64,000 nt of DNA from Acidobacteriaceae bacterium (GTDB lineage Bacteria > Acidobacteriota > Terriglobia > Terriglobales > Acidobacteriaceae): positions 1-64,000 of the forward strand of contig JASHOQ010000064.1 in the NCBI GenBank assembly GCA_030041045.1, read 5' to 3'. The position numbers and the translations under genes are program-made. How positions within the stretch are numbered: position 1 is the stretch's first letter; each line of letters opens with the position of its first letter. This document shows positions 1 to 64,000 of this stretch, in pieces. The notes beneath the pieces were generated by a model. The model saw only the letters and a list, made by a program, of their open reading frames with translations, ran no database searches and had not been told where the DNA came from.

Positions 1-126
1 ATCGCCTGGGCCGTCGCCAGCAGCCTCTTTCTCACGCCGCTCGCCCTCTGCACCATGGATTCGGCCGACTGGGGCACGCGCGCCAAAACTCTCGAGGAGG
101 TTCCGGTTGGCAACACCCACGCTTGA
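1..126 (+). CDS. C-terminus of a GT2-like membrane glycosyltransferase (partial)
   Basis: The open frame enters from the left edge and stops at TGA 124-126, leaving 41 residues. It shows the end of a hydrophobic segment (AWAVASSLFLTPLALCTM) followed by DWGTR and a short tail. A WGTR close to the C-terminus after the last membrane helix is typical of processive GT2 synthases (hyaluronan synthase, NodC and Alg8 type). The next gene starts inside this one, overlapping by 20 bp, so the two are translationally coupled. The GT2 assignment rests on this tail and on the neighbours and is an inference; the catalytic part lies outside the window. Confidence 0.5.
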   Translation: MAWAVASSLFLTPLALCTMDSADWGTRAKTLEEVPVGNTHA

Positions 127-1195
127 ACCCGATCTGAAGCCGGTGACGAAGAAAGCTGCAGCCAAGCAACCGCTGCACTATCGCTTCATCCTCACCACCT
201 ACCGCATCTTCGCCATCGCCGCCCTGTATGCCGTGCTCGTCGGCGTCGTCGCCTACGCTTTCGTGATGGGCTTCTACGCCGTCAATACCTCCTGGGCCGC
301 GCCCGTCATCCTCACCGCCACCGACGAAAAAAGTCTCGACTTCCGCGCCAAGCTCATCACCAGCCAGCAGACCATCGAAGACCTCAAGGTCGACGCCGCC
401 AAGATGGATTCGGGCCTCAAGGAGATGCGTTCCCATCGCGACGCCCTGCTCGCCCTCGAGCCGCAAATTTCCAGCGCCATCCAGAGCGAGCGCGCGCATG
501 ACAGCATCGACGCCCCCGCTCTTTCCGCCCTCGACCGCCAGAAGCTCGCCGACAACGCACAAACCAAGCAGGTACTCGCCGAGCTCGACGGCATGCAGGC
601 CGACGTTCAGAAGGATCTCGCCTCAGGCCTCATCACCAAGGCCGACGCCGCTTCGCAGATGGCTGCACTCAATCAAACCGCCACGTCTTACACAGACAGC
701 CGCATCGCCGAAGTTCTCCTCACGGACACCGTTCTCGACAAATCCACCATCGGCGCCACCACGCTCGAAGCTCTTGAACGCCAGGCCGAACTTCGCGCTG
801 AGGCCGCGCAGCTCGATGTCGAAATGCAAATCGCGGAAAAGGAGCTGACCGAAGACAACCGCCAGATCGCGCGCCTTCACGATGCCATCGTCACCGCCCG
901 GCAAAGCCCCTATTACCTCAGCGCGACGGGCCAGAATCGTCTCAACTACGCCTTCGTCCCCTATGACAACCAGGCCAGCGCCGCAACCGGGAGCCCCATC
1001 TACGACTGCTACTTGAACATGATTTTCTGCCGCAAAGTGGGAACCGTCGTCGCGCGCTTCCCCGGCGAGGAACAGATTCTTCATCCCATCTTCAAGACGC
1101 AGATTCGCGGCTTCCTCATCCAGATGGATCTTGAGCACCCGGAATCGGCCAAATCCAAGACCGTCTTCCTCGGCGGAAAGCCGCTGCTGTTTTAG
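107..1195 (+). CDS. Membrane-anchored coiled-coil protein, Alg44/HlyD-like
   Basis: 362 aa. The start is TTG at 107, chosen because GAGGAGG lies 6 bases upstream and the protein then begins just before a basic stretch and one transmembrane helix (about residues 28-56). Residues 75-255 are Ala/Glu/Leu-rich and predicted coiled coil. The C-terminal 100 residues (PYDNQASAATGSPIYDC... to GGKPLLF) have a beta-rich look like the barrel-sandwich part of membrane-fusion proteins. The overlap with the GT2-like gene and the TolC-like gene 49 bp downstream suggest a periplasm-spanning subunit of polysaccharide synthesis or export, comparable to Alg44. Similarity was judged by architecture only. Confidence 0.6.
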   Translation: MATPTLEPDLKPVTKKAAAKQPLHYRFILTTYRIFAIAALYAVLVGVVAYAFVMGFYAVNTSWAAPVILTATDEKSLDFRAKLITSQQTIEDLKVDAAKMDSGLKEMRSHRDALLALEPQISSAIQSERAHDSIDAPALSALDRQKLADNAQTKQVLAELDGMQADVQKDLASGLITKADAASQMAALNQTATSYTDSRIAEVLLTDTVLDKSTIGATTLEALERQAELRAEAAQLDVEMQIAEKELTEDNRQIARLHDAIVTARQSPYYLSATGQNRLNYAFVPYDNQASAATGSPIYDCYLNMIFCRKVGTVVARFPGEEQILHPIFKTQIRGFLIQMDLEHPESAKSKTVFLGGKPLLF

Positions 1196-1244
1196 GGTCC
1201 GCTGAGGCCATCGAGGCGAATCGCCCAACCTACAGGAGCATTGC

Positions 1245-2306
1245 ATGGCACTCAAGGCATGGCTGTGTGCGTTGTTTACGCTTTCGTTTTTGTCTCTCCC
1301 AATCTGCGCGCAGAACCCCGGTGACGCCGACACCTATTGCGCCTATCTCACGCAGCAGGCCGAGGCGCAGCGCAACCTTTTGCGCACGCCCACCGCGCAA
1401 GCTGGGCTCACGCAGCCTGAAACCGGATTGCCCACGCAAGTCGTCGCCGGCGCTTCGCTCGGCGTCTCCGATGTGAAAAAAGCCGCGCTCACCATGGAAG
1501 TCGCGCGCCGCAACTGCGACCTTTATCGCTCCACCACCGGCGTGCAGCAGCAGTTGCAGTACGCTATCCCCATGCTCGAGCGCCAGGCGCTCCAGAATCG
1601 CCTCACGCTCATCGATCGCGCCTCCACTCAGCTCAGCGCGCTCATGGACTCGACGCGCAAAATGATGGAGCAGCAGAATGCCACCCGCCTCATGGTCTTT
1701 TCCCTCGAAAACACGCGCATCAAGCTCGAATCCGATCGCGCCGATACGCAATCCAAAATCGCCGCCATCTACCTGCCCCAGCTCAGCACCACCCCGCTCA
1801 AGCAAACGATCGATCAGAAGCAGAATCAGGAGATCGCCGTGCAGCAGGCCCAGGACCACCTCACGCGGCAGAACAACTGGGATCTCGCTTTGCAGGTCGG
1901 CGTACACCAGCAGGTCAATCCCCTGGCCAATGGAACGCAGCCCTACGGTTCCTTCTCTCTCAGCTACAATCTCGCCGGCCGCTCCATTGACCGTCATCTC
2001 GACAACGCCGTCACCGCCTGGGGCGATTGGAAAAAAGTGCAGGAAGGAGACGTCATCCGCAACATGGATGTCCTCCATCAGGAGCTCAACGCCACCATCG
2101 CTGCCGACGAAGCCAAGCAGCAATCGTTGCAGGAGCAAATGCAGGAGATTGACAGCGATCTCAAAGTCGTCGCCGCGCCCGATACGACTGCCTCCGTCGA
2201 CTTCCGCAATCAGCTCGAGGCGGCCCGCTTACTTCTCCATATCGAAGTGGACGACACCGCTTTTCGTCTCTCGCATCTGCGCGATTATTGCGCCACCAAC
2301 TTCTGA
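1245..2306 (+). CDS. Exported TolC-like coiled-coil protein
   Basis: 353 aa. It has a clear Sec signal peptide (MALKAWLCALFTLSFLSLPICAQ, cleavage after AQ). Most of the chain is long helical heptads, and around residues 205-250 there is an amphipathic beta-like patch (WDLALQVGVHQQ, YGSFSLSYNLAG), as in the strands of TolC-family outer-membrane factors. It is shorter than a full TolC protomer and I cannot see two complete internal repeats. It lies 49 bp after the Alg44-like gene on the same strand and is probably in one operon, acting as the outer periplasmic or outer-membrane part of that export system. AGGAG lies 8 bases before the ATG. Confidence 0.55.
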   Translation: MALKAWLCALFTLSFLSLPICAQNPGDADTYCAYLTQQAEAQRNLLRTPTAQAGLTQPETGLPTQVVAGASLGVSDVKKAALTMEVARRNCDLYRSTTGVQQQLQYAIPMLERQALQNRLTLIDRASTQLSALMDSTRKMMEQQNATRLMVFSLENTRIKLESDRADTQSKIAAIYLPQLSTTPLKQTIDQKQNQEIAVQQAQDHLTRQNNWDLALQVGVHQQVNPLANGTQPYGSFSLSYNLAGRSIDRHLDNAVTAWGDWKKVQEGDVIRNMDVLHQELNATIAADEAKQQSLQEQMQEIDSDLKVVAAPDTTASVDFRNQLEAARLLLHIEVDDTAFRLSHLRDYCATNF

Positions 2307-2379
2307 CCATCGCGTGCGGACAGCTTTCATCTGCGCCACACAATTCCAACCAGAACCGGTTGCATGAATGGTTTTGTGA

Positions 2380-2760
2380 AAGGGCATGACCGGTAGGTCA
2401 GGATTAAAGAGGCTGTGGGAAAATTCACCTGATGGGGCTTTGTAACAAGGGCACGGCTTTACGGCATTTTCTGAGTGACTGTGTCCTTTTCACCGCCTCG
2501 CAAGATCGCCGCTCCCTGTTGGTCGCGTCGACTCAGCTGTCCGTCTTCGGGATACAGCTACTCAGAAAATGCATTAGCCGGGCCGATAAAAGCAACAAAA
2601 TGATTCGGGCTTCAGCCCCTGCCATATTCGCACCCTTCGAAAACCGCGTTCCAATGAATTTTTCCGCAACTTCTTTAGCCCTGAATGCCGCAGGAGCCGC
2701 ATAAACATTAGGGCTTTAGCCCGTGAGAGAATTCCCTTCATGGGTTAAATCCGGTTACGC
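2380..2760. repeat. Interspersed palindromic repeat, fills most of the 2307-2822 gap
   Basis: This gene-free gap of about 516 bp holds a repeat unit beginning GGGCACGGCTTTA and resuming GCCGGGCCG after an inserted 113-bp element. It is followed by GGGCTTCAGCCCCTG and a second copy GGGCTTTAGCCCGTGAG. The same unit, uninterrupted, is at 4478-4550 and 51500-51560. Short open frames here run through repeat sequence and are not considered genes. Confidence 0.8.
2462..2574 (-). mobile_element. 113-bp MITE-like element, copy 1 (nested in another repeat)
   Basis: The terminal inverted repeat is GCATTTTCTGAGT, seen at the left end and as the reverse complement at the right end. The element lies between TTA (2459-2461) and TTA (2574-2576), so a TA or TTA target duplication. 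Removing it restores the uninterrupted repeat sequence seen at 4480-4498. It is about 90% identical by eye to copies at 34938 and 61385, in the opposite orientation to both. It has no coding capacity, so it would need a transposase encoded elsewhere. TA targets are typical of IS630/Tc1-mariner elements. Confidence 0.8.
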
Positions 2761-2822
2761 AACCAGCTCTCGACTCATAGCTCTTTCCTCCCTTATCATC
2801 GTCTTCGCACGCAGGGGCTTTC

Positions 2823-4355
2823 ATGAATCGCCGTCAATTTCTCTTGAGCTCGGCCGCAGTCGCAGGAACAGGACTGCGTATGGACCCGGCAGCCCGCTTG
2901 TCCGCGCAAGCAGTCCTTGCCCCGGGTCCCGCTGCGCCATCGCCTGATCAAATCGCCTCCGCGCGCTTCCCCGACGGCTTTCTCTGGGGCTTGGCGACCG
3001 CATCCTATCAGGTAGAAGGCGCATGGAACCAAGACGGCAAAGGCGAGTCGATCTGGGATCGCTGGACGCACACCGTCGGCAAAATTCGCGGCGCCGGAAC
3101 CGGCGACGTTGCCTGCGACCACTATCACCTCTACCCTCAGGACATCGCTCTCCTCAGGCAGCTCAATCAAAAATCCTATCGCTTCTCTATCTCCTGGCCG
3201 CGCATCCAGCCCACAGGCCGCGGCCCCGTGAACCAGAAGGGCATCGACCACTACAAGCGCGTGATGGACGTGCTGCACGAAGCGGGCATTCGCCCCTTCT
3301 GCACGCTCTACCACTGGGATCTTCCTCAGGGGCTGGAAGAGCTTGGCGGCTGGCCCAACCGCGATCTCGCCGGCTACTTCGCCGACTACGCCGGTATTCT
3401 CGCCCAGCATTTCGGCGACAGAATTCAGGCATGGGCTCCGTTCAACATGCCGTGGACCTTTACCAACCTCGGCTACGGCACCGGCGCGTTTCCGCCCGGT
3501 CGCACCCGTTACACTGACTTCCTCAAAGCCGCGCATACGGTCAACCTCGCGCAGGGCGAGGCCTTTCGAGCCATCAAGGCCGCGTCATCCCAGGCCACCG
3601 TAGGCAGTGCCTACGGCATGTGCCCCGCCTATCCCCAAACCAACACTGAAGCCGACCGGGCCGCCACGGCGCGCTACCACGCCATGAACAATCTCCTCTT
3701 TCTCGAGGCCGCGATGCATGGGAGATACCCGGATGCCTTCGTCGGCGAAATTCCATATGAGGCCATGGGCTATCGTCCGGGCGATGACAAAATCATGCAG
3801 GTGCCGCTCGACTGGATCGGCTTCCACTACTACACGCGGCGCTTTGTTCAAGCCGCCGGGCCCGCGGCGCGCGCCGGCGCCGCCGGCAGCCTGGCCACTG
3901 AAACTCTGGATACAGGCGCAGCCGCGAACGGCTACATCGCCACCATGCCCACCGAGGGGCCCATCACCGACGGAGGCCTGGAGATATGGCCGAGCGGCAT
4001 CTACGACCTGGTGATGCAGATTTCGCGCGAATACAACTTCCCCACCATCGAAATCACTGAGAGCGGCTGTGGCTATCTCGACTCGCCCTACGACCGCGAC
4101 GGCGGCCATGTTCCCGACACGCGGCGCATCGATTTTTTCCGTTCCGAGCTGGCGGAGCTGGCGCGCGCCATCCACGATGGCGCCAAAGTCCGCGCCTTCC
4201 ACGCCTGGAGCGCCCTCGACAACTTCGAGTGGAACGACGGCTACACTCAGCGCTACGGGCTCACCTACGTCGACTTCCGCGATCAGAAGCGCACCGTTAA
4301 AGATTCGGGACTGTGGTACGCCCAGGTCGCGGCAACCAACAGGCTGCCTTCGTAG
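2823..4355 (+). CDS. GH1 family glycoside hydrolase, exported, atypical active site
   Basis: 510 aa. The N-terminus MNRRQFLLSSAAVAG is Tat-like and leads to a periplasmic protein. The GH1 barrel starts at FPDGFLWGLATASYQVEG and contains RFSISWPRI, YHWDLPQGLE and the C-terminal HAWSALDNFEWNDGY, all standard GH1 landmarks. The nucleophile Glu is present (E413 in ITESG). The acid/base motif, normally NEP, reads NMP (WAPFNMPW), so the general acid/base Glu is Met209. The enzyme may therefore be inactive on ordinary glycosides, use activated substrates or an external base as plant myrosinases do, or act in transglycosylation. No gene lies within 250 bp on either side; repeats flank it. Confidence 0.9.
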   Translation: MNRRQFLLSSAAVAGTGLRMDPAARLSAQAVLAPGPAAPSPDQIASARFPDGFLWGLATASYQVEGAWNQDGKGESIWDRWTHTVGKIRGAGTGDVACDHYHLYPQDIALLRQLNQKSYRFSISWPRIQPTGRGPVNQKGIDHYKRVMDVLHEAGIRPFCTLYHWDLPQGLEELGGWPNRDLAGYFADYAGILAQHFGDRIQAWAPFNMPWTFTNLGYGTGAFPPGRTRYTDFLKAAHTVNLAQGEAFRAIKAASSQATVGSAYGMCPAYPQTNTEADRAATARYHAMNNLLFLEAAMHGRYPDAFVGEIPYEAMGYRPGDDKIMQVPLDWIGFHYYTRRFVQAAGPAARAGAAGSLATETLDTGAAANGYIATMPTEGPITDGGLEIWPSGIYDLVMQISREYNFPTIEITESGCGYLDSPYDRDGGHVPDTRRIDFFRSELAELARAIHDGAKVRAFHAWSALDNFEWNDGYTQRYGLTYVDFRDQKRTVKDSGLWYAQVAATNRLPS

Positions 4356-4365
4356 TCCAAAGAAA

Positions 4366-4570
4366 GCGGTAGTGGCTCAGTCTGAAGGGTTCGGGCCTTC
4401 GCCCGTACGCGTGCGGCAGAAACAAATGGGGGCTTTAGGCTGTGTCTGACGAATATCGACGGCTGGTTTTGTAACAAGGGCACGGCTTTAGCCGGGCCGT
4501 AGACGGCGCAAAATGTAAACAGGCTTCAGCCCCTGAGGGATGATCCTTTCGAACTGACCACTACCCGGAA
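4366..4570. repeat. Interspersed palindromic repeats between GH1 gene and mtnA
   Basis: Contains an imperfect GGGTTCGGGCCTTCGCCCGTA hairpin near 4388, then GGGCACGGCTTTAGCCGGGCC (4478-4498) and CAGGCTTCAGCCCCTGAGGG (about 4520-4540). This is the undisturbed form of the unit interrupted at 2461. No coding sequence is seen. Confidence 0.75.
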
Positions 4571-4608
4571 ATCGATAAGTTTCCTCACAGCATTTACACT
4601 AAGAGTGC

Positions 4609-5658
4609 ATGATTCCTACCCTCACCTGGACCGATGACGGCGTCCGCTTCCTTGACCAGACCAGGCTTCCGCTCGAGGAAACCTATGTCCTCGCCACCGA
4701 CTACGGGCAGGTGGCCGACGCGATTGCCACCATGGTGGTGCGCGGCGCGCCGGCCATCGGTGTCTCCGCGGCTTACGGTATTGCTCTCGGGGCAATGCGC
4801 TCAAGGGCTGAGAGCGCGGAGCGCTTTGCGCCCGAATTCGAAAAAATCTGCGCGCGCCTCGCATCCACGCGCCCCACGGCCGTGAACCTCTTCTGGTCCA
4901 TCGACCGCATGAAAAGGCTCTTCGCCGACTTGCTCAGTTCCGGCACGCCTCTCATCCAGATGCAGAAAAAAATCCTCGCTGAAGCGCACGCCATGTACGC
5001 GGAAGACATCTCCGCGTGCAAGGCCATGGGCGCGCACGGCGCGGCGCTGCTGCCGCAAGAGGGGGCCGTGCTGACGCATTGCAACGCCGGGGCTCTCGCC
5101 ACCTGCGGCTACGGCACGGCACTGGGCGTGATTCGCGCCGCCGTCGAGCGCGGCAAACGCATCCACGTGTACGCCGATGAGACCCGCCCGTTTCTCCAGG
5201 GCGCGCGGCTCACCGCCTGGGAACTGATGGCCGACGGCATTCCCACCACCGTCATCTGCGACAACATGGCCGCCAGCCTGATGCGCGCGGGCAAAATCCA
5301 GGCCGTCGTCGTGGGCGCGGACCGCATCGCCGCCAACGGCGACACCGCCAACAAAATCGGCACCTACAATGTGGCCATCCTCGCCAAGGAGCACGGCATT
5401 CCGTTTTATGTGGCAGCCCCGTGGTCCACCATCGATCGCGCCACGCCGAACGGCGACGCCATCCCCATCGAGGAGCGGCCGCATGCGGAAGTCACGCACC
5501 ATGCCGGCAAACAACTCACGCCCAACGGCGTCGGCATCTGCAATCCGGCTTTCGATGTGACTCCGTCCAAGTACATCACCGCCATCGTCACCGAGCGCGG
5601 CGTGCTGCGCGCGCCCTACATCGATGCATTGCGCGAGATGGAGCTGGTGGCGGGCTAG
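4609..5658 (+). CDS. mtnA: S-methyl-5-thioribose-1-phosphate isomerase
   Basis: 349 aa, the usual length. It converts methylthioribose-1-phosphate to methylthioribulose-1-phosphate in methionine salvage, in the cytoplasm. Signature segments are RGAPAIGVSAAYG (45-57), TRPTAVNLFW (88-97), THCNAG with catalytic Cys158, ETRPFLQGARLTAWEL and GADRIAANGD with catalytic Asp238, then NKIGTY. The C-terminus PSKYITAIVTERGVL is also typical. The start at ATG 4609 gives the canonical IPTLTWTDDGVRFLDQ opening; the ribosome site is weak. Close eIF2B-alpha relatives lack the Cys/Asp pair, so MtnA is preferred. A small membrane protein gene follows 27 bp downstream. Confidence 0.95.
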   Translation: MIPTLTWTDDGVRFLDQTRLPLEETYVLATDYGQVADAIATMVVRGAPAIGVSAAYGIALGAMRSRAESAERFAPEFEKICARLASTRPTAVNLFWSIDRMKRLFADLLSSGTPLIQMQKKILAEAHAMYAEDISACKAMGAHGAALLPQEGAVLTHCNAGALATCGYGTALGVIRAAVERGKRIHVYADETRPFLQGARLTAWELMADGIPTTVICDNMAASLMRAGKIQAVVVGADRIAANGDTANKIGTYNVAILAKEHGIPFYVAAPWSTIDRATPNGDAIPIEERPHAEVTHHAGKQLTPNGVGICNPAFDVTPSKYITAIVTERGVLRAPYIDALREMELVAG

Positions 5659-5685
5659 CCGCAACGGTCTAGAGTTGTAGGTGGT

Positions 5686-5979
5686 GTGCTTCCCCGTCTT
5701 TCCATCTTCCGCCTGCGGCAAAAATCGCTGGCGCGCGGCATCCTACTCTCCGTCGGCGCATTCGCGGCCAGCCTGCGGCTGTCCGGGTTTCCTGATATCA
5801 ACAGGATTCACAGTTCCGACTGGCAGATGTTAACGCTGCTCGCCGCCGCGTGGGGCATGGTGGAAACCGCCCGCTGCCTGCAGCGCAAATGGAGTTTTTA
5901 CCACGCCGGCGTGATGATCCTTCTCTACGCTGATCTGATCATCCTCACTGCCATCGTTGCCCTGCTCACGCTTATCTGA
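5686..5979 (+). CDS. Small membrane protein of unknown function
   Basis: 97 aa from a GTG start with AGGTGG just upstream. Two to three hydrophobic segments are visible: ARGILLSVGAFAASL, MLTLLAAAWGMVETA and a C-terminal AGVMILLYADLIILTAIVALLTLI. There are no recognisable motifs. It follows mtnA by 27 bp on the same strand and may be co-transcribed. Function unknown; coding status is supported by length, ribosome site and well-formed hydrophobic segments. Confidence 0.6.
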   Translation: MLPRLSIFRLRQKSLARGILLSVGAFAASLRLSGFPDINRIHSSDWQMLTLLAAAWGMVETARCLQRKWSFYHAGVMILLYADLIILTAIVALLTLI

Positions 5980-6102
5980 GCCGGCGCGGCCCGTTTCTTC
6001 TCTCGCCCCATCCGCGACACGCTCCATGTAGCATGGTAAAGCGCAGGCGGCCGGCAGAGGCTGAGGGCCGGCCCGTACTTCACTGCGCTTGAGGAGGGTG
6101 CG

Positions 6103-6513
6103 ATGTTAAAAGGATTCCGCGATTTCATTCTGCGCGGCAATGTAGTCGACCTGGCCGTGGCGGTGATTCTGGGCGCTGCCTTCAATGCGATTGTGACTTC
6201 GCTCGTGAGCGACGTGCTGAATCCGCTTATCGCCGCCACCGTCGGCAAGCCGGACTTCAGCTACGTGATTCTGCACGTCGGCGGCGGCCAAATCAAGGTA
6301 GGCAACTTTCTCAATGCCGCAGTTTCTTTTCTCATTGTGGCAAGCGTGGTCTATTTCGCCATCGTGCTGCCCATGAACGCGCTGCTGAACCGCTTTAAAA
6401 AGCCGGTGCCGGATGCGCCGCCCAGCACCAGGGCCTGCCCGGAGTGCCTGAGTGAGATTCCGCTGGCCGCCAGGCGGTGCGCGCACTGCGCCCAGCCGGT
6501 GCCCGCAGCTTAG
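6103..6513 (+). CDS. mscL: Large-conductance mechanosensitive channel MscL
   Basis: 136 aa. A pentameric inner-membrane channel that opens at high membrane tension to release solutes on hypo-osmotic shock. The N-terminus MLKGFRDFILRGNVVDLAVAVILGAAFNAIVTSLVSD is the classic MscL S1-TM1 region; TM2 is at about residues 73-97 (VSFLIVASVVYFAIVLPMNAL). The C-terminal tail carries CPEC...CAHC, a four-Cys zinc-ribbon-like module found in many non-proteobacterial MscLs. GAGGAGG lies upstream of the ATG. It converges with the MFS gene, and the stop codons overlap by 4 bases. Confidence 0.97.
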   Translation: MLKGFRDFILRGNVVDLAVAVILGAAFNAIVTSLVSDVLNPLIAATVGKPDFSYVILHVGGGQIKVGNFLNAAVSFLIVASVVYFAIVLPMNALLNRFKKPVPDAPPSTRACPECLSEIPLAARRCAHCAQPVPAA

Positions 6514-7766
6514 TCCAGCTCGCGCAGCGATTTGGAAGAGGCGAAGATGACAAGGAACGCGGCCGCGGCGATCGCGGCCATGAGCGCGAGGGCGTGACCG
6601 GTAGGCATGTGGCGCGAGAGCTCCCCGGCCAGCAGCGCGCCCAGCGGCGGCAGTCCCAGAAAACTGGTGGTGTAAATGCTCATCACGCGGCCGCGCATCT
6701 CGTCCGAAGAGAGATGCTGGATGCTCACGTTGAAGCACGAGATCATCGTGATGCCGCAATAGCCCTCGCAGAACGCCAGGCACTCTGACAGGGGAAAGCG
6801 GTAGGAATAACTGAACCCGATGATGGCGGCGAAGAAGCCGACGCCGAAAAACGTGAGCACCGCGCCGCGATGCCGGATCACGCCCCGCGCGGCCACGGTG
6901 ATGGCGCCCAGCACCGCGCCCAGTCCGGAACAGGCCATCAGCCACCCCAATCCGCTTTCGCCCGCGTTCAACTGCACCTTGGCGAAATATGGAATGAACG
7001 TGAGATAGGGAATGCCGAGAAAACTCACCACCGCGGTCATGTACACCAGAACCCGCATCTGGCGTTCGCCATGCAGATACGCGAACCCGCCGCGCAGGCT
7101 CGCCCACATGCTCTCGTGCCGCGATAGCTGTTCCTCCGGGTAGCGGATGCGCACCAGCGCCCACAGCACCGCCAGAAAGCTCACGCCGTTCAAAAAGAAA
7201 TTGCCCGCCACGCCCACCAGCGCCATGGCGTATCCGCCCAGCGAGGGGCCCAGGATGCGCGACATATTGAACTGCGCGGAGTTGAGGGCGATGGCGTTGG
7301 TCAGGTCTTCGCGCTTCACCAGCTTGGGCACCAGCGCCTGGTAGCTGGGCGCGTTCATGCTCATGGCCACGCCGTTCATAAAGGCGATCACCGCAACCTC
7401 CCAGATGGTGATCACTTTGAAGAAGGCCAGCCCGGCGAGCAGAAACGCGAGCAGCATCATCGCCGACTGCGTCACCAGCAGCAGGCGCCGCTTGTCTACG
7501 CGATCGGCCACCACTCCGCCGAAGAGCGAAACAAAAAGGAAGGGAATGGAGCCGGCAAAGCCCACCACTCCCAGCCAGAACGCGGAGTTGGTGAGCACCA
7601 GCACCAGCCAGCCCTGGGCCACGTTCTGCATCCAGGTGCCGATGTTGGAGAGAAAATTTCCGCTCCAGAAGAGGCGAAAATTGGGATTTTCGAGCGCGCG
7701 GATGACCTGCGGCAGACGGCCGGCCGGCTCCCCTGCATAGGCCGGCGCTGCCATGGCCTCATCCAT
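6510..7766 (-). CDS. MFS transporter, EntS/MFS_3-like exporter
   Basis: 418 aa with 12 hydrophobic segments. The pattern RALENPNFRLFWSGNFLSNIGTWMQNVAQGWLVL at the N-terminus and GVVADRVDKRRLLLVTQ (loop 2-3 signature) are typical of the enterobactin-exporter-like MFS_3 family. The substrate cannot be told from sequence. The ATG at 7766 has no good ribosome site. The frame stays open upstream to a CTG at 7838 preceded by AAGGAG, which would add 24 residues (LNVDKELEEEPQ...); the true start is unclear. It is divergent from the M28 peptidase gene. Confidence 0.88.
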   Translation of the reverse strand: MDEAMAAPAYAGEPAGRLPQVIRALENPNFRLFWSGNFLSNIGTWMQNVAQGWLVLVLTNSAFWLGVVGFAGSIPFLFVSLFGGVVADRVDKRRLLLVTQSAMMLLAFLLAGLAFFKVITIWEVAVIAFMNGVAMSMNAPSYQALVPKLVKREDLTNAIALNSAQFNMSRILGPSLGGYAMALVGVAGNFFLNGVSFLAVLWALVRIRYPEEQLSRHESMWASLRGGFAYLHGERQMRVLVYMTAVVSFLGIPYLTFIPYFAKVQLNAGESGLGWLMACSGLGAVLGAITVAARGVIRHRGAVLTFFGVGFFAAIIGFSYSYRFPLSECLAFCEGYCGITMISCFNVSIQHLSSDEMRGRVMSIYTTSFLGLPPLGALLAGELSRHMPTGHALALMAAIAAAAFLVIFASSKSLRELD

Positions 7767-7944
7767 TCCGGCAACACCCGCGAGCGACTCCGCAGGTACG
7801 CCCTGAGGCTCTTCCTCCAGCTCCTTGTCGACGTTCAGAAACGGCGCTCCTTAATTCTTCTCTTAGTGTAAGCTGAATCTTTATTGTTCGTGGAGCTCCA
7901 GGCGCATCTTCTGGCCCTTCAGTACATTACCGCGGAGATACCTG

Positions 7945-10080
7945 ATGCCCTCAAGACCGTCCGCCTTGCGCCTTTTTGCCTCCGCGCTTCCCCTGCTTGC
8001 CTCATTCGCGGCCGCGGCCGGCGCGCAAACGGCGCCTCCGCAAGCGGTCTTTGGCTACAACAATTTCGATGCGCAGGCCCGCATCGAAGAAAAATTCCTC
8101 GCCGTGCCCGATGCTCGGCTCGCGGGCGAGGAACTGAAAGCCCTCACCGCCGAGCCGCACATGGCCGCAACTCCGGCAGACCGTAAGACCGCGGATTATG
8201 TGGCGGAAAAATTTCGTGCCGCGGGCCTCGAAACCGAAATCGTTCCCTATCGCGTGTTGTTGAACTGGCCCAGGGTTGTGCGCGTCGAGGCGCGCGATGC
8301 AAACGGCAAGCTGCTGATGAGCGGGCCCACCCGCGAGCACGTGGAAGGCGACCCCATGGGTGACGATCCGCGCGTGGTGATGCCTTTCAACTCGTCTTCT
8401 GCGTCAGGCGATGTGACCGGCGATGTGGTCTACGCCAACTACGGCCGTCTTGAGGATTTCGACCAGCTGGCTGCGCAGCACATCGATCTGCACGGCAAGA
8501 TCGTACTCTGCCGTTACGGCGACAACTTCCGCGGGGTCAAGGTCTACATCGCCCAGCAGCGGGGCGCCGCCGGCGTGCTCATCTACTCTGACCCGCAGGA
8601 CGACGGCTACTACAAGGGCGACCCGTGGCCGCAGGGACCCTGGCGGCCGGACACCGGCGTGCAGCGCGGCTCGGTGCAGTTTCTTTTCAAGTATCCCGGC
8701 GACCCGGAGACGCCCGGCGTCGCCTCCACGCCGGACCTGCCGGATTCGGCGCGCGTAGCGGCGGACGTCAACCAGCCCAAGATCGTCTCCATTCCCATCA
8801 GCTATCACGATGCCGCGCCCATCCTCGAGGCGCTCAAGGGTCCGGGAGTTCCGCAGGGTTGGCAGGGAGCGCTGCCCTTCCGCTATCACCTGGGACCGGG
8901 CGGCGTCACCGTGCACGTGGTTTCACAGCAGGATTATCAGCGGCGCATCATCTGGGATGTGATCGGGACCATCAAAGGTTCCGATTATCCCGACGATTGG
9001 GTCGTAGCCGGCAATCATCGCGACGCCTGGGTGAACGGCGCCGTCGATCCTTCCAGCGGCACGGCGGCCATGCTCGAAGCCGTGCACGGCATCGGCGCGC
9101 TTCTGCGCGAGGGTTGGCGGCCCCGGCGTACCATGGTTTTTTGCAGTTGGGATGCGGAAGAGGAGGGCCTGATCGGCTCGACCGAATGGGTGGAGCAGCA
9201 CGCCGCGGCCATGGCGCACGTGGTGGCTTATTTCAATGTGGACATCGGTGTCTCCGGCCCTGATTTCTCCGCTTCGGCCGTGCCTTCGCTCAAGCAATTT
9301 GTCCGCGATGTGACCCGCGATGTGCCCAGTCCCATGGGCGGAACGGTCTTTGAGCAGTGGCGCGTTCACAATGCCAGTGAGTACGCGCACCGCACCGGCG
9401 GCTTTGCATCCTTTGACGCTGACACTGTGCACTTAGGCGATCTGGGCTCCGGTTCTGATTACACGCCGTTCCTGCAACACGCCGGCGTGCCCTCGACCGA
9501 CATCACCTCCGAGGGCCCTTATGGCGTCTATCACTCCGCCTTCGACGATTTCGCCTGGTTTACCGCCAACGCCGATCCCCATTTCGCGTATCTCCAGCAA
9601 ATGGCCCGTGTCTTCGGAATGGAGGCGCTGCGCATGGCCGACGCCGACGTTCTGCCGTACGATTACGTGGCCTACGCCCATGCCGTCTCCGGCTATCTTG
9701 AGGCAGCGAAAGCGAAGGCAAAAGACGCGGGTTTCGACTCGCTCGACTTTGCGCCGGCTGAAGCTGCGGCCGCGCGCATGGCTGAGGCCGCGCAGCGCAC
9801 TTACGTGCTTCAGGCTGCGCCCGCCGGTGATCTGGTCCGCTTGAACGATGCCCTGCGCCAGACTGAGAATGCGTTGCTGAGCGATGCGGGGCTGCCCGAT
9901 CGGCCCTGGTACCGGCACACCATTTTTGCGCCGGGCGTCTACACCGGCTACGCGGTGGTCGTCATTCCCGGCGTGAACGAGGCCATCGACGCCAAGAACG
10001 AAGCCGTCGCTGCGCAGCAGCTCGTGGTGCTGACGCAAGCCCTCGACCGCGCCGCGCGGGCGCTGGATTCGGCGCGCTGA
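7945..10080 (+). CDS. M28 family metallopeptidase, glutamate carboxypeptidase II-like
   Basis: 711 aa. Sec signal peptide (ALRLFASALPLLASFAAAAGAQ). Domain order is as in human GCPII: an N-terminal segment, a PA domain (about 110-320, containing GKIVLCRYGDNFRGVKV), the M28 zinc-peptidase core, and a C-terminal dimerisation domain. Metal ligands are visible: H358 and D368 (GNHRDAWVNGAVDPSSG), the Glu pair in WDAEEEG (about 405-406), the Asp in FNVDIG, and the His in YHSAFDD. It probably trims C-terminal acidic residues from peptides outside the cytoplasm. It stands alone; GGAG lies 7 bases before the ATG. Confidence 0.93.
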   Translation: MPSRPSALRLFASALPLLASFAAAAGAQTAPPQAVFGYNNFDAQARIEEKFLAVPDARLAGEELKALTAEPHMAATPADRKTADYVAEKFRAAGLETEIVPYRVLLNWPRVVRVEARDANGKLLMSGPTREHVEGDPMGDDPRVVMPFNSSSASGDVTGDVVYANYGRLEDFDQLAAQHIDLHGKIVLCRYGDNFRGVKVYIAQQRGAAGVLIYSDPQDDGYYKGDPWPQGPWRPDTGVQRGSVQFLFKYPGDPETPGVASTPDLPDSARVAADVNQPKIVSIPISYHDAAPILEALKGPGVPQGWQGALPFRYHLGPGGVTVHVVSQQDYQRRIIWDVIGTIKGSDYPDDWVVAGNHRDAWVNGAVDPSSGTAAMLEAVHGIGALLREGWRPRRTMVFCSWDAEEEGLIGSTEWVEQHAAAMAHVVAYFNVDIGVSGPDFSASAVPSLKQFVRDVTRDVPSPMGGTVFEQWRVHNASEYAHRTGGFASFDADTVHLGDLGSGSDYTPFLQHAGVPSTDITSEGPYGVYHSAFDDFAWFTANADPHFAYLQQMARVFGMEALRMADADVLPYDYVAYAHAVSGYLEAAKAKAKDAGFDSLDFAPAEAAAARMAEAAQRTYVLQAAPAGDLVRLNDALRQTENALLSDAGLPDRPWYRHTIFAPGVYTGYAVVVIPGVNEAIDAKNEAVAAQQLVVLTQALDRAARALDSAR

Positions 10081-10102
10081 ACGGTCTCTCGATTCTCTGC
10101 GT

Positions 10103-10537
10103 TCAGGGTTCCCAGGGGTTCAGAAGCCGCGCGCCGGTTGAAGCAAAATCAGCAGTATTACGCGTGACCACGGTCATTCCATGTACCAGCGCGGTTGCGG
10201 CAATGAGCGCATCGCGCTGTGATCGAGGATTCGGTACATGCAGCGCCGCACAGCGCAACGCAATACGAAGGTCGACGGGGAAGATACGGCCGGCGAAGGT
10301 CGGCAGGACAAGTTTGTCAATCCACTCCCGAAGCGTTTTTCCCTGCGCCGGATCCCGTCGCTCCAGCAGAAGGCAACCTTGTTCGAGTTCCAGGGCAGTG
10401 ATGACGGAGAGATACAGGCTCGATGCCGGGACCGATTCAAGCCATGCCTTCACGCGGGCGTCGGCTCGCGCAGGGCCAGTGTGGGCTCGTTGAGCCTTGC
10501 GCATCTCCGATACTACGTTCGTATCGAGCAGAAACAT
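10103..10537 (-). CDS. PIN-domain toxin, VapC-like
   Basis: 144 aa. The N-terminus MFLLDTNVVSEMRK is the standard PIN-domain opening with the first metal-binding Asp (D5), followed by Glu in ITALELEQG and the acidic residue in SQRDALIAATALVHGMTVVTRNTADF. VapC toxins are Mg-dependent RNases that inhibit translation, often by cutting tRNA. Its ATG overlaps the last base of the upstream antitoxin stop codon (TAATG), showing a coupled toxin-antitoxin pair. All acidic positions look intact. Confidence 0.92.
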   Translation of the reverse strand: MFLLDTNVVSEMRKAQRAHTGPARADARVKAWLESVPASSLYLSVITALELEQGCLLLERRDPAQGKTLREWIDKLVLPTFAGRIFPVDLRIALRCAALHVPNPRSQRDALIAATALVHGMTVVTRNTADFASTGARLLNPWEP

Positions 10538-10788
10538 TATGAGAAATCGGCGGGACGGAAGATATCGTCTCCCATGCGAGGCGGCTCGAAATCGATATCG
10601 CCAACCTTGGGCATCGCCAACATCTCGAGGATGCTTTTCTCACGGCCATTCAACTTGCGGTACTCCTCAATGCTCAGCAACACGTGTGACGCCCGTCCGC
10701 GATTGGTCACAAAAACCGGGCCCTTTTTCGCGGCTCGCTTGGCCCGGCTCACGTCCTGGTTGAATTCCCGGCTTGTGAAGGTCGTCAT
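10537..10788 (-). CDS. Phd/YefM-family antitoxin
   Basis: 83 aa. MTTFTSREFNQDVSRAKRAAKKGPVFVTNRGRASHVLLSIEEYRKL matches the Phd/YefM DNA-binding fold (S-x-D/E-F arm, then PVxITxxGxPxxVLxSxxEY). The acidic, flexible tail (KVGDIDFEPPRMGDD) would wrap the toxin. It is first in the operon, as expected for an antitoxin that also represses its own promoter together with VapC. It is neutralising partner to the gene at 10103-10537. Confidence 0.92.
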   Translation of the reverse strand: MTTFTSREFNQDVSRAKRAAKKGPVFVTNRGRASHVLLSIEEYRKLNGREKSILEMLAMPKVGDIDFEPPRMGDDIFRPADFS

Positions 10789-10807
10789 TGGCCGTTCTCG
10801 GAGTCCT

Positions 10808-10836
10808 TTGTAGCAACGTACCTACATTGTAGCACG
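10808..10836 (-). promoter_or_regulatory. Candidate promoter/operator of the toxin-antitoxin operon
   Basis: Two direct copies of TTGTAGCA lie 20 bp apart (10808-10815 and 10828-10835). The second overlaps the palindrome CTACATTGTAG (10822-10832). On the minus strand this contains TACAAT, a good -10 sequence, about 40 bases before the antitoxin start. Auto-repression by Phd-toxin complexes at such repeats is usual for the family; binding here is inferred. Confidence 0.45.
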
Positions 10837-10843
10837 TCGCCGC

Positions 10844-11968
10844 CTATTTGAACTCGAGCTCCACGATCTCCGGCCGCGAGCCCACGCGCATCGGCGGACC
10901 CCAGGTGCCGGCGCCGGTGGAGGTAAACACCTGAAGCGACCCGAAGCGCTGCAATCCCCGGATGAACCGTCCGAAGATGCGGCGGGTAAAAAAAGTGTAG
11001 GGAAAAATCTGTCCGCCGTGCGTGTGGCCGGAGAGCTGCAGGCTGATCCCGGCCTGCTCCACAATGGGCAGGCGGATGGGCGCGTGGTTCAGCAGTATGC
11101 TGGCGGCTTCGGCGCCCGGACTGATCCGCTCGAGCGCCGCGCGCACGCGGATGGGAAAGGTGGATTCTCGATACGAGACGCCGAGAATGTGCAGGCCGTC
11201 GACCGTGACCCGCTCCTGCACAAGCACGCGGATTTGGGCGCGGCGAACCGCATCGAGATACTCCTTGGGGTCGTGAAACTCCTCGTGGTTGCCGGTCGAA
11301 AAAAAGATGCCCAGAGGAGGTTTGAGATCGCGCAGCGGCGCGATGAGCCAGTCGAGCCGGCCGCGGGTGCCGTCGAATAGATCGCCGGGGATGAAGACGA
11401 TGTCTGGATTGAGCCCCGCGGCAAGCCGCACCACGCGCCGGCAAAAACCCGCGCGGTTGATGTTGCCCAGGTGCAGGTCGCTCAAGAGTACGGCGCGGCG
11501 GCCACGCCAGGAGGGAGGAAGATGTGGCAGCCGGATGCTCACGCGGCGCACGCGAATCCACAAGGCGTTAAAGAGGCCATAGACGCCGGCCAGCACCGCC
11601 AGCGCGAAATAGCCTGCGGCGATCGCGAGCCGCAGCTTTCCCGGATCGGGTAAGGCGAAGGGGCGGATCGCGTACCACGTAAGCCAGCTCAGGATCGCGC
11701 CCAGGAAAAAGAAATTGGCGAAGCCGAGCCACATGGCCGCAAGTTTATAGAAGAGAGAAATGGCGAAATTCGAATAGCGGAAGTTCAGCAGCGCCGCGGC
11801 TACAAAGCTCACCGCGAGCGCGATGAGCGCCGCGCGCAGCGCCAACGCAGGCGGCGGATCGGCGGAGGGCCAGAACGCGATCCAGGTATGGAAGATGAAC
11901 CAGTGCGCCAGAAGCAGGATGGCTTGAATGATGAGTACGCCCAGGACAGGCCAAGCTTTCAAGCGCAT
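10844..11968 (-). CDS. Membrane-anchored metallophosphoesterase, YkuE/YaeI-like
   Basis: 374 aa. The start is set at ATG 11968, preceded by GGGAGGAG; longer frames would run into the divergent hemW promoter. The N-terminal 130 residues hold three to four membrane helices. The calcineurin-like core follows with all motifs: SDLHLGN, GDLFDG, GNHEEF, LNHAP and GHTHGGQ. Membrane-linked members of this family include UDP-diacylglucosamine or phospholipid hydrolases and YkuE-like enzymes; the substrate cannot be assigned. It is transcribed away from hemW. Confidence 0.9.
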   Translation of the reverse strand: MRLKAWPVLGVLIIQAILLLAHWFIFHTWIAFWPSADPPPALALRAALIALAVSFVAAALLNFRYSNFAISLFYKLAAMWLGFANFFFLGAILSWLTWYAIRPFALPDPGKLRLAIAAGYFALAVLAGVYGLFNALWIRVRRVSIRLPHLPPSWRGRRAVLLSDLHLGNINRAGFCRRVVRLAAGLNPDIVFIPGDLFDGTRGRLDWLIAPLRDLKPPLGIFFSTGNHEEFHDPKEYLDAVRRAQIRVLVQERVTVDGLHILGVSYRESTFPIRVRAALERISPGAEAASILLNHAPIRLPIVEQAGISLQLSGHTHGGQIFPYTFFTRRIFGRFIRGLQRFGSLQVFTSTGAGTWGPPMRVGSRPEIVELEFK

Positions 11969-12051
11969 CTCCTCCCTTCCATGATTGTACGGAAGACGCT
12001 CCCGGTTGGATGCAGGTGCGCTGCGCCGCGGCGCATGAAACAATTTGAGCT

Positions 12052-13320
12052 GTGAGCGGAAGCAGCGAAAACGCGCTGGGCGTCTATATCTCCATTCCCT
12101 TTTGCCGCTCGAAGTGCACCTATTGCAACTTTGCTTCGGGAGTTTACCCGGCCGGCGAGCATGCACGCTACGTCGATCGCGCCATCGAAGACTTGCGCGG
12201 AGCCGCAGCTTGGGCCGCGCAAGGAGGCGTGGAATTGCCGCGCCGCGTGGACACCGTCTATCTGGGCGGAGGCACGCCGAACCTGCTCGCGCCGGAGCTT
12301 GTGAGCCGCCTGTTCGCTGCGCTGCGCTGCGAATTCGTTCTTGATCCTCTCGCGGAGATCACCATGGAGTGCGCCCCTGGGCAGTTTGCGCGCGGCACGC
12401 TCCAAGCCATGATCGACGCGGGCGTCAATCGCGTGAGCCTGGGCGTGCAGTCGTTTGTCTCGAGCGAAGCGAGCGCCAGCGGCCGGCTGCACACGCGCGC
12501 CACGGTCGAAGAAGACCTGCGCCATCTGCGCGCGGCCGGCATCACCAACCTGAACCTGGACCTCATCGCCGGGCTTGCCGGGCAGACGCCCGGCTCGTGG
12601 GATGCGTCTCTCGACGCGCTCGTCGGTGCCGGCGTCCCCCACGCGAGCATTTACATGCTGGAAGTGGACGAAGACTCGCGCCTCGGCCGCGAGCTGCTCG
12701 CGGGCGGCGCGCGCTACCACGCCCGCGCGGTTCCCACCGACGACGCCATCGCGCGCATGTACGAACGCGCCGTCGAAAGGCTTTCCGCGGCCGGAATCGA
12801 ACAGTACGAGATTTCAAACTTTGCGCGGCCGGGATTCGTCTCGCGCCACAATTTGCGCTACTGGCAGCGGCGGCCCTACCTTGGCGTGGGCCTCGACGCC
12901 TCATCGGCCCTTTTCGCAAGCGAGCCCGCGCGCACCTCGCAGACGCGCGGCGCACACGCTTCGGAGATGCGCCCGGTTCTGCGCAGCAAGACTACCGAAG
13001 ATCTGAACGCCTATCTCGCCGGAGCGGAGCCGGCCGAAACCGCATGGCTCTCTGCCGACCATCAGCACGAAGAAGCGTGGTTCCTCGGGCTGCGGCTGAA
13101 TGCGGGAGTCAATTTGGCTGCGCTCGAAGCCGAGTTTGGCCGCGCACGCGTTGAGCCGGCGCGGGCCGCGGCCGAGCGGCTCGCACGCGACGGCCTGCTC
13201 CAATTCGACGGCAGCGTCGCGCGGCTCACCCCGCGCGGACGATTGGTTTCGAATGACGTGTTTCAGGAATTCCTGGGGCTGGAACGGGAAACGGCGTTGG
13301 CCCACAACTGGTCGGTTTGA
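12052..13320 (+). CDS. hemW: Radical SAM heme chaperone HemW
   Basis: 422 aa from GTG 12052. The radical-SAM cluster motif is CRSKCTYC (C18, C22, C25), the CX3CX2C pattern that directly follows GVYISIPF in HemW. Further matches are VDTVYLGGGTPNLL, MECAPGQF, RVSLGVQSF, NLDLIAGLAGQT and the C-terminal winged-helix (LARDGLLQFDGSVARLTPRGRLVSNDVFQEFL). Unlike HemN there is no Cys four residues into the N-terminal extension. HemW inserts heme into respiratory proteins in the cytoplasm. The stop is followed at once by an interspersed repeat. Confidence 0.93.
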   Translation: MSGSSENALGVYISIPFCRSKCTYCNFASGVYPAGEHARYVDRAIEDLRGAAAWAAQGGVELPRRVDTVYLGGGTPNLLAPELVSRLFAALRCEFVLDPLAEITMECAPGQFARGTLQAMIDAGVNRVSLGVQSFVSSEASASGRLHTRATVEEDLRHLRAAGITNLNLDLIAGLAGQTPGSWDASLDALVGAGVPHASIYMLEVDEDSRLGRELLAGGARYHARAVPTDDAIARMYERAVERLSAAGIEQYEISNFARPGFVSRHNLRYWQRRPYLGVGLDASSALFASEPARTSQTRGAHASEMRPVLRSKTTEDLNAYLAGAEPAETAWLSADHQHEEAWFLGLRLNAGVNLAALEAEFGRARVEPARAAAERLARDGLLQFDGSVARLTPRGRLVSNDVFQEFLGLERETALAHNWSV

Positions 13321-13415
13321 AGGGTACGGGCTTCAGCCCGTACGTGAAATCGCTGAAAATCGATCGCGGGTTTTAGCCCCTGAGGGATGTTGATTCAAAC
13401 TGACCCATGACCTGC
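13321..13415. repeat. Interspersed palindromic repeat after hemW
   Basis: The perfect hairpin GTACGGGCTTCAGCCCGTAC (13325-13344) is followed by GGGTTTTAGCCCCTGAGGGATGTT (13371-13394 approximately). Same class as 4388, 16215, 20905 and 54727. It lacks a T-run but could cap the hemW transcript 3' end. Confidence 0.75.
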
Positions 13416-13486
13416 TGACCGCATCGTGAATCCGGATTCATCACCGCCAATCCCCTCCAAAGAAAGGCAAACGCGGTTCTGGCGTT

Positions 13487-14476
13487 CTACCAGGCGATCA
13501 GCTCATCGCCGGAGGTTGCGGAAAGATACGTGACAGGCGCAGGCGTCGGGTGCGGGCATCCGTCGAAACACTGAATCGACTCCGGCCCCGCGGCCTTGGC
13601 GCGGAGCAAAGCCTCTTCCGCTTCGCGCAGAACCACCACCGGCGAGCGGCCCTGGCTTGCGGCGATGCCGAAACAGGCCGAGAGGCGGATCGCTTCGCCG
13701 TTGGCCTGAATCGGCACGCTGAAGACCTCCACGCGCAGCCGCTCGGCAAGCAGAACGGCATGGGCCACGCCGCAGCCGGGCAATCCGATCAGGAACTCGT
13801 CCATGCCCGGTCGTCCCAATAGATCGTAGCTGCGCAGCGCGCGCGTGGTGCGGCTTACCACCTGGCACAGCAGCTCATCGCAGGCTTCGGCGCCCAGGCG
13901 AGAGTTCCAGTGGCCGAAGTCGTCGATATCGAAGAGCAGAACCGTCATGGCCGTGTTCAGCCGCTGCACGCGATCGGTCTCGCGAAACAGCATGGAGAGC
14001 AGAGCCTCGCGGTTATACACGCCGGTCAGCCCGTCCAGTTGCGCGCTCAGCCTTGCAGCCTCGCGCAGTTGTTCCACCGCGCGCGCCAGTTCAAAGGCGC
14101 GCAGCGTAGCCTCGATGCGAAGCTGCCGGTAGGAACTTTCCGCCGTGCGCAGAATCACGTCGTCGATCACGCCCTCGGCCAGCCGGTCGAGCCACTCCTC
14201 CGTCACCGCGTCCGCAATCAGCAGAATCGGGTAATTCCGGCCGTGCGCATGGCTGCGTGCGCGTGCCAGCAGTTCGCTCGTCGGCATTCCGGGCAGATTC
14301 GCGTCCAGCAGAGCCAGCCGCGGCGTGGTGGGCGCCGTCAGGAAAGCCAGCGCCGCCTGCGCTGAAAGCGCTATCTCTACCTGCATCCCTGTCTGCGCCA
14401 GCATCGGCTCCATGGCATGGAGCAGTACCGGCTCCGGGGAGGCAAGCAAAGCTATGGAAGGGTTGGCGCCGGTCAT
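13487..14476 (-). CDS. Response-regulator receiver + GGDEF-like protein, degenerate active site
   Basis: 329 aa. A start at ATG 14476 (GGGAG upstream) gives the usual receiver opening NPSIALLASPEPVL. The receiver domain occupies about residues 5-125, with a phosphoacceptor candidate Asp in LALLDANLPGM. A helical linker precedes the GGDEF domain (DGLTGVYNREALL, DIDDFGHWN). The diguanylate-cyclase signature reads GMDEF instead of GGDEF, so c-di-GMP synthesis is doubtful; it may act as a degenerate GGDEF sensor or regulator. The frame stays open upstream to 14590 with a less convincing start. No kinase gene is adjacent. Confidence 0.85.
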   Translation of the reverse strand: MTGANPSIALLASPEPVLLHAMEPMLAQTGMQVEIALSAQAALAFLTAPTTPRLALLDANLPGMPTSELLARARSHAHGRNYPILLIADAVTEEWLDRLAEGVIDDVILRTAESSYRQLRIEATLRAFELARAVEQLREAARLSAQLDGLTGVYNREALLSMLFRETDRVQRLNTAMTVLLFDIDDFGHWNSRLGAEACDELLCQVVSRTTRALRSYDLLGRPGMDEFLIGLPGCGVAHAVLLAERLRVEVFSVPIQANGEAIRLSACFGIAASQGRSPVVVLREAEEALLRAKAAGPESIQCFDGCPHPTPAPVTYLSATSGDELIAW

Positions 14477-14713
14477 CAAGTCAAATCTCCCTAACCTGAT
14501 GTATCGGCGCCCATTGGAAAATCTTAAGAATCGGAAAGTACCGTTTTCCATGTTACGTGTCGCGTCTGAAGCATTGCTTCCTTTGCTCAAACTTGAAGCC
14601 AGAAATTCATGACGCGGCGCTTCGCTTGAGGCAGCGCGGTCTCCACCGGCGCAATCACCCTGCGACCAATCGACGGAGCCCGCTTCGGGCTAATCGACAA
14701 AGTCGGCTTCAGG

Positions 14714-15592
14714 CTAGTCGACGAAGTCGACCTGGGGCTTGACCGCGATGATCCCGCGCTCATGCCCCAGCTCGAGCAGTCGGCGGATGGCCTCGCGGCC
14801 GTCTGCGCCGTAATCGAGCGTGCGCTCGTTCACGTACATGCTCACAAAGCGATTGGCCATGCCGGCGTCCAGATCGCGCGCAAACTGCATGGCGTATTCG
14901 AGCGCCTGCTCGCGATACTCGAGCGCGTGGCGGATGGAATCGCGCAGCGCCCTGGAGATAATCTTGTGGCATTCGGCTCCCAATGACCGTCGGATGGCGT
15001 TCCCGCCCAGCGGCAGCACCAGTCCAGTAGTTTCGCGCCACCACACGCCCAGGTCGATCGCCTTGTACAGCCCGCTCGAAGTATAGGTGAGCTGGCCCTC
15101 GTGAATGATCAGCCCGGCATCGTACGTTCCCGCCAGGATGGCGGGAATGATCTGGTCGAAAGGTACAGTCTCCGTCCGGATTTCCGTGTTGAAGATCTTC
15201 AACGCAAGATAGGCCGTGGTCAGCGTCCCGGGCACGGCTACCTTCACGTGGACCAGGTCGGCTGGCGCGATGGGCCGGCTCGCAACCACCATCGGTCCGT
15301 AGCCCTCGCCCACGCTGCCGCCGCAGCCCATCAGCAGATAATTCTGCTGCAGATACGGATAGGCGTGGAAGCTGATGGCCGTCAGATCGAAGAACGCCTC
15401 GTCTTGCGCGCGCCGGTTCAGGGTTTCAATATCGGCCAGCGTGTGCGTAAAGCGATAGCCCGGCACGCGCACCTTGTTGGTGGCCAGCCCGTAGAACATG
15501 AAGGCATCGTCGGAGTCGGGACTGTGCGCGATGGAAATGTCTCGAACCTGATCGGTGACGGGTGCTTCGGTTTGCGGTGCGGTCACAGGCAA
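14714..15592 (-). CDS. mqnD: 1,4-dihydroxy-6-naphthoate synthase
   Basis: 292 aa. MqnD catalyses the step to 1,4-dihydroxy-6-naphthoate in the futalosine route to menaquinone. Family landmarks are ISIAHSPDSDDAFMFYGL (19-36), TAISFHAYPYL, GCGGSVGEGYGP and IIHEGQLTY with the catalytic His164. The start codon is TTG at 15592 with AAAGGA upstream; GTG four codons in is an alternative. The related MqnA is shorter and lacks the SPDSDDAFMFY opening. The other mqn genes are not in this window. The N-terminal 16 residues before DISIAHS are a low-complexity extension. Confidence 0.92.
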   Translation of the reverse strand: MPVTAPQTEAPVTDQVRDISIAHSPDSDDAFMFYGLATNKVRVPGYRFTHTLADIETLNRRAQDEAFFDLTAISFHAYPYLQQNYLLMGCGGSVGEGYGPMVVASRPIAPADLVHVKVAVPGTLTTAYLALKIFNTEIRTETVPFDQIIPAILAGTYDAGLIIHEGQLTYTSSGLYKAIDLGVWWRETTGLVLPLGGNAIRRSLGAECHKIISRALRDSIRHALEYREQALEYAMQFARDLDAGMANRFVSMYVNERTLDYGADGREAIRRLLELGHERGIIAVKPQVDFVD

Positions 15593-15721
15593 AAGATCCT
15601 TTCAGCGGACAAAGCGAAACAATGGTTTTGATGCGCGTCGAGCGTCCGGCGCGGTCAAGCGCGGCCCGTTGATCAACTTTCAATCGAGTACCCTGTCCCA
15701 GAAGTTCTTGAGAGGATTGCC

Positions 15722-15836
15722 AATGTCATTCTGAGCGCAAGGGGCCCCAAACGTTTTCCGGGGTCCCCAAAGAGCGATCCGCCGCGGCGGATGCTCTTTG
15801 CGGCGGAGGTTGGGGGTGGTAAGCGAAGAATCTGCA
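15722..15836. repeat. Composite repeat in the 15593-15968 gap
   Basis: A copy of the TGTCATYCTGAGCG...GAAGAATCTGC repeat (starts 15725, resumes about 15821) is split by a hairpin element at 15758-15820 whose ends are CCGGGGTCCCC and GGGGGTGGT and whose stem is AAAGAGC/GCTCTTT. The rest of this gap shows nothing recognisable. Confidence 0.6.
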
Positions 15837-15968
15837 CTTGCCACTCCGTTTTTCCTGCACCAATTTCTGGGGCACAACAATAGTTTAGTGCGGCAAGCGG
15901 CAACCGGCGTTTCTCGCGGCCATTTGAACCCCTGTCGATCCCGGGCTCCCTCCTCGCCGTCGGCGGCG

Positions 15969-16127
15969 TCACGGCTCCGCTTCCAGGTCGGAGTCGTGGG
16001 CCGAATCGAGAGACCGGCGCCTTTTGGCAGGCTTTGTGCCGTGCTTGCGGACGTGGCGCGCCATCCCTGCGGCTGCCAGCAGCAGCGCTCCAAGCGAAAC
16101 CAGGAAAGCAATCATTAACCAGCGCAT
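15969..16127 (-). CDS. Small single-pass membrane protein
   Basis: 52 aa. The start at ATG 16127 gives MRWLMIAFLVSLGALLLAAAGMARHVRKHG: one N-terminal transmembrane helix followed by a basic, then acidic tail (KRRRSLDSAHDSDLEAEP). It has no recognised domain. It is predicted as a gene because of the well-formed helix with a positive-inside flank; the coding call is moderate since no strong ribosome site is seen. Confidence 0.4.
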   Translation of the reverse strand: MRWLMIAFLVSLGALLLAAAGMARHVRKHGTKPAKRRRSLDSAHDSDLEAEP

Positions 16128-16211
16128 TTGAGCCCAAACCAACCAAGAATACCAGAGCGGGCAAGCGCCGCGAGAAGCGCAGCCGCAGGTACTCTCCGAC
16201 GAAACCGGTTG

Positions 16212-16295
16212 CGCGGTCTTGTAAAAGGGCACGGCTTCAGCCGTGCCGCAAAACGCCCCAAAACGCAGGGGTTTTAACCCCTGCGGCGCGATGCG
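16212..16295. repeat. Interspersed palindromic repeat
   Basis: GGCACGGCTTCAGCCGTGCC (perfect hairpin, about 16229-16248), then GCAGGGGTTTTAACCCCTGC (16265-16284). Same class as the units after ftsB-like and M23 genes. Confidence 0.8.
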
Positions 16296-16377
16296 CCTGC
16301 GTGTGCTCGCTCTCCCTCCGATTCGTCAGACACTTGCCTGGCCGTCGAGGGATTTTTGCCCCAAATGTCCCGCCACT

Positions 16378-16737
16378 CTAACCGGCTGCACCGGGCAGGA
16401 CCGGCGGTTTGCGCAGGTTCGACTGGAGCCATTCGAGATAGGGATGGCTGCCGGTGGCGACATCGAGGACCAGGAATTCGGGAATCTGGTAGCTGTGCAG
16501 CTCATGCAGGCGCGTCTCCAGCGCCGGCAGCTGGTCGGCTGAGGTTTTCAGCAGAAGCAGTGTCTCCGAAGAGCTCTCGATCTGGCCTTCCCAATGGTAG
16601 ATGGATTGCACACCCGGAATGAGCGTGGCGCAGGCCGCCAGCCGCTCCTCCACCAGCGTGCCCGCCAGCAGGGCGGCTTCATCCGGGTTGGCCGCGGTGG
16701 TAAGGACAATGCGGGCTGAATAAAGATTTTCCCCCAT
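16378..16737 (-). CDS. cutA: Divalent-cation tolerance protein CutA
   Basis: 119 aa, slightly longer than the usual 105-115. CutA1 forms a very stable trimer and has been tied to copper tolerance, though its cell role is unsettled. Typical segments are RIVLTTAANPDEAALLAGTLVEERLAACATLIPGVQSIYHWEGQIESSSETLLLLKTS and HSYQIPEFLVLDVATGSHPYLEWL. The N-terminal six residues are extra. Single gene, divergent from the M1 peptidase. Confidence 0.94.
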   Translation of the reverse strand: MGENLYSARIVLTTAANPDEAALLAGTLVEERLAACATLIPGVQSIYHWEGQIESSSETLLLLKTSADQLPALETRLHELHSYQIPEFLVLDVATGSHPYLEWLQSNLRKPPVLPGAAG

Positions 16738-16867
16738 AACAGGACTCCGGGGCCGGATCGGCTCTGCTCTCCACTGTAAGCCGAAACCGGCGCAACTGAG
16801 ACGTTAAGTTGCGCTCACTTTCCGGCAATCTTTGTGAGCGCCTCCCCCTGCGCGATACGATGGCCCA

Positions 16868-18670
16868 ATGCGAAACTTCTCCCTTTCCGCGCAGAGCGCA
16901 AGCTTTCTTCTGTTCGCTTCGTGCATCGCGGTTCCATGCCGCGGCCAGGCTGCGTCCGGCGCAGAAAACTCTGAAGCGCCGAAATCGGCAGCGCAGCAAG
17001 CGCCTCAGCCCGCCGCACAAGAGACGCCGCAACCGCCTGCGCCGCCTGCCGCACGCAAAGCACCCTCCAAGCGCCCGCCCGCGCCCAATGACATCGCGGC
17101 TCCCGTGCCCACGCGCTATGACATGCTGCGCGGCGCCTACGGTCCCTTTCGCTCGAACAACGACCTGCTCTACTATCACCTCGACATCCGCGTCGATCCC
17201 GACAAGAAATTCATCAGCGGCAAAAACACCATCCGCTTCCGCATGCTGAAAGACTCCACGCGCATCCAGATCGACCTGACCGACAAGCTCGACATCGACA
17301 AAATCCTTTTCGGCGATACGCCGCTCAAGTACACGCGCGACTCGGGCGCCGTCTTCATCGATTTTCCCCAGACGCTCCGCGCCGGCCAGGTCTACTCCAT
17401 CGATTTCTTTTACTCCGGCCATCCGCCGGAAACGGGCCGCTTCGGCGCCTTCACCTTCAAGCAGGACCCCGCCGGCCGCGTCTGGATCAACACCGCCTGC
17501 GAAGGCATCGGCGCCAGCATCTGGTGGCCGAACAAGGACCAGTGGCGCGACGAGGTCGAGAGCATGGACTTGAGCGTGGCCGTTCCCAACGGACTGGTCG
17601 ATGTTTCCAACGGCAAGTTCATGGGCAAGACCGACCTCGGAGACGGCTACACCCGCTGGGACTGGCACGTGAGTTACCCCATCAACAACTACGACGTGTC
17701 TCTCAACATCGGCGACTACGTGCACTGGCACGAAGATCTGAAGATCGCAAAACAAAATGATCTCTCCATGGACTATTACGTTCTGCCGGAAGACCTCGAG
17801 AAAGCCAGGAAGCAATTCGCGCAGGCTCCCGGCATGATCGATGCCTACACGCATTTCTTCGGTCAGTATCCCTTCGCGCGCGACGGCTACAAGCTCGTCG
17901 AGGTGCCGTACTCAGGCATGGAGCACCAGAGCGCGGTGACCTACGGCAATCTTTTCGAGAACGGCTACCTCGGCCGCGACTGGACGGGCACCGGCATCAG
18001 CTTGCGCTTCGACTTCATCATCATCCACGAGAGCGCGCATGAGTGGTTCGGCAACAGCATCACCGCGGCCGACCCCTCCGATATGTGGATTCACGAGGGC
18101 TGGGCCACCTACCTCGAAAGCCTCTACGTCGAGTACCGCTGGGGCAAGGCCGACGCCATCACCTATTTGAACGGCCTCAAGCCCAAGGTCTACAACCTGC
18201 GCCCCATTGTGGCCGAGCGCGGCGTCAACGCCGATCCCACCGAGGACCAATACTTCAAGGGCGCGCTCATGCTAAACACCCTGCGCAGCGTCATCGACGA
18301 CGACCCCAAATGGTTCGCGCTCATCCACGATTTCTACCAGCATTTCAAGTATCAGAACATTCTCACTGAAGATGTGATCGCGTACTTCAACCAGCAGACC
18401 GGCATGAACCTCACGCCCATCTTCAACCAGTACCTGCGCCACACCGGCATTCCGCGCCTCGAGCTGCTCTTCGGCGAGGCGCCCGGCATGGTCATGTACA
18501 AATGGGACGCCGGCGAGGACGGCTTTGCCATGCCCGTACGCGTGGGCACGCCGGGCCACTGGCAGATCATCCATCCCACCACAAAATGGCAATGGATGCA
18601 ATCGCCGCTAACCAAGGATGAATTTCAGGTGGCGACGGACCTTTATTACATCGATGTGAACAAGCAATAA
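16868..18670 (+). CDS. M1 family aminopeptidase, exported
   Basis: 600 aa. Sec signal peptide (SASFLLFASCIAVPCRGQA), then a Pro/Ala-rich linker of about 50 residues. The N-terminal beta domain (RVDPDKKFISGKNTIRF) precedes the catalytic domain. The zinc site is HESAH (387-391) with the third ligand E410 in WIHEGWATYLE, the HEXXH-(18)-E spacing of M1. The substrate-amine motif, normally GAMEN, reads GMEHQ (PYSGMEHQSAVTYGN), as in the shorter exported M1 group. It should remove N-terminal residues from peptides in the periplasm. The ATG at 16868 has no strong ribosome site. Confidence 0.93.
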   Translation: MRNFSLSAQSASFLLFASCIAVPCRGQAASGAENSEAPKSAAQQAPQPAAQETPQPPAPPAARKAPSKRPPAPNDIAAPVPTRYDMLRGAYGPFRSNNDLLYYHLDIRVDPDKKFISGKNTIRFRMLKDSTRIQIDLTDKLDIDKILFGDTPLKYTRDSGAVFIDFPQTLRAGQVYSIDFFYSGHPPETGRFGAFTFKQDPAGRVWINTACEGIGASIWWPNKDQWRDEVESMDLSVAVPNGLVDVSNGKFMGKTDLGDGYTRWDWHVSYPINNYDVSLNIGDYVHWHEDLKIAKQNDLSMDYYVLPEDLEKARKQFAQAPGMIDAYTHFFGQYPFARDGYKLVEVPYSGMEHQSAVTYGNLFENGYLGRDWTGTGISLRFDFIIIHESAHEWFGNSITAADPSDMWIHEGWATYLESLYVEYRWGKADAITYLNGLKPKVYNLRPIVAERGVNADPTEDQYFKGALMLNTLRSVIDDDPKWFALIHDFYQHFKYQNILTEDVIAYFNQQTGMNLTPIFNQYLRHTGIPRLELLFGEAPGMVMYKWDAGEDGFAMPVRVGTPGHWQIIHPTTKWQWMQSPLTKDEFQVATDLYYIDVNKQ

Positions 18671-18698
18671 CTTCGCTCGAAACGGCGAAATCTTCCGT

Positions 18699-18762
18699 TT
18701 GTCATCCTGAGCGGAGCGGGCACGCTTTTCCGCCCGCGCAGTCGAAGGACCTGCTGTTGCGC
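18699..18762. repeat. TGTCATCCTGAGCG-type repeat
   Basis: Starts TGTCATCCTGAGCGGAG and ends AGTCGAAGGACCTGCTGT, with an internal GCGGGCA...TGCCCGC-like stem disrupted by mutation. Further copies are at 34843, 48068 and 61530. Confidence 0.7.
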
Positions 18763-18923
18763 TTGTCTTCATCCAAGGTGCGATTGGCGCCTCGCAGAAA
18801 GTGACTGGCGAGCTATCGGGTCACACGCCCGCATTCCGCAGGCCGCGCACCCGCCGCGGCCCATGCGCTATAAATCTCTATACGGGCAAGCCGGACGCGC
18901 AACCGCGGAATCGGAGAAGAGTA

Positions 18924-20339
18924 ATGACCACATCCATCAAGTTCGGCACCTCGGGCTGGCGCGCCATCGTGGCCGACGAGTTCACCGTCGCCAATATCCG
19001 TCTGGCCGTAGCCGGAATTGCCGCTTACGTCAAGACGCTTCCCGCGCCGCACCGGGTGCTCGTCGGCCGCGATCCGCGCTTCCTGGGCGAGAGTTTCGTC
19101 GCAGAAGCCGCGCGCGTGCTCGCGTCGGCCGGCGTCGCGCCCATCGTGATTCCTGAACCCGCGCCCACGCCGGCCATCGCCTACGCCGTGCGCACGCTCA
19201 AGACCGAGGGCGCCATCAACTTTACCGCCTCCCACAATCCCCCGGAGTACAACGGCATCAAGTACTCCACGCCCGATGGCGCGCCGGCTCTGCCCGAAGT
19301 CACAAAGCAGATTGAAGCCGCCATCGCCAACATCGCCGCTCACGACGCTCCCTCCAGCGCCAGTCCAAAACCAGAACCCGGCGAAGCGGTCGAAACCGCC
19401 GACGTAAAGCCCGCATTCCTCAAGCGCCTCGCCGAGCTGGTGGATTTGCAGGCCATCGCCAGGTCCGGCATTAAGGTGGTCTACGATCCCTTCTGGGGCG
19501 CAGGTCGCGGCTACTCTTCCGATCTTTTGCGCCAGGCCGGCGTCCCCGTCGAAACCGTGCATGACTTTCGGGATGTCCTCTTCGGCGGTCACGCACCCGA
19601 GCCCGACGATCATCTGCTCGCCGACGCCAGGGAAAAAATGCAGGAGATCGGCGCCTCTATCGGCATCGCCACCGACGGCGACGCGGACCGCTTCGGTGTG
19701 GTGGACGCTGACGGCACCTTCCTGCAGCCCAATTACGTCATCGCCCTCCTCTTCGATTACCTGGTGGAAACGCGCGGCTGGCGCAACGGCGTGGCCAAAA
19801 GCGTGGCCACCACCAACATGATCAATGCCCTCGCTGAGCGCCACAAGGTTCCGCTCTATGAAACCCCCGTCGGCTTTAAATACATCGGCGAGCTCATCCT
19901 CGAGGACAAGATCGCCATCGGCGGCGAAGAGTCGGCCGGCCTCACCATTCGCGGCCACGTGCCGGAAAAAGATGGCATCATCGCCGGTTTGCTGATGGCG
20001 GAGATGGTGGCTGTGCGCCGTCGCAGCCTGGGCGCGCAACTTCGGGAATTATTTGCCAAGGTTGGTTCCTATTATCCGGTTCGCGAGAACTTCCGCTTGA
20101 CCCCGGAGGTGAAAGCCCGGTTCACTGAGAAGTTGAAGGCCGACCCCGCCGCGTTGAGCGGTCGCAAGGTCGCGCAGGTGGTGCGCACCGACGGGCTCAA
20201 GCTGATCTTCGACGACGGCTCGTGGGTGTGCTACCGGCTTTCAGGAACCGAGCCGGTGGTGCGGGCCTATACAGAAGCGCGCAGCGAGCACGATATGGAA
20301 GCTCTCAAAGCGGCGGCCGAAAAATTTGTCTTGAGCTAG
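18924..20339 (+). CDS. Phosphoglucomutase/phosphomannomutase
   Basis: 471 aa. The start at ATG 18924 (GGAGAAGA upstream) yields the canonical KFGTSGWRAIVADEFT opening; the longer frame back to 18801 is rejected. The catalytic phosphoserine is S103 in TASHNPPEYNGIK; the metal loop is DGDADRFG; the sugar-binding loop is GGEESAGLTIRGH; the phosphate-binding loop at the C-terminus is RLSGTEPVVRAYTEA. It interconverts hexose-1- and 6-phosphates for glycogen, cell-wall or exopolysaccharide precursors. Sequence alone does not separate glucose from mannose specificity. Confidence 0.94.
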   Translation: MTTSIKFGTSGWRAIVADEFTVANIRLAVAGIAAYVKTLPAPHRVLVGRDPRFLGESFVAEAARVLASAGVAPIVIPEPAPTPAIAYAVRTLKTEGAINFTASHNPPEYNGIKYSTPDGAPALPEVTKQIEAAIANIAAHDAPSSASPKPEPGEAVETADVKPAFLKRLAELVDLQAIARSGIKVVYDPFWGAGRGYSSDLLRQAGVPVETVHDFRDVLFGGHAPEPDDHLLADAREKMQEIGASIGIATDGDADRFGVVDADGTFLQPNYVIALLFDYLVETRGWRNGVAKSVATTNMINALAERHKVPLYETPVGFKYIGELILEDKIAIGGEESAGLTIRGHVPEKDGIIAGLLMAEMVAVRRRSLGAQLRELFAKVGSYYPVRENFRLTPEVKARFTEKLKADPAALSGRKVAQVVRTDGLKLIFDDGSWVCYRLSGTEPVVRAYTEARSEHDMEALKAAAEKFVLS

Positions 20340-20468
20340 TTGCGATGCCGCTCCCGGAGGGAGCGCAGAATTTAGCCCCAGTCAAGGTCGAGCCAGTCCG
20401 AGCGAAGTCGAGGGCGCAGTCCTGGGAAGGAAGCCCTACAGAATCCTTAGCCCCGTAGGGGCGGCAGA
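20340..20468. repeat. CTCCCGGAGGGAG / CCCCGTAGGGGCG repeat
   Basis: Begins GCTCCCGGAGGGAGC, continues AATTTAGCCCCAGTC, GTCCTGGGAAG and ends TTAGCCCCGTAGGGGCGGCAG. Other members are at 28243, 33440, 49205 and 52030; the general layout is a small palindrome, 'TAGCCCAGG', 'CCTGGGAA', and CCCCGTAGGGGC. Confidence 0.75.
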
Positions 20469-20493
20469 ACACAGCACGCAGAATGAACAAATC

Positions 20494-20874
20494 ATGCCAA
20501 CAGAGAATCTCCAAACCGAACTGGCCGCGAAAAAGCCCTCCTCCCTGCGGGACAGGCTGATAGCCAAGATGCAGCATGGCTGGCGTCCGGCGGGCACGGT
20601 GCTCGCCGTGCTCCTGGCGCTCACACTCACCTGGCACGTGATCGACGGCAAGCACGGACTCTCTGCCTGGGAGCACGAGCGTGCGCAGGACCGCGCGCTG
20701 AAAATGGAGATCGAGCGCCTCCAGCAGGAGAACGCCGACCTGCAGCAGCAGATCCAGCGGCTCCAATCCGATCCTGACGCCATTGAGCGCGAAGCCCGCG
20801 AGAATCTGCACTACGCCAGGCCCGGCGAAGTGATTTATACGCTGCCCGAGCCGCCGGCCAATTCCAGCAAGTAG
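20494..20874 (+). CDS. FtsB/DivIC-type septum formation protein
   Basis: 126 aa. One transmembrane helix (about 35-50, TVLAVLLALTLTWHVID) is followed by a coiled coil (ALKMEIERLQQENADLQQQIQRLQ) and the family-typical ending DPDAIEREARENLHYARPGEVIYTLPEP. This is the bitopic FtsB/DivIC architecture of the divisome subcomplex with FtsL and FtsQ. The N-terminal cytoplasmic part is longer than in E. coli FtsB. It lies after a repeat, not in an obvious operon. Confidence 0.88.
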   Translation: MPTENLQTELAAKKPSSLRDRLIAKMQHGWRPAGTVLAVLLALTLTWHVIDGKHGLSAWEHERAQDRALKMEIERLQQENADLQQQIQRLQSDPDAIEREARENLHYARPGEVIYTLPEPPANSSK

Positions 20875-20895
20875 AGGGTAGTGTCCTAATTCGTT

Positions 20896-20995
20896 GGCGT
20901 TTTGAAAGGGCTTGGCTTCAGCCGTGCCGCAAATCGAGCGAAACGTGAAAGGGCTTTAGCCCCCGAGGGATGTTTTTAACAAATTGGGACACTAC
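20896..20995. repeat. Interspersed palindromic repeat after the FtsB-like gene
   Basis: GGGCTTGGCTTCAGCCGTGCC (20909-20929), then AAAGGGCTTTAGCCCCCGAGGGATG, flanked by the imperfect inverted pair TAGTGTCCTAATT / AATTGGGACACTA (20879-20891, 20983-20995), which may mark the ends of the whole unit. Confidence 0.75.
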
Positions 20996-21012
20996 CCAAG
21001 TAGAGCCAATTT

Positions 21013-21049
21013 TGCGGCCCGGAATGCGAACCCGAGCCGCATTTTCTTT
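21013..21049 (+). terminator. Possible Rho-independent terminator
   Basis: TGCGGC (21013) pairs with GCCGCA (ending 21041), with inner CGG/CCG pairing, and is followed by TTTTCTTT. It would end the transcript of the FtsB-like gene before the convergent PstS-like gene. Confidence 0.5.
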
Positions 21050-21079
21050 GTGCATGTTCGCCCTGCGCGGCGCGCGCCC

Positions 21080-22570
21080 TCACTTCCAGGCGTCCACAGC
21101 CTCAAGCTCGCGCTGCGCCATCGCGCGCGGCAGCGGCGCGTAACCCAGTGAAGCGCATTCCTTCTGCCCCTCGTTCAGAAGCCAGCGCAGCAGCGCAACG
21201 ACGGCGGATCTCTTCTCCGGGCTCAGACCCTCGTCGGGAACCACCAGAAACGTGAAAGTGCTGATCGGGTACGCATCCCGGCTAGACGCGTTGAGGATGG
21301 AGAAATGGGCGCCCTGACTGAAAGGCGCGTCAGACGCCGCGGCGGTGATGCTTGCAAGATCGGCTTTGATGAACGCGCCCGCAGGGTTCTCGACCGCTGC
21401 GTAGTTCAGCTCGTGCTGGATGGCATAAATCAGCTCCACGTAGCCCATCGAGTTCGGGGTCTTCTCCACCAGTTCGGCCACGCCGCTGCTGCCTTCAGCG
21501 CCCGTCCCCACGGGCCAGTTCACGCGAGCGCCCGCGCCGGCCGCGGATTTCCATTCCGGGCTTGCGAGCGACAGAAAGCTGGTCCACACAAAAGTCGTTC
21601 CGCTGCCGTCCGAGCGGTGAACCACGGCAATCTCCGCGTCCGGCAGGTGCGCGCCGCGGTTCACTTCGAGAATGCGCGGGTCATTCCATTTGCGAATGGC
21701 GCCCGAGTAAATGCCCGCCAGGATCTGTCCCGTCAGCCTGAGATTGCGCTCCAGGCCGGGCAGGTTATAGATGGGAACCACACCCCCGGCGACCGTGGGA
21801 AACTGCGCGGCGTGGAGCGCGGCAGTCGAAGCCTGCGCACTGAGGGGCATGTCGGACGCGGCAAAATCCACCTTGTCTGCAGCTAACTGCTCGATGCCGG
21901 CCTCCGAGCCGATGGCGTCGTAGGCCACCTGCAAGCCTGAGGACTGGAACCACTTGCGATAAAGCGGAGCAGCCAGCGTGCTGCCGGCTCCATGCAGCGC
22001 GGTTTCGGCGCCGGCGGTCGCCGTGGCCGCGGACGGACCGCCGGCGGTGCCGTTTGCCAAAGCATCCAGCAGACGCGCCACCGCGTGGTCGGCCAGGTCA
22101 TCCGTTATGCTGGCGGTGCGAAAGCGGCTCGGCGTCACTAGATAGGACCACAGCGTCTGGTTCGATCGGTTGACCAGCTCCAGCGAGAGATAGCCCTGGT
22201 AGATGGTCTCGGCTGCGGCCTTCGAGCGCGGGTGAAGCGTCACCGTGCCCGTGGCCCAGATGCCCGAAGTCCCGCGCAGAATCACGTCCGCAGCCGCAGC
22301 GTCTTCCACCACGCGCAAGCGTCCGCTCTTTTGGAGCCGGTCGGCGACACGGGTTCGCAGCGCAGCGGCGTCGCTGCCGTCGCCCATCGTCCCCACTTGC
22401 ACTGTGCGAATGTCGCCCAGGTTGCCCTGGCCCCGCACAGCCGCGGCGCAAAAAAGCGCAAGCAGCAAAATCCCGGCAAACTTGAAACTCGACGCAGCCC
22501 GGCCGTGGGCGGTGCGGCCCTTGGCCTGTCCCCGCTTGCCATTCTCATCGGCGTGATCGCGCCGGTTCAC
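21080..22570 (-). CDS. PstS-like phosphate-binding protein with extra N-terminal domain
   Basis: 496 aa. The start is GTG 22570 because GGAGG sits 5 bases upstream; the longer frame overlaps the porin gene. After a membrane signal (SFKFAGILLLALFCAAAVRGQ, about 30-50) comes a domain of about 150 residues (DIRTVQVGTMGDGSDAAALR...ADVILRGT...LELVNRSNQTLWSY...ADHAVARLLDAL) that resembles no PstS part. The C-terminal 300 residues are PstS-like: GAGSTLAAPLYRKWFQ, DFAASDMPLS, DGSGTTFVWTSFLS, VELVEKTPNSMGYVE. PstS binds phosphate for ABC uptake, but no pstCAB is nearby. It is downstream of the porin gene on the same strand (about 97 bp) and may share its transcript. Confidence 0.82.
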   Translation of the reverse strand: MNRRDHADENGKRGQAKGRTAHGRAASSFKFAGILLLALFCAAAVRGQGNLGDIRTVQVGTMGDGSDAAALRTRVADRLQKSGRLRVVEDAAAADVILRGTSGIWATGTVTLHPRSKAAAETIYQGYLSLELVNRSNQTLWSYLVTPSRFRTASITDDLADHAVARLLDALANGTAGGPSAATATAGAETALHGAGSTLAAPLYRKWFQSSGLQVAYDAIGSEAGIEQLAADKVDFAASDMPLSAQASTAALHAAQFPTVAGGVVPIYNLPGLERNLRLTGQILAGIYSGAIRKWNDPRILEVNRGAHLPDAEIAVVHRSDGSGTTFVWTSFLSLASPEWKSAAGAGARVNWPVGTGAEGSSGVAELVEKTPNSMGYVELIYAIQHELNYAAVENPAGAFIKADLASITAAASDAPFSQGAHFSILNASSRDAYPISTFTFLVVPDEGLSPEKRSAVVALLRWLLNEGQKECASLGYAPLPRAMAQRELEAVDAWK

Positions 22571-22667
22571 TTGAACCTCCAATGGGTAGAATGCGACACC
22601 CCGTGCCAAGCTTTTGTAAGAGTAGCCTGTGCGCCGTTCCGGCGCGAAGCAGGATTCGGCGCTCGCT

Positions 22668-24224
22668 TCAGAAGTCGATATGCACCCGCGCGGTCTGCAC
22701 ATATACCGGGCCGCGCGCGGCGTTGTAGCCGGGATGGGCAATGAACGTTCCTCCCAGCGCTCCGAACATACCCCGCCAAAGATGGGCGGTGTAATACCAT
22801 TCCAGTTCGTCTTCGCGGGCGTAGGTCAGGCCGCCGTCCCCCAGCAGAAAGCCGAGACCCCCATAGTGCAGATAATTCTGGTGATCGCGCTTGATGGCGT
22901 TCGACACCAGGGCGATGCCGAGCTTGTCATTCGGCCGCGACCATTGCCGCCCGCTGTAGTCGCCGCCAAAGAGCACTGTCTGGCCGACTTCGGTATACGC
23001 AAAGGACTCGTGCTGGTCCTCGTCCCAGCCAAAACGCCCGAAGAGCCGCAGGCTCTCCGTCACTTCCTGCTCCGTGTTGAGCCCAAACCCGTATTTCACC
23101 GTGCCAAAGCGCTCCGTCGCCGTGATCTCAGGCGTGGCCGTTTCGCCGTCCAGAAACTCCTCGACCGATTCGCGGTAATCTCCCATGTGCGCGTGATTCA
23201 CATAGCTCAAAACGCGCACCGCGCCCTGTCGTTCCTTGTTGACGAAATGCGCTAACAATCCCTTGCGCAGCTCGAACTCCCAGTTCTGCCCGTTGGCGCG
23301 GCTGAAGGCCCAGTCGAGCGCGATACCGTTGGCGATGATCGGCATGGCGGCAATGCCGTAGCGCGCCGACCACACGCGGTCGTCGTATTCGAGGATCCCG
23401 CCCACCGTGTAGCCGCGCGTATCGGCCGCATAATCCCATGCGCCGTTGTTGTCAATCGTCCAGTTGGTGAATTGCAAATGGCTGTCGGAGCCCACGGAGT
23501 TGATGTCGAAGGTGTCCGGCAGCGTCATCTTGCCCACGCGAATTTCAAAGCGCCGCACCGGCACCTGCGTGGCCAGCGCAAGAGGCCCGCGATCCTGCTC
23601 CGTCATCTCGCCCGTCAGCCCGATGATCTGATGAATCTCCCCGCGCGCCAGATAAGGAGCAGTGCTCAGATTCGGATTCCGCACCACGTCGAGGTTGGTC
23701 TGGCCCGCCAGCCCCAGCGCCTGCGAAATTCCGCGCCCGCCGGCGTTTTCGAAATCAACGATCAAGTCCGTGTTGTAGCGCGAATTGGGACGCAGCTGAT
23801 AGCCGAGATATAGCGTGGCCACTTCCGAGGCCTTGTACTCGAAGATGTCGCGCAGGCTGTTCGTGCCCTCATAGGGCGAATGAAAATGCCCGTGCATCTG
23901 GAAAATGGAGTTGGCCTGTCCGGAAACCCAGTAACGGCCGCTTTCCGAATGGGGCGCCATGGAGAGAATCGGCGCGCTCGGGGTTTCGCCCATCGCGGCA
24001 CTTTCTGAAGGATCGCTGTCCCCCTGTGCGAACGGAAACAGTGTCCACCGCGGAAGCAGCCACGGCTCCGGCGCGAGGGCTGCCAGATGCGGAACAGGCG
24101 CATCGGGAGCCGAACCGGGTGCCTGCGCAGCCAGACCCAGGCCGCCGCCGGTGGCCAACAGCGCCGCGGCACCGGCAAGCGCCGCCGGCGATTTCCGGAC
24201 CGGATTGGAGCGGCAGACGGGCAT
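22668..24224 (-). CDS. OprB-like outer-membrane porin
   Basis: 518 aa. An N-terminal Ala-rich signal region (SPAALAGAAALLATGGGLGLAAQA) is followed by a Pro-rich stretch, then many alternating beta strands (SGRYWVSGQANSIFQMHGHF, KASEVATLYLGYQL, RRFEIRVGKMTLPDTFD). The chain ends ...VQTARVHIDF with the C-terminal Phe needed for barrel assembly. The pattern fits the carbohydrate-selective OprB/AlgE-like porin group. It is divergent from the CsoR/RcnR-type regulator, with a tandem operator between them, so its expression may respond to a metal. Confidence 0.75.
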   Translation of the reverse strand: MPVCRSNPVRKSPAALAGAAALLATGGGLGLAAQAPGSAPDAPVPHLAALAPEPWLLPRWTLFPFAQGDSDPSESAAMGETPSAPILSMAPHSESGRYWVSGQANSIFQMHGHFHSPYEGTNSLRDIFEYKASEVATLYLGYQLRPNSRYNTDLIVDFENAGGRGISQALGLAGQTNLDVVRNPNLSTAPYLARGEIHQIIGLTGEMTEQDRGPLALATQVPVRRFEIRVGKMTLPDTFDINSVGSDSHLQFTNWTIDNNGAWDYAADTRGYTVGGILEYDDRVWSARYGIAAMPIIANGIALDWAFSRANGQNWEFELRKGLLAHFVNKERQGAVRVLSYVNHAHMGDYRESVEEFLDGETATPEITATERFGTVKYGFGLNTEQEVTESLRLFGRFGWDEDQHESFAYTEVGQTVLFGGDYSGRQWSRPNDKLGIALVSNAIKRDHQNYLHYGGLGFLLGDGGLTYAREDELEWYYTAHLWRGMFGALGGTFIAHPGYNAARGPVYVQTARVHIDF

Positions 24225-24262
24225 AGAATTCAGCTAGGAGTATCGGCAAAACTGCTGTGTCG

Positions 24263-24306
24263 ACTATACCCCCGCTGGGTTAATACTATACCCCAGCTTG
24301 GTATTG
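24263..24306. promoter_or_regulatory. Tandem 22-bp operator for the CsoR/RcnR-type regulator
   Basis: Two adjacent 22-bp direct repeats, both starting ACTATACCCC and containing GCTKGGT (24263-24284 and 24285-24306), lie in the gap between the porin and regulator starts. Each has the TACCC...GGGTW form with a C/G tract that CsoR/RcnR/FrmR proteins bind. TATAGT on the minus strand and TACTAT on the plus strand are possible -10 elements inside them. Placement predicts control of both divergent genes. Confidence 0.65.
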
Positions 24307-24325
24307 TCAAGCCAAGGAGTCAGCC

Positions 24326-24598
24326 ATGTCGCACCAGGAACGGGAAAAAGTGAAGCTGCTGCAACGCTTGCGGAAAGTCCGCGGGCAGCTGGACGCCGTG
24401 GAGCGCTCGCTGAACACGGGCGAGGACTGCGGCGGCCAGCTCATGCTGCTGGCAGCCGTGCGCGGCGGCGTGAATGGGCTCATGGCCGAGGTGCTGGAGA
24501 CGCACATCCGCTTTCACTTGGTCGACGGCGCCAAGGAGCAGATTGCTCCCGAGCTGGCCGAGGATCTCATCGACTTGGTGCACGCTTACCTCAAGTGA
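24326..24598 (+). CDS. CsoR/RcnR/FrmR-family metal-sensing repressor
   Basis: 90 aa, all-helical family (DUF156). RLRKVRGQLDAVERSL and AAVRGGVNGLMAEVLETHIRFH are diagnostic. Sensor residues are H3, C35, H60 and H64. This is the H-C-H-H set known for E. coli RcnR (Ni/Co), rather than the C-H-C set of copper CsoR or the N-terminal Pro/Cys/His set of FrmR. A Ni/Co-type sensor is therefore inferred. AAGGAG precedes the ATG. It sits next to its likely operator and the divergent porin gene; no metal exporter gene follows, and the next 198 bp hold nothing recognisable. Confidence 0.9.
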   Translation: MSHQEREKVKLLQRLRKVRGQLDAVERSLNTGEDCGGQLMLLAAVRGGVNGLMAEVLETHIRFHLVDGAKEQIAPELAEDLIDLVHAYLK

Positions 24599-24796
24599 GG
24601 CTGCGCTGCTCGAATTCTCGCCCCGGCCCACGCTGCGGCGCGGCTCTGCGCTCCATCGTAGCGGGTCTTCTGCTGGGGAAATGTGAAAGCCCTTTGAATG
24701 AATGCAAGAAGTTCGTGACCCACCGAGCCCTCTCAGCGCCCGGGCCGGTAAGGCGCCAACTCGCCGGGCGTTGGAACCACCGCCGCGCGCAGCATT

Positions 24797-27700
24797 TCAC
24801 GGTGCGGTGGTGCAGGTTCCCGCATGGTCGATGGTTTCCACATCCGCGCCTTCTTTGTACGTCGCTGCGGTGTACGCAGAGAGCGGCGGCAGTTCGCGGG
24901 GCAGCGCGAAAGTGTGAAAAAGAGTGGGAGGCCCGGTGAGCTGAATCAGCCTGCGGCTGGAAGCGTCGCTGTTCGCGGGACCGAAACGCACGGAGAGCGA
25001 GCTCGAATCTTTGTTCTGGTCGATGATCACCTCGACCGTCCAGTGCATCTGCGTGGCCACGTAGACATCGGGGCTCGGGATGGGCGCCTGGCCGGCCACC
25101 AGGTAGCCGTTGTGCTCGTCGAGCTCGTTGCCGGGCGGCGAAAGGTTGAACACCATCTCGTCGGGGGTGGGGTGTGACGCGACCACAATGCCGCCGATCT
25201 TCACCCGGATGTCGCTCTCGTTTCCAAATCCGGTCTTGGGCTGGCCCTTGCTGTGGAACTCGTAGCAGTTCGGGTTCACCAGCGTTTGCCCCTGCTGAAG
25301 CGAGGAGACGGGCGGCGTGGGCGGAATCGCGCTGCTGCGCGCCGTCTGCTGGCGATCCGGCGTCTCCGAAACCACGTACCCCGACCAATAGAACGGATTC
25401 TTGTAGTTCGGCGTCGCCAGCATGTCGTGCTGCGCCAGGCGAATGGCTTCTGACGCGCCCTTGTCGAGGTGAGAGTAAAAGAAATCCATGAACTGCTTGC
25501 CGGCCTGGTCGTCCACCGGCCACAGCGTCATCACGATCGCCTGCGCGCCGGCCATGGCGAAGGCTGCGCGCAGCCCCAGCACCCCTGCCCCGTCCACCGC
25601 GGAACCCTGCGCCGACTGGCACGAGGAAAGCACCACCAGCCGCGTGCCCGGCAGGTGCAGGCTTTCGATTTCCAGCCCGGTCAGCAAGCCGTCCTCCGTG
25701 CCTTTCTGCGGTAGATTGGCGCCGGCAAACGCAATCACCGCGTCGAGCAGCGGGAACTGCGTGTCCGTCGGCTCCGGAAACTCGAACATCGCGTACTCCG
25801 GCGCCGGCGGCTTCCAGCCCAGGTTGGGAATGCTGTGCGTGGCCAGGTGCAGTACATCCGGCGATTGCAGCGATTGCACGATGCCCTTGCGCGCGGCATC
25901 GCCGATGAGCACGTGATCCTGCGAAACCGAAAGATCTCTGGCCACATCCGCGGCCTCCGCCTCTGTGCCCGGCAGCGGCCGGAACTGCGGCCGGTGGCTG
26001 TCCGGTGCGGCCGGCGCCTGCCCCATCAATTCGAGATTGAAGTTGGGATCGGCGGCGATGGTTGCGGGCGAGCGATGAACCACCTCGCCGTAATAATTCC
26101 ACTCCACCAGGTCGCGCCATGAGCCCAGATAAGTGATGGTCCGCGTCTCAAAAAGATAATGCCCCTGCGCATCGACGAAGGCGCTGAACGGAGCCACGGT
26201 AAGCTTGCCGTCGGGAACAATGTAAAGCAGCGTCGCGCCCTCGAGGGCCGGCTCGACCGGCGCGAGGATCGTCTTGTAAAGGGCCGCGAGCCGCTGCGCC
26301 AGTACCTCCGGCGGCGTAACCGGCTGCGGCGCTTCGGCTTGAATGCCGCGCACGCGGTTGGCCAGCACGCCCGCATGCACCTGGTCGATGGCGCTGTCGA
26401 TCGTATCCGCAGCGCCGAGGCGAATGTAGCGGATGGGCGCATCGGCGCGCACCACAAACACGCCGTATTCGCGGTGCGGCGCAACCTTGGCGTCGCGATC
26501 GATGCGCGTCCACGCCACAAAATCGAGATACGCGCTCGCCGGCGGCAGCGTCTTCTCGAGCGTCTTGAGCGAGAACCACTCCGTGTATCCGCCCATGCCG
26601 GAGAGCAGCGCTGAAGTCAGAATCCGCACCTTGTTCTCGTCCGCGGCAAAGTGCCCCGCATCGTAGCGTTTTCCATCGAGCGCGGTCGAAAGAAAATCGT
26701 GCGCCTGGTCTTCCCGCGCCTGCGCCAGTTGGTCGAGAATGGCGAACTGCTTGATCTCGACGCCGGGGTTGCCGCGCTCCGACTCGTAATGCCGCGTGTC
26801 CTCGCTGAGCGTCGCCATGTAGCGCCCTTTGAGTTGCGCCAGCGTGGTGTAAGCCTTCTCGATGCGCTCCGGAGACGGATCGCCGTCGAGCAAAATGGAC
26901 AAGTGCAGGAAGGCGCGCTGCTCATACCAGGCCAGCAGCTCGGTGCGCTCCGCATCGGAGCCGTGATCGAGCGCCTCGCGATTGTCGCGCTGCACCAGCT
27001 CCTCGAGCAGCGGCGCGGCCTCGTCCGGCCCGGACGTGCGCCACTTGTCCATGGCCAGGATCTCGCTCATGGCAATGTTGCTCTCGAGCGTGTAAAGCGA
27101 GTACTGCGGCTGATTCACCACCGCGCGCGGCCGCGAGTCGAGATACGGCATCGCCGCCTCGGGCCGCATCGTCTTTCCCGCCGTCCCCTCCTTCACCTGC
27201 TCGGCAATCTGCGCCGCGGTATGAAAGTCGCCGCGCCGCGCGTAAAAGGCCGCCTGCTCTTTGAGCGCATTCCAGTAAGGATCGCCCACAATCAGCGGCT
27301 GGCGCAGGGCCACCGCGTTGCGCCACAACTCCTCGGCCTGCTGCCACTTCTGCTGCCGCTCCAGCGTGATCGATTCAAAGTAAACCGCGTACAGTCCGCC
27401 CACGAAGGCCAGGTAAAATTTTTCGTTGAAAATGGCCACGGAGTCCGCGAGCCGCCGGTTCGCGCTCTCGAAATCGCCTTTGGCCAGGTCCATCTGCCCC
27501 AGCCGTGCTTCCAAATCGGCATAGTGCAGCCGGTAGACGGCGAGCGGCATGGCCGGATGGCCGTTCGCATCGGTCAGCGCCGGCGGCAGCGCTTTGATGC
27601 TTGCTTGGCGCACTTCGAGTGCATCCGAGAACTCCTTGTAAGCCTTGTCGAACGCGCGCAGCTCCAGGTAATACTCGCCGATGTGATCGAGCAGCAGCGC

Positions 27701-28060
27701 CAGATCGCTCGACGCGGGGCCCTGCGCCCGGCGCAGCCTTTCTGCCATGTCGAGATACTGCGTCTCGGCCAGCTCCAGTCCGCCCATGCGGCGAAAGCGG
27801 TCCGTGTCTTGGAGCAGTTCCTCCCATCGTCCGCTCTGGTAAATGATTTGGTCGTTGCGGTCGGGAACAAACTGGTCGGTGGGCGAGGGGCCTTCGAGCG
27901 CAAGGCCCTGCTCGGAATGGGCCGGATCGTACTCTTCGCCGCTCCGCGTGTACTCGATGCGGTGCTCCAGCAGATACGCCTCGCGAAACTGGAACGGGCT
28001 TTGCGCACCGAGGTCGGCGAGCGACGGAGCGAGAACAAGAAACAGGAAGGTTGCGCGCAT
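24797..28060 (-). CDS. Exported TPR-CHAT domain protein
   Basis: 1087 aa. The start at ATG 28060 gives a Sec signal (MRATFLFLVLAPSLADLGAQS) with GGAG upstream. Residues 70-450 are helical TPR-like repeats (LAETQYLDMAERLRRAQ, LALLDHIGEYYLELRAFDKAYKEF). The CHAT domain spans about 590-920: GKLTVAPFSAFVD, HLATHS with H742, and LSSCQSA with C814, then GLRAAFAMAGAQAIVMTLWPVDDQAG. The Cys-His dyad of caspase-like CHAT peptidases is intact. About 170 further residues follow with an unassigned beta-rich domain. CHAT proteins include separase-like peptidases activated by partner proteins; this one appears to be secreted or periplasmic, and no partner is adjacent. Confidence 0.88.
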   Translation of the reverse strand: MRATFLFLVLAPSLADLGAQSPFQFREAYLLEHRIEYTRSGEEYDPAHSEQGLALEGPSPTDQFVPDRNDQIIYQSGRWEELLQDTDRFRRMGGLELAETQYLDMAERLRRAQGPASSDLALLLDHIGEYYLELRAFDKAYKEFSDALEVRQASIKALPPALTDANGHPAMPLAVYRLHYADLEARLGQMDLAKGDFESANRRLADSVAIFNEKFYLAFVGGLYAVYFESITLERQQKWQQAEELWRNAVALRQPLIVGDPYWNALKEQAAFYARRGDFHTAAQIAEQVKEGTAGKTMRPEAAMPYLDSRPRAVVNQPQYSLYTLESNIAMSEILAMDKWRTSGPDEAAPLLEELVQRDNREALDHGSDAERTELLAWYEQRAFLHLSILLDGDPSPERIEKAYTTLAQLKGRYMATLSEDTRHYESERGNPGVEIKQFAILDQLAQAREDQAHDFLSTALDGKRYDAGHFAADENKVRILTSALLSGMGGYTEWFSLKTLEKTLPPASAYLDFVAWTRIDRDAKVAPHREYGVFVVRADAPIRYIRLGAADTIDSAIDQVHAGVLANRVRGIQAEAPQPVTPPEVLAQRLAALYKTILAPVEPALEGATLLYIVPDGKLTVAPFSAFVDAQGHYLFETRTITYLGSWRDLVEWNYYGEVVHRSPATIAADPNFNLELMGQAPAAPDSHRPQFRPLPGTEAEAADVARDLSVSQDHVLIGDAARKGIVQSLQSPDVLHLATHSIPNLGWKPPAPEYAMFEFPEPTDTQFPLLDAVIAFAGANLPQKGTEDGLLTGLEIESLHLPGTRLVVLSSCQSAQGSAVDGAGVLGLRAAFAMAGAQAIVMTLWPVDDQAGKQFMDFFYSHLDKGASEAIRLAQHDMLATPNYKNPFYWSGYVVSETPDRQQTARSSAIPPTPPVSSLQQGQTLVNPNCYEFHSKGQPKTGFGNESDIRVKIGGIVVASHPTPDEMVFNLSPPGNELDEHNGYLVAGQAPIPSPDVYVATQMHWTVEVIIDQNKDSSSLSVRFGPANSDASSRRLIQLTGPPTLFHTFALPRELPPLSAYTAATYKEGADVETIDHAGTCTTAP

Positions 28061-28118
28061 GGCTGCGTCTCTCCGCGGAGGCTGGAGTGATGTTAAGGAA
28101 AATACCACGCCAGGCGCG

Positions 28119-28215
28119 TCCCCCGTGTGAAAGGATCAGAATCGGAGTCAGGCGAAGGGAGACTTCTTGGGGTGAATGGATCGGAATCGGATTCAGTCGG
28201 CGTGAAGTATCTTGC
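28119..28215. repeat. Imperfect tandem repeat, about 50 bp unit
   Basis: GTGAAAGGATCAGAATCGGA (from 28127) and GTGAATGGATCGGAATCGGA (from about 28171) start two similar units, each containing AGTC(A/T)G and a CTTCTTGG/TATCTTGC end. Lies in the gap upstream of the CHAT gene. Confidence 0.55.
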
Positions 28216-28242
28216 TTGCTGTCGTGCGGGACTGGCAAGAGC

Positions 28243-28352
28243 ATCCCGTAGGGATGCAGGAAAATAGCCCAGGATGAAGTTCGCCGCAGCGAACGAAATC
28301 CTGGGAAGCAGGAGCAAAAAGAACCTCGAGCCCCGTAGGGGCGATGGAATCG
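28243..28352. repeat. CATCCCGTAGGGATG / CCCCGTAGGGGCG repeat
   Basis: GCATCCCGTAGGGATGC, then AATAGCCCAGGATGAAG, AATCCTGGGAAG and GAGCCCCGTAGGGGCGATGG. It is the best preserved member of this class and almost identical in layout to 52030-52150. Confidence 0.8.
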
Positions 28353-28423
28353 GGCCAACGCCCTCACATCGCGTGCTCAGGCAGAAGTTTTCTCTAAGCC
28401 CTCAATCAACTTGTCCGGCTGCA

Positions 28424-28882
28424 CTACTCCGGCGGACCCACCGCGACCACGAAATAGGAGCAAGGCTCCGTCTGGCTGGCGTTGTAAATGGTGTGCTGGT
28501 CGCCGGCAATGCACAGCCCCATCTCGCCGGCTGCCAGGTCGCGCGTCACGCCGGCTGTCATCAACCGCGCCGTCCCTTCGCGGACGAACCACATCTCCGT
28601 GTGCTTGTGCGTTTCGATCGGCTCCGGCGGGCACCCCGGCGCGAGATGCGTCTCGTGCGCTTCGAGGCGAATCGTGTCCGGCAGCACGCCCAGCAGAAAA
28701 CGCTGGGACTGGCGCGGACCCGGGTGCGGATTCGCCGGCGCGATCGGCGGATACCGGCCGGAGACCAGCGTTTCCAGCGCAGCGTGCGGCGCCGCCTGGG
28801 TTGATGGCGTCGTCTGCGCTTCAGCCTCCGCAAACGCCGCAGCGAACATCGGGAGCATCGCAGAAAATTCACGTCGGTTCAC
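28424..28882 (-). CDS. Exported cupin-domain protein
   Basis: 152 aa from GTG 28882, chosen for the strong AAGGAGG six bases upstream. The N-terminus VNRREFSAMLPMFAAAFAEAEAQ is Tat/Sec-like. The cupin barrel contains PPEPIETHKHTEMWFVREGTARLMTAG and GDQHTIYNASQTEPCSYFVV; His/Glu ligands for a metal are visible in HKHTEMW and in DQHTIYN. Cupins bind a metal or small ligands; the function is not predictable. It is monocistronic, between two repeats. Confidence 0.82.
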   Translation of the reverse strand: MNRREFSAMLPMFAAAFAEAEAQTTPSTQAAPHAALETLVSGRYPPIAPANPHPGPRQSQRFLLGVLPDTIRLEAHETHLAPGCPPEPIETHKHTEMWFVREGTARLMTAGVTRDLAAGEMGLCIAGDQHTIYNASQTEPCSYFVVAVGPPE

Positions 28883-28977
28883 GGAAAGCCTCCTTAGCGG
28901 AGCTTGTTTCAAAATAGGTTTCGCGTCAGGGAACGATCTCAAAATCTTTTGAAAAACTTGCCGGAGTGGCGCGAAGT

Positions 28978-29045
28978 GTCAGGGCACGACTTCAGTCGTG
29001 CCGAAAGCGGCAAGAAAAAGAACGGGGCTTCAGCCCCTGAACACA
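28978..29045. repeat. Interspersed palindromic repeat
   Basis: GGGCACGACTTCAGTCGTGCC (28982-29002) with compensatory changes keeping the stem paired, then GGGGCTTCAGCCCCTGAAC (29024-29042). Confidence 0.8.
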
Positions 29046-29118
29046 ATGGCAATTCTCGCTCAAACATCTTCGAGACAAGCTCTCCTATCTCGCGGTCGCG
29101 AACACATCCGCCTCAGGC

Positions 29119-29565
29119 TCACCTTCCGGGCGACAACCGTTTACGTCCAGGGAGCCTGAAATAGAGTAGGCCAACGACGCCGTCCGGTGAAAGATCGTAA
29201 ACCATCATGAATTCGTCTACGTTCAGGCGCCTCAGTTCGCCGTCAAACCATCGGTAGTGCTTCGGTTTCGATCCAGCGCGCTTGGGCCGGCGCGCCAGGC
29301 CGAGAATCGCCGCGTCGATCTTCCGGAACAGCCCGTCCTCCAGTTGGTCGAGATGCTTCCGCACCGAATGCGCGATGCGTACTGACTCCGCGCCGCTTCC
29401 CAGGAGACCGCGCGCAGCCCGGTATCTCTGGTAGGGATAACGTCGCTCGTTGAGCCGGCGTTCGGCATTCAACGCCCCTTCAACATCGAGAAAGAGCGAC
29501 CGCTGCCGCTTTGGATCGACCATCAGCACGTGCCCGGCCGCTGTCAGCATCGAAAGATAGGCCAT
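29119..29565 (-). CDS. Hypothetical protein with RelE/ParE-like C-terminal part
   Basis: 148 aa. Its ATG lies 5 bp after the stop of the DUF6807 gene, so it is probably co-transcribed. The last 70 residues (FRKIDAAILGLARRPKRAGSKPKHYRWFDGELRRLNVDEFMMVYDLSPDGVVGLLYFRL) follow the RelE/ParE layout: helix, 'RPKRAGSKP', a 'RRLNVDEFMMVYDL' strand pair and an ending strand. The N-terminal 70 residues are unlike toxins of this fold, and no antitoxin gene is adjacent. Function is unknown; the RelE-like resemblance is by eye only. GGAGCG-type ribosome site not seen. Confidence 0.5.
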   Translation of the reverse strand: MAYLSMLTAAGHVLMVDPKRQRSLFLDVEGALNAERRLNERRYPYQRYRAARGLLGSGAESVRIAHSVRKHLDQLEDGLFRKIDAAILGLARRPKRAGSKPKHYRWFDGELRRLNVDEFMMVYDLSPDGVVGLLYFRLPGRKRLSPGR

Positions 29566-29570
29566 CAGAG

Positions 29571-30635
29571 CTACCGCCCGCGCGCCGCAAACGCATCCGC
29601 CTCGCGGTTCAGTTCATCCGCCGTCACCGTCCGCGGAAAAATCGCCACGCGATAGCGGAACGTGACACTCTGTCCCTTCTCCAGCGTGAAATCGAGCTCC
29701 GGCAACTTCGCGTCGAACATATGCTGCCCCAGCGGATTGGCGGCAAACAGCCCGTAGCCGCGTGCATGCCAGAAGGTCGGATAATTTGGGTTTCCAGGAT
29801 GATCGAAGATCGCAATCGTATCCGTGTGCCCATCGCCATTGTGTCCGGTGAGCGCGCACCACCGCCCGCGCGTCGACCACGCCGCCTCGCCTTTCACGCC
29901 TTCGCTGGTCAGGTACTCGCCCGTCGGCGGAGCCACGCCGGGCTGGCTCGCCGCTGCAGCCACCTGCGTGGCCACGCCGTTGGCATCGGTAAACGTGCCG
30001 CCTTTTTCCTCGGGCGACTCGAGCCAGCGCGCCACGCGCAGTCCAAGCAGCCCATCCTTGTCGTCGTGAAACACAACTTTGTCCAGCGCCTGCAGCGTCA
30101 CTATCAGATCGATGCTGCGCTCACCCGCCGCGCCGCGCGCAAACACGTAGCGCGTCGTCTCCGCAAAAATTTTCTCGCCCGCGCCCGTAATCCACGTTGA
30201 ATCCGTCACCAGCTCGCCGCGGTTCGTTCCGCTCTTCGCGGAAACAATCCTGTCGAAGACGATGGTCCCCATCTTCGGCGCCCGCGCCGCGGGAATCGCC
30301 GTCGAATTATTCCAGAAGTCGAATCCGTTCACGTTCGAGTAGTTGAACCAGAGCCCGTCATGATGCGGATGATCCGTCCGTTCACCCGGCCGCGGCTCAA
30401 GCGGCCACCCGCGCGTCACCGTCACGCCGTCCGCATCCACAATCGGAAAAAGAACCGGCTTCATCAGCGTCGTGGGCCAGATGTACGCCGTGAACGGCTT
30501 GCCGTCCATCGTGATCTCAACGCGCCGGTTCGCCTCATCCAGCGCCACGCGCACGCCTTTTCCAAAAGCAGCATGCGCGTTGGCAAAGGCAAGGCAAGCA
30601 AGGGCTGCGAATCCAAAAATGGCGCGAAGAGGCAT
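29571..30635 (-). CDS. DUF6807 (PmoA-like) exported protein
   Basis: 354 aa using ATG 30635, which starts a signal peptide (MPLRAIFGFAALACLAFANAHAAFGKG); the frame is open to 30671. Diagnostic segments are GKPFTAYIWPTTLMKPVLFPI, ERTDHPHHDGLWFNYSNVNGFDFW, and GHNGDGHTDTIAIFDHPGNPNYPTFWHARGYGLFAANPLG. This family was named 'methane oxygenase PmoA' by misannotation and usually accompanies Gfo/Idh/MocA oxidoreductases in polysaccharide or sugar-catabolic loci. That is the arrangement here, 156 bp downstream of such a gene. Confidence 0.85.
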   Translation of the reverse strand: MPLRAIFGFAALACLAFANAHAAFGKGVRVALDEANRRVEITMDGKPFTAYIWPTTLMKPVLFPIVDADGVTVTRGWPLEPRPGERTDHPHHDGLWFNYSNVNGFDFWNNSTAIPAARAPKMGTIVFDRIVSAKSGTNRGELVTDSTWITGAGEKIFAETTRYVFARGAAGERSIDLIVTLQALDKVVFHDDKDGLLGLRVARWLESPEEKGGTFTDANGVATQVAAAASQPGVAPPTGEYLTSEGVKGEAAWSTRGRWCALTGHNGDGHTDTIAIFDHPGNPNYPTFWHARGYGLFAANPLGQHMFDAKLPELDFTLEKGQSVTFRYRVAIFPRTVTADELNREADAFAARGR

Positions 30636-30703
30636 GGATTCAGCGGTTGAAGATGGTCTCATTTTCCTCATTCCCCTCGCGCCCTCACTCCCTTGTTCCC
30701 TTG

Positions 30704-30786
30704 CTCCCTATTCCTTGCTTCCTACTCCCTACTCCCTACTCCCTACTCCCTATTCCCTACTCCCTATTCCCTACTCCCTATACCCT
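30704..30786. repeat. Tandem heptamer repeat CTCCCTA/TTCCCTA
   Basis: About ten consecutive units of the 7-mer YTCCCTA lie between the DUF6807 gene and the Gfo/Idh/MocA gene. Such telomere-like heptamers can vary in copy number by slippage. Lies within the presumed operon. Confidence 0.8.
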
Positions 30787-30790
30787 GCCT

Positions 30791-32146
30791 TTACGCAAAC
30801 ACCCTCCCGCCCGCCATCACCTGCTGCGTCTTGTCGTCGAACCTCACCTTCTCACCTGTCTGAATCGCCGCCACATTCATACAAAGTGCTATGGAGTGGC
30901 TGTAGCCTGCCTCAATGGGCGCATTGGGCGTCTTGCGGCTGCGCACGCACTCCATCCAGTTGCGCATGTTGGCGCTGGTCTGCGGGTCGCGGCCCGTGTC
31001 GGCCGCGGTCGACGCGGCCTCCACGTGTTCCATCAGCGCAAAGCTCGGCAGCTGATTCGCCTGCATATTCATCTCCGCCGCGCTCTTTGCCGTCAGCCCG
31101 CCCATCGGCGTCACCGTCTGCTTGTCCATGTCGAGCATGCCGCCGTTCGAGTAGTAAAGTTCCTTCACGCCGCCGGCCGAGTTGGTGAAGCGCGAGGTGT
31201 ACTGCACCTGGAAACCTTTCGTCAGATCGTCGAGCGGACCGTAATCGAACACCGCCGTCATCGTGTCCCAGTTTTTGCGCCCGTCCTTCCACAGGTAAAT
31301 GCCGCCGTTGGCCACGCACGAGCGCGGATGCGGCAGGCCCGTAAACCAGTGCACGGTATCAATCTGGTGCACCAGCCACTGGTCGGGAATGCCCGACGAG
31401 TATGGCCAGAACAGTCGGAACTCAAGATACTTGCGCGCATTGAACGGTTCGTACGGCCGGTTCATGAGGTAGCGCCTCCAGTCCGTGTCCTCTTCCTTGA
31501 GCAGCGGCACCACGTCCGGCCTGCGCCAGCGTCCCGGCTGGTTTACGTTCCACGTCATCTCCACCATCACGATGTCGCCGAACTGCCCGCTCTGGATGTA
31601 CTCGGCCGCCTTCTGGTACGCAGGCGTCGATCGCCGCTGCGTGCCCACCTGCACAATCTTGCCCGTCTTCTTCACCGCAGCCAGAAACTTCCGCGCATCC
31701 GCCATGGTGTGCGCCGTGGGTTTTTCCACGTACGCATCGCGTCCCGCTTCCACTGCCTCCAAGCCGTGCAGCGCGTGTTGAAAATCGGCCGTCGCAATCA
31801 GCACCGCATCCACGTCTTTGCGCGCATAGAGCTCGTCGTTGTTGCGCACCGCGTCCACCTTGCCGCCGCCCAGCTTTTCGATATAGGCCGCGCCGTCCTC
31901 GCGCCGCTTGTTCCAGATGTCGCTCACGGCCACAAACTCAAAGTTGAGCTCCTGCGCGTGCTCCAGGAAGGCCGGAATCAACGAACCCTTCATGCGGTCG
32001 CCCGCGCCCACCACGGCCACGCGCACGCGATCATTGGCGCCCGGAATCTGCCCGTAGCTCTTGGCGCTCCAATTCACTGCGGTCGCGGCCAGCGCCGCGC
32101 TGCCGGTCTTCAAAAATTCCCTGCGATTGCTTTCAAGTGGTGCCAT
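30791..32146 (-). CDS. Gfo/Idh/MocA family oxidoreductase, Tat-exported
   Basis: 451 aa from ATG 32146 (GGAGG 7-8 bases upstream). The N-terminus SNRREFLKTGSAALAATAVNW is a Tat signal. The NAD(P)-binding fold is VRVAVVGAGDRMKGSLIPAFLEH, with the strand DVDAVLIATADFQHALHGLEAVEAGRDAYVEKPTAHTM carrying the EKP motif. The catalytic-domain segment IPDQWLVHQIDTVHWFTG is present. Members oxidise or reduce sugars and related alcohols with a tightly bound NAD(P). It heads the unit with the DUF6807 gene; a heptamer repeat starts right at its 3' end. Confidence 0.9.
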   Translation of the reverse strand: MAPLESNRREFLKTGSAALAATAVNWSAKSYGQIPGANDRVRVAVVGAGDRMKGSLIPAFLEHAQELNFEFVAVSDIWNKRREDGAAYIEKLGGGKVDAVRNNDELYARKDVDAVLIATADFQHALHGLEAVEAGRDAYVEKPTAHTMADARKFLAAVKKTGKIVQVGTQRRSTPAYQKAAEYIQSGQFGDIVMVEMTWNVNQPGRWRRPDVVPLLKEEDTDWRRYLMNRPYEPFNARKYLEFRLFWPYSSGIPDQWLVHQIDTVHWFTGLPHPRSCVANGGIYLWKDGRKNWDTMTAVFDYGPLDDLTKGFQVQYTSRFTNSAGGVKELYYSNGGMLDMDKQTVTPMGGLTAKSAAEMNMQANQLPSFALMEHVEAASTAADTGRDPQTSANMRNWMECVRSRKTPNAPIEAGYSHSIALCMNVAAIQTGEKVRFDDKTQQVMAGGRVFA

Positions 32147-32423
32147 GGCGGATCCTCCGTGGTTCTTGCTGAAGTACAAGCATGTGGGCAGTGCGGCGCG
32201 CGGCTGTCGAGAAGCAGCTCCGAATTCGTTCGCGCACGCTCATCGCAGTGCCGCGCCGGAACCATCATGGTCAGACCACGGGCCCATCCCCGTCAAGAAG
32301 CGCGTCCCAGCGCCCGCGCACCGGCATCGCGATCGGAAACTCATAAGCGCCGCAGCCGGCGCCGTTTGCACTTTGAAGTAGAGCGATTTATCGTGGTGAG
32401 GCTCCAGAATCGGGAAGGGAACT

Positions 32424-33341
32424 ATGCAATCAAGAATTCTCGCCGCCGCATTTATCGCCGCGCTCACAGCAGCCGCTCCCGCTCAGCAGCGTCCGCGCAT
32501 TACCGGCATCTCCCACCTCGCCGTCTACACTTCAAATCCCGCGGCTACCGAACACTACTACACCGTGGATTTGGGAGCCGTGAAGCTGTCCGATCCCGAG
32601 AATCCGCAGGGCGTGCGTTACATGCTCAGCGCCACGCAATTCATTGAAGTGCTGCCGCTGCCCGCGGGATCAGGCTTCAACCGCCTCGACCACGCTGCGT
32701 TCAACACCGAGAGCGCCGAAGCCATGCGCCGCTACCTGTCCGCGAACGGAGTGAAGACGCCCGCGCACGTGACCAAAGGATCTGACGGCAGCCGCTGGTT
32801 CGAAGTGTTCGACCCCGAAGGCAACAGGATCCAGTTCCTCGAGCCTCCCAAAAACCCGAAACCGATCGACGCGCCCAACGCCATCGGCTACCACATCATT
32901 CACATCGGCTTTCTGGTGCACGACCGCGCCACTGAGGACTCGTTTTACCGTGGCCTGCTTGGATTTCGTCCCTACTGGTGGGGCGGGCGCAACGACAAAG
33001 TGGAGTGGGTCAGCCAGCAGGTTCCCGACGGGCACGACTGGCTGGAGTACATGCTCGCCGCGGGGCCCGGCACGGGCATTCCTCCCGGCATGACGCAAAA
33101 CACGCTCGGTGTCCTCGATCATTTTTCCATCGGCGAGGTCTCCGTGCCCGACACGTACAAGGTTCTCGCAACCGGCAACCGGCTCGACTGCCGGCACGAT
33201 CCGGCGCCCAAGATCGGCCTCGACGGCAAATATCAGTTCAACATGTACGACCCCGACGGCATTCGCACCGAGGTCATGAACTTCCACGCCACCGAAAAAC
33301 CCTGCTGCTCGCCGTTTACGGCCGACGACCCCGCGGAATAG
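32424..33341 (+). CDS. Exported protein with two VOC (glyoxalase-like) domains
   Basis: 305 aa. Signal peptide MQSRILAAAFIAALTAAAPAQQ. Two VOC modules follow: residues 25-140 (ITGISHLAVYTSNPAATEHYY ... GSRWFEVFDPEGNRIQFLEP) and 150-285 (GYHIIHIGFLVHDRATEDSFYRGLLGF ... YQFNMYDPDGIRTEVMNF). His and Glu at the usual metal positions (H in ISHLAVY, E in RTEVMN) suggest a metalloenzyme or binding protein. The substrate is unknown. A ribosome site GGGAAGGGA lies just upstream. Its 3' side runs into a palindromic repeat. Confidence 0.85.
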   Translation: MQSRILAAAFIAALTAAAPAQQRPRITGISHLAVYTSNPAATEHYYTVDLGAVKLSDPENPQGVRYMLSATQFIEVLPLPAGSGFNRLDHAAFNTESAEAMRRYLSANGVKTPAHVTKGSDGSRWFEVFDPEGNRIQFLEPPKNPKPIDAPNAIGYHIIHIGFLVHDRATEDSFYRGLLGFRPYWWGGRNDKVEWVSQQVPDGHDWLEYMLAAGPGTGIPPGMTQNTLGVLDHFSIGEVSVPDTYKVLATGNRLDCRHDPAPKIGLDGKYQFNMYDPDGIRTEVMNFHATEKPCCSPFTADDPAE

Positions 33342-33432
33342 CGGCGCTGGCAGTGCTTGGGGCAAATCCAAACGCTTCGACCCCGCCAGCCTTTACGCAG
33401 CCGAGTTTGCCACGAAGGAGGCGCTCGACTTG

Positions 33433-33536
33433 GCCAAGCCGTCCCGGAGGGACGACTGGAAATTAGCCCAGGGTGGAGCGTCAGCGGAACCCTGGGAAAG
33501 GATCCAGAGCGGATGATTCGCGCCCGTAGGGGCGCA
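33433..33536. repeat. GTCCCGGAGGGAC / CCCGTAGGGGCG repeat
   Basis: GTCCCGGAGGGAC (33443-33455), AATTAGCCCAGGGTGG, GGAACCCTGGGAAAG, CGCCCGTAGGGGCGCAG. Occupies most of the gap between the VOC gene and the rpmI promoter. Confidence 0.75.
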
Positions 33537-33562
33537 GCGAGCGCTCGGCTTGCTGCGCGAAT

Positions 33563-33591
33563 GTGACTGAAATCGTCAGCTAAGTTATACT
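33563..33591 (+). promoter_or_regulatory. Sigma-70 type promoter of rpmI-rplT
   Basis: GTGACT (33563-33568) and TATACT (33586-33591) are 17 bp apart, 4/6 and 5/6 matches to consensus. Transcription would start near 33598, leaving a leader of about 80 nt with a GGGCG-TTCT-CGCCC hairpin (about 33642-33655), where ribosomal-protein autoregulation could act. Confidence 0.65.
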
Positions 33592-33681
33592 GATTCAGGC
33601 TCCGAGGAGAAGAAAAGTCCTTTCCTTCTGAGACCCCTGGACGGGCGTTCTCGCCCCTCCACACCAGAAATTGAGAATCCA

Positions 33682-33879
33682 ATGCCCAAGTTGAAAACCC
33701 ATTCGGGCGCGGCCAAGCGCTTCAAGAAGACCGGCACCGGCAAGATCATGCGGGGCCATACCAAGATGCGCCACATCCTGACGTCGAAGGCAGTAAAGAC
33801 CAAGCGCAAGCTCGGCAAGAGCACGCTGGTCTCCGACGGCGACTACGCCAAGGTCGCGCGCATGATCCCTTACGCTTAA
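33682..33879 (+). CDS. rpmI: 50S ribosomal protein L35
   Basis: 65 aa, the usual length. [65 protein letters not shown] is a clear L35: [11 protein letters not shown] opening, KRKLGKS centre and the tail motif VARMIPYA. It assembles into the large subunit. Unlike the common infC-rpmI-rplT order, no infC precedes it in this window. rplT follows after 190 bp. Confidence 0.98.
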
Positions 33880-34069
33880 CCAAGGGACTCATCCAAAGGG
33901 CTGCCGTGCGCAGCACGCGAGTGAAGAGGCCCAACCTGCCTCCAGCCGCGTAACCACAGCCGTCAGCTATTAGCTTTTAGCTTCTAGCTCAATGTGCTCG
34001 AACCCCGATTCCAGGCGCTCCGCGAAAGGCGGAGAAGACGTCGCAGGAATCGAAAAGGAGAAAACGACC

Positions 34070-34438
34070 ATGCCCCGCGTCAAACGTGGCACCAAGCGGC
34101 ACGACCGCCGCAAGAAAATCCTCGACCGCGCCAGCGGTTATTTCCTCACCAAATCCAAGCTCTACCAGGCAGCGCAGGAAGCCGTGGAGCGCGGCCTCAA
34201 ATTCGGCTACCGCGGCCGCCGCGAAAAGAAGCGCCAGTTCCGCTCGCTGTGGATCGTGCGCATCGCCGCCGCTTGCAAGCTGAACGGCGCCAGCTACTCG
34301 CAGTTCATCAACGGCCTCAAAAAGGCCGGCATCGAGCTCGACCGCAAGATTCTGGCCGAGATCGCCGTCAAAGACGCGGCCGGTTTCACCAAGCTGGTCG
34401 AGCAGGCCAAAGCCGCCCGCGCAGCCAAAGCGGCCTGA
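34070..34438 (+). CDS. rplT: 50S ribosomal protein L20
   Basis: 122 aa. The start is ATG 34070 (AAAGGAG 9 bases upstream), giving [58 protein letters not shown], the canonical L20 opening; the longer frame is leader. L20 is an early assembly protein and in many bacteria autoregulates this operon through its mRNA. The Ala/Lys-rich tail is normal. The usual downstream neighbour pheS is 2.1 kb away here, separated by repeats, a hydrolase gene and hicAB. Confidence 0.98.
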
Positions 34439-34492
34439 GGAAGAGAAAGAACGACGAGGGAAAGCAAAGATCGGTTTCCCATCGTGAAGATT

Positions 34493-34920
34493 GGTGCCCC
34501 CATCCATTCTGTCCGTCGCGATGGACAGAATGGGTGGGACTCGAGATCACATTCGACGTTGCCCCATCCTTGCCGTCCGTTTCAAAAGCGCGGGGAGGGT
34601 GGGAAACCCAAGATCGCAACCCGACTGGCGGAACGAAACGGCCCGGCGTTCGTTGAGAACTTCGGGCCATTTCGCGTTACAGCCTTCCGCCGCAGCTGTG
34701 CGCCGTAGGCGCAAAGGTGATTAGCCCCGCGCTTCAGCGTGGGGAAGAGTGCGCCCCCTGAATCGGGAGTCCCGTAGGGACGATGCCGGGTGCCCCACGT
34801 CCCGATTTTGGGACCTGGGAGAGCACAATCCTTCACACCTTGTCATCCTGAGCGAAGTTGCGCACTCGAGTAAGCGAGCGCGCAACGAGTTGAAGGATCT
34901 GCAGTTGTTCCTCACGAACT
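34493..34920. repeat. Mosaic of interspersed repeats in the 34439-35037 gap
   Basis: Three types follow one another. GGTGCCCCCATCCATTCTGTCC...GGACAGAATGGGTGGG with a perfect CATTCTGTCC/GGACAGAATG stem (34495-34535) is the first. Next come TAGCCCCGCGCTTCAGCGTGGGGAA and GTCCCGTAGGGAC (about 34720-34780). Last is TGTCATCCTGAGCGAAGTTGC...AAGGATCTGCAG (34843-34905). No gene is seen. Confidence 0.7.
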
Positions 34921-34937
34921 TCGACTTGCACCGGCTA

Positions 34938-35050
34938 AAGCATTTTCTGAGTAGCTATATCCCGAAGACGGAAAGCAGAGTCGACGCGACCAACAGGGAG
35001 CGGCGACCTTGCGAAGGAACGAAGAGGACACAGTAACTCAGAAAATGCCG
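34938..35050 (+). mobile_element. 113-bp MITE-like element, copy 2 (in a stop codon)
   Basis: Flanked by CTAA (left) and GTAA (right), so TA lies immediately outside both ends. The GCATTTTCTGAGT / ACTCAGAAAATGC terminal repeats and the inner GAAGACGGAAAGCAGAGTCG are shared with copy 3. On the minus strand it interrupts the 3' end of the alpha/beta hydrolase gene. Joining the flanks at TA restores GGT GGT TAG, so the original stop codon was the target, and the present stop (TGA) lies in the element. Confidence 0.85.
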
Positions 35051-36048
35051 TAACCACCCAGAAACCCATTCACCGCCTTCTGCCACATCTCCGGCTGATC
35101 CACAAAATTCATGTGCCCCGCGTTGGGAAAAATCACCAGCTTCGATCCCGCAATCTTCTCGTGCATCTCCCTGGCTAAACTCGGATCGCACTCATCGTGG
35201 TCGCCGACCAGAATCAGCGTGGGCACGTGAATCGTCGGCAGCCGGTCCACCCACTCCACCGATTTCAAATTCCCATCAATCACGAACTCCCCGTCCGATC
35301 CCCACATCTCACGGTAAAGCTCCCAGTTCGTGGGCGCGTTGCCTTGAGCCGGATCGTAATTCGCATCCGGCCGCGCGCCGTAAAGAAACTTGAAATACCC
35401 GTCGCCCCACGCCAGCGTCTCGTACTCGGCCGGGTAGCGCCCGTGCTCCCACGCCGCGCCCTTGTCAAACAGGCCGGCCTGCTCCAGCTGATTCAGCCGC
35501 GCCAGTTTGTCCGGAGGCATCTGCGCCTTCTCGCGCGCCAGCACTTCGTTCATCTCGCGCGTGGAAGCAAAGGTGCTGTTGAGGATCAGGTGGTCCAGGT
35601 GCTGCTGGTACTTGAGCGCGTATGCCTCCGCCAGCACGCCGCCGCAGCTGTGTCCCAGCAGGTCGATCTTGCCCAAACCCAGCGCCACGCGCACCGCCTC
35701 CACGTCGTCCGCCATGTTTTCGATGGTGTACTGGCTCGCATCCTGCAGGCGTTCCGATTGGCCCGACCCGCGCTCGTCGATAAAGATGAGCCGGTGCGTG
35801 CGCGCCAGCGGGAGCAGCCAGGGCAGAAAGTAAGTGTGGTCGGCGCCGGGGCCGCCGTGCAGCACCACGAGCGGCGGACCTTTGCCGAACTCGGCGTAAT
35901 AGATGAGCACGCCACGCGCGTCAACGTAGCCGGACTGCTGCGGGTATACGTTGGGCGCGGTCTGCGCGGGCGCCGGCGCCCCAAGCGCAACGCAGACCCC
36001 GGCCATTGCCAGAGCAAGAACAAATCGCTGGAGTTTCATGGCAATCAT
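35038..36048 (-). CDS. Exported alpha/beta hydrolase, proline iminopeptidase-like (S33)
   Basis: 336 aa. The signal peptide follows MIAM (KLQRFVLALAMAGVCVALGAPAPAQ). Motifs are VVLHGGPGADHTYF (oxyanion), FIDERGSGQSERL, the nucleophile elbow GHSCGG, the acid in LVGDHDECDP and the His in FPNAGHMNF. This is the layout of S33 prolyl aminopeptidases and related esterases; the substrate is not certain. The last residues YGIF and stop TGA come from the inserted 113-bp element, four residues beyond the reconstructed ancestral stop. It is divergent from hicA. Confidence 0.88.
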   Translation of the reverse strand: MIAMKLQRFVLALAMAGVCVALGAPAPAQTAPNVYPQQSGYVDARGVLIYYAEFGKGPPLVVLHGGPGADHTYFLPWLLPLARTHRLIFIDERGSGQSERLQDASQYTIENMADDVEAVRVALGLGKIDLLGHSCGGVLAEAYALKYQQHLDHLILNSTFASTREMNEVLAREKAQMPPDKLARLNQLEQAGLFDKGAAWEHGRYPAEYETLAWGDGYFKFLYGARPDANYDPAQGNAPTNWELYREMWGSDGEFVIDGNLKSVEWVDRLPTIHVPTLILVGDHDECDPSLAREMHEKIAGSKLVIFPNAGHMNFVDQPEMWQKAVNGFLGGYGIF

Positions 36049-36077
36049 CGTAATGCATTGCCGCTCAGCCGAAGCGA

Positions 36078-36083
36078 TATAAT
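36078..36083 (+). promoter_or_regulatory. -10 element of the hicAB operon
   Basis: A perfect TATAAT lies 24 bases before the hicA ATG, followed by the GGAGG-like sequence TCGGAGGA. No good -35 is visible at 17 bp (GCATTG), which suits a repressed toxin-antitoxin promoter. Confidence 0.5.
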
Positions 36084-36106
36084 CGGAGGACAGTTAGGCT
36101 GCTGGC

Positions 36107-36292
36107 ATGAAGGTTCGTGACGTGCTGAAACTGATTGAGGACGATGGCTGGTACCAGGTTGGGCAAAAGGGAAGCCATCGCCAGTTTAGGCATCCAGAGA
36201 AGCCCGGCCGTGTCACGGTGGCGGGCCATCCGTCGCAGGAGATGGACAAGGGAACGCTCAACAGCATTCTCAAACAGGCGGGGATGAAATGA
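36107..36292 (+). CDS. hicA: HicA-family mRNA interferase toxin
   Basis: 61 aa. MKVRDVLKLIEDDGWYQVGQKGSHRQFRHPEKPGRVTVAGHPSQEMDKGTLNSILKQAGM is a full-length HicA with the dsRBD-like fold; the catalytic His is in GSHRQFRHP. HicA cleaves mRNA until bound by HicB. It overlaps hicB by 4 bases (ATGA). The pair lies between the divergent hydrolase and pheS. Confidence 0.95.
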   Translation: MKVRDVLKLIEDDGWYQVGQKGSHRQFRHPEKPGRVTVAGHPSQEMDKGTLNSILKQAGMK

Positions 36293-36504
36293 CGGAATAC
36301 GCAGTTGTGTTTGAGAAGACCTCGAATGGATGGAGCGCCTACGCTCCGGACCTTCCAGGATTGGGCGTGGCTGCGGCAACCATCGAGGAAACGGAGAAGC
36401 TCATTCGCGAAGGAATCGAATTTCACATCGCCGGTCTTCGTGAAGACGGCCTGCCTGTTCCCGCGCCCGCCACGCAAGTAAAGCAAATCGCCATCCCCGC
36501 CTGA
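36289..36504 (+). CDS. hicB: HicB-family antitoxin
   Basis: 71 aa. TEYAVVFEKTSNGWSAYAPDLPGLGVAAATIEETEKLIREGIEFHIAGLREDGLPVPAP is the partial RNase-H-like fold of HicB ('sAyvPDLPGc' region, then EA..I.. helix). It lacks an added HTH or RHH domain, so this short form may repress the operon poorly or only together with HicA. It is coupled to hicA by a 4-bp overlap. pheS starts 98 bp downstream. Confidence 0.94.
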   Translation: MTEYAVVFEKTSNGWSAYAPDLPGLGVAAATIEETEKLIREGIEFHIAGLREDGLPVPAPATQVKQIAIPA

Positions 36505-36602
36505 GTTCTTCAAGCTTCCTTTCATTCACAGCGTGCATGATGACGGGCGCACGAATGCGCGCGGCTGGCCCAACGCCGTGATTTATCCTGTATTTTGCGC
36601 AT

Positions 36603-37844
36603 ATGATTGAGGAAATTCCTCTCTTAGCCACGTTCGACGGGCCCGCAATCGATCGAGCATTTGCGGAGCTGGAGCAGCAAGCCCGAAGGGCCCTCGAAGC
36701 TATGCAGGAAGCAGCTCGTGGCGCTGCCGAGGCCGCCGCCGGGGAGGCTTTGCACATGCACCGCTCTGCGGAAGCTATGGTCGCGCAAGATGAACAACCA
36801 CGTCACGCAGGGGAGGCAATTGTTGCACAAGAGGAGCAGTTACGACGCGCTGCCGAAGCGTTTCGGGTCGAGTGGCTAGGACGAAAGCAGGGTCGGCTCA
36901 ACGAGGTTTCCAGCCGCTGGCTGAAGGCAGCGCCACCGGAAGCGAAGAAACTGGTGGGACAGCGCTTCAATGAATTTAAAGCGAAGCTTGAGGATCTGGT
37001 TGACGCGGCTCTCGACACGCATCTTGATCCCAGCGACGCCGCGCTCCGCGCCCAGTCCATCGACATCACCCTGCCCGGCACCCGCCGTCTCATTGGCGCC
37101 GAGCATCCCATTACGCGCACCATGAATGAGATCGTCCAAGTTTTCGCGGCCCTCGGCTATTCCGTCGGCGTCGGCCCTGAAGTCGAAACCGATTTCTACA
37201 ACTTCGAGAGCATGAATTTCCCGCCCGGCCACCCCGCGCGCGACACGCAGGATACGCTCATCATTGCCGGCCAGGAGCGCAAGCCTCTGCGCGACCGGCT
37301 GCTGCTGCGCACGCACACTTCGCCCGTGCAGATGCGCACCATGGAGCTTGAGCCGCCGCCCGTGCGCATCGTCATTCCCGGCAAGGTGCATCGCAATGAC
37401 GCCGCCGACGCCACCCACTCGCCCATCTTTCATCAGGTCGAAGGCCTCTGCGTCGACACCCACATCACCTTCAGTGATCTCAAGGGCACGCTCGACCACG
37501 CCATGAAGGCTCTCTTCGGCTCGTCCGTGAAGACGCGCTTCTTCCCCTCGTTCTTCCCCTTCACCGAGCCCAGCGCCGACGTGCAGATCACGTGCATCTT
37601 TTGCGGCGGCAAAGGCTGCCGCAAGTGCAAGCAGTCGGGCTGGATCGAGCTGCTCGGCTGCGGCATGGTCGATCCCGCGGTCTTCGCCTTTGCCCAGGAG
37701 AAGCAACCCGCCTACGATCCGAAAAAGATCTCCGGCTTCGCCTTCGGCATGGGCGTCGAACGCATCGCCATGATGAAGTACGGCATCAGCGAGATCGGCC
37801 AGTTTTATTCGGGAGATATGCGGTTTCTAGGGCAGTTTGCGTGA
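36603..37844 (+). CDS. pheS: Phenylalanyl-tRNA synthetase alpha subunit
   Basis: 413 aa, longer than the usual 330-350. The class II core is intact: ITRTMNEIVQVFAALGYSVGVGPEVETDFYNFESMNFPPGHPARD (motif 1 region), LLLRTHTSPVQMRTM, GKVHRNDAADATHSPIFHQVEGLCVD (motif 2) and GFAFGMGVERIAMMKYGI (motif 3). The extra length is mostly an Ala/Glu/Gln-rich stretch in the N-terminal coiled-coil arm (about residues 35-85, with repeated AEAMVAQDEQ / GEAIVAQEEQ). A CIFCGGKGCRKC Cys cluster (about 337-348) could bind zinc and occurs in some PheS. The partner pheT lies one gene downstream. Confidence 0.96.
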   Translation: MIEEIPLLATFDGPAIDRAFAELEQQARRALEAMQEAARGAAEAAAGEALHMHRSAEAMVAQDEQPRHAGEAIVAQEEQLRRAAEAFRVEWLGRKQGRLNEVSSRWLKAAPPEAKKLVGQRFNEFKAKLEDLVDAALDTHLDPSDAALRAQSIDITLPGTRRLIGAEHPITRTMNEIVQVFAALGYSVGVGPEVETDFYNFESMNFPPGHPARDTQDTLIIAGQERKPLRDRLLLRTHTSPVQMRTMELEPPPVRIVIPGKVHRNDAADATHSPIFHQVEGLCVDTHITFSDLKGTLDHAMKALFGSSVKTRFFPSFFPFTEPSADVQITCIFCGGKGCRKCKQSGWIELLGCGMVDPAVFAFAQEKQPAYDPKKISGFAFGMGVERIAMMKYGISEIGQFYSGDMRFLGQFA

Positions 37845-37858
37845 CGGCATGAGGAGGT

Positions 37859-38545
37859 ATGACAAGATGGGCAACAATCCGGCACTTGGTTGTCAGAACA
37901 GTCCTCGCACTGTTCATCTACAACACCTCTGCGTGGCTTGTCGGCAAAGTGGCCTACGGGATCGAGTATCTTCTTGCTTGGCTCGGGGACGCCAGTTTGT
38001 GGAACGTCCTTCACGCCCACCCGTTTGCGAAGTCGGTTGGCGTCGGGATCGCGGCAGGGTTCATCCCGTTCCAGCTATGGCTTACGTTGTCCGGATTCAT
38101 CCGCGCGGAAGTTCCGGAATTCCTGGAAAAGCTGAATCTGGAACGAATGAAGTCGTGGATGGTCGTGCTGTACAGCCCGATCCTTGCGATTTCAGTTTTG
38201 GGCTGGGTCGACGATTGGATTGCAATGCGTGCCAGGACTATGACCGTTCTACAAGACAGTTCCACGATGCCCGTCTGGCGAATGTTCGATGGATTCTTCT
38301 CCACGAATTGCCGGAACGTTTCCGATTATCGACTCGATCTGTGGACGGACAATTTCGCTTTCCAATGCACCATGCATGTCTTGATAATTTCAACGTTTTT
38401 GACGGCTGCAGGATACTCCCTGACTCCGTGGATCAAATCGCGGATTCCTCGAAAGACCTGGACTGAAGACCTCACAATTGAAGAGGCTGCCCAAGCGGAA
38501 TCTGATCCGTTGAATTCACACAACTCCAAAGAAAAAGCACAATGA
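37859..38545 (+). CDS. Membrane protein of unknown function inserted between pheS and pheT
   Basis: 228 aa with about four membrane helices (TVLALFIYNTSAWLVG, VGVGIAAGFIPFQLWLTL, WMVVLYSPILAISVLGW, HVLIISTFLTAAGYSL). It has no recognised domain. GAGGAGGT lies directly against the ATG, closer than optimal. Its TGA overlaps the pheT ATG (ATGA), so it is coupled to pheT. Base use is visibly less GC-rich than in its neighbours (many AA/TT-ending codons), suggesting later acquisition. Its presence inside a housekeeping pair is unusual; a role in translation is not implied. Confidence 0.75.
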   Translation: MTRWATIRHLVVRTVLALFIYNTSAWLVGKVAYGIEYLLAWLGDASLWNVLHAHPFAKSVGVGIAAGFIPFQLWLTLSGFIRAEVPEFLEKLNLERMKSWMVVLYSPILAISVLGWVDDWIAMRARTMTVLQDSSTMPVWRMFDGFFSTNCRNVSDYRLDLWTDNFAFQCTMHVLIISTFLTAAGYSLTPWIKSRIPRKTWTEDLTIEEAAQAESDPLNSHNSKEKAQ

Positions 38546-40719
38546 AAATCCTTACCCAATGGCTCCGGAGCTTTCTCCCCGAATTGCCCGTCTCCGACAC
38601 TCAGATCGCCGAAGACCTCACCCTGCGCGGCATTGCCGTCGAAGGCATCTATGACCTCGGCCCCGGCAACGGCTCGCTTTACGAAATGGACATCACCACC
38701 AACCGCGTGGACGCGATGAACCACTACGGCATTGCGCGTGAGGCGGCCGCGATCTACGGCCTGGAGCTGAAGCCCCTCGACTTTGCGCTTCCCAATCCCC
38801 GCGTGGCCACCAGCCCATTCTCCGTGAAGATCGAAGCCGCAGACGCCTGCGGCCGCTTCACCGCGCGCGTCCTGCGGGACGTCGCCATCGCCGAATCGCG
38901 CGACTGGTTTCCCGGCGCGGTAGTTTCTACATACTTTGCGCTTCTCGACCAGAAGAAAATCTCCAACGCCGTCGACGCCACCAACTTTGCCTGGCTCGCC
39001 ATGGGCCAGCCTACACACGTCTTTGATTTGGACAAAATCGACGGCGGCATTATCGTTCGCCGTGCCAAGAAAGGCGAGCGGCTCAAGACCCTTGACGGCG
39101 TGGAGCGCGTCCTCGATCCCGACGACCTTGTCGTCGCCGACCACAAGAAAGCTCTCGGCCTGGCCGGCGTGATGGGCGGGTGGGACACCATGATCACCCC
39201 TTCGACCAAAAACGTGCTCGTGGAAGCTGCGTGGTTCGATCCCATGGCCGTCCGCCGCACCGCGCGCCGCCATGGCCTGCATACGGACGCCAGCCATCGC
39301 TTCGAGCGCGGCGCCGACTTCAACGCCGCTCCCGTGGCCTCCGTGCTCGTCTCCGCCATTCTGCTTGCCAGCGGCGGCCATATCGAAGGTGACCTCGTCG
39401 ATGCGCGCATTGCGGCCGTCGAGGCGCGCACCGCGCATCGTCCGCCCATCGAGCTTAAGCTCAGCGAAGTGCAGCGCATCCTCGGCGCAACCGAGGATGG
39501 GGAAGGCATCACCGCGTCGACGGTCGAAGGCGTGCTGACAGCATTAGGGTGCAAATTGGCAAGTCAGCAGGTCAGCGAGTCGGCAAGTCGGCAGCCTGCG
39601 GTTGGGCAGACCACTGGGCAAGCTTTCTGGGGCGTCACCTTGCCCAGCTGGCGTCTCGATCTTGAGCGCGAGATCGATCTCATCGAAGAAATCGCGCGCG
39701 TCTTTGGCTACAACCGCTTTGCCAACACGCTGCCTGCCTTTGGTGAAGGCGTGCGCGCGCTGCCATTTGCGGAAAAAGACGCCGCCGTGCGCGGCACGCT
39801 GCTTGCCTGCGGTCTGCACCAGGCCATTGCCAGCACTTTCTGCTCCGCGGCTGAAGCGGAATTGACTGCGCCGCAGCCGGGCCAGGTAGTTGCGCTCGGC
39901 AATCCCCTCAGTGAAGAAGCCGGCGTACTGCGTCCGTCGCTCATTCCCGGCATGCTGGCTATGATCGCCGGCAACCTCCATCGCGACGTGAGTGACGTGC
40001 GCCTCTTCGAAATCGGAACCGTCTTTAGTGGCGCGGCGGCAAATGGCACGGTCGAAAAAGTCGACGAGCGTCCTGCGCTCGCCCTCGGCGCGGCAGGCCT
40101 CGCGCCCGAGGACGGTCCGCTCCACGCGCCGCGCGCCCTCGAATTCTTCGACATGAAGGGCATAGTCGAGCAGGTGCTCGAGCGCTTCGAGATGCGCGCC
40201 ATGTATTTCGACCGCTTTCCCTTGGAGGCCGGACTCACACCCGCGTGGCTCCATCCTTATCGCGCAGCCCGCGTGGCCGCCGAAGGCGTCACCGTGGGTT
40301 GGTTCGGCGAGCTGCATCCGCGCGAGGCCTCGTCGCGCAAGTTCAAAGAGCCGGTGCTGTTAGGTGAGCTCTATCTTGACCGGCTCTTCAAACTCCCGTT
40401 GCGCAGGCCGGCAGCGCGCGAAATCTCCCGCTTCCAGCTCGTGCGGCGCGATTTCTCCCTGGTTTTAGACCAGAGCATCGCGTGGGAGGCGATTGACCGC
40501 GCCATGGCTTCGCTGCAGGCTTCCCCCCTCCCTGAACTCATCGACTGGCGCGTGCGCGAGCTCTTTCACGACCCGCGGCTCGCGCGCGGCCAGTACGCGC
40601 TGCTGCTCGGCGCCACCTTCCAGGCCCCTGACCGCACCCTGCGCGAGGAGGAACTCAAAGAATTCCACTCCCGGGTAATCGAGGCTGTTAACAAGGCAGG
40701 CGCGCGTCTGCGCGAGTAG
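38542..40719 (+). CDS. pheT: Phenylalanyl-tRNA synthetase beta subunit, short form
   Basis: 725 aa versus about 790-800 in most bacteria. The N-terminus MKILTQWLRSFLPELPVSDTQIAEDLTLRGIAVEGI runs straight into GSLYEMDITTNRVDAMNHYGIAREAAAIYGL, so the EMAP/OB-fold tRNA-binding domain that normally sits between is missing. The B3/B4 editing region (DATNFAWLAMGQPTHVFDLDKI), B5 and the catalytic-like core (EIDLIEEIARVFGYNRF) are present, as is the C-terminal FDX-ACB domain (ISRFQLVRRDFSLVLDQSIAWEAID). Residues about 339-358 (LASQQVSESASRQ...) are encoded by an intergenic-type repeat carried in frame. Confidence 0.95.
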   Translation: MKILTQWLRSFLPELPVSDTQIAEDLTLRGIAVEGIYDLGPGNGSLYEMDITTNRVDAMNHYGIAREAAAIYGLELKPLDFALPNPRVATSPFSVKIEAADACGRFTARVLRDVAIAESRDWFPGAVVSTYFALLDQKKISNAVDATNFAWLAMGQPTHVFDLDKIDGGIIVRRAKKGERLKTLDGVERVLDPDDLVVADHKKALGLAGVMGGWDTMITPSTKNVLVEAAWFDPMAVRRTARRHGLHTDASHRFERGADFNAAPVASVLVSAILLASGGHIEGDLVDARIAAVEARTAHRPPIELKLSEVQRILGATEDGEGITASTVEGVLTALGCKLASQQVSESASRQPAVGQTTGQAFWGVTLPSWRLDLEREIDLIEEIARVFGYNRFANTLPAFGEGVRALPFAEKDAAVRGTLLACGLHQAIASTFCSAAEAELTAPQPGQVVALGNPLSEEAGVLRPSLIPGMLAMIAGNLHRDVSDVRLFEIGTVFSGAAANGTVEKVDERPALALGAAGLAPEDGPLHAPRALEFFDMKGIVEQVLERFEMRAMYFDRFPLEAGLTPAWLHPYRAARVAAEGVTVGWFGELHPREASSRKFKEPVLLGELYLDRLFKLPLRRPAAREISRFQLVRRDFSLVLDQSIAWEAIDRAMASLQASPLPELIDWRVRELFHDPRLARGQYALLLGATFQAPDRTLREEELKEFHSRVIEAVNKAGARLRE

Positions 40720-40818
40720 GGAAAGATTCCCCCGCCATCGGCGCTATACTCAAACCGAAATGGCGCCCGTCGCCCGCAGGAACAGCAAAAATCCGCGGGA
40801 ACGCGCAGGGTGAATCGA

Positions 40819-41304
40819 ATGCCGGAGAGTTTTTGGGAACAGGGGGTGGCTGTGGAAGCCGGGCCTGAAGCCGCACCGAAAGAGCCGCACGCAGAGCTGG
40901 GTTCGCTGGCCGTAAGCGCCGACGATTTCTCCGCTCTGGAAGAGCGGGTCATGCGCGCGGTAGAGATCGTGAAGCGCGAACGCGGCGAACGTGCCCGCGC
41001 TGAGGCGCTCGCCCGCCAGGCCGAAGAGCGCATCGCAGCCGCCGAGTCCCGCATCACCGAGATCGAGGAGCGCGTCCGCATGGCCGTAGAGCGTGCCGGC
41101 CGCAACGAAGAGTTCGTGAAGCAGGCCGAGGAGCGCATCAAGAACGCGGAAGAGCGCGCAATACTGGCCGAGGCGCAACTCCACGAGCAGATTCCTCTGC
41201 TCGAGCAGATGCAGACGGAGCTCAAAGCGCACAAGTCTGAGCGCGATCAGGTGCGGCAGCGCGTGGAGCGGCTGCTCAAGCAATTGGACGGCCTGGAAAT
41301 TTGA
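40819..41304 (+). CDS. Coiled-coil protein between pheT and zapA
   Basis: 161 aa from ATG 40819 (AGGG 8 bases upstream; GTG 40810 is an alternative). Residues 35-160 are one long heptad-repeat coiled coil rich in Ala, Glu and Arg (RARAEALARQAEERIAAAESRITEIEERVRMAVERAGRNEEFVKQAEERI). It sits 26 bp before zapA, so it may be a ZapB-like or other divisome partner; this is inferred from context and architecture only. Confidence 0.65.
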   Translation: MPESFWEQGVAVEAGPEAAPKEPHAELGSLAVSADDFSALEERVMRAVEIVKRERGERARAEALARQAEERIAAAESRITEIEERVRMAVERAGRNEEFVKQAEERIKNAEERAILAEAQLHEQIPLLEQMQTELKAHKSERDQVRQRVERLLKQLDGLEI

Positions 41305-41329
41305 ACCCCCGCGAACCGTGAGGCTTGAG

Positions 41330-41644
41330 ATGACCGAAACCACGCACGAAACCCCGACCGAATACATCACCGTCGAAATCTACGACCAGCTCTATCACCT
41401 CTCCGGCCAGAATGCCGAGCACATCCGCGGCCTGGCTGCGCGCGTTGACGCCAAGATGCGCGCCGTCGCCGCGCAGGGCCGCACCGTTGACTCTCTCCGC
41501 GTGGCTGTTCTCGCGGCGCTGAACCTGGCCGATGAGCTGGCGCAGGCCACAACCGCCGATCCCGCTCTGGGCCGCCTGCGCACGGCCACGTTGCGCGGGC
41601 TGCTCGATGAAGTGCTTGAGGACGAACGCAAGACCGCCTCTTGA
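41330..41644 (+). CDS. zapA: Cell division protein ZapA
   Basis: 104 aa. The start is ATG 41330 with GAGG 7 bases upstream. YITVEIYDQLYHLSGQNAEHIRGLAARVDAKMRAVAAQGRTVDSLRVAVLAALNLADELAQA matches ZapA: the short N-terminal beta domain with 'I.G..Y.l..g.d.eyi..LA..vd.km', followed by a helical dimerisation tail. ZapA bundles FtsZ filaments at the division ring. It ends the pheS-pheT-coiled-coil unit. Confidence 0.93.
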   Translation: MTETTHETPTEYITVEIYDQLYHLSGQNAEHIRGLAARVDAKMRAVAAQGRTVDSLRVAVLAALNLADELAQATTADPALGRLRTATLRGLLDEVLEDERKTAS

Positions 41645-41713
41645 CGTGTCGCCGCACGCTCGCAGTACTTTCGTGTCTATCTAAAGATTAGTAAAGTTTA
41701 ATCCCCGCGGCCC

Positions 41714-41767
41714 GATGAGCCAGATGGGACGGCGCGGTAACCCGTCCCCAACGGCACCCCGCTCATT
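41714..41767 (+). other. Nested stem-loop downstream of zapA
   Basis: GATGAGC (41714-41720) pairs with GCTCATT (41761-41767), and inside it GGGACGG (41726-41732) pairs exactly with CCGTCCC (41742-41748). There is no T-run, so it is not a simple terminator. It lies 34 bases before the S53 peptidase ATG and could be a leader structure for that gene or an unclassified repeat. Confidence 0.4.
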
Positions 41768-41800
41768 ATCAATGCGTGTGCCGGGATCGCGGAGACTCGC

Positions 41801-43147
41801 ATGCCTCGTGTTCTCGTGGGACTTCTTCTGTCAGTCTCTCTGGCGCCGACAGCCGCATTTGCGCAGTTGGATTTGCAGGATGGCGGGGGTCTTGCGCCGC
41901 GCACCCTTTTCTCCGGCAGCGGCCGCGTCCTCGTTCCCCACTCCGGGATCCAGAGCGCGAACGACATCGGCATCCGCTCGCGCACGCTCTACAAGATCTT
42001 TGTTCCCGCCGGCCGGCCGGAGGGCGTGGTTGGCTTTGGTCAGGATGAAGTTGTGCGCGATACAGTGCAGCCCGTCGCCAGCTACTACGCGGAAACGCCC
42101 GCTTCGCTGGCCTGCCTGTATGCGCTGGTTTCTGCCTCGGCAGGATGCGATCCCTCAACCGCGACCGCAGTCGCCTCGGGAGGCGCAAGGGCCATTGCCA
42201 TCGTGGACGCGTACGATTACCCCACCGCGCTGGCCGATTTCACAGCCTACTCCAGGCAGTTCGGCCTTCCCGCGCCCACCGCGTCCACCTTCACCGTGGC
42301 TTATGAGAACTCGTCCCGGCCCTCGCCCGACCCCGACTGCGCTAACTACGGCGGCTGGGATTGCTGGGCCACCGAGTCGGCCCTCGATATCGAGATGGCC
42401 CACGCCATGGCGCCCGCTGCGCACATCTACCTGGTTGAAGCGGATTCCAACGACAACTCCGATCTCTACGCCGCCGTCGCCAAGGCCGTTCAACTCGTGC
42501 AGGCCGCCGGCGGCGGCGAAGTTTCCATGAGCTGGGGCGGCAGCGAGTTCTCCTCCGAGGCGCAATCGGATTCCACTTTCGCCGGCGCCAATGTGGTCTT
42601 CTTTGCCTCCAGCGGCGACAGCGAGGGCACCATCTATCCGGCCGTCTCGCCCAACGTAATTGCCGTGGGCGGCACCACCGTTTCCCGCAACCCCTCCACG
42701 CTGGCCTTTGAGAACGAGGTTGCGTGGGAAGATACCGGCGGCGGTTTCAGTGTTTTTGAGCCTCGCCCCTCGTTCCAGAGCAGCCTGTCTTCGATCGTCG
42801 GCTCCCATCGCGGCGTGCCTGACGTGGCCGCGGTGGGCAATCCCCGCACCGGTGTCTGGGTCTACAACAGTTTCGATAACACCTACAGCGGCGTGCTCTA
42901 CGCCTGGAACATTCTCGGCGGCACCAGCGTGGCTTCGCCTCTCTGGGCCGGCATCGTTAACCATGCCGCCCACTTCAGCGCATCCACCGCGGCCGAGGAG
43001 ACGTTGCTCTACGGCAACGCGAAAACGGCGGCCGATTTCCGCGACATCGTCAGCGGCACCTGCGGCTATTACGAGGGCTACGCCGCGGTGAGCGGCTGGG
43101 ATCCCTGCTCGGGAAACGGTGCGCCCCAGGGAACGGCCGGCAAATAG
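41801..43147 (+). CDS. S53 family peptidase (sedolisin), exported
   Basis: 448 aa. Signal peptide MPRVLVGLLLSVSLAPTAAFAQ. The S53 catalytic residues can be read: E192 and D196 (WATESALDIEMAHAMAP), oxyanion Asp273 (FFASSGDSEG) and Ser376 (ILGGTSVASPLWAGI). The C-terminal FRDIVSGTCGYYEGYAAVSGWDPCSGNGAPQG is the family calcium site. Sedolisins are acid-active endopeptidases, common in acidobacteria. The usual prodomain of about 150-180 residues is shortened to about 100 residues with no clear match. It probably works outside the cell. Confidence 0.92.
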   Translation: MPRVLVGLLLSVSLAPTAAFAQLDLQDGGGLAPRTLFSGSGRVLVPHSGIQSANDIGIRSRTLYKIFVPAGRPEGVVGFGQDEVVRDTVQPVASYYAETPASLACLYALVSASAGCDPSTATAVASGGARAIAIVDAYDYPTALADFTAYSRQFGLPAPTASTFTVAYENSSRPSPDPDCANYGGWDCWATESALDIEMAHAMAPAAHIYLVEADSNDNSDLYAAVAKAVQLVQAAGGGEVSMSWGGSEFSSEAQSDSTFAGANVVFFASSGDSEGTIYPAVSPNVIAVGGTTVSRNPSTLAFENEVAWEDTGGGFSVFEPRPSFQSSLSSIVGSHRGVPDVAAVGNPRTGVWVYNSFDNTYSGVLYAWNILGGTSVASPLWAGIVNHAAHFSASTAAEETLLYGNAKTAADFRDIVSGTCGYYEGYAAVSGWDPCSGNGAPQGTAGK

Positions 43148-43375
43148 GCGCACCTCCAATCCGGGCGCCATCTCAGCCCCCGCCGTAAGTCCTTGTCGCC
43201 GGAGCAGTTGCTGCTTCAGGAGATTCGCCCGCGGAGCCTTTTGAAACAACAAATCTCCCCCTCCCGTGTCTTTACACTGCAAGCACGTCCCCGGTCTTTC
43301 TGCGTCCAATCGAGAAGCGGCTCAGAGATCGCTTGAGAACCAACCCACCCCCATGGAGCGTTCAGGAGAGTTCTT

Positions 43376-43996
43376 ATGAGAACCAGGAGATTGATTCCAT
43401 CGGCATTTCTGTTTGCAGCGTTGGCCGGGCTTGTTTGTGTCGCTGCCCGCGCGCAGACTGACGTGGCGCTGAGCCTTTACGGCGCCTTCAGCGGATCCAC
43501 CACCGGCGGCAACACGGTGCAGAGCCCGTCCAACTCCGCCGGCGGCTTGCTTGAGCTGCGCCACATCAGCAATCCGCTCGTCGGCTACGACGTCAACTAC
43601 TCCTACAACCGCGACAACCAGACCTATAAATCGCCCAGCGGCCTCCCGTGCCCCACCGGCGGCTGCACCGTGGCAGCCGTTTCCGCCAACGCCCACGAGC
43701 TCTCCGGTGACTGGGTCGTCTCCGTGCACGGGGCCAATCTTCGCCCCTTTGCCCAGGCCGGCGTGGGCGTTCTGCTCAACGAGCCCACCAGCGGCCAGAG
43801 CGGCACCAGCTCCGCTACAAAGCCTGTCTTTATCTACGGCGCCGGCCTCGACTGGGGTCTCGTGCCGCACCTGGGCCTGCGCTTCCAGTACCGCGGCAAT
43901 CTCTATCACGCACCCGATCTCACCACCGCCTTCTCGTCGACCGGCAAGTTCACCCAGACCGCCGAGCCCATGATCGGCGCCTACTTCAAATTCTGA
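43376..43996 (+). CDS. Outer-membrane beta-barrel protein, OmpA/OmpW-like
   Basis: 206 aa. Signal peptide LIPSAFLFAALAGLVCVAARAQ. About eight amphipathic strands are visible (DVALSLYGAFSG, AGGLLELRHI, YDVNYSYNRD, ELSGDWVVSV, LRPFAQAGVGVLL, KPVFIYGAGLDWGL, LGLRFQYRGNLY), with the terminal strand AEPMIGAYFKF ending in Phe, the barrel-assembly signal. AGGAGAG precedes the ATG at 43376. It has no adhesin or enzyme domain; the function is unknown. Confidence 0.78.
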   Translation: MRTRRLIPSAFLFAALAGLVCVAARAQTDVALSLYGAFSGSTTGGNTVQSPSNSAGGLLELRHISNPLVGYDVNYSYNRDNQTYKSPSGLPCPTGGCTVAAVSANAHELSGDWVVSVHGANLRPFAQAGVGVLLNEPTSGQSGTSSATKPVFIYGAGLDWGLVPHLGLRFQYRGNLYHAPDLTTAFSSTGKFTQTAEPMIGAYFKF

Positions 43997-44028
43997 GTTT
44001 CTCGGCCGCCAGCAGGCTCCGCACCCCC

Positions 44029-44610
44029 TCACCTGCCGGCAATCAGCATGAGCGGATCCGGTGTAATGCGGCAGCCTGCATTCCTGCCGAAGCTCCACAC
44101 CGCGCCGTCGTCGAAGGTGACCGAATGGAGATCGATGGTCTCCACGGCGGTCATCTCCGGAATCCACAGATCGGCTTCGGCCGTCTGCCCTGACGCTGTG
44201 AAGGGAACGGTCATCGTCCTGCTCGCATCGGAGCCGCCGCCGGAGGTCTGCGTCATGCGCGCCTTGTCAGAGAAGCCGTGAACCGTGATCTGCGCACCCG
44301 CAACCTTCTTCCCCTGCGGATCGGCTAGCGTCAGGTGCAGCCACTGGCCCAACCCCTTCGGATGGGCGCCGCCTGTCTTCACCATGCTTCCATCGGCCTT
44401 GTGCTGCGCGCGCAAGGAAACCGGGCAGCCGGCCGCCATCGGCATGGCGCGAAGTTGAGTTCCGCTCACTCCCGCTGTTTCGCCATTCGGCCCCATCCTG
44501 ACCAGCTCGGTCGAATCAGCGCCCGCCATCTGCCCGTTGCCTGCCGATTGCGCCGCCAGCGGGAGCGCACCCATCAGGAGAACCAGCGCGGCTGCCGATT
44601 GGATTTTCAT
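44029..44610 (-). CDS. Exported protein of unknown function
   Basis: 193 aa from ATG 44610 (GAGGAGGGG upstream). Signal peptide KIQSAAALVLLMGALPLAAQS. The rest is beta-rich: CPVSLRAQHKADGSMVKTGG, LGQWLHLTLADPQGKKVAGAQITVHGFSDKA, QTAEADLWIPEMTAVETIDLHSVTFDDGAVWSF. This resembles small periplasmic beta-sandwich proteins seen in acidobacteria but matches nothing I can name. It is convergent with the barrel gene upstream in the map. Confidence 0.6.
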   Translation of the reverse strand: MKIQSAAALVLLMGALPLAAQSAGNGQMAGADSTELVRMGPNGETAGVSGTQLRAMPMAAGCPVSLRAQHKADGSMVKTGGAHPKGLGQWLHLTLADPQGKKVAGAQITVHGFSDKARMTQTSGGGSDASRTMTVPFTASGQTAEADLWIPEMTAVETIDLHSVTFDDGAVWSFGRNAGCRITPDPLMLIAGR

Positions 44611-44807
44611 GAAAGTCCCCTCCTCGCGCACACCATCAACATACTCCCGTTCTTCGCCCCGGACAAATGCCCAACCGGCCAGTTTGGCGCCCTCCGGCGG
44701 CGCCGAATCCGCTCCCCGCCGCCTGTGTTACCGTTTGAATACGGCGTCCTTCGGCCGGATTGCCAGGATTGGACGGAGTTTGGGGGACGTTGGGCGTTAA
44801 TTCAGGA

Positions 44808-45227
44808 ATGCAGCAGCAGCCGGAAATGTCATCGCCAGCGCTTGCCCTGAGTCCGGCTCCCCTGCCCGGGCCGGAAATGGGTGCGGAACCAGGCCCGGCT
44901 GGCGGCTTTGTCCCCGTTTCTCCCGCCCGCGCTGTGCCGGGAGACACCGGCACGGCCCAGCCGGGCCCGCATCCACCTCAGCGCATTCCCCGCTGGTTGG
45001 TGCGCGTGGAGCTGTTCTTGCGGGTCATGTTGCGCATGTACATCGGCCTCGCCGTCTGTTATGCTCCGTGGTCGCACGCGTTCTGGGACCAGAATCCGAT
45101 CTTCCTTCAATTCCCTTGGCTTTCGCTGGTCGCGGCCAATGGCGCCGTCCGCGGCATTGTTTCCGGTCTCGGCGTGTTAAATCTTTGGATCGCGCTTAAA
45201 GACGCGATCCGCCATCGCGACGAATGA
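44808..45227 (+). CDS. Hypothetical protein with proline-rich N-terminus and membrane segments
   Basis: 139 aa from ATG 44808 (AGGA adjacent); the frame is open to 44760 and the start is uncertain. The first 65 residues are Pro/Ala/Gly-rich and unstructured. Then come two hydrophobic segments: VELFLRVMLRMYIGLAVCYAPWSHAFW and FPWLSLVAANGAVRGIVSGLGVLNLWIALKDAI. No family recognised. It ends 16 bp before the LOG gene and is probably co-transcribed with it. Confidence 0.55.
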   Translation: MQQQPEMSSPALALSPAPLPGPEMGAEPGPAGGFVPVSPARAVPGDTGTAQPGPHPPQRIPRWLVRVELFLRVMLRMYIGLAVCYAPWSHAFWDQNPIFLQFPWLSLVAANGAVRGIVSGLGVLNLWIALKDAIRHRDE

Positions 45228-45243
45228 ACCGCCATCGGGAAAG

Positions 45244-46449
45244 ATGAGCCCCCATCGGGAAAAACGAGACATGGATGACCCACGGGCAGGGAACCCCGAG
45301 CAGCGAATTGGCCAGGAGCATGCGCAGGACACTCCTGCCGGCCTACCGGTCGCCAGCCCCGCGCCGGCTAAGGGTGCCCCCGGTCCCTCGCATTTGGGGT
45401 CCGGGGAAGGACCGGCGCATGCGGATGCCGCTCCCAACGGCGAAGCGAGCCCGGCCGGCGCCACGCCGCCGCCCCTCCCTGCCGCGCCGCTTGCCTATGA
45501 GAATCCGGGCTTCCTCAACAGCGCCGACGGCCGCCTGATCCGTATCATCTCGGAATATCTTGAGCCCCTCGCCCGCTTCCGCCGCGAGCAGATTCAGGAC
45601 ACCGTGGTCTTCTTCGGCTCCGCCCGCTTCCGCGGCCGCGACGAAGCCGACCACGCGCTGGAGCTGCTCGAAAATACCGGCTCCACGCGCCCTGCGCCCA
45701 GTGAAGAGCAACCGGCCAAACCCACAGAGATCGCCGCTGGCGAAGCCACTGATCTGCAGCGCAAGCGCGCCGTGGCCGCCGTGGAGATGGCTCGTTATTA
45801 CGAGGACGCCCGCCGCCTGGCGCAACTGCTCACCCGCTGGGCCATCAACATCCCCTCGCGCAAGCATCGCTTCGTGGTCACCTCCGGCGGCGGCCCGGGC
45901 ATCATGGAAGCCGCCAACCGCGGCGCGCGCGAAGCCGGCGGCAAAACCATCGGCCTCAACATCAGCCTGCCCTTTGAGCAGGCGCCCAACCCCTACATCA
46001 CCCCCTCGCTCAACTTCGAGTTCCATTACTTCTTCATGCGCAAGCTCTGGTTCGCTTATCTCTCCAAGGCCCTGGTGGTCTTTCCCGGCGGCTTCGGCAC
46101 CCTCGACGAAATGTTCGAGATCCTCACCCTGGCGCAGACGCAGAAGCTGGCAAAAAAAATCACCGTCGTTGTCTATGGCAAGGAGTACTGGAGCAAGGTG
46201 CTCAATCTCCAGGCGCTCGTCGATTCCGGCGCCATCTCGCCCAAAGACATCGAGCTCTTCCATTTTGCCGACACGCCCGAGCAAGCCTTCGAAATCCTCC
46301 GCCGCGGCCTCACTGAGAACTATCTTGCCGCTGAAGTGGAGGCCAGCCATCGCGCAGCCGGGCAGGGAAACGGCCACGGCGACGACCTGATGGCCGGCTG
46401 GACGGTCGAAGACTTTCTCGGCCCCGAAATTGCCAAGACCCGTAAATAA
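45244..46449 (+). CDS. LOG family protein (lysine decarboxylase-like Rossmann fold)
   Basis: 401 aa. The LOG core (TIGR00730-type) shows VTSGGGPGIMEAANRGA (213-229) and FPGGFGTLDEMFEI (280-293), the PGGxGTxxE nucleotide-binding motif. Many members are cytokinin riboside phosphoribohydrolases or related nucleotide glycosidases. The N-terminal 85 residues are a low-complexity Pro/Ala extension, and an insert after FFGSARFRGRDEADHALELL (about 148-172) separates the first strands. The start at ATG 45244 follows CATCGGGAAAG, which is repeated as CATCGGGAAAA before ATG 45271, an alternative start. Confidence 0.88.
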   Translation: MSPHREKRDMDDPRAGNPEQRIGQEHAQDTPAGLPVASPAPAKGAPGPSHLGSGEGPAHADAAPNGEASPAGATPPPLPAAPLAYENPGFLNSADGRLIRIISEYLEPLARFRREQIQDTVVFFGSARFRGRDEADHALELLENTGSTRPAPSEEQPAKPTEIAAGEATDLQRKRAVAAVEMARYYEDARRLAQLLTRWAINIPSRKHRFVVTSGGGPGIMEAANRGAREAGGKTIGLNISLPFEQAPNPYITPSLNFEFHYFFMRKLWFAYLSKALVVFPGGFGTLDEMFEILTLAQTQKLAKKITVVVYGKEYWSKVLNLQALVDSGAISPKDIELFHFADTPEQAFEILRRGLTENYLAAEVEASHRAAGQGNGHGDDLMAGWTVEDFLGPEIAKTRK

Positions 46450-46550
46450 CCACCCGCAGGCGTATAGTCCGATCATCCGATCCGGCCGCTGCACGCGCAG
46501 GCGCCTGCTGTAAGCGCCGAAGGCTCCTGCCGGATCAAACAGCACGCATT

Positions 46551-46732
46551 ACGAACGAGTGCGGAAATTACCGGGTTTTCTCCGGGTTTCCGGTAACTCT
46601 ACTGGTTCGTCCGAGAATTGAAGGGCAATTCGTGCGCTATTAACCGAATATTTACCGTTTCCTCCCGATACTGGTTGTGGAAAACCTGTGGAAAGTGCCG
46701 CGGGGCTTGATCTTCTGCGATCCTTTCCACAG
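46551..46732 (+). other. Series of inverted repeats upstream of the PHP gene
   Basis: Nested stems occur in the 347-bp gap after the LOG gene. ACGAAC (46551-46556)/GTTCGT (46605-46610) encloses TTACCGG (46568-46574)/CCGGTAA (46590-46596). Next is GAATTG/CAATTC (46614-46631), then CTGTGGAAAG (46686-46695)/CTTTCCACAG (46723-46732). There is no T-run and no similarity to the other repeats of this window. It could be a structured leader or a set of protein-binding palindromes. Confidence 0.5.
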
Positions 46733-46796
46733 ACGGGTCCGCCGGCTGGTCGGTCGATCACGGTGCCGATCGAGCCGTTGTTCCGGGGGAGGCCAC

Positions 46797-47969
46797 ATGC
46801 CCAGTTCCACTATTTCTTATCTTTGGAGCGATAAAGACGCCTGCGCCGGGTTTCGCACCGGCGTTTCTCTGCACAGCCACACCAACCAGTCCCAGGAGAC
46901 GCTCGACTTTCTCGCCAACTTCGGCAACCAGTTTCCCGTCGTCCGCCCGCTCATGGCGCTCCTCGAGCGCCGCGCCGAGCAGCTTCATGGCATCCGCGTG
47001 GACTACGCCGCCAGCTACTGGACGCCGCCCATGACGCCCCGCCTGGCCTTCGATCTCGAAAGCCGCCAGATTGAAAAGCTCAACCTCGCTTCCATGGTTT
47101 CCATCACTGACCACGACAACATCCGCGCGCCCATGCTCCTGCGCACCATTTCCAGCGCGCGCCGCATTCCCGTCAGCGTCGAATGGAGCGCGCCCTACGG
47201 CGGCGCGCAGTCCTTCCACCTGGGCGTGCACAACCTGCCCAGCGCCAGGGCCGCGCAGTGGATGGAAACCCTCGCCGCCTACACCGCGCACCCTGAAGAC
47301 GCGCGCCTCACTGAGATTCTCTCCGCGCTCGACAGGGAGCCAGGCGTGCTCGTCGTCTTCAACCACCCCATGTGGGATCTCTACCTGGTGGGCAAAGAGA
47401 AACATCAATTCCTGGTCAATGAATTCCTGCAGAAAAACGGGGCCTTTCTTCACGCGCTCGAGCTCAACGGCCTGCGCAACTGGGATGAGAACCGCGCCGT
47501 CCGCCGCCTGGCCGAGCGCTGGAACATGCTGCTCATCGCCGGCGGCGACCGCCACGGCGTGGAGCCCAACGCCGCCATCAACCTCACCAACGCCGCCAGC
47601 TTCACCGAATTCGTCTACGAGATCCGCCGCAGCAAGCAGAGCAACGTGCTCTTCCTGCCCCAGTACGCCGAGCCATGGAAGCACCGCATCCTGCAATCGA
47701 CCATTGACGCCGTGCGCCACTATCCCGAATTCCCCCCGGGTTCGCGCACCTGGGACGAGCGCACCTACCACCCCGATGCCCACGGCGTAATGCGTCCGCT
47801 CACTGAGATCTGGCCCAAAGGCCGCGCGCCCTATTCGATTGCCGCCGTCATCGGCGCCGTGCAGATGATGGGCCGTGGACTGGTGGCCGGCGGCTTGCGC
47901 ATGGCCTGGAACGACGCGCACAATCTGCGCCTGGCCCTGGGCGACACCGGCAGCAAGTTGGCGAGTTAG
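46797..47969 (+). CDS. PHP-domain metal-dependent phosphoesterase
   Basis: 390 aa from ATG 46797 (GGGGGAGG upstream). PHP metal motifs are visible: VSLHSHTNQS (H-x-H), SITDHDNIRA, VVFNHPMWD and GGDRHGVEPN. These belong to the superfamily of histidinol-phosphatase and polymerase-associated phosphoesterases that use two or three metal ions. The substrate is unknown. The last codons (GSKLAS, stop) lie in an AGCAAGTTGGCGAGTTAGCG repeat that fills the gap to the downstream glycosyltransferase gene. The pair may act in polysaccharide or lipid-linked sugar metabolism. Confidence 0.85.
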   Translation: MPSSTISYLWSDKDACAGFRTGVSLHSHTNQSQETLDFLANFGNQFPVVRPLMALLERRAEQLHGIRVDYAASYWTPPMTPRLAFDLESRQIEKLNLASMVSITDHDNIRAPMLLRTISSARRIPVSVEWSAPYGGAQSFHLGVHNLPSARAAQWMETLAAYTAHPEDARLTEILSALDREPGVLVVFNHPMWDLYLVGKEKHQFLVNEFLQKNGAFLHALELNGLRNWDENRAVRRLAERWNMLLIAGGDRHGVEPNAAINLTNAASFTEFVYEIRRSKQSNVLFLPQYAEPWKHRILQSTIDAVRHYPEFPPGSRTWDERTYHPDAHGVMRPLTEIWPKGRAPYSIAAVIGAVQMMGRGLVAGGLRMAWNDAHNLRLALGDTGSKLAS

Positions 47970-48238
47970 CGGGTCAGCAAGTCAGCGAGTCGGCAAGTTA
48001 ACCGGCTCGCCAGTCGGCAAACAAGGGAGCCACGGCGTCAGGAATGGGGAAGCAACGAATGTCGGTTGTCATCCTGAGCGAAGTCCGCCGCGGCGGACGG
48101 AGTCGAAGGACCTGCTGTGGCCTTTTTTGATCGCATCGGACATCGTTTCTGCATGAGCCTCGCCAACCCGCCAACTCGCGACCGTCCGCCGCAGGCGGAC
48201 GCTAACTTGCTAACTTGCTGACTCGCTGACTCGCTCTT
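47952..48238. repeat. AGTTAGCAAGTCAGCGAGT repeats plus TGTCATCCTGAGCG unit
   Basis: Two inverted arrays of a 7-8 bp motif (GTCAGCAAG/GTCAGCGAG at 47955-48020; CTTGCTGACTCGCTGACTCG at 48205-48235) flank a TGTCATCCTGAGCGAAGTCC...GTCGAAGGACCTGCTGT unit (48068-48118) with a GTCCGCCGCGGCGGAC palindrome. The right array abuts the glycosyltransferase ATG. No gene. Confidence 0.75.
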
Positions 48239-49888
48239 ATGACCTTCCCCCGCGTCGCCTTCTTCCCTGACTCCTTCCACGAAGTCAACGGCGTTGCCCT
48301 CACCAGCCGCCAGTTTGAAGCCTTCGCGCGCCGCCGCAACCTCCCCTTCCTCTGCGTGCGCGCCGGCGACCGCGCCCAGGCCGTCACCGAAGAAGGCAGC
48401 GTGTGGACTCTCGAGCTCCCGCGCGGCTTCCTCTCCTTTGCCCTCGAGAAAGACCTGCGCTTCGATCCCGCCTATCTCCGCCACATCCCCCTCATCGGCG
48501 AAGTGCTCGAGCGTTTTCAGCCGGAGCTGATCCACATCACCGGCCTCAGCGAAATCGGCATGCTCGGCGCGGGCCTCGCCCATCATCTCGAAGTCCCGCT
48601 CGCCGCCAGCTGGCACACCAACGTGCACGAGTACCTGGTGCGCCGCTCGGACTGGTTCCTGCGGCTCTTGCCCGAGCGGCAATCCGCGGCCACGGCACGC
48701 AAGCTTGAAGACCTGGCCCTGGCCACAGCCGCATTCTTCTATTCGGGCGCACGCGTCCTCTTCGCGCCCAACCCCGATCTCTGCCGCAAGCTCGCCGAGC
48801 TCACCGGCCGCCCCTGCCATCTCATGTCCCGCGGCGTCGACGCCGACCTCTTCAACCCGTCCAAGCGCTCATCGAGAGCGCCTGACCCCGGAGTGGCTGG
48901 CCTCGAACCGACGGCAGACTCCGAACCCGCGGCCTTGTCTGAGGGCACGGCTTCGCTGCCCGCCCCAAAGCTCGACGCCTTGAAAGGGCACGAGTTCACT
49001 CGTGCCGCAACCGGCGCAAATGGAGACCCGGCTTTAGCCGCTGAGGGAAGTTTTTTCCCCCGCGCACCCGCGGACTCGGGGACGGTGGTCTTGTATCAGG
49101 GCACTGCTTCACCGGGGTCCCCAACAAGCGATTTCGGCTTGTTGGGGTGGTCTTCAGCCGCGCCGAACGACGCGACAACTGAAGACGGCGTTTTAGCCCC
49201 CGGGCTCCCGGAGGGAGCCATCGAAAATAGCCCAGGACAACCCCGACCCCGACCTCGAGCGGAGCGAGAGGGAGAGGGAGGGGGCAGTCCTGGGAATGCG
49301 GCAAGAGAAATTCCTCCGAGCCCCGTAGGGGCGACGGAACCTTCTGAATTCATCCTCGGCTTCGTCGGCCGCCTCTCCGTCGAAAAAAACATCGCCCTCC
49401 TCGTCGATCTGGAACGCGAACTTCCACGCCTGGGCGTTATCAATTTCCGCTTCCTCATCGTCGGCCACGGCGGCGACGAAGCCTGGCTCCGCGCGCGTTT
49501 GCGTCGCGCCGAATTCACCGGCGTGTTACGAGGTGAGGCCCTCGCCCGCGCCTACGCCCGCATGGACCTCTTCGTCTTCCCCTCGCATACTGACACCTTC
49601 GGCAACGCCGTGCTCGAAGCGCAGTCGAGCGGCGTGCCCGCCATCGTCACTCCCGACGGTGGTCCCAAAACCATCGTGCGTGACGGCGAAACCGGCCGCG
49701 TCGTTCCCGACGAAGAATTCGCACCCGCCATCGCGGCCATCCTCGCCAACCCCGGGCAGCACGCGCAGATGCGCCTCGCCGCCCGCGCCCGCGCCGAAAA
49801 AGCCAATTGGGACGCCGTCTTCGAGTCCGTCTATGCAGCGTATGAACTTCACCTGCTCCTGAAGGGAGAGAGCATCGCAGCCGGATAG
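48239..49888 (+). CDS. GT4 glycosyltransferase with repeat-derived linker
   Basis: 549 aa; family members are about 380-400. The N-terminal Rossmann domain (MTFPRVAFFPDSFHEVNGVALTSRQFEAFA ... ASWHTNVHEYLVRR, 1-205) and the C-terminal domain (FILGFVGRLSVEKNIALL, MDLFVFPSHTDTFGNAVLEAQSSGVPAIV, 371-540) are intact, with the donor-site E-x7-E region in TFGNAVLEA. Between them residues about 212-369 are translated from four interspersed repeat units with no stop codon. The relatives transfer sugars from GDP/UDP donors to lipids. The ATG directly follows a repeat and has no visible ribosome site, so translation may depend on the upstream PHP gene or a leaderless start. Confidence 0.85.
   Translation: MTFPRVAFFPDSFHEVNGVALTSRQFEAFARRRNLPFLCVRAGDRAQAVTEEGSVWTLELPRGFLSFALEKDLRFDPAYLRHIPLIGEVLERFQPELIHITGLSEIGMLGAGLAHHLEVPLAASWHTNVHEYLVRRSDWFLRLLPERQSAATARKLEDLALATAAFFYSGARVLFAPNPDLCRKLAELTGRPCHLMSRGVDADLFNPSKRSSRAPDPGVAGLEPTADSEPAALSEGTASLPAPKLDALKGHEFTRAATGANGDPALAAEGSFFPRAPADSGTVVLYQGTASPGSPTSDFGLLGWSSAAPNDATTEDGVLAPGLPEGAIENSPGQPRPRPRAEREGEGGGSPGNAAREIPPSPVGATEPSEFILGFVGRLSVEKNIALLVDLERELPRLGVINFRFLIVGHGGDEAWLRARLRRAEFTGVLRGEALARAYARMDLFVFPSHTDTFGNAVLEAQSSGVPAIVTPDGGPKTIVRDGETGRVVPDEEFAPAIAAILANPGQHAQMRLAARARAEKANWDAVFESVYAAYELHLLLKGESIAAG
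48872..49345. repeat. Cluster of four interspersed repeats inside the glycosyltransferase gene
   Basis: Units in order are GAGGGCACGGCTTCGCTGCCC (about 48940), GGGCACGAGTTCACTCGTGCC with CGGCTTTAGCCGCTGAGGG (48985-49046), GGGCACTGCTTCA...GCCGCGCC with GGCGTTTTAGCCCCCG (49099-49202), and GGCTCCCGGAGGGAGCC, TAGCCCAGGAC, CAGTCCTGGGAATG, GAGCCCCGTAGGGGCGACGG (49202-49340). A 40-bp hairpin (49112-49151) is nested in the third. Confidence 0.85.
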
Positions 49889-49897
49889 GCCGGGTTT

Positions 49898-50167
49898 CTA
49901 AGCCTTCCCTTGAACCGGGAATTCCCGATCGCTCCAGGCATCGATCTCATCCGCAATTCTGGTTAGATCGCCGGGCGATTTTTGCACGCGCTCAATCTCG
50001 TGAAATTTCTTGCCAAGAAATTGCCTGTGAGCGATGTTCGAAACTCGGGGGAGAAGCTGCGCAAGCTCCGCTGCGATTTGCGGCAGGCGGTCAGGCCTGG
50101 AAATTGCCTCGTGAAGCTTCACCAGCACGGAATCCGTTGGGCCATGTGGAACTCTGTATCTCGCCAT
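49898..50167 (-). CDS. Small hypothetical protein
   Basis: 89 aa from ATG 50167, preceded by GGAGGGACAGGA. MARYRVPHGPTDSVLVKLHEAISRPDRLPQIAAELAQLLPRVSNIAHRQFLGKKFHEIERVQ is helical, soluble, without recognisable motifs. The strong ribosome site supports a real gene. It converges with the glycosyltransferase gene (9 bp between stops). Confidence 0.5.
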   Translation of the reverse strand: MARYRVPHGPTDSVLVKLHEAISRPDRLPQIAAELAQLLPRVSNIAHRQFLGKKFHEIERVQKSPGDLTRIADEIDAWSDREFPVQGKA

Positions 50168-50227
50168 TCCTGTCCCTCCGATACCCTTTGCCGGCCAGTG
50201 TAGCAACCGCGCCTCACAGAAGACGCA

Positions 50228-50899
50228 CTAGGAAATCCTTTTCCCTGTCTCAAGATCGACGCAGAACGCCGTCTCCTTGTCCGTCCGCATCTCCCACCCC
50301 GCGCCGCGCAGCACGCCATTCTCTACGCCCAAAATCGTCACGCCCTCGTCGGAGAGCTTCTCCGTCTCCCACGCCTGCCCGCTGCTGCTCCACGCCAAGA
50401 TCGAACGATGCCCGACAAACAGCAGCAGCCCAGCCTCAACCACCGCGCGCACCGCAAGCACCGGCCGGTACGGAATCCAGGTGAACTGCTCGGGCGCCGT
50501 GGTGTCGATCAGGTACGCATACCCTCCGGCCACCGCGCAGATTTCTTCTGGTTTTGGAGTGGTCCAGAGGCCGGTCGGCGCCGCCGGATCGCGAAACCCC
50601 AGCGCGCACGTGGCCAGGAATGGTTCGGCAAATCGTGCTTGCGCCTGAGCGCGGGAGCTTTCCCGGGTCTCGGAAGCGAGACCCGGGGCGCCCGGCCGAA
50701 TCAAAACTTCCAGCGCCCCGCGCTCCACTTCTTCAGCCTCGCGCGGATAGACAAAATGCCGCGCCGGCAGAATCAGCGGCCGCACCTCAAGCACCTCAGC
50801 CTGCCACGCGTGCGCAAAGCGCAGGTCGACAATTGGTGCTGGGATGGAAGCCCCACCCGAAGCCTCAACCGGCGCCCGATCCGCGTCAGGCGCTGTCAT
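50228..50899 (-). CDS. Hypothetical protein coupled to a phosphatase
   Basis: 223 aa from ATG 50899, whose ATGA overlaps the stop codon of the upstream DSP-type phosphatase. It has no signal peptide. Segments such as EEICAVAGGYAYLIDTTAPEQFTWIPYRPVLAVRAVVEAGLLLFVGHRSILAWSSSGQAWETEKLSDEGVTILGVENGVLRGAGWEMRTDKETAFCVDLETGKRI look like successive four-stranded blades of a beta-propeller. Function unknown; the tight coupling suggests it works with the phosphatase. Confidence 0.65.
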   Translation of the reverse strand: MTAPDADRAPVEASGGASIPAPIVDLRFAHAWQAEVLEVRPLILPARHFVYPREAEEVERGALEVLIRPGAPGLASETRESSRAQAQARFAEPFLATCALGFRDPAAPTGLWTTPKPEEICAVAGGYAYLIDTTAPEQFTWIPYRPVLAVRAVVEAGLLLFVGHRSILAWSSSGQAWETEKLSDEGVTILGVENGVLRGAGWEMRTDKETAFCVDLETGKRIS

Positions 50900-51384
50900 G
50901 GCTCCGGCTCGTAGGCGAGAATCCACTCTCTCTGCTCGTCCGTGTCCGGCACCGGATATCGCCGCGCCATCGAAATGGCCGCAAGCGCATCCCGTGAACT
51001 CCAGCCGAGGTGCAGGAGCGCCGACGCTGCGGCCACCGTCGACCGTCCGATCGAGCCGCGGCAATGGATGCCGATGTGCTCGCCCGCGCGCAACCGCCGC
51101 GCCAGCTCCTCGGCAAATTGCCGGAAAGCCCCCATCCGCTCCGGCGTGCAGCGATCCGGAATGGGAAAGGAAAGAAACTGCATCCCCGCCTGCTCGGCCA
51201 ACTGCCCTTCGCGCGCAAGGCCCAGCTCCGCGGCCTCCCAGGGCTCCAGCATCGAAACCAGCGTCTCGATGCCGCCCTCTTTCAGGTCGCGCAGCTCGTC
51301 CTCGAGCCAGCCGTCGCCAGCCGGGCGCATCACAATGGCGAGGCTCGCCTGCGGGTCGCCCTCGATCCAGAAAATCTCACTCAC
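50896..51384 (-). CDS. Dual-specificity/tyrosine phosphatase-like protein
   Basis: 162 aa from GTG 51384 (GAGG 8 bases upstream); TTG 51405 is a weaker start. The CX5R signature is HCRGSIGRS with C108 and R114, and the likely general acid is D77 in SFPIPDRC. Residues GGIETLVSMLEPWEAAELGL form the usual helix before it. It may dephosphorylate Tyr/Ser residues or small phosphates; bacterial members often act on inositol or nucleotide phosphates. It is first in a two-gene unit. Confidence 0.85.
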   Translation of the reverse strand: MSEIFWIEGDPQASLAIVMRPAGDGWLEDELRDLKEGGIETLVSMLEPWEAAELGLAREGQLAEQAGMQFLSFPIPDRCTPERMGAFRQFAEELARRLRAGEHIGIHCRGSIGRSTVAAASALLHLGWSSRDALAAISMARRYPVPDTDEQREWILAYEPEP

Positions 51385-51444
51385 TCGCCCATCCTCACCC
51401 GTCAATCCCTACTCGTCGATCCCCACTCGTTGTACTTTGTCGGC

Positions 51445-51685
51445 TTGAAGGGTACGCGCCTTCACAGGATGCGGAAAAACTCACCTCATGGGGTTTTGTA
51501 ACAAGGGCACGGCTTTAGCCGGGCCGATAAAGGCAACGAAATGATCGGGGCTTCAGCCCCTGCGGCTTCTTCGTTCATAATCAGCTGCAAATTTGGAATT
51601 TTTCCGCAACCTCCTCAGCCCGTACGTCGATTCGCGAAGAACGGTCGAGGCCTTCGGTCCCTGAGGGATCTTTCACTCAAACTGA
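51445..51685. repeat. Interspersed palindromic repeats, most of the 51406-51900 gap
   Basis: Contains GGGCACGGCTTTAGCCGGGCC (51505-51525), then ATCGGGGCTTCAGCCCCTGCGG (about 51544-51564) and a decayed GGTCCCTGAGGGATC unit near 51656. This is the same composite as 2440-2650 without the 113-bp insertion. Confidence 0.75.
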
Positions 51686-51722
51686 TCCACTGCCCCCGCG
51701 TTGATCATAGTTGGTTGGGCTG

Positions 51723-51843
51723 CTACAGCGGTTTCACAGTTGCTGTATCCCGAAGCCGCAGAGGCTAAGTGGCTTTTTCACCAAGAAAAAGCCACCTTCC
51801 GCAACTGTGAAATATAGCTACATGTACTGTGGAACCGCTCTAG
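51723..51843. mobile_element. Palindromic MITE-like element, second family
   Basis: About 120 bp. Terminal inverted repeats AGCGGTTTCACAGT (left) and ACTGTGGAACCGCT (right) are flanked by CTAC and CTAG, so TA on both sides. The middle is a perfect hairpin GTGGCTTTTTC-ACCAA-GAAAAAGCCAC. No coding capacity. The TA targets resemble IS630/Tc1-type insertion. Only one copy is in this window. Confidence 0.65.
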
Positions 51844-51900
51844 TGTCCTTGCGTGCTTCTTTCCCGCCGCTCGCGCATCGATCTCCGCAGGAGATCCAAC

Positions 51901-52059
51901 ATGAAAGTTGTCTTGTACGGTGCTTCCGGCATGATCGGTAGTCGCCTTCTCAAGGAGCTCTTGTCTCGCGGGCACCAGGTAACTGCGGTCGTGCGCAATC
52001 CCGGCAACATCGCCGCTCCGGGCGCGCGGCAAGCGCATCCCGGAGGGATGCGAGGATAA
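51901..52059 (+). pseudogene. Truncated NAD(P)-binding (NmrA/SDR-like) gene
   Basis: A good ribosome site (AGGAG, 7 bases) precedes ATG 51901. MKVVLYGASGMIGSRLLKELLSRGHQVTAVVRNPGNIAAPGA is the first 42 residues of an atypical SDR/NAD(P)H-binding protein with its GASGxIGxxLxxxLLxRGH nucleotide fold. At about 52027 the sequence turns into a CATCCCGGAGGGATG repeat and stops at TGA/TAA within it. The remaining roughly 160 residues are absent downstream. Confidence 0.75.
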
Positions 52060-52155
52060 TAGCCCAGGATGGAGTCCGCTGCGGCGGAGGCAATCCTGGG
52101 AAGCGCGCATAAACAAGAACTCCCGAGCCCCGGAGGGGCGATGGAACCGGGCCAC
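52030..52155. repeat. CATCCCGGAGGGATG / CCCCGGAGGGGCG repeat
   Basis: GCATCCCGGAGGGATGC, AATAGCCCAGGATGGAG, AATCCTGGGAAGCG, GAGCCCCGGAGGGGCGATGG. Closely parallel to 28243-28350. It directly abuts the truncated NmrA-like gene fragment. Confidence 0.8.
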
Positions 52156-52265
52156 GACCTTCCGCCCTTCAAGCTCTCACGCAGTCTCTTTTTGGCTCCT
52201 GGAGATACTGCCCGGGAGACTCAGGCCATTTATGTAACAAACTGTACTCAAGCTGCACTCAAGGC

Positions 52266-53336
52266 TCAGGAAAAGTGCTCCCATCCGCGCGCGGTCAGCG
52301 CACGCGGCCCGCTTTCGTCGATCAGCGTGACGCGCGGCCTGCCCGGCCGACGGCGCAGCACGCGCCCGATGCGCGTAACGGGAACACCGTTGAGGATGCA
52401 CGGCACGCGCGCCTGTGGCGCGGCGGCAAACAGCAGTTCGTAGTCCTCGCCGCCGTCGAGTGCCTCCTCGAGCGTCGCCCCCGCGGCAACAGGCAACGCA
52501 GCGGCTTCCACTTCCGCGGCCATGGCTGACTCTTCGCAAAGATGGTCGAGATCGGTCGAAAGCCCATCGCTCAAGTCGATTGCCGCGCTTGCCAGTCCGC
52601 GCCGCACCAGCGCCAATCCCTGCGCCACGCGCGGCTGCGGATAGAAATGCGCTTCGAGTTCCGCTTCAAGCTTCTTTGGAATTTTCAAATGTGTCGTCGT
52701 CGCTCGCTGCCGCGCCCGCATTCCGGCGAGTTCCTCAAGCCGCCGCAGTCCGGCCGCCGCTCCGCCCAATGCGCCCGTCACATAGAGCGCATCTCCGGGC
52801 CGCGCGCCGGAGCGCAAAAGAGCCTTGCCGCGCATGACCGCTCCGGCGAGCACAATGTCGGCCACAACCACGGGCGACTCCGCCAGGTCTCCGCCCGCCA
52901 GAGGAACCCCGCAGGTCTGAGCCAGCGCAAGAAACCCATCCAGAAAGCGATCGACCCATGTTCTCTGCGCGCTTCGCGCTCCGCGATGTTGCACCATCTC
53001 CGCGGGCAGACCGAGCGAGAGAAACGCCGCCACCGGCCGCGCGCCCATCGCAGCCAGGTCGCTCAAACCCCGCGCCAGCGTGCGATGGCCCACCGACTCC
53101 GGCGGGTGCCACGGGAGCCGGAAATGGCGTCCGTCGATGGAGAGATCGGTCGTCACCGCCAGCTCCTCGCCCGGCCGCAAACGCAAGAGCGCGCAGTCGT
53201 CGCCCATGCCCAGGGTCACCTCGCCGCCTGCCCCCGGTCGCGTGCGGGCGCGAATCCGGGCCAGCAGCGCCCGTTCGCCCGCGCTCTCCCGCAGCGCCCT
53301 GCTGATGTTTTCCACCGCTGTCGGCTTGCGTTGCAT
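52266..53336 (-). CDS. thiL: Thiamine-monophosphate kinase
   Basis: 356 aa using ATG 53336 (AAAGGAGG directly adjacent; GTG 53315 gives better spacing to nothing obvious and is an alternative). ThiL phosphorylates thiamine-P to thiamine-PP. Motifs are EVTLGMGDDCALLRL, TTDLSIDGRHFRLPWHPPESVGHRTLARGLSDLAAMGARP, VGALAGGDL-like CGVPLAGGDLAESP, GDALYVTGALGGAAAGL, and IDLSDGLSTDLDHLCEES. These are the AIRS-type ATP-binding residues. No other thi gene is adjacent. Length is slightly above the usual 310-330. Confidence 0.94.
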   Translation of the reverse strand: MQRKPTAVENISRALRESAGERALLARIRARTRPGAGGEVTLGMGDDCALLRLRPGEELAVTTDLSIDGRHFRLPWHPPESVGHRTLARGLSDLAAMGARPVAAFLSLGLPAEMVQHRGARSAQRTWVDRFLDGFLALAQTCGVPLAGGDLAESPVVVADIVLAGAVMRGKALLRSGARPGDALYVTGALGGAAAGLRRLEELAGMRARQRATTTHLKIPKKLEAELEAHFYPQPRVAQGLALVRRGLASAAIDLSDGLSTDLDHLCEESAMAAEVEAAALPVAAGATLEEALDGGEDYELLFAAAPQARVPCILNGVPVTRIGRVLRRRPGRPRVTLIDESGPRALTARGWEHFS

Positions 53337-53715
53337 CCTCCTTTGAAGATAGGGCAAACAGGCGTTGGCCGGTTCGCAACCCCCGGTTCCCCCCTGAATG
53401 CGTCCCCCAATCACCGCTCCCCGTTCGGAACAGGCCGAGCCGGCCTCTCATTTCAAACGGCTTAAGGGCATACACGTCCGTTTGCCAACCCTTGAACCCT
53501 TTTCCGCGTCCACGCAAGGGAAGGGGCGGGAAAACCGAAGGTTCACCCCCGAAAGTTCCATTGACCGGCGAAAGAGCCCTTTGTTAGCCTTGACAAAGTT
53601 CTCTTGGGTCGCACCCATTGGGCGTATGCGGTATCGGCTGGGGTCGCCTTGACCTCGCGGTTCTGCCCATTTTGTGGCCTTGCCTTGGGCGTGTTGCGGA
53701 GGAAAAAGAAGCAGA
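53337..53715. other. Gap of 379 bp without a gene
   Basis: Divergent promoter region between thiL and the M23 peptidase gene. TTGACA occurs at about 53588, but no good -10 sequence lies at 16-18 bp. The short frames here have no ribosome site or family resemblance. No repeat family of this window is seen. Confidence 0.5.
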
Positions 53716-54699
53716 ATGCTACGCAAGCGCTATTACATCCTTTTTGTCGCTCGCGAAGAAGACGGCCGGGTCCGCAAGATTCCGCTGCCGCTGCATTACG
53801 CTTACGCCTTTGTGGCCGCGGCCATTGTGGGCGCGTTCACCATCGTCGGCTTGGCCGGCTCCTATACCCGCATGCTGGTGAAGACCGAGAGTTACAACCA
53901 GGTGCGCCAGGACCGCGAAACCCTGCGCCAGGATTACAAGCAGATGGCGCAGATCGCCCACGACCGCGGCGTGCAGGTGGCGTCGCTGGGCGCGCTCGCC
54001 AATGAGGTCACCGCTCTCTACGGTTTGCGGCAGAACCGTATGGCTGCTGACACCCGCCCGCACCCAACCGCCCACGTTGCCGTCGCACCCACGCCTCCCA
54101 GCCTGGCACAGGCTGACGAAGCCAGCCCGCAGCAGATTGCGCACTCCATCGATGAGTTTTATGCTCTGCGCGCCGACGCTCTTTCCGGCCGCGCCTTCGG
54201 GACGCTCCAAAGTGGGTCCGAACCCAGCCTCAGCGGCGACTGGTCGACGCTGGCGGACGCGCCCTCGCTCTGGCCCGTGGAAGGCCGCGTAGCCTCAAGT
54301 TTCGGCGAGCGCCTGGACCCGATCAACGGTGAGGGTGCATTCCACTCCGGCATCGATATCGATGCGCCCTACGGCACGCCGGTGCGCGCCACGGCCGACG
54401 GCGATGTGACCAACGCAGCCTTCAATGCCGGCTATGGACGTGAAGTGGTCATCAATCACGGCCACGATCTTTCCACGATTTACGCGCATCTCTCGGCCTT
54501 CGCGGTGCTGCCGGGCGAGCACGTCCTCCGCGGCCAGGTGGTCGGCTACATCGGCCAGTCCGGTCGCGCTACAGGTCCGCATCTGCACTACGAAGTGCGC
54601 GTGCACAACGTGCCCGTGAATCCGCACAAGTATCTGCGCATGACCTATGAGCAGGCCGAGGAAGCCGGCCTCAACCAACCCTCCGGCGCCGGACAGTAG
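53716..54699 (+). CDS. M23 family peptidase, membrane-anchored
   Basis: 327 aa from ATG 53716. One N-terminal transmembrane helix (about 28-48, YAYAFVAAAIVGAFTIVGLAG) is followed by a coiled coil (60-105) and a linker. The LytM domain has H210 and D214 in FHSGIDIDAPYGTPV, then IYAHLS and GPHLHYEVRV (H289/H291), the full zinc site. It likely trims or remodels peptidoglycan cross-bridges. Short N-terminal cytosolic sequence MLRKRYYILFVAREEDGRVRKIPLP is typical of acidobacterial members. A palindromic repeat and then a terminator follow. Confidence 0.93.
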   Translation: MLRKRYYILFVAREEDGRVRKIPLPLHYAYAFVAAAIVGAFTIVGLAGSYTRMLVKTESYNQVRQDRETLRQDYKQMAQIAHDRGVQVASLGALANEVTALYGLRQNRMAADTRPHPTAHVAVAPTPPSLAQADEASPQQIAHSIDEFYALRADALSGRAFGTLQSGSEPSLSGDWSTLADAPSLWPVEGRVASSFGERLDPINGEGAFHSGIDIDAPYGTPVRATADGDVTNAAFNAGYGREVVINHGHDLSTIYAHLSAFAVLPGEHVLRGQVVGYIGQSGRATGPHLHYEVRVHNVPVNPHKYLRMTYEQAEEAGLNQPSGAGQ

Positions 54700-54723
54700 A
54701 ACTGGTTGCACAAATCCGGTTTT

Positions 54724-54797
54724 GAAAGGGCACGGCTTCAGCCGTGCCGCCAGACCCGCATAAACATTGGGCTTTAGCCCCTGAGGGAAGTTCCTTG
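54724..54797. repeat. Interspersed palindromic repeat after the M23 gene
   Basis: GGGCACGGCTTCAGCCGTGCC (perfect stem, 54729-54749), then TTGGGCTTTAGCCCCTGAGGGAAGTTCC (54766-54795). Confidence 0.8.
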
Positions 54798-54858
54798 ATG
54801 GCCCTCAGCACTTATTCAACCAACTCTAATCTCCTCCGGAATGTTTCCAGCGAACGCA

Positions 54859-54889
54859 AACGGCTCCCCCACGCACGGGAGCCGTTTTT
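54859..54889 (+). terminator. Rho-independent terminator
   Basis: AACGGCTCCC (54859-54868) pairs with GGGAGCCGTT (54877-54886), then a T-run to 54889. It ends plus-strand transcripts from the M23 gene and overlaps the stop codon of the convergent exported protein. Confidence 0.75.
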
Positions 54890-55853
54890 ATTCGAGCGCA
54901 GGTTTTACCACGTTGGCCGGTTCGGGCCTCTGCAGCCGGCTCACGGTGCAGCCGTCCAAAGTGAAATTGAATTTGCCGCTTGTCGTGTCCATCCTCAGCT
55001 GCGATGGAATGGGAAATCCCTCGAGCGTCTGGTACTCGATCTCCACGCGCAGCTCCTGCGCCCCCTCTGGAGGCACGCCCGCCGGCTGCACGTGCGCCTG
55101 AAAACTCTTCACCAGCAAACCCTGTCCCGTGGGTTTGTAAGCCGGCTGGAATTTGATCGAGATGCCGTTCTGGTCCACGTCGAAGTGCTCGAGCAGCATA
55201 TCGTTTGAGAACGTCTCCGTGAGCGCGGTGTCGCTGTCCTGCGCATGAATGGTGTTTACGCTGCCGGTATGCGTAATGGTGAGCCCTTCCGCCGATGCAG
55301 GCACCACCGAGCCGTCGACAAACGGAGTCCAGAACTGCAGAAAGCCCTCGAGCGTCTGCTCCGTCACCTCGCGCATCTTGCTCAGCAGCGTGGAGGCGTC
55401 CTGGTCGAGCGGCTCGCCCGTGCTCTGTTCCGGCGTCCAATCCAGCGTCGAGCCGCCTTGGAGATGTGCGTGCAGGTTGATCTTCACGCTCTCGAGGAGA
55501 AGAATTCGCGCATCGTTCGAGTCTACGGGCGCGTCGGCATTGGCGCTCGAAAACAGCGCGCGCCAGTCGGGATGCACGGCGCAGTCAAACCCGCCCAGGC
55601 CGGACTTGGCGCTGGAGTAGTAAAGGCTGCCCGCCTTCTGCAGCCACGCATCGTCAGAGCTGGGCACGGGATTCGGCACAATCGGTCCCGGCGGCGCGGG
55701 CTGCGCCGCGGCCATGGGTCCCGGCGCCGCGGCATTTTGCCCCTGGGCCGGCAGGTTGAGAAGCGAAACGGCAAGGCACCCTGCGCCCACCAGGGCGGCC
55801 AGGCGAAATGGATTTGTGTGCTGAAAGAGCCAGGGGAAGTTCAATGGACTCAT
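54888..55853 (-). CDS. Exported protein of unknown function
   Basis: 321 aa from ATG 55853. After a basic N-terminus the signal helix is FRLAALVGAGCLAVSLLNLPAQGQ. A Pro/Ala-rich linker precedes a beta-rich region: ILLLESVKINLHAHLQGGSTLDW, GLTITHTGSVNTIHAQDSDTALTETFSNDMLLEHFDVDQNGISIKFQPAYKPTGQGLLVKSFQAHVQP, IEYQTLEGFPIPSQLRMDTTSGKFNFTLDGC. The long strands recall lipoprotein-carrier or outer-membrane assembly folds, but no family can be named. It is divergent from the GH5 gene. Confidence 0.65.
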   Translation of the reverse strand: MSPLNFPWLFQHTNPFRLAALVGAGCLAVSLLNLPAQGQNAAAPGPMAAAQPAPPGPIVPNPVPSSDDAWLQKAGSLYYSSAKSGLGGFDCAVHPDWRALFSSANADAPVDSNDARILLLESVKINLHAHLQGGSTLDWTPEQSTGEPLDQDASTLLSKMREVTEQTLEGFLQFWTPFVDGSVVPASAEGLTITHTGSVNTIHAQDSDTALTETFSNDMLLEHFDVDQNGISIKFQPAYKPTGQGLLVKSFQAHVQPAGVPPEGAQELRVEIEYQTLEGFPIPSQLRMDTTSGKFNFTLDGCTVSRLQRPEPANVVKPALE

Positions 55854-55997
55854 CGAAACCTGCTTTCCCAAGAGATGGCTTCATTCTGCTTCCGTTCCCG
55901 AGCGCCGCGCAAGGCAGAACTCCCACTTCAGTGTTATGGTGGGCACTGGCCCCGATTACTTGCGAGAGACACCATCGGTGCAAAAGGAAGGTTTTCC

Positions 55998-57158
55998 GTG
56001 TATTTCCGTGGCTGCCTGGTGTCGCTGTTGCTTGGTCTGGCAATTCCCGCCGCTGCGCAGAACCAGGCCCCGGCGCCGGATCGCGCCGCCGGCCTCGAAA
56101 TCGCCCGTGCCCGCGCCCAGCAGCATCTCCGCCGCGGCATCAACGCCTCCCACTGGTTCTCCCAGAGCCCCGGCGACTACTCTGCCCAGCACACTGACGC
56201 CGAAACCACCCCGGACGACATCGCTGCCATAGCCAGGCTCGGCTTCGACAACGTGCGGCTGGGCATTGACGCCGTTCCCCTGGAGCAGTACCCGCGCGGT
56301 GCCGACGGCCTGAACAGCGATTTTGTCGCGCGTCTCGATCGCGCCGTGGATTTGATCCTCGCCAATGGCATGGCCGTCACCATCGACCTGCACCCCGAAG
56401 ACAGCTACAAGCAGCCGTTGCGCACCGACAACGCCGCCGTCGACCGCCTGGTCGCGCTCTGGCGCAAGCTCGCCGCGCACTTCGCCGGCCGTGATCCCGA
56501 TCGCGTCTTCTTTGAGATTCTTAATGAGCCCGAGGTCAACGACCCCTATCGCTGGGCAGGTATCCAGGCGCGCGTGGCCGCGGCCATCCGCGAAGTCGCC
56601 CCCGCGAACACCCTCATCGCCGCCGGCCCCAATTACTCTGACATCGTAGACCTGCTCGCCCTTGAGCCGCTCGACGACGGCAACGTGATTTACAACTTTC
56701 ACTTCTACGATCCGCACGAGTTCACCCATCAGGGCGCCACCTGGAGCATCGGGTGGTGGCGTTACGAGCACGGCATCCCCTACCCGCCCACCGCCTCCTC
56801 CATGCAGGAGCTGCTCAAGGAAGTCCCCAGCCGCGCTGACCGCTTTCAGCTGGAGAATTACTGGCTCGACAACTGGAACGCCGATCACATCCGCCGTCTC
56901 ATCGACGAGGCCGCGGGCTGGGCGCTGGTGAACCATGTGCCGCTCCTCTGCAATGAGTTCGGCGTCTATCGCGCCGCAGCCGATCCTGTCTCGCGCACCA
57001 ACTGGATTCGCGACGTGCGCACCGCGCTCGAAGCCGACGGCATTGGCTGGGCCATGTGGGATTATCACAACGGTTTCGGCGTGGCCGTGCGCGACAGCGA
57101 CGGCAAATCGGTCGTCGACCCCCAGACCGTCGACGCCCTCGGCCTCAAGATGCCCTGA
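55998..57158 (+). CDS. GH5 family cellulase-like glycoside hydrolase, exported
   Basis: 386 aa from GTG 55998, 6 bases after GGAAGG. Signal peptide MYFRGCLVSLLLGLAIPAAAQ. GH5 landmarks are GINASHWF, IARLGFDNVRLGI, VTIDLHPED, the acid/base E177 in FFEILNEPEV, IYNFHFYDPHEFTHQGA and the nucleophile E320 in LLCNEFGVYR, then GIGWAMWDYHNGFGV. Both catalytic Glu residues are intact. It probably cuts beta-1,4-glucans or related polysaccharides outside the cytoplasm. No carbohydrate-binding module is present. Confidence 0.92.
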   Translation: MYFRGCLVSLLLGLAIPAAAQNQAPAPDRAAGLEIARARAQQHLRRGINASHWFSQSPGDYSAQHTDAETTPDDIAAIARLGFDNVRLGIDAVPLEQYPRGADGLNSDFVARLDRAVDLILANGMAVTIDLHPEDSYKQPLRTDNAAVDRLVALWRKLAAHFAGRDPDRVFFEILNEPEVNDPYRWAGIQARVAAAIREVAPANTLIAAGPNYSDIVDLLALEPLDDGNVIYNFHFYDPHEFTHQGATWSIGWWRYEHGIPYPPTASSMQELLKEVPSRADRFQLENYWLDNWNADHIRRLIDEAAGWALVNHVPLLCNEFGVYRAAADPVSRTNWIRDVRTALEADGIGWAMWDYHNGFGVAVRDSDGKSVVDPQTVDALGLKMP

Positions 57159-57185
57159 GAAATCTCAGCGGAGCTTAAATCGAGC

Positions 57186-57457
57186 ACGGGAACGGGTGCC
57201 CCAGGTTCGGCGCGTTCTTGTTTTTGCGCCTAGCCTGGGGAACCACAATCCTTAATTTGCGGCTCTCAATTCAGCACGAACCTTGGGTGCCCCATCCTAA
57301 ACGCGGATACCGGGGCCCCCACGGACAGGTCTTGGTCCGTGGGGTGGTTGAGCGTTTAGGGTGGGAGAGCAATGACCCCCGCTCGCCCCCGCCAACTCGC
57401 AAACCTGCCAACGTCCGCCGCAGGCGGACGCTAACTCGCTAACCCGCTCGCCCCCGC
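57186..57457. repeat. Mosaic of GGTGCCCCA repeats and AGTTAGCG-type array
   Basis: GGTGCCCCAGGTTCGGCGCG...CGCCTAGCCTGGGGAACC (57189-57244) is followed by GGGTGCCCCATCCTAAACGC...GCGTTTAGGGTGGGAG (57288-57368). A hairpin with ends CCGGGGCCCCC/GGGGTGGT (57310-57348, stem CCACGGAC/GTCCGTGG) is nested in the latter. An array around GTCCGCCGCAGGCGGAC with CTAACTCGCTAACCCGCTCG comes last (57398-57450). Confidence 0.75.
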
Positions 57458-58447
57458 TCACTCCGTCGCTTCCCCCTCCGCCAGCGCGGCCAGAAAACTC
57501 GCCGGCAGCGTGGCGGTCACGATCACCTGGTCGCGGCGCTGCGTCACCTCGGCCGTTTTCAGCAGCTCCTTCAGCCCGCGATTGGCCGTGTTTTCACCCA
57601 GGGGCGCAGCCAGGCCCCGCGCCAGCGTCACCAGCGTGGCCAGATCGGCCGCCTGGCTTTCAGCCACCTGCTCCGTCGGCGCAATCTCCTCCACCCGCAT
57701 GCGCAGCGCGCCCAGCGAGCCGGGAACGGGCAGCGTGGGCGCCACGCTGGCGATAATGGTCGAGTCCGGCTCGAGCGGCAGCGAGAAGCCGAAGACGTGG
57801 ACGGCGCCGCTCTCGGAAAACGGCAACCCGATCTGGCCCACGCCCCACGCCACTGAGAGCAGCGGCACCTCGTGGTAATGCGCGGCCAGAAGCGACGAGC
57901 CCGCAAACGGCAGCGCCGCCGTGCGGTGCCGGTCGATGATCGAGTGGATCATCTCCGGCGTGGGATAGTTCGATACGGCCAGCGTGTCGTAGCCGATCTG
58001 CGCCACGCGCACGGCGCGGCCCTGGGAAGGAATGTCGTAGATGGTCTTGCCGGCGTAATCTTCGCGCGCGGCCGCGTGCGTATCCAGCCACGCGTTCAGC
58101 TTCTTGCCCGTGACCCGCCCCACCAGCACCAGCGAATACGCCACCGGGCCATTGGGTCCGTTGGCATCGGGCATGCGGTGCAGCGCCACCGCCACCTGGT
58201 CCAGGTCCTTCTCCCAGTCAATGCCGGTAGCATCCACAAACTGCTGGTAGTCGGGCGCGCGCTCCGGCGCCTTCACCTTGCGGAAAAAGCTGCGGATGGG
58301 CTTGAGGTTGATGTAAACGATGCCGTCGGACTCGGGCAGAAGCCGCGCCGCCTCCGGCGGAGCTTTCGAGCGCAGAAACACCGCAATCGCCAGCAAAACC
58401 AGGACCGCGGCCACTATCAGGAGCGTTCTGCGCGTGCGTCGGTTCAT
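57458..58447 (-). CDS. Membrane-anchored protein of unknown function
   Basis: 329 aa from ATG 58447 (GGAG about 9 bases upstream). An N-terminal signal anchor (RTLLIVAAVLVLLAIAVFL) is followed by an extracytoplasmic domain: ARLLPESDGIVYINLKPIRSFF, IDWEKDLDQVAVALHRM, YSLVLVGRVTGKKLNAWLD, GKTIYDIPSQGRAVRVAQIGYDTLAVSNY, EMIHSIIDRHRT. The 'P.SDGIVYINLKPIRS' opening recalls secreted acidobacterial proteins of DUF3352-like type; this is uncertain. It lies 65 bp after another exported protein gene on the same strand. Confidence 0.65.
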   Translation of the reverse strand: MNRRTRRTLLIVAAVLVLLAIAVFLRSKAPPEAARLLPESDGIVYINLKPIRSFFRKVKAPERAPDYQQFVDATGIDWEKDLDQVAVALHRMPDANGPNGPVAYSLVLVGRVTGKKLNAWLDTHAAAREDYAGKTIYDIPSQGRAVRVAQIGYDTLAVSNYPTPEMIHSIIDRHRTAALPFAGSSLLAAHYHEVPLLSVAWGVGQIGLPFSESGAVHVFGFSLPLEPDSTIIASVAPTLPVPGSLGALRMRVEEIAPTEQVAESQAADLATLVTLARGLAAPLGENTANRGLKELLKTAEVTQRRDQVIVTATLPASFLAALAEGEATE

Positions 58448-58512
58448 AGCGCGGCTCCGAAGGCCGCCAGAAGTTAACCTAACACCTCGGGCGCGCACGC
58501 GCTGAATTGCAT

Positions 58513-59304
58513 TTAATTTCCCTTTTCGATGTATTCTCTCAGATGCTTTGCGCAGGCCTCCGCTACAGACTGCTTACCGCGAGCCCCGAGGGTACCGAAA
58601 AATAAAGAGCCATGGCTGCTCTTGTGGACCTCGTAGGCCCACACAACGTCCTTTGTCTTTGCATCGATCAACATGATGCTCGCCTCGAGGCCCCGCGTGG
58701 AACTTGCGGAGGACCCATAGGCTGCGCTTCCGCCGTCCCGGTTCCAGTTTGCCGCTCCGCCTGAGCCGAAAACGAATCCTTGCCACTCAGTATCGGTTGA
58801 GACGACGAAATACTGCGCAGTAGCCTTGTCGAGAGTGAGGGTAACCGGTACTTTCTTTTCACGAACTGCCGCTGCGAAATAGGTTTCAAATCCGCCCATT
58901 GGAGCAATTACGATTCGTGCCCCCGCCGGGACCTTCTCCATGCCCCTGGCAGTCCCCGGCTCGAGCGACGATTCATCTCCGGCTGGGGCTGGCGGCGGTT
59001 GAACTGCCGCATCCTTCGCCGCGACGGCCGCGCCTTGAGATACCCCGGGCGTTTGGGCGACTACGCTTGACTTCGCTACGATCGCGGAAATGACCTTGTC
59101 GCTCACCCCCGATCCCTTGAGCGCGATCAAGGCGTCCGGCGAGGTGTCGTAAGCTCCGGGCGAGGCGTTAATCGTGGTCACGATGATGTCGTCCGAGAGC
59201 CCTGCCTTGACCATCTTTACGACCGCTCCATTATCAATTCTTTGCTGAGCGACTAGGACGGGGTAGGTCACTAGAAGCAGCGCCGCACAGAGAATTCTGC
59301 GCAT
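58513..59304 (-). CDS. Exported protein with N-terminal helical repeat and CsgG/GNA1162-like C-terminal domain
   Basis: 263 aa. Signal peptide MRRILCAALLLVTYPVLVAQQ. Residues 22-75 (IDNGAVVKMVKAGLSDDIIVTTINASPGAYDTSPDALIALKGSGVSDKVISAIV) form the short helical module often seen in acidobacterial exported proteins. After a Pro/Ala linker, the C-terminal part (RIVIAPMGGFETYFAAAVREKKVPVTLTLDKATAQYFVVST ... LEASIMLIDAKTKDVVWAYEVHKS ... AEACAKHLREYIEK) has the same plan as the extra N-terminal domain of the PstS-like protein at 21080-22570. Function unknown, perhaps cell-envelope stress or export. Confidence 0.65.
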   Translation of the reverse strand: MRRILCAALLLVTYPVLVAQQRIDNGAVVKMVKAGLSDDIIVTTINASPGAYDTSPDALIALKGSGVSDKVISAIVAKSSVVAQTPGVSQGAAVAAKDAAVQPPPAPAGDESSLEPGTARGMEKVPAGARIVIAPMGGFETYFAAAVREKKVPVTLTLDKATAQYFVVSTDTEWQGFVFGSGGAANWNRDGGSAAYGSSASSTRGLEASIMLIDAKTKDVVWAYEVHKSSHGSLFFGTLGARGKQSVAEACAKHLREYIEKGN

Positions 59305-59756
59305 AAACCCTCCTCTACCTGGAATGTGTCAAAAGTCTTGCGGGGAGTCGTTCGCATCATCAACCCCGCGGACCACTTCCGCAAGGGGATTTTGGAGGGG
59401 GCAAGGGGAATTTCGAGGGATTGACAAATGGTCAAATGGATCGCGCTCGATAAGCCGGCCGCAACCTGCGGAATCCTCGCTCCTCCTCTGCCCGCCGCTC
59501 GGTCCGCGTCGTCTCGCCTTCCTCCTTTTTGCACGCGCCGTCGAAACGCCTCGCCTCCCATCGTCCCTATCTGTCGGGATACCAGGGTCCCCGTCGCCAG
59601 GTCTGGCTCCGCGCAAGCGGCCGCCATAACCACGGTTAGCCTTGGGGCGCGGTTTTCCTTCCCCGCCCTTGCCGCACAGGAGTAGACTCGTAGCACTCCG
59701 TCAATCAGGGCCCTTTTTTCCCGGTATTCTTCCTTCTACCCCGAGGAGGCCGCACT
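59305..59756. other. Gap of 452 bp without a gene
   Basis: Divergent upstream region of the exported protein (58513) and the Ser/Thr kinase. TTGACAAATGGTCAAATGG near 59421 resembles a -35 followed by an inverted TTGACA/TGGTCAA pair; no clear -10 is visible. No repeat of the families described here and no convincing coding frame. Confidence 0.45.
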
Positions 59757-61384
<1,628 letters not shown>

Positions 61385-61385
<1 letters not shown>

Positions 61386-61497
61386 AGCATTTTCTGAGTA
61401 GCGATATCCCGAAGACGGAAAGCAGAGTCGACGCGACCAACAGGGAGCGGCGACCTTGCGAAGGAACGAAGAGGACACAGTAACTCAGAAAATGCCC
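61385..61497 (+). mobile_element. 113-bp MITE-like element, copy 3 (in a stop codon)
   Basis: TA at 61383-61384 and TA at 61498-61499 flank it. Joining the flanks restores CGC TAG CGC, so the element entered the original TAG stop codon of the kinase gene, and its first A makes the present TAA. Nearly identical to copy 2 (about 4 differences by eye). Confidence 0.85.
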
Positions 61498-61525
61498 TAG
61501 CGCCTGAAGCTCGAGGCATCTCCTG

Positions 61526-61620
61526 TGCTGTCATCCTGAGCGAGTCGCGCACTCGCATCAAACAGTGCGCGACGAGTCGAGGGATCTGCGGTTGTTCTTC
61601 GGGGAATCTTGGATTCACCA
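61526..61620. repeat. TGTCATCCTGAGCG-type repeat
   Basis: TGTCATCCTGAGCGAGTCGCGCACT...AGTGCGCGACGAGTCGAGGGATCTGCGGTTG, with the GTCGCGCACT/AGTGCGCGAC stem (61541-61576 approximately). Part of the 342-bp gap between the kinase and CsgG-like genes. Confidence 0.75.
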
Positions 61621-61648
61621 CACTGGGGCGGGAACCGCCCAAAACACG

Positions 61649-61685
61649 ATGCCCGCCCCCATTTCTTATCTGGGTCGGCGGGCAT
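61649..61685 (-). terminator. Possible terminator of the CsgG-like gene
   Basis: ATGCCCGCC (61649-61657) pairs with GGCGGGCAT (61677-61685). Read on the minus strand it is followed by CGTGTTTTGGG, a short T-run. Lies 43 bp after the stop codon of the CsgG-like gene. Confidence 0.45.
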
Positions 61686-61727
61686 TCGCGTTCAGCGCAG
61701 TTTAATCTATCTATCTCATTGCCGCGA

Positions 61728-62753
61728 TCATTGGGTTGTGGTCTTCACCACGTCGCCCACCTTGAAGTCGGTGCCCGAGAGCGGCGTGCAGATGGCGGAA
61801 ACATCGTCCACATCTGTCGCCTTCACCACCCCAATCGTATTCGTGAGCCGGCGCAAAACGGCGCCCGTGGTCGGGTCCTTGATCTCGCGGGTCACGCGCA
61901 GCACGTTGAACTGGTCGCCCACCTTTACGCCGGCCTTCGCGCCCACATTCAAAATCACCTGCCCGCTGTCCACCGCGGCCACCACCCCCTCCACCACGAT
62001 GGTGCGCACCGGCACCTTCGCCGATTGCGCATCGAGATTGGTCGCCAGTTGATCCACGGCGGCCTTGGTGGCTTCGCCGATGATGGTGTTCTGGAAATCG
62101 CTCGACCCGAAGTCGACCGCTCCGCCCCCATGGCCGTTCCAGTTGCCGCCTCCGCCGCCCAGCCCCGTGCTCGAGCGCGACGAGGTGCCGTTGCCGTCGG
62201 CCGTGGCCATGATCTCGCCGGTATCGATGTTCACAATGCGTGCAGTTATCGAGACGTTGGCAGCCGACTTCGAATGGTGAAAACCGCCAATCGCGCCCGT
62301 CCACCCGCTCCCGCCTCCGCCGCCCACCCCCTGGTTCTTGGTCTCATTGCCGAACTCGGTAATGGTCCCCAGAACGATGGCGTCCACGCCCAGCAGCTTG
62401 CCGATCTTGGCCGCGCTGTTGGGGTCGGCGCGATTGGAGTTGGAAAAGTTCTGCTCGTTCAGCACCTTGTCCAGCGCCGAGCGCTCGATGACGGAAAAGT
62501 TGCCGTCCTTCACCAGATCGGTCACCAGCAACTGCTGCATGCCCTTCCCAATATCCACGTTGGTGCCGAAGACGGCCGATACCGCCGTCTGCACCGTGCC
62601 GTAATCGAAGTCCAGCACTGCCACGCGCGGTCTGCGCGCGGCGGGGGGAGCCTGGGCTGCCGGCGGAGCTTGAGAAAAGAGGGGTTCAGCCAGAGCCGCC
62701 GCCAGCAGCCCCAGCCCTACCACACAGGTGGAGACAGACTTCCCAAATGCCAT
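61728..62753 (-). CDS. CsgG-family exported protein
   Basis: 341 aa from ATG 62753 (AAGGTGG upstream). Signal region VSTCVVGLGLLAAALAEPLFSQA. The CsgG fold is seen in PRVAVLDFDYGTVQ, VTDLVKDGNFSVIERSALDKVLNEQNFSNSNRADPNSAAKIGKLLGVDAIVLGTITEFG, and NVSITARIVNIDTGEIMATADG. Gly-rich loops follow (GGGGGSGW, GLGGGGGNWNG). A C-terminal beta domain (TIVVEGVVAAVDSGQVILNVGAKAGVKVGDQFNVLRV) adds an export or FlgT-like module. In curli systems CsgG forms the secretion pore; no csg partners are nearby, so the role here is open. Confidence 0.85.
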   Translation of the reverse strand: MAFGKSVSTCVVGLGLLAAALAEPLFSQAPPAAQAPPAARRPRVAVLDFDYGTVQTAVSAVFGTNVDIGKGMQQLLVTDLVKDGNFSVIERSALDKVLNEQNFSNSNRADPNSAAKIGKLLGVDAIVLGTITEFGNETKNQGVGGGGGSGWTGAIGGFHHSKSAANVSITARIVNIDTGEIMATADGNGTSSRSSTGLGGGGGNWNGHGGGAVDFGSSDFQNTIIGEATKAAVDQLATNLDAQSAKVPVRTIVVEGVVAAVDSGQVILNVGAKAGVKVGDQFNVLRVTREIKDPTTGAVLRRLTNTIGVVKATDVDDVSAICTPLSGTDFKVGDVVKTTTQ

Positions 62754-63000
62754 AAGCCACCTTAAGCGAGAATTGGTTGTCACCAAAGGTTCCCCCGGAC
62801 AATTCACCTGTGTCAAGCCCAAATTTTCTTGTGGAAATGCGCGCGGCGCGCCAAAGACCCGCGGTTTGCTCGGCTCCCGGGGGTATGCTAACCTTAATTT
62901 CTGTGCCGTCGTACGTGCGGAGGTTTCGTGTGTCTACGCGTGCGATCGGGTTCCGTATGGGTTTTTGGGCGGTGTTCGCGGCCTTGGCTGCGCGCACAAG

Positions 63001-63076
63001 GCTGGCGTAGCTCAGCTGGTAGAGCATCTGATTTGTAATCAGAGGGTCGGGGGTTCAAATCCCTTCGCCAGCTCCA
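63001..63076 (+). tRNA. tRNA-Thr (anticodon TGT)
   Basis: Acceptor GCTGGCG/CGCCAGC, anticodon loop TTTGTAA with anticodon TGT, GGTTCAAAT T-loop, and encoded CCA at the end. Reads ACA/ACG Thr codons. Confidence 0.97.
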
Positions 63077-63369
63077 CAAGAAAATCTGCTTTCGGATCTC
63101 AAAAGCGGCGCAAGCGGTACGGCAAGTGCGGTAAGTCGACCGGCGAGCAGATGATCAAGTCGCCGGGCCTGTCCTTCGCGGTGATCCCCACTTCAGGCGC
63201 AGGCTCCCCCAATGCCGGAGGGTTCTCCGGATGGGGGGTAATGCCCGGAGGGGTTTTCACGCCCGGAGCAGGTGGCCAGGATCAAGATTTTTCCGGGCAG
63301 CGGAGTCTCCGCTTTTCCGGGAGCGGATTGTGATTCCCAGCAGGCGCGCGTTGTTTGCTGGGCGGCTGT

Positions 63370-63458
63370 GCACAGGTGGCCGAGCGGTTAATGGCAGCAG
63401 ACTGTAAATCTGCCGCTCCTTGCGAGCTACGGAGGTTCGAATCCTCCCCTGTGCACCA
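63370..63458 (+). tRNA. tRNA-Tyr (anticodon GTA)
   Basis: Acceptor GCACAGG/CCTGTGC, anticodon GTA in loop CTGTAAA, a long variable arm, T-arm GGAGGTTCGAATCCTCC and encoded CCA. The length of 89 nt is due to the class II variable arm. Confidence 0.97.
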
Positions 63459-63469
63459 GAGGTTTTGAG

Positions 63470-63760
63470 ATGCCCATGCGCGAGGTAACGCGGGAAGAAA
63501 TGGGAGCCGGTTCGGAGATTGGCCGGTTGAAGCCCTCCGGCTCGGATCTTGGCAAACGCTATCCCGTGGCTCTCGCGCTCTACGCGCTTCTGGCGGCGTT
63601 GGTTTGGTTCACTATGGACGCGAGCAAGGTCAGCATCCTGGGCAGGCCGGTGGAGTTGAGGCTGGTTCCGCTCATCGTCATCGGCGGTTTCGCGTTACGA
63701 ACGGTTTTGATCCACCAGGCAGAAAAGATCCGCCGGGCGGACGGGAAAAACAGCGATTAG
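63470..63760 (+). CDS. Small membrane protein between tRNA genes
   Basis: 96 aa. Two hydrophobic segments: PVALALYALLAALVWFTMDAS and LRLVPLIVIGGFALRTVLIHQAEKI. The start at ATG 63470 has GAGG 7 bases upstream; the second ATG (63476) is possible. No family recognised. It lies between tRNA-Tyr and tRNA-Thr(GGT), a cluster that in many bacteria leads into tuf, secE and nusG; those would be to the right of this window. Confidence 0.6.
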   Translation: MPMREVTREEMGAGSEIGRLKPSGSDLGKRYPVALALYALLAALVWFTMDASKVSILGRPVELRLVPLIVIGGFALRTVLIHQAEKIRRADGKNSD

Positions 63761-63868
63761 CTTTCAGCTGTTAGCGATCAGCTTGCAGGTGCGGGAACAG
63801 GCCGAATCGGCACGCACCACCAGGACAAGCTGAGGGCTGACAGCTGATAGATGAAAGCTGGTCTTCGG
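63761..63868. repeat. AGCTGTTAGC/GACAGCTGATAG repeats
   Basis: TTAGCTTTCAGCTGTTAGCG (63759) and CTGACAGCTGATAGATGAAAGCTG (63837-63860) form an inverted pair. A related CAGCTATTAGCTTTTAGCTTC is at 33963 before rplT. Confidence 0.55.
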
Positions 63869-63944
<76 letters not shown>

Positions 63945-64000
63945 GAAGTTCAGGGAACAGGGATCAGGGAACAGGGATCAGGAATGACGCCGCACGAAGG

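Follow-up and report, generated by a model that had tools for sequence, protein, structure and literature searches.

What is the long stretch of protein that separates the two domains of a glycosyltransferase encoded in the window (the whole 64,000-nucleotide stretch of acidobacterial DNA that was analysed), and how did it come to be there? The reading frame is uninterrupted from end to end and its product matches three Pfam families (PF13439, PF00534, and PF13692), with the GT4 N-domain at residues 68–203 and Glycos_transf_1 at residues 369–517. Both Rossmann-like domain profiles score above the Pfam cut-offs and the structures found by Foldseek are GT-B enzymes, the best match to the model being MshA (3c4q, E 6.6e-19), placing the protein in the GT4 family with a GT-B fold. 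An AlphaFold2 model (50 sequences) has both domains folded, with pLDDT above 80 in 20 of 21 ten-residue blocks across residues 1–210 and of 83–98 in the blocks from residue 371 on, whereas residues 215–365 lie below 50 and are without secondary structure. The linker is enriched in Ala, Pro, and Gly. An earlier note, made from the DNA letters, had proposed a long disordered linker; the length stands, and the low pLDDT fits disorder, a weak indication in a model where no alignment row spans the linker.

Comparison with relatives revealed that the linker is an insertion. The interdomain stretch is 190 residues long, compared with 38 in all 24 aligned congeneric loci (L007–L030, taken from 26 orthologous loci with two partial ones omitted), a difference of exactly 152 codons, and DNA comparison with four near orthologues places the extra 456 nucleotides after residue 216 and before residue 369. 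The N-terminal domain is 59–80% identical to those 24 loci; a loose motif clipped the N termini of 21 congeneric locus sequences, leaving the compared region unaffected. A protein search of 60 genomes gave the same picture, the congeners' N-domain match (ending near residue 216) adjoining the C-domain match (from about residue 367). The spacing from RGVD to GRLS is 183 residues in the window but 29–34 in 76 of 80 acidobacterial loci, and exactly 31 in 69; three further loci (L251, L280, and L292) are short by eye and one (L279) is masked, so that no insertion was found at this site in the 79 readable loci. Because the 24-locus and 80-locus sets share loci and some genomes occur twice in the second, their counts should be neither summed nor taken as numbers of genomes.

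Much of the earlier note is upheld by these comparisons. It had described a frame free of stop codons, two domains that keep their motifs (as Pfam, the folded domains, and the alignment agree), relatives that join the domains by a short link, and a repeat-bearing region at 48872–49345 (residues 212–369), which is accurate to within a few codons. Comparing orthologues for length and repeat content, as it had suggested, found the long linker in the window gene alone among the readable loci. Its description of the region as a repeat trap finds no support in the same evidence, and the interdomain site was rejected as an insertion hot spot; several units accumulated there in this one genome.

Interspersed repeats account for the linker, as the earlier note had also claimed. 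Two covariance models, R1 for unit 2 (from 11 copies) and R2 for unit 1 (from six window copies), were built with the GT4 and ileS copies excluded, and each identified a unit in the linker (Table 1). Of the four palindromic units originally proposed, three (B, C, and D) are clear and the fourth (A) is only weakly matched. Unit B encodes the peptide KGHEFTRA...ALAAEG. Within the stretches around repeat matches, blastn finds unit C at four further sites (E 3.9e-12 to 3e-7), of which two have nearly identical surroundings. The unit contains an 11-bp perfect inverted repeat (49119–49147); the nucleotides that follow it (49174–49199) resemble the 3′ end of unit 1, without a significant match. Unit D encodes LPEGAIENSPGQ...SPVGATEP and shares its reading frame with the unit-2 copy of ileS.

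Table 1. Coordinates of the GT4 gene, its linker, and the repeat copies in the window
Feature	Position	Strand	Evidence and remarks
GT4 (GT-B fold) glycosyltransferase gene with repeat-derived linker	48239–49888	+	549 aa; ORF, Pfam, Foldseek
N-terminal domain, residues 1–216	48239–48886	+	Identity to congeners; pLDDT
In-frame insertion, 152 codons, residues 217–368	48887–49342	+	Absent from relatives; placement ± a few codons
Unit A, truncated unit-1 remnant	48929–48966	+	blastn E 0.018 to two other unit-1 copies; weak
Unit B, unit-1 repeat, two hairpins	48985–49048	+	R2 built without it, E 1.6e-12
Unit C, unit-1 composite with internal hairpin (49111–49151)	49084–49173	+	blastn
Unit D, unit-2 repeat, three hairpins	49202–49344	+	R1 built without it, E 6.2e-15
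C-terminal GT-B domain, residues 369–549	49343–49885	+	Pfam; pLDDT
Unit-1 copy, not flagged genic	4477–4540	+	R2; in R2 training
Unit-1 copy, not flagged genic	16226–16288	+	R2; in R2 training
Unit-1 copy, not flagged genic	20907–20970	+	R2; in R2 training
Unit-1 copy, not flagged genic	28981–29044	+	R2; in R2 training
Unit-1 copy, not flagged genic	51504–51567	+	R2; in R2 training
Unit-1 copy, not flagged genic	54727–54788	+	R2; in R2 training
Unit-2 copy, not flagged genic	28240–28354	+	R1; in R1 training
Unit-2 copy, not flagged genic	33438–33545	+	R1, E 4.1e-11
Unit-2 copy, not flagged genic	52034–52151	+	R1; in R1 training

Across the genome at least 66 unit-2 and at least 141 unit-1 matches (at least 207 in total, some overlapping) were identified, 150 candidates having been scored in each covariance search, which makes both counts lower bounds. 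The repeats are of high copy number and mostly intergenic, as REP-type elements are: 19 of the 140 assessed unit-1 matches were counted as genic, the remaining one of the 141 (C52:64179) lying beyond the window and being left out. An Rfam scan of the window returned three tRNAs and no repeat family. Two arrangements among the copies may be recorded here. At 2448–2626 a unit-1 copy encloses a small element whose 13-bp inverted ends lie at 2464 and 2560, and the copy at 51504–51567 is a similar twin of that unit-1 copy without the element. G000:C36:79563–79927 is a tandem array of four overlapping unit-2 model matches at a spacing of 86 bp.

Taken together, these data make it very probable that non-autonomous palindromic elements of the REP type, stacked in-frame in the interdomain loop, make up the linker; they would be survivors of purging that are unstructured in the protein and leave the enzyme intact. 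On this reading the elements entered the loop between the two GT-B domains in-frame, and RAYT-family Y1 (HUH) transposases, acting in trans on single-stranded DNA, probably mobilised unit 1. Most genic insertions would be purged; those that persist would be in-frame and free of stop codons, would mostly run in the sense direction, and would lie in loops able to accommodate additional residues. These copies would be translated as an unstructured Ala/Pro/Gly-rich peptide that does not wreck the enzyme, and a loop that had tolerated one unit could receive more beside it or inside it, up to the 152 residues of the GT4 protein.

The GT4 gene is not the only host. For 135 stretches around repeat matches the coding potential of both flanks was scored in six frames, followed by Pfam scans, and 21 matches (19 unit-1 and 2 unit-2) were found in-frame within 17 ORFs that carry Pfam domains, so that in-frame insertion recurs in 17 unrelated genes, as it does with the palindromic elements of Rickettsia. 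The hosts are GT4, IleS, ArgS, MnmG, MnmE, RecN (SMC_N), RecO, PRAI (TrpF), Thy1 (ThyX), LpxK, a DinG-like helicase, Lhr (two matches), a radical-SAM methylthiotransferase, an ABC exporter (two matches), a homocysteine S-methyltransferase, a CCG iron-sulfur protein, and a family-21 glycosyltransferase, where names beyond the Pfam labels are our reading of the sequences. Most cases came from a codon-score screen and a looser pass, and five unit-1 matches (RecO, both in Lhr, the sense match in the ABC exporter, and that in the methylthiotransferase) were taken by eye from a weaker list. Excluded from the count were C117:56773, C121:8798, and the plus-strand ORF of L099, which have no Pfam domain, and C117:17429 (unit 2, antisense). 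Eight further ORF-internal matches were left uncounted, most lying near predicted gene starts that may be mis-called (C35:71399, C41:1724, C122:34852, C40:23830, C36:123163, C126:104254, C62:73001, and C118:87500). The case for insertion comes from orthologue comparison in GT4, IleS, and MnmG and from pairwise comparison in MnmE and the ABC exporter; in the remaining 12 hosts, repeat identity together with Pfam domains in the same ORF points to it. Outside the 17, a unit-1 peptide match at G000:C138:30300–30377 is open over 966 codons and is perhaps another host.

Relatives carry repeats in the same loops. At residues 612–720 of IleS, a site covered by 22 of 24 relative loci, 21 of the 22 lack an insertion (15–34 residues), compared with 108 residues in this genome and 70 in G009, whose unit-1 peptide is a different one (QGTTSVVP...ALTPV). 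A second IleS loop (295–320) has 44–65 residues in four congeners and 24–34 in the other 20 loci; three of the four long loops hold peptides of the APGPSHLGT or APGPDSxTW type, also present in this genome's MnmG and here called unit 4, a putative unit known from peptides alone. In MnmG the loop at residues 128–200 is 24–85 residues long across 14 congeneric loci, compared with 29–43 across the nine loci of the sister family, and the motif of this genome's unit-1 peptide was seen in none of the 24 relative loci. The MnmE loop that bears a unit in this genome holds several KGH-type units in G009. The shared-site insertions of G009 (IleS and MnmE) may be either independent or inherited. In the ABC exporter, G013 and this genome have one unit in common at the same position, and this genome bears a second, antisense unit next to it; this looks like accretion. 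Several congeners also carry GTGNREQG-like peptides in MnmG residues 128–200 (L330–L353) that look like the products of 7-bp tandem arrays of the kind found at 30685–30796 in the window.

A peptide profile (A5), built from 12 of the 13 frame-1 peptides with that of the CCG protein omitted, matches 19 of 31 genomes, comprising all 19 in the genus and none of 12 in the sister family. Unit 1 itself was found in 36/36 genomes of the genus, 0/14 of the sister family, and 3/10 others. From 30 A5 loci in relatives, 11 ORFs were read and 10 scanned, chosen mainly for long frames and with L365 (unit N-terminal) omitted; nine of these ten have Pfam domains, including those of AlaS, UvrC, Der, MnmE, ThyX, and a radical-SAM methylthiotransferase. 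The GT4 linker is one case of a genus-wide habit and not a lone oddity, a breadth that the earlier note had missed.

The genic copies are biased in direction and frame. Seventeen of the 19 genic unit-1 matches are read in the sense direction (p 0.005 against the 59.5% of coding bases within 2.5 kb that a simple ORF caller makes co-oriented; p 0.0004 against one half). Among the sense copies, 13 use frame 1, 4 use frame 2, and none uses frame 0, whereas the numbers of open copies among the 121 not counted as genic are 39, 23, and 34 for frames 1, 2, and 0. Frame 1 is therefore used in genes above the expectation from openness (p 0.003, from small numbers that include five cases taken by eye and ignore kinship). 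Selection for frame is an inference from counts of in-frame insertions. In the 121 non-genic copies the antisense frames are about as open as the sense frames (shares of 0.08, 0.58, and 0.43 versus 0.29, 0.48, and 0.42). It is conceivable, though we think it rather unlikely, that the repeats of this genus have evolved to be gene-compatible, their sense frame (VLKGHDFSRA...ALAPEG) being kept open and harmless so that they colonise loops as well as gaps; if so, they would be a running supply of portable disordered linkers across the proteome.

The frame bias would also be expected of a functional spacer, that is, a flexible tether or an interaction surface kept by positive selection, and such a role would suit a linker that is long, open over all of its codons, and rich in Ala, Pro, and Gly. 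The same peptides, however, occur in unrelated enzymes (IleS, RecN, LpxK, MnmG, and others), which argues against a use specific to GT4, and the linker is missing from the 79 readable acidobacterial loci. Its codons are moreover unadapted: under a codon table derived from 292 long ORFs (of the window and the stretches around repeat matches), the linker scores −0.14 bits per codon and the domains +0.47 and +0.46. A selected spacer is accordingly improbable.

The poor codon usage of the linker is equally what would be seen in a decaying pseudogene that the repeats entered once constraint was lost. Two usually invariant residues of the GT4 protein are altered (H21L and P103L), private changes that tie for the highest number among 69 aligned sequences, and its mean dN to near orthologues is somewhat higher than that among those orthologues (0.184 versus 0.143). 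Four other orthologues, however, have equally many private changes, and dN/dS to near orthologues is ∼0.1–0.2 (9 of 10 pairs computable), like the median of 0.13 among the other orthologues. The domains therefore look constrained, although dN/dS cannot show constraint after the insertion because most of the GT4 divergence is older. Further evidence against decay is that 456 nucleotides were gained without a stop codon or frameshift and that ileS, with one match at E ≤ 1e-100 in a genome that is 99.6% complete, carries the same type of insertion in that very copy; mnmG likewise has a single match at the 1e-80 threshold. We regard decay as very unlikely. A misjoin within the gene, which repeats of this kind could induce in a 142-contig draft, is scarcely credible with both halves of the gene correct in order, strand, and frame, exactly 152 codons gained, and similar in-frame insertions in many genes and in other assemblies.

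The genome has ten Y1_Tnp matches, some of which are candidates for moving the elements. Inverted unit-1 copies flank a Y1 (HUH) transposase gene at two of ten Y1_Tnp loci (L053 and L058), and these two genes are candidate transposases for unit 1. At L053 (G000:C62:47675–48277) a 162-aa ORF, whose HLH and YIAQNP are similar to the HUH and tyrosine motifs that PMC6006769 lists, starts at the end of one unit-1 copy and has its stop codon inside the other, inverted copy. This Y1 gene lies immediately downstream of ileS, which itself bears a unit, and may be a case of local hopping. At L051 and L052 the unit-2-like inverted flanks are weak model matches only (25–34 bits). No inverted unit-1 or unit-2 pair is present at six of the ten loci, three of which (L054, L055, and L056) have inverted repeats of their own that differ from these units, seven of the ten loci having been examined for such repeats. 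No target-site duplication was established.

The orientation of the repeats is coherent within contigs, 188 of 207 matches following the majority of their contig compared with 146.7 expected and a maximum of 162 in 5000 shuffles. This is as expected if insertion were coupled to one strand, by analogy with IS200/IS605 elements, for which single-strand insertion at the replication fork is documented (PMC6006769). Orientation also follows negative GC skew at 172 of 206 matches, a link confounded by coding strands that look C-rich; GC skew was for that reason set aside as proof of replication-strand coupling. On contig C52 all 16 repeat matches lie on the plus strand.

Insertions of this kind are already known; what is new is the lineage, the extent, and the size. 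The Rickettsia palindromic elements (RPE; Ogata et al. 2000) are palindromes of roughly 100–150 bp that occur between genes and in-frame within many unrelated conserved genes, and the product of one of these, Gmk, is translated and active (PMC2229807, PMC10969869). The likeness is one of arrangement, palindromic repeats fused in-frame to unrelated conserved genes, whereas the phylum and genome size differ, unit 1 lies beside Y1 transposase genes, and the stack reaches 152 residues. The repeats were not filed as RPE, the nearest named GT4 orthologues being acidobacterial.

The intragenic REPs (GTAG/CGTC repeats) described in 2013 fall into two super-families with a GTAG or CGTC tag at one end and are known from several bacteria. 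Many lie in DNA repair genes and some in tRNA-related genes, with double insertions per gene, same-site insertions in Xanthomonas recB, and clusters coding for 43–82 residues (PMC3733652). REPs within ORFs, double insertions, and same-site insertions are all shared with the present repeats, but the units here are longer, have several hairpins, and stack to a longer linker. In RAYT and TIRYT systems (REPtrons and TIRtrons) a Y1 HUH transposase gene lies between inverted dispersed repeats, and an Acidobacteria TIRYT group is described that includes a Koribacter versatilis terminal inverted repeat belonging to a repeat family (PMC3733652, PMC6006769). Unit 1, inverted around a Y1 gene, is likened to these by arrangement, with the transposase as candidate mover. 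In the main text of PMC3733652, Acidobacteria come up solely in connection with transposase genes that have terminal inverted repeats, and among the open-licence papers listed, the supplementary list of PMC3733652 aside, we found neither intragenic repeats in Acidobacteria nor a repeat-built linker of 152 residues. ERIC and Correia/NEMIS are small non-autonomous repeats with open frames and gene fusions (PMC2229807). Small size, lack of autonomy, and fusion to genes are what they have in common with the units described here. Their sequences are presumably unrelated to these units, and we take their mobilising transposase to be a different one.

It has been proposed that palindromes inserted in-frame feed protein evolution; such insertions are best known from Rickettsia, which is obligately intracellular. 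Here they occur in an acidobacterial lineage with a 5.2-Mb genome, many sequenced relatives, and recurrence in the same loops; the hosts include an isoleucyl-tRNA synthetase for which no second copy was found in this genome, and transposase genes end in the repeat. Genome comparison and proteomics can now test what insertions a gene tolerates, the frame in which they are read, the way they grow, and whether any of the peptides is put to use.

Other repeats were observed in the window. A 119-nt direct repeat occurs at 34934–35052 and 61381–61499, with 98% identity and 26 kb between the copies, and 8-bp GCAAGTCA-type arrays with a paired 62-nt repeat occur at 47953–48022, 48158–48219, and 57387–57448, partly just upstream of the GT4 gene.
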